A stretch of 10,291 bases of DNA. Origin: Thiomargarita sp. (GTDB lineage Bacteria > Pseudomonadota > Gammaproteobacteria > Beggiatoales > Beggiatoaceae). Below the pieces are notes generated by a model. That model ran no database searches. It saw only the letters and a program-made list of their open reading frames with translations, and had not been told where the DNA came from. The stretch spans positions 1-10,291 of the forward strand of contig JAUXCJ010000010.1 in the NCBI GenBank assembly GCA_030618965.1, read 5' to 3'. The position numbers and the translations under genes were made by a program. Positions 1 through 10,291 of the stretch are shown here, piece after piece; the first letter of the stretch is position 1; each line of letters starts with the position of its first letter.

Positions 1-68
1 ATAATTTTGTACTTGCTACAAGTAAGATGTCATTAATAGTTGAGATCAGTTTGTCTCAGTACCTGGCA

Positions 69-96
69 TTGTTATGTCAGTAATTTATTTTATAGT
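69..96 (+). promoter_or_regulatory. Candidate sigma70-type promoter for the lipoprotein-rhombosortase genes
   Basis: A TTGTTA box at 69-74 and a TATAGT box at 91-96 are separated by 16 bases. Each is close to the consensus -35 or -10 hexamer. Transcription would start near 103 and leave a leader of about 50 bases before the ATG at 155. The upstream bases 1-68 hold no gene that I can see. They contain two small inverted repeats, TACTTG/CAAGTA at 10-24 and TGAGA/TCTCA at 41-58, of unknown meaning. The call rests on hexamer match only, in AT-rich DNA where chance matches are common. Confidence 0.4.
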
Positions 97-142
97 CAAA
101 GCATTGCAATAAATTGAGGTTTTAGAAAAAATTATCCTGTTG

Positions 143-148
143 AAGGAG
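143..148 (+). promoter_or_regulatory. Ribosome binding site that sets the lipoprotein start
   Basis: AAGGAG lies 6 bases before the ATG at 155. It overlaps the codons that follow the alternative in-frame TTG at 140, so the TTG is not the start. Starting at 155 also puts the positive charges directly at the N-terminus of the signal peptide, as expected for a lipoprotein. Confidence 0.75.
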
Positions 149-154
149 CTAAAT

Positions 155-901
155 ATGAAGTTGTTAAGAATACTTACCGTGATTTTACTGTCCATGTATG
201 TTTCTGGCATGTTGGCAGGCTGTACTATGTCTAAATTAAAGCACTACAACAGCAGCGTCGTCCAGTATCTCTACCCAAACCAAAATCAGCACATCGAAAC
301 GCCTAAAATTCCCTTATTATCCTTACCTTTAAAGGTTGGAATTGCTTTTGTACCTAGAGCATCTGGGGGACCTAAGAATCTCACAGAAAGAGATAAAATG
401 GTTTTAATGAAAGAAATCAGCAAGCATTTTAAGGAATATGATTTCGTCAAATCAATTGACCTTATTCCATCGGCTTATCTCACTGCAAAGGGCAGTTTTA
501 CAAATCTGGATCAACTTCGCACTATGTACGGGATTGATGTGATTGCGCTGATTTCTTATGATCAAACCCGATTTACCGATAGAGGATTGGCTTCTATAAC
601 GTATTGGACAATCATCGGCGCATATATTGTGCCTGGAGAAAAAAACGATACCCACACGATGGTTGATGCCTCCGTTTATGACATAAAAAGCCGTAAAATG
701 CTATTTCGAGCACCAGGTGTTAGCCATATAAAGAGTAAATCAACCCCGATCAATATATCAGAACAGATACGCATCGACAGTCTGGAAGGTTTCAAGCAAG
801 CAAGTCATGAACTTGTGATTAGTCTTAAAGAACAGCTTGAACTATTCAGAGAAAGAATTAAAGAAGAACCACAAGATTACCAAATAATTCATAAACGATA
901 G
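155..901 (+). CDS. Rhombotarget-type lipoprotein, sorting tail frameshifted off
   Basis: The protein opens with a lipoprotein signal peptide: MKLLR, a hydrophobic stretch, then the lipobox LAGC with Cys23 as the lipidated residue. Threonine follows the cysteine, so the Lol pathway would be expected to carry it to the outer membrane. The body has a YLYP motif near residue 40 and a VGIAFVP segment near 60, which I recognise from the family of lipoproteins found with rhombosortase. Its biochemical function is unknown. The frame as given has 248 codons and stops at TAG 899-901. The next frame immediately continues as a GlyGly-CTERM tail (separate entry), so the intact protein would have about 277 residues. 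The frame switch must lie between about 888 and 898, because the tail frame has a TAA at 885-887. Removing one A from the AAA at 893-895 joins the two parts. The gene is either mutated, mis-sequenced or frameshifted during translation. The following gene encodes the likely processing protease. Confidence 0.8.
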   Translation: MKLLRILTVILLSMYVSGMLAGCTMSKLKHYNSSVVQYLYPNQNQHIETPKIPLLSLPLKVGIAFVPRASGGPKNLTERDKMVLMKEISKHFKEYDFVKSIDLIPSAYLTAKGSFTNLDQLRTMYGIDVIALISYDQTRFTDRGLASITYWTIIGAYIVPGEKNDTHTMVDASVYDIKSRKMLFRAPGVSHIKSKSTPINISEQIRIDSLEGFKQASHELVISLKEQLELFRERIKEEPQDYQIIHKR

Positions 902-986
902 CGGCGGCGGTAGTTTGGACCTATATTTTTTAATTTTCATTGTGGTATTAGGTGGATTTCGGTTATGGTACTACCGAAAAGGATAA
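897..986 (+). other. GlyGly-CTERM sorting tail in the +1 frame of the lipoprotein
   Basis: Read from 897, this stretch encodes DSGGGSLDLYF, then a hydrophobic run (LIFIVVLGGF), then RLWYYRKG and a TAA at 984-986. That is the full three-part architecture of the GlyGly-CTERM signal: a Gly-rich Ser motif, a transmembrane helix and a short basic end. Rhombosortases are known to recognise and cleave this signal. It has no start codon of its own in a sensible place and can only be the C-terminal end of the lipoprotein gene upstream. It overlaps the first 22 bases of the rhombosortase gene, which also suggests that this is the native end of the lipoprotein reading frame. Confidence 0.85.
950..955 (+). 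promoter_or_regulatory. Ribosome binding site of the rhombosortase gene, inside the sorting-tail code
   Basis: AGGTGG lies 9 bases before the ATG at 965. The same bases encode part of the hydrophobic helix of the GlyGly-CTERM tail. Ribosomes finishing the full-length lipoprotein at 986 would pass this site and could re-initiate. Ribosomes stopping at 901 would end about 64 bases short of the ATG. Confidence 0.5.
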
Positions 987-1576
987 TCTCACAGACACCC
1001 ATTTGGACAATCTTTATTCTTGGTTTGAGCATCGTATCGTATGCTTTACCTGAAGTCTCATCCGCATTTATTTATGATCGGACTACTATACTTAAAGGAG
1101 AAATTTGGCGGCTTTTATCCTCGCCTTTAGTGCATTTTACGAATATCCACCTATTTTATAATCTTTCGGGCTTTGGGATTGCGGGATGGATTATTGAGCA
1201 TAAAAACTATCGGCATTTTGGACTGTTATGCGTGTTAATGGCTTTTTTTATTAACCTATCCTTGATGATTATGAAACCAAACATGATCTATTATGGAGGA
1301 CTGTCTGGTTTAGTCTATGGCTCGATTTGTTATCTCGCGCTTTGGGGATTACGTGATTCACAGCCATGGCGTTTCATAAGTTTGGTGATTCTTCTTGTCA
1401 TCCCGATTAAGATTATCTTAGAAATTTACCTAAATAAATTCATTTTACCTTATTCAAGACAACAAATTTTTACGCCAATACCTCTTAGCCATATTGTAGG
1501 ATGTTTGGTAGCCTTATTCATGTTTTTTGCCATAAAGATTAATGAGAATAAACGATTTTTATTGTGGTTAAAATGA
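965..1576 (+). CDS. rrtA: Rhombosortase (rhomboid-family intramembrane serine protease)
   Basis: This is a small integral membrane protease of 203 residues with about six hydrophobic segments (roughly 11-30, 50-75, 84-103, 108-128, 137-155 and 172-191), matching a minimal rhomboid core. The visible rhomboid signatures are a WR motif at 49-50, an HLFYN motif at 62-66, the catalytic serine in GGLSG (Ser114) with a glycine at 119, and the partner histidine in PLSH (His176). The short length, the KIILE segment before the last helix and the position next to a GlyGly-CTERM protein favour rhombosortase over a general GlpG-type rhomboid. Known rhombosortases cleave GlyGly-CTERM proteins at the inner membrane, as shown for Vibrio proteases. 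One such enzyme usually serves several targets in a genome. The start overlaps the lipoprotein tail frame by 22 bases, so the two genes are probably co-transcribed and translationally coupled. PyrD follows after 36 bases. Confidence 0.82.
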   Translation: MVLPKRIISQTPIWTIFILGLSIVSYALPEVSSAFIYDRTTILKGEIWRLLSSPLVHFTNIHLFYNLSGFGIAGWIIEHKNYRHFGLLCVLMAFFINLSLMIMKPNMIYYGGLSGLVYGSICYLALWGLRDSQPWRFISLVILLVIPIKIILEIYLNKFILPYSRQQIFTPIPLSHIVGCLVALFMFFAIKINENKRFLLWLK

Positions 1577-1612
1577 AATAACCCCGAGTAACTTTTGAGC
1601 TGATGCTACTTT

Positions 1613-2620
1613 ATGATATATTCACTACTACGTCCTTTACTATTCCAATTATCACCAGAAACCGCCCATCACATTACCCTACACAGCCTTAAAATACTCC
1701 ATGTGCTAAAATTAACTAAACTTATTTTTGGCAAAAGAGTAGATAAATCCATCACCGTAATGGGGTTAAATTTTCCTAATTCTGTTGGGCTGGCTGCGGG
1801 AATGGATAAAAATGCTGAATGTATTAATGGTTTAGCTGCCTTGGGATTTGGCTTTATTGAGGTAGGAACTGTGACTCCACGCCCGCAGCCGGGTAATCCT
1901 CAACCACGCCTATTTCGTTTACCAGCCGCGCAAGCCGTGATTAATCGTATGGGCTTTAATAATGAGGGAGTTGATGAACTTATAAAAAATGTTCAAAAAG
2001 CCAATTATCGCGGCATACTCGGCATTAATATCGGTAAAAACTTTGATACGCCTTTAGATAAAGCAGTAGATGATTATTTGATTTGTTTCCAAAAAGTCTA
2101 TACCTATGCCGATTATGTGACTATCAATATTTCCTCACCCAATACACAAGGGCTACGCCAGTTACAAAAAGGAGATGAATTAGATCGCCTATTGACTGCC
2201 TTAAAAGAAGCTCAACAACAATTAGCCACTCAACACAAAAAATATGTGCCATTGGTGGTAAAAATCGCGCCCGATTTAAGTGAGGCAGAAGTGACAAGCA
2301 TTGCAGATAAGCTATTAGCTCATGAGATAGATGGCGTGATTGCGACTAATACGACGCTATCACGGGAAAGCGTGGAAAATTTACCTCACTCAAAAGAAGC
2401 AGGCGGCTTGAGTGGCGCACCCTTATCAGCGCGTGCCACTGAAGTGGTACAACAACTGAGTGCGGCACTCAACAATAAAATCCCTATCATTGCCGCTGGC
2501 GGTGTGATGAGTGCCGCTGATGCACAAGATAAATTCAAAGCAGGTGCTAGCTTAGTGCAGATTTATACTGGTTTAATTTATCGAGGCCCTGGGTTAATTA
2601 AAGAAATTATGAGCCTATAA
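1613..2620 (+). CDS. pyrD: Dihydroorotate dehydrogenase (quinone), class 2
   Basis: It oxidises dihydroorotate to orotate, the fourth step of UMP synthesis, passing electrons through FMN to the membrane quinone pool. The 335-residue length and the N-terminal helical extension ([17 protein letters not shown]) are typical of the membrane-associated class 2 enzymes. The catalytic loop [11 protein letters not shown] at 172-182 carries Ser175, the class 2 catalytic base and the same number as in E. coli. FMN-binding elements are seen at [10 protein letters not shown] (58-67), the NTT region near 246, and the AAGGV (294-298) and YTGLIYRGP (318-326) phosphate-binding segments. The start at 1613 matches the family N-terminus although the upstream Shine-Dalgarno is weak. 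No clear terminator separates it from the rhombosortase gene, so it may be read from the same transcript without a functional link. CarB of the same pathway is encoded on the other strand further right. Confidence 0.96.
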
Positions 2621-2626
2621 CAAGTA

Positions 2627-2651
2627 GGGGCAATCCCCCCGTGGTTGCCCT
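2627..2651. terminator. GC-rich hairpin between the convergent pyrD and tex genes
   Basis: GGGCAA at 2628-2633 pairs with TTGCCC at 2645-2650 around an 11-base loop rich in C, with one more G-T pair outside. It sits 7 bases after the pyrD stop and 8 bases after the end of tex on the opposite strand, in a gap of only 38 bases. This is the place for a bidirectional terminator. Neither side has a proper U-tract, so termination is an inference. The sequence from GTAGGGGCAA to GGTTGCCC also looks like a short dispersed intergenic repeat (see findings). Confidence 0.45.
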
Positions 2652-2658
2652 TAATCCT

Positions 2659-5028
2659 TCAATCCTTACGAGCATTAGCAAATGCTTCTTCCATAATACT
2701 CGTAAATCCCGATGGCTGATTATTAGTTTGAGCTATGCTTGGGGTTGATCTACTACTAACCTTAGCCTTACGCTGTCTTTTACGGACACGAGGACGAGGA
2801 CGGCTCATTTCGTTTTCTCTCCTCTTGCTGCGTTCCGGTTTGACTTCATTAAAAGACATACTCAAAGCTACCCGTTGACGTTTAAGGTCAATTTCTAACA
2901 CTTTTACCTTTACCACATCCCCGGTTTTGACAACATCATGCGGATCTTTCACAAAATTATTTGAAAGTGCAGAAACATGTACCAAACCATCGTGATGCAC
3001 TCCAACATCCACAAATGCCCCAAAGTTGGTCACATTCGTGACAACCCCTTCCAGGATCATATCCGCTTCAAGGTCTTCAATGGATTCCACTCCTTCCTTA
3101 AAGGTAGGTGTTTTGAACTCAGGACGTGGATCTCTCCCCGGCTTTTCGAGTTCTCGCAAAATATCCGTCACAGTCGGCAAACCAAACCTTTCATCCGTAT
3201 AATCTGCTGGGTTGAGACTCTGTAAAAATTTAACGTCACCAATTAAACTATTAACTGATTTATCAGTTTTAGCAAGAATACGTTCTATAATCGGATAAGC
3301 TTCTGGATGGACAGCAGAAGCGTCTAACGGGTTATCCCCGGTCACAATTCGTAAAAAACCAGCAGCTTGTTCAAAAGTTTTTTCACCGAAACGGGCAACT
3401 TGCTTTAAGCCATTACGATTAGAAAAAGCACCATGTTCATCACGATAGGCAACAATCTGACGTGCTATTCCAGAATTCAAGCCAGAAACACCACTCAGCA
3501 ACGGTATTGAAGCTGTATTTAGATCAACACCAACAGCATTCACACAATCTTCTACTACCCCTTCAAGGGTTCGTGCTAATTTCCTCTGATTGACATCGTG
3601 TTGATATTGACCCACACCAATAGATTTTGGTTCAATTTTCACCAGTTCAGCTAGTGGGTCTTGTAAACGTCTTGCAATCGAAATGGCACCACGTATTGAT
3701 ACATCTAAATCAGGAAACTCTTCAGCGGCTAATTTTGAGGCCGAATATACTGATGCACCAGCTTCTGAAATCACCAATTTAGAAAGATGTAAGTCATTAT
3801 GTTGTTTTATTAAGTCAGCTACTAATTTATCAGTTTCCCGCGAGCCAGTTCCATTGCCGATACAGATGAGTTCTACCTTATGTGTAGCCGCTAATTCAAC
3901 CAATTTATCAATTGACTCTTGCCACTTTCTTTTCTTCTGTGTCAGGGGATAAATAGTGGCGGTATCTAATAATTTACCAGTAGGATCAATAACAGCGACT
4001 TTCACCCCCGTGCGTATCCCCGGATCTAAACCCATAGTCGCACGCTGTCCTGCTGGTGCGGCTAATAATAAATCATGTAAGTTGCTAGAAAAAACCTTCA
4101 TGGCTTCGACATCAGCCGACTCACGCAACTGTGTCATCAATTGAGCATCCAAATGAGGGCGAATTTTGGAACGCCATGCTAAGCGTACTGTTTCCAATAA
4201 CCAAGCATCGGCAGGACGTTCTTGATCCTCAATCTGAAAATGCTTGGCAATCTTGCTTTCACAAAAGATAGGCGCGACATCTTCTATATTTCCAGCCTCA
4301 TCATCGCCTTCAACGATTAAATGCAATTGCAACAGGCGGGCTTTTCGTCCACGAAACATGGCGAGGGCGCGATGAGATGGAATTTTTTTTAGCTGCTCTT
4401 TATGTTCAAAATAATCGGCAAACTTAGCCCCTTTTTCTTCTTTTCCTTCAATAACTTTAGAAGTCAAGCTCGCATTTTTCCAAAGATAGCTGCGTAGTGC
4501 TTCCAGTAAAGTAGCATCTTCCGCAAATTGATCCATCAAAATATAGCGTGCCCCTTCTAGGGCTTGTTGACTGTCTTCAATCCCATTTTCAGTATTGATA
4601 TAATTGCTAGCGGCTTCTTCAGGATTCTGGGACGGATTTTCTAATAATTCGATAGCTAAGGGTTCTAGCCCAGCTTCCTTAGCCTTTTTGGCTTTAGAAT
4701 TGCGCTTGGGTTTATAAGGTAAGTAGACATCTTCTAAACTGGTTTTGGTATCGGCTTCTCTAATTGCGGCTTCTAATTCAGGTGTCAGTTTATTCTGCTC
4801 ACGGATGCTGTTTAAAATCACCTCACGGCGTTCATCTAAATCACGCAAATAGTACAAGCGTTCCTCTAAAAGACGCAGTTGAGTATCATCTAAGCCGCCC
4901 GTTACTTCTTTACGATAACGGGCAATAAATGGTACCGTCGCGCCTTCATCAAGTAAGGTGATGGCGGATTGTACCTGAGTTTCTGGAATAGAAAGGGTTT
5001 CAGAAATGCGTTGAACAATGGTTGTCAT
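2659..5028 (-). CDS. tex: Tex, S1-domain nucleic-acid-binding transcription accessory protein
   Basis: Tex is a conserved cytoplasmic protein that binds nucleic acid and affects transcription; the eukaryotic counterpart is Spt6. The 789-residue length is normal. Visible modules in order are the Tex N-terminal helical region (about 1-200, including [13 protein letters not shown]), the RNase H-like YqgF fold (about 328-450, with GLDPGIRTG and [10 protein letters not shown]), helix-hairpin-helix segments (about 490-565, with [14 protein letters not shown]), and a C-terminal S1 domain (about 655-726, with [24 protein letters not shown]). A basic low-complexity tail follows (730-789), rich in Arg and Lys. 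The start at 5028 has TTGAGGT at 5041-5047 upstream, 12 bases away, a slightly long spacing. The gene lies downstream of greA but is separated from it by 184 bases with a large palindrome, so it probably has its own promoter. Confidence 0.97.
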
Positions 5029-5106
5029 TTGGGTATTGTTACCTCAATTACATTTTTCTTGTAAATAAAAATCAATTTGACGGGGGTTGATTGAATAAGT
5101 TAAATC

Positions 5107-5112
5107 ATTATA
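5107..5112 (-). promoter_or_regulatory. Possible -10 box upstream of tex
   Basis: The minus strand carries a perfect TATAAT here, which would give a leader of about 70 bases before the tex ATG. No good -35 hexamer lies at the right distance and there is no extended TG motif. A second option is TTGATT, 17 bases, TGTAAT, ending just before the tex ribosome binding site, but its transcript would start inside that site. Both are weak calls. Confidence 0.27.
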
Positions 5113-5171
5113 GGAACCTTATTGTTGGTTGGGATTGAGGAGAGATAATAGAAAAGGATTTATACGAATTT

Positions 5172-5204
5172 AGACCTGACAGGTTTTTAAAACCTGTCAG
5201 GTCT
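5172..5204. repeat. Perfect 33-bp palindrome in the greA-tex gap
   Basis: AGACCTGACAGGTTTT at 5172-5187 is the exact reverse complement of AAAACCTGTCAGGTCT at 5189-5204, with a single T at 5188 between them. Each arm also contains the near-palindrome ACCTGACAGGT. It starts 8 bases past the greA stop and could fold into a very stable RNA hairpin on either strand. There is no U-tract after the full stem in either direction, so it is not a standard intrinsic terminator, although it may stop or protect the greA transcript. A dispersed intergenic repeat unit or a protein-binding palindrome are the alternatives. Confidence 0.85.
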
Positions 5205-5212
5205 TAAAACAT

Positions 5213-5689
5213 TTAAATATACTTCACTTCCAAAATTTCATATTCTTTATTGCCGCTCGGGGCTTGTACAATGACTTTGCCGCCTTTTTCTTTACTTATC
5301 AAGGCACGGGCGATGGGAGAACTAATTGAAATCAAGTTGGCTTCAATATCTGCTTCATCATCGCCAACAATTTGATAAGTAACCTTTTCTTCAGTTTCGA
5401 TATTTTTCAATTCTACTGTTGTACCAAAAACTATTTTGCCTCTGGCATTGATTTTTTTAATATCAATGATTTCTGCTACAGCAATTTTGCTTTCAATTTC
5501 AGAAATACGCCCTTCAATAAAACTTTGTTGTTCTCGCGCTGAATGATATTCGGCATTTTCCTTTAAGTCACCAAGCGCACGCGCTTCTGCAATAGCTTGG
5601 ATCACATTAGGGCGTTCTACCGCTTTCAAATTCTTTAATTCTTCACGCAATTTTTGCGCTCCCCGTGTTGTCATGGGTGATTTTCTCAT
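5213..5689 (-). CDS. greA: Transcription elongation factor GreA
   Basis: GreA rescues backtracked RNA polymerase by inserting its coiled coil into the secondary channel and stimulating cleavage of the nascent RNA. The 158-residue length matches the family. The N-terminal coiled coil (about 1-75) carries the loop GDLKENAEY with the catalytic acidic pair Asp41 and Glu44 at the E. coli positions. The C-terminal FKBP-like domain (about 80-158) includes GDDEADIE and [18 protein letters not shown]. The ATG overlaps the carB stop in an ATGA arrangement, with AGGGGA at 5700-5705 (minus strand) as the ribosome binding site inside the end of carB. It is therefore very likely translated from the carB transcript. 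The car-greA order is common in gammaproteobacteria. The large palindrome lies directly after the stop. Confidence 0.97.
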
Positions 5690-8600
5690 GCGCTTGTTAT
5701 CCCCTGTAATTCTTGGTGTAAGTCCTGTAAACGATTAATATCAGTGGCATCTAAGGCTTTAAGTGCTAACACTGTCGCTCTTGCACCAGCAATTGTTGTT
5801 GTGTAAGTCACTTTATGTTGTAATGCTGTGCGGCGAATCTGAAAAGAATCCGCAATGGCTTGTTTATCTTCCGTTGTATTGACGATAAAACTAATTTCAT
5901 CATTTTTTATTCTGTCTACAATATTGGGTCTAGCCTGAGTGACTTTGTTGACTAAAGTACAATCAATACCTTCATCTTTAATAGCTTGTGCAGTTCTTCG
6001 CGTTGCCAACAGTTCAAAGCCCAAGGCCACTAATTCCTTTGCTACATCAACTGCTGCATTTTTGTCAGCATCGCGCACACTCAAAAAGGCTAAGCCTGAG
6101 TGTGGTAAATCAATGCCTGCTGCCAGTTGTGATTTTGCAAAGGCTTCACCAAAAGTACGACCTACGCCCATGACTTCGCCCGTTGATTTCATTTCTGGAC
6201 TCAATAATGGATCAACGCCCAAAAATTTGGCAAAGGGAAACACGGCTTCTTTTACTGAATAATAGCTAGGTACGCATTCTTGCGTTGTACCTTGTGCGGC
6301 CAAACTACGCCCAACCATGCAGCGAGCAGCAATCCGTGCTAAAGATAAGCCGGTAGCTTTTGAAACAAAGGGCACTGTGCGTGATGCACGCGGATTGACT
6401 TCTAAAACATAGATAGTTTGATTTTGAATAGCGAATTGGGCATTTGCTAATCCTACCACATTTAAGGCTTTTGTCATACGGCTCATTTGTTCACGCAATT
6501 GGTCAATTATCATAGCTGATAAGCCATAAGGTGGTAAAGAACAAGCCGAATCACCAGAATGTACACCTGCTTGTTCAATATGCTCCATAATGCCGCCGAT
6601 TAAAACTTGCTCTCCATCACAAATGGCATCAACATCTACTTCTATCGCCTCTTCTAAAAAATGATCCAATAAAACGGGTGAATCATTGGACACCGAGATG
6701 GCTGTTTGCATGTAACTATTTAATTCTTCATGATTATAAACAATTTCCATAGCCCGTCCGCCAAGCACATAGGAGGGTCTAACAACCAGCGGATAGCCAA
6801 TTTCATCAGCCAGTGTTAAAGCCTCATCAATTGTGCGAGCGGTGCGATTGGGGGGCTGTCGCAAACCTAGCTCAGCAATAAGTTTTTGAAAACGTTCCCT
6901 ATCTTCGGCTAAATCAATTGAATCTGGTGTTGTACCAATGATGGGCGCACCCGCTGCCTCTAAGGCTCGTGCCAATTTTAATGGGGTTTGTCCACCATAT
7001 TGAACTATGACCCCTTTGGGTTTTTCTATTTCTATGATTTCTAAAACATCTTCTAAGGTTAGCGGCTCAAAATAGAGCCGATCAGATGTATCATAGTCGG
7101 TAGAAACTGTCTCAGGGTTGCAGTTGACCATAATGGTTTCATAGCCATCTTCTCGCAAAGCAAGGGCGGCTTGTACACAACAATAGTCAAATTCAATTCC
7201 TTGACCAATACGATTCGGCCCACCTCCTAAAACTATAATTTTATCACGTTGACTAGGATAAGCCTCGCATTCTTCTTCATAAGTGGAGTACATATAGGCT
7301 GTACTGGCCGAAAATTCAGCAGCGCAAGAATCAACTCGCTTGAAAACCGGGCGTATATTAAAACGATGGCGTACTTTTCTAACATTATCTTCATCGACTT
7401 CTAACAATTGTGCTAAACGCCGATCTGAAAAACCTTTACGTTTCAAAACACGAAATCTGTCTGGCTGCATATTTTCTAAGCATCCAATACATAAACTGGA
7501 CTCTTCATCAACTAAATTAACGATTTGGACTAAAAACCAAGGATCAATATTTGTGAGTTTTTGAACATCCTCAATTGTCCAGCCGGCCCGAAATGCGTCG
7601 GCAATATACCATAAACGCTCTGGTCCTGGATTTTGTAGCTGATACCGTAATAAATCACGCACTTCTTTTGAAGTTTTATCTAGTTTAGGATTTATACGCT
7701 CATCAAGCCCATTCACGCCAGTTTCTAAACCACGCAAAGCTTTTTGTAAAGACTCTTGGAATGTGCGCCCAATTGCCATGACTTCACCAACAGATTTCAT
7801 TTGGGTTGTCAATAAGGGCTCAGCTTGGGGAAATTTTTCAAAGGTAAAACGGGGGACTTTGGTTACAACATAATCAATTGTTGGCTCAAATGAGGCTGGC
7901 GTTGCACCGCCTGTGATTTCATTGTCGAGTTCATCTAAGGTATAACCGATGGCAAGTTTAGCAGCAACTTTGGCGATTGGAAAGCCAGTCGCTTTGGAGG
8001 CGAGCGCTGATGAGCGTGATACGCGCGGATTCATTTCAATAATCATCATGCGCCCATCTTTAGGATTCAGCGCAAATTGTACATTAGAGCCGCCTGTCTC
8101 GACACCAATTTCGCGTAATACGGCTATTGAGGCGTTACGCATGATTTGATATTCTTTATCTGTCAGCGTTTGAATCGGCGCGACAGTGATCGAATCACCA
8201 GTATGTATCCCCATCGGATCGAAATTTTCTATAGAACAGACAATGATGCAATTATCTTTATGATCTCGCACTACCTCCATTTCAAATTCTTTCCAACCTA
8301 GCACCGATTCTTCAATCAATAATTCATGAGTGGGCGATAATTCTAAACCACGTTCACAAATCTGGATAAATTCTTCACGATTATAAGCAATACCGCCCCC
8401 GCTACCGCCAAGGGTAAAAGAGGGACGAATGACGACTGGAAAACCAATTTGGCTTTGTGCCTCAAAAGCTTGCTCCATTTTATGGGCAATGAATGAGGTA
8501 GGCATTTCTAAACCAATGTTTTGCATGGCATTGCGAAATTTTTCCCGATTTTCAGCTTTATCAATCGCCTCAATGCTGGCGCCGATCATTTCCACCTTAA

Positions 8601-8931
8601 ATTGCTCTAAAACGCCATGATGGGCTAAATCCAAGGCACAATTGAGAGCGGTTTGTCCCCCCATTGTTGGCAATAAAGCATCTGGACGCTCACGCTCAAT
8701 AATGCGAGCAACAGTTTGCCACTGAATTGGCTCAATATAAGTGGCATCCGCCATTTCAGGATCGGTCATAATGGTAGCAGGATTGGAATTGACTAAAATG
8801 ACTCTATAGCCTTCTTCGCGTAACGCTTTACAAGCTTGTGCGCCAGAATAATCGAACTCACAGGCTTGTCCAATGACAATTGGGCCGGCTCCAATAATTA
8901 AAATACTTTTTAAATCAGTACGTTTTGGCAT
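5686..8931 (-). CDS. carB: Carbamoyl phosphate synthase large subunit
   Basis: CarB makes carbamoyl phosphate from bicarbonate, ammonia (passed from the glutaminase subunit CarA) and two ATP, for both pyrimidine and arginine synthesis. The 1081-residue length is normal. It shows the internal duplication of the family. The first half (about 1-400) has [17 protein letters not shown] and the ATP-grasp lid [13 protein letters not shown], followed by the oligomerisation region (about 400-555). The second half (about 556-935) has [16 protein letters not shown] and [15 protein letters not shown]. The C-terminal MGS-like allosteric domain (about 936-1081) includes [16 protein letters not shown]. The motif GEVM.GRTF appears in both halves (382-390 and 918-927). 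ATP-binding [12 protein letters not shown] and [10 protein letters not shown] are intact, so it should be active. The start at 8931 matches the family N-terminus, but no clear Shine-Dalgarno precedes it. CarA is not in the window. A promoter lies in the upstream gap and greA overlaps its end. Confidence 0.98.
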
Positions 8932-8979
8932 TTATTATCGTTTATATAGTTATTATATTAATGATTTATTATCCCAAAT

Positions 8980-9007
8980 ATTATGATTTGATACAACAAC
9001 ACGTCAA
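8980..9007 (-). promoter_or_regulatory. Candidate sigma70 promoter for carB-greA
   Basis: On the minus strand TTGACG (9002-9007) and CATAAT (8980-8985) are separated by 16 bases, each one base off consensus. Transcription would begin near 8973, giving a leader of about 40 AT-rich bases before the carB ATG. I see no PyrR-type leader, leader peptide or attenuator hairpin in that leader, so any control of carB by pyrimidines or arginine would have to act through a protein operator that I cannot identify. Confidence 0.5.
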
Positions 9008-9021
9008 AAAACAATTAAGAA

Positions 9022-9045
9022 AAAAATCTCGGTAATTGGATTTTT
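9022..9045 (-). terminator. Weak hairpin with T-run after yraN
   Basis: On the minus strand AAAAATC pairs with GATTTTT around a 10-base loop, and the T-run extends two bases beyond the stem. It lies 27 bases past the yraN stop and just upstream of the carB promoter, a sensible place to end the lpoA-yraN transcript. The stem has only one G-C pair, so it would be a poor terminator on its own. Confidence 0.25.
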
Positions 9046-9071
9046 AGGGAGAGGTTTTGAAGAAATTTAGG

Positions 9072-9428
9072 CTATGCTCTAAAAGCATCTTTTATCCAAT
9101 TTAATTGCGGATTTTCCATAGCACCATTAATTAAGATGGCATCAAAACGGCAAGGATGTTTTTGTGTCCAAGGATGGGTGTGTAGATAATAAGTGGCTGT
9201 GGTTAAAATTCGTTGCTGTTTGCGAATATCAATGCTTTCTAAACTGCCACCATAATGCTGACTTTTTCGATAGCGCACTTCTATAAAAACTAAAATCTGT
9301 TTATCAAGCATAATTAGGTCAATTTCTCCCCTTTTACTACGAAAGTTTCGCTTAAGGGGTTGTAACCCTTGCTGGCATAGGTAGGTATGGGCTAGTGTTT
9401 CAGCCCATTGTCCAGAAGAATAGCTCAT
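9072..9428 (-). CDS. yraN: YraN, UPF0102 family endonuclease-like protein
   Basis: This is a small protein of 118 residues with the restriction-endonuclease-like fold of the UPF0102 family. The family motifs are present: an N-terminal GxxAExLA helix (6-13), GEIDLI (34-39) with Glu35 and Asp37, FIEVRYR (48-54) with Glu50 and Arg52, a Gln at 71 and CRFD at 93-96. The acidic residues in the GEID and EVR strands resemble the metal-binding site of PD-(D/E)XK nucleases. The cellular role of the family is not established. The ATG follows the lpoA stop with no gap (TAA then ATG), which points to translational coupling. The pair lpoA-yraN is a conserved neighbourhood in gammaproteobacteria and helps to confirm both assignments. 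Confidence 0.93.
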   Translation of the reverse strand: MSYSSGQWAETLAHTYLCQQGLQPLKRNFRSKRGEIDLIMLDKQILVFIEVRYRKSQHYGGSLESIDIRKQQRILTTATYYLHTHPWTQKHPCRFDAILINGAMENPQLNWIKDAFRA

Positions 9429-10250
9429 TTATTCAAGTAATTGTGGTTTGCCATCGACAAAACGTGCCCAAGATAACTTATTTCGATGGATAACGCCCAT
9501 ATTATTGATTGATAAATGCCCGGTTTGCCCTTGCCATTGATAGCTGTTCAATGTTTGGAGCTCTGCCAATAAATAATAGGCTTCAACACCAAAAGCATAG
9601 AAACGGTTAAATTGTGCCATAGCCCTTTTGCCTTTTTTTTGCAAAATAGCTTGCAATTGATTGGCTTTGTCATCAGGTGCTAAAACCCAAGGCATATCTG
9701 TAAACGTGATACCATTTAACTTTGCATCTCGTTTAGGATTAGTAGTGCCGCCGTAGACACGAGAAATACTATAAATAGGTAATTTCTCACCAAGGGCTTT
9801 AACTATAAACTTGTGAATTTTTGGGGCGTGTTGAGGAAGTGCCACCATAAACACCATATCGGTTGTCTTTACTTTTTTCAGGGCTTTCGGAATTGAACGC
9901 CTAAAAGATTTGCCATAAATGTGTTGATTGACTTGTCCGCCCTGTTTTTTCCACTCGGTTTTAAATGCTTTTAATATGCTTTCGCCCCAATGGCCGTCTG
10001 GTACTAAGATAAATGCGGACTTGTGTCCATCTGCCCAACCACGCTTTGCAGCCTCTATCGCTTCATCTATGGGTGATAAAGAAACTTGATACAAGTTGCC
10101 TGTATTGGTAGGCTCTACTAAATGATTTAAAGCTAATGTTGGCACAGGTAATTGAAGTTGGCTATTAGCCAATAAAGAGATCGTTTGCTTTTGCAAAGGA
10201 CCTACCACAAAATCAGCCCCTTCTTGTATGGCTTTTTGATAAACCTTCAA
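9429..10250 (-). CDS. lpoA: LpoA (LppC family) penicillin-binding protein activator, C-terminal domain only
   Basis: LpoA is an outer-membrane lipoprotein that reaches across the periplasm to activate PBP1a in peptidoglycan synthesis. Only its C-terminal domain, which has a periplasmic-binding-protein fold, is present here (273 codons from a TTG; the family is usually about 600 residues). Recognisable pieces are GADFVVGPLQK (11-21), VPDGHWGES (83-91), FTDMPW (183-188), RFYAFGVEAYYL (216-227) and GQTGHLSI with the downstream W261 (241-261). No signal peptide, lipobox or N-terminal TPR-like domain is visible. The frame does not run on to the window edge: eight codons upstream of the TTG is an in-frame TGA at 10272-10274. 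The TTG is only the first possible start in the remaining frame, and homology appears to begin at or before it. The gene is therefore broken, frameshifted or mis-assembled near 10251-10274, or the window end is unreliable. YraN follows immediately. Confidence 0.85.
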   Translation of the reverse strand: MKVYQKAIQEGADFVVGPLQKQTISLLANSQLQLPVPTLALNHLVEPTNTGNLYQVSLSPIDEAIEAAKRGWADGHKSAFILVPDGHWGESILKAFKTEWKKQGGQVNQHIYGKSFRRSIPKALKKVKTTDMVFMVALPQHAPKIHKFIVKALGEKLPIYSISRVYGGTTNPKRDAKLNGITFTDMPWVLAPDDKANQLQAILQKKGKRAMAQFNRFYAFGVEAYYLLAELQTLNSYQWQGQTGHLSINNMGVIHRNKLSWARFVDGKPQLLE

Positions 10251-10291
10251 AACCTTTCTTTCGTCAACTGCTCAAGTCGGATGTAGCCATG

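Follow-up and report, generated by a model that had tools for sequence, protein, structure and literature searches.

GlyGly-CTERM proteins and rhombosortases form dedicated pairs, and in genomes with a single target, the target gene and the rhombosortase gene tend to adjoin (Haft and Varghese 2011, PMC3237569). The same article describes some genomes that encode a rhombosortase and no recognised target, and mentions sequencing and gene-finding problems, decaying systems or rare variants; for Beggiatoa strain PS, the sole Beggiatoa covered there, one target was reported and no rhombosortase was found. A further known case is VesB of Vibrio cholerae, whose GlyGly-CTERM is cleaved by rhombosortase; the protein is then modified and held at the surface, and VesB without an intact tail is released (Gadwal 2018, PMC6219818).

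The locus analyzed here departs from these systems in several respects. In contrast to the dedicated pairs, its target is a lipoprotein (a word absent from the main text of PMC3237569) and the sorting tail is out of frame. VesB is a type II-secreted protease that is held at the surface via its processed tail, whereas the protein encoded here carries an N-terminal lipobox; furthermore, tailless VesB was made in the laboratory. Among the matches listed for rhombosortase, rhombotarget and GlyGly-CTERM, no frameshifted rhombotarget lipoprotein appears in the titles and the opening parts of the abstracts.

The window, that is, the whole stretch of 10,291 nucleotides of DNA that was analyzed, is an entire contig (C206) of a draft Thiomargarita genome (G000; 2,069,183 bases in 439 contigs, 59.55% complete). 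On its forward strand, the rhombotarget lipoprotein gene occupies positions 155 to 901. The product contains the sequence L-A-G-C, which we read as a lipobox, and matches the TIGR04179 profile with 299.8 bits, well above the cut-off of 150, with the match covering only profile positions 1 to about 230 (230-231) of 259. In agreement with the sequence-only reading, the C-terminus is ...DYQIIHKR, followed by a TAG stop at 899-901, and there is no sorting tail. No further copy of the lipoprotein was found in the window's genome, which is about 60% complete.

The GlyGly-CTERM tail is not fused in frame to this TIGR04179 lipoprotein but lies one frame over, in the +1 frame of the forward strand at positions 903 to 986, and consists of GGGS, a hydrophobic helix, RLWYYRKG and a TAA stop. 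The tail frame is shut upstream by a TAA at 885-887, reads FINDSGGGSLDLYFLIFIVVLGGFRLWYYRKG and ends with the TAA at 984-986; its overlap with the open frame of the lipoprotein spans positions 888-898. Frame reading thus bears out the earlier description of a complete, displaced tail that is closed by the TAA at 885 and preceded by a narrow switch zone at 888-898. From GGGS on, 25 of the 27 residues (positions 903-983) are identical to those of the in-frame tail encoded in another genome of the same genus (G001), and because of this match, we accept the tail as genuine rather than a chance open frame. By itself, the score with the TIGR03501 profile is no proof of the tail, because 15.3 bits fall just short of the cut-off of 15.5, and a loose search (E up to 10) yields matches in 11 of 14 control genomes, one of them above the cut-off. 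Searched over the whole genome, the tail scores 13.3 bits with an E-value of 0.571. When eight genomes were searched with TIGR03501 for other GlyGly-CTERM proteins, two contained a match at E up to 1 and none scored above the cut-off; this search overlooked the plainly visible tail of the genus sibling and is thus uninformative. The sequence of the lesion had no match in viral_contigs.

To place this arrangement in context, we scanned genome_contigs for relatives of the lipoprotein, read the C-termini of the 32 resulting loci in frame to the stop codon and judged them by eye. By this protein, the closest named relatives come from drafts titled Thiotrichaceae, Gammaproteobacteria, Thiomargarita, Parabeggiatoa, Thioploca and Halobeggiatoa, which we presume to be environmental sulfur bacteria. 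An in-frame tail, made up of a stretch that contains glycine, then a hydrophobic run and basic residues, is present in 29 of the 32 loci. The three tailless loci are those of a Thioploca draft (L019, ending in ...IIHKPDYQE), Halobeggiatoa (L022, ...IINKSN) and a Gallionella draft (L027, ...FKVIK), and reading the remaining frames of about 620 nt downstream of each revealed no tail. Outside the window, no tail in a shifted frame was seen among the 32 loci. In the Gallionella draft (L027, 345-2093), two rhombotarget lipoprotein genes occur in tandem: the upstream copy lacks a tail, and the downstream copy has one.

Wider sampling gave a similar distribution. In the class-wide search, 19 of 369 genomes matched, the window's included; among the 18 other loci, one that scored below the cut-off (L076) gave no match on follow-up and another (L062) runs off its contig, and an in-frame tail was recognized by eye in 15 of the 16 loci readable to the stop. 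The remaining one (L074) has a hydrophilic end; it is a distant relative, with 32% identity to the best query, in which SGGGG is kept and a hydrophilic stretch replaces the membrane helix. One locus (L059, the same as L031) is common to the genome_contigs and class sets. Of 398 genomes sampled across the phylum, 17 had a match; judged by profile reach only, the match extends at least to position 253 in each of the 16 genomes other than the window's. At the level of the order (42 genomes), eight genomes scored above the cut-off; five of these reach positions 253-258, compared with 231 for the window and 234 and 235 for G021 and G034, the genomes that contain the tailless Thioploca and Halobeggiatoa loci, respectively. 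In the family, the lipoprotein was matched in 10 of 42 genomes, counting the window's own and two weak matches, and is missing from most.

The difference between the window and its tailed relatives can be traced to the linker that joins the lipoprotein body to the tail. In a DNA alignment of nine sequences, the interval from the Lys (or equivalent) codon to GGGS is 7 nt in the window (residual linker at positions 896 to 902, forward strand), 12 nt in seven relatives (L015-L018 and L023-L025) and 21 nt in the genus sibling (L014, from G001). The length of this interval is divisible by three in all eight aligned relatives and not in the window. Judging from this alignment and from the protein linkers, the window appears to have lost a net 5 or 14 nt compared with its relatives. 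The loss of the Pro-x-Tyr linker and the change of frame are explained together by a single short deletion, an argument from parsimony, because shorter spacings occur in distant members of the family, with 5 residues between the anchor motif and the first G-G/S/A in L039, L041 and L044 (the anchor motif was not found in L023 and L040). Given this variation in length, a naturally short linker combined with an error of one base is conceivable. The sequence-only reading had proposed one surplus base in the AAA at 893-895; set against the relatives, the linker is instead 5 or 14 nt too short. Removal of a surplus base would yield a 6-nt linker, which is present in none of the eight aligned relatives, and we rejected this as the simplest account.

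In view of the two open frames, the short linker, the fused tails of the relatives and the intact protease gene described below, we consider it likely that a short deletion, real and probably recent, removed part of the linker and put the GlyGly-CTERM tail out of frame. The main competing explanation is an error of sequencing or assembly, such that the cell carries an intact gene for the tailed lipoprotein and the frame is broken in the contig only. To gauge how often frames are broken in this draft, we compared 81 contigs of G000, including the window (395,426 bases, 331 open reading frames kept), with 60 stretches of G001 (392,534 bases, 306 open reading frames kept), requiring at least 60% identity between genes. 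Under this threshold, 27 genes of G001 had matches (25,776 aligned nt on 11 contigs), and on the G000 side, the lipoprotein gene alone was frameshifted; six of the 27 genes (8,691 of the 25,776 nt) come from the window, and several of the rest are covered only in part. The reverse comparison also gave one frameshifted gene of 27, on the G001 side. This is a possible frameshift in a G001 gene (L192, 3519-4305) relative to its G000 counterpart (in L090), with 63 and 48% identity. These counts were obtained after trimming to start codons and dropping open reading frames that lie under longer ones; before this refinement, the first screen returned 3 frameshift pairs and 13 internal-stop rows for G000, and 3 pairs and 18 such rows for G001.

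By the measure of this small 27-gene control, the draft is not rich in indels, and because the lipoprotein is the only frameshifted gene among those comparable, we lean toward a real mutation rather than an assembly error; we infer that the deletion is present in the organism, not merely in the assembly. Thus, of the two readings left side by side earlier, error and real indel, both still stand, with the latter preferred given that 26 of the 27 comparable genes show no frameshift. An error, to which we assign roughly a one-in-four chance, would fit the low completeness of the draft, the otherwise intact lipoprotein-rhombosortase pair, the higher identity to G001 in the tail (25 of 27 residues) than in the body (196 of 246) and the run of 10 N behind the tail in G001, which suggests that this neighborhood may be hard to assemble. 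It has to contend, however, with the control and with the linker itself, given that correcting a one-base slip leaves a linker of 6 nt, a length absent from all eight aligned relatives, and that errors are not usually as large as 5 or 14 nt; moreover, the ribosome site and start of the rhombosortase gene help to maintain the end of the tail.

This gene, located at positions 965 to 1576 of the forward strand, is intact, and its start codon lies within the tail, 22 nt before the tail ends. The product matches TIGR03902 with 100.7 bits against a cut-off of 84; matches below the cut-off were obtained in all 14 control genomes and matches above it in none. S114 (within GLSG) and H176, which by analogy with rhomboids we take to be the catalytic Ser/His pair, occupy invariant columns among five sequences. 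A Shine-Dalgarno-like AGGTGGA (positions 950 to 956, forward strand) precedes the ATG at 965 by 8 nt and falls inside the Leu-Gly-Gly codons of the tail. A G-rich block recurs at this position in the aligned relatives. The candidate start of the next open reading frame is at -22 or -25 in six relatives (L015-L018, L026 and L028), at -4 in L025 and at -34 in L024; in 14 of the 30 loci given, no next open reading frame was found near the tail. The next open reading frames of L015 and L016 were checked as rhombosortase, and the genomes of L017 and L018 have a rhombosortase at that place. In the genus sibling (L003/L014), the 10 N directly follow the tail, so that the start of the rhombosortase gene is not safely readable.

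The preservation of the tail DNA is explained in part by its overlap with the beginning of the rhombosortase gene, whose ribosome site and start codon fall within 950-986, which weakens the earlier argument that a preserved tail means that the event is recent or not real. In the comparison with G001, 7 of the 81 nt of the tail and 2 of its 27 residues are different; the lipoprotein body has diverged at 50 of its 246 residues and at 23 of 78 fourfold sites. With an expected divergence of the tail of 0.15-0.17 per site, which is our own figure and corresponds to half of the approximately 0.3 at fourfold sites, the binomial probability of observing 7 of 81 differences is 0.067-0.025, and that of 4 differences among the 45 nt outside the ribosome site is 0.17-0.10. 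The low divergence of the tail fits a recent event weakly, also because positions 950-986 carry the AGGTGGA and the rhombosortase start.

The third possibility raised by the sequence-only reading, programmed or leaky +1 frameshifting at AAA-CGA-TAG that yields both tailed and tailless lipoprotein, fares poorly, and we regard it as very improbable. In its favour, the tail is open and well kept, and CGA, placed right before the stop, serves for a minority of arginines (547 of the 4,699 Arg codons counted in 247 predicted genes). However, in the comparison that had been asked for, the relatives, among them the one of the same genus, simply have the tail fused in frame (29 of 32 loci), and the +1 arrangement was seen in none of the 32; in addition, re-pairing after the slip would be poor. 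With positions set against gene coordinates, AAACGATAG occurs in 14 of the 216 loci searched, four of which are copies of the window, and is absent from the lipoprotein genes of relatives. No stimulatory RNA structure was detected in region 880-970, where the predicted fold is weaker than those of shuffled sequences (z = +1.75, with 199 of 200 shuffles at least as stable). The earlier remark that an RF2-like Shine-Dalgarno stimulator is missing also stands: none is visible upstream in the sequence. CGA accounts for 5.7 per 1000 codons and TAG for 38 of 216 stops in the 247 predicted genes, so neither is exceptional. Given the in-frame relatives and the lack, in these searches, of a shifted tail, a conserved motif and a fold, programmed frameshifting was rejected. 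It is conceivable, at a similarly slim chance, that AAA-CGA-TAG leaks into the +1 frame and gives a minor tailed form, in which case a fresh deletion would have turned a constitutive tail into an occasional one.

Under the preferred reading, a short deletion between the lipoprotein body and the GlyGly-CTERM tail would have shifted the tail out of frame, and the product would be anchored by its N-terminal lipid, end in ...IIHKR and lack the signal for rhombosortase. The protease gene, which has a ribosome site of its own inside the old tail, is intact but would be deprived of its neighbouring, perhaps only, substrate. By analogy with the described systems, the lipoprotein presumably remains lipid-anchored and unsorted by rhombosortase.

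Tail loss has precedents in L019, L022, L027 (the tailless copy ahead of a tailed tandem copy) and L074. The Thioploca and Halobeggiatoa proteins belong to the same family as the window's, and their reading frames stop right after ...IIHK or ...IINK; however, no tail was seen there in any frame and the rhombosortase is encoded on a different contig, whereas in the window, both the tail and the rhombosortase are present. These two genomes (L019 and L022, with L046 and L047) thus combine a tailless lipoprotein with an unlinked, very different rhombosortase, the only one found in each genome. The window may represent an early step of the tail loss that has gone to completion in the Thioploca/Halobeggiatoa genus.

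One special case of the real deletion, which adds nothing to its overall probability and which we consider doubtful, is that the loss is adaptive, with the tailless form being selected as a first step toward the Thioploca/Halobeggiatoa state, in which neither the tail nor an adjoining rhombosortase gene is left. Such a scenario is compatible with the body of the window's lipoprotein still scoring far over the TIGR04179 cut-off and with the retention of well-scoring tailless lipoproteins in L019 and L022 (295.1 and 278.7 bits despite the missing tail), where the lone rhombosortase is encoded off-contig and is 23% identical to the window's. On the other side, the rhombosortase gene of the window is still intact, and in a single genome, selection is not distinguishable from a neutral or harmful recent mutation.

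Because the ribosome site and start of the protease gene are built into the last codons of the tail, preservation of the tail is poor evidence of its use at this locus. If the deletion is real, this Beggiatoa-kind sulfur bacterium would carry a natural tail-off mutant of a lipoprotein-rhombosortase pair.
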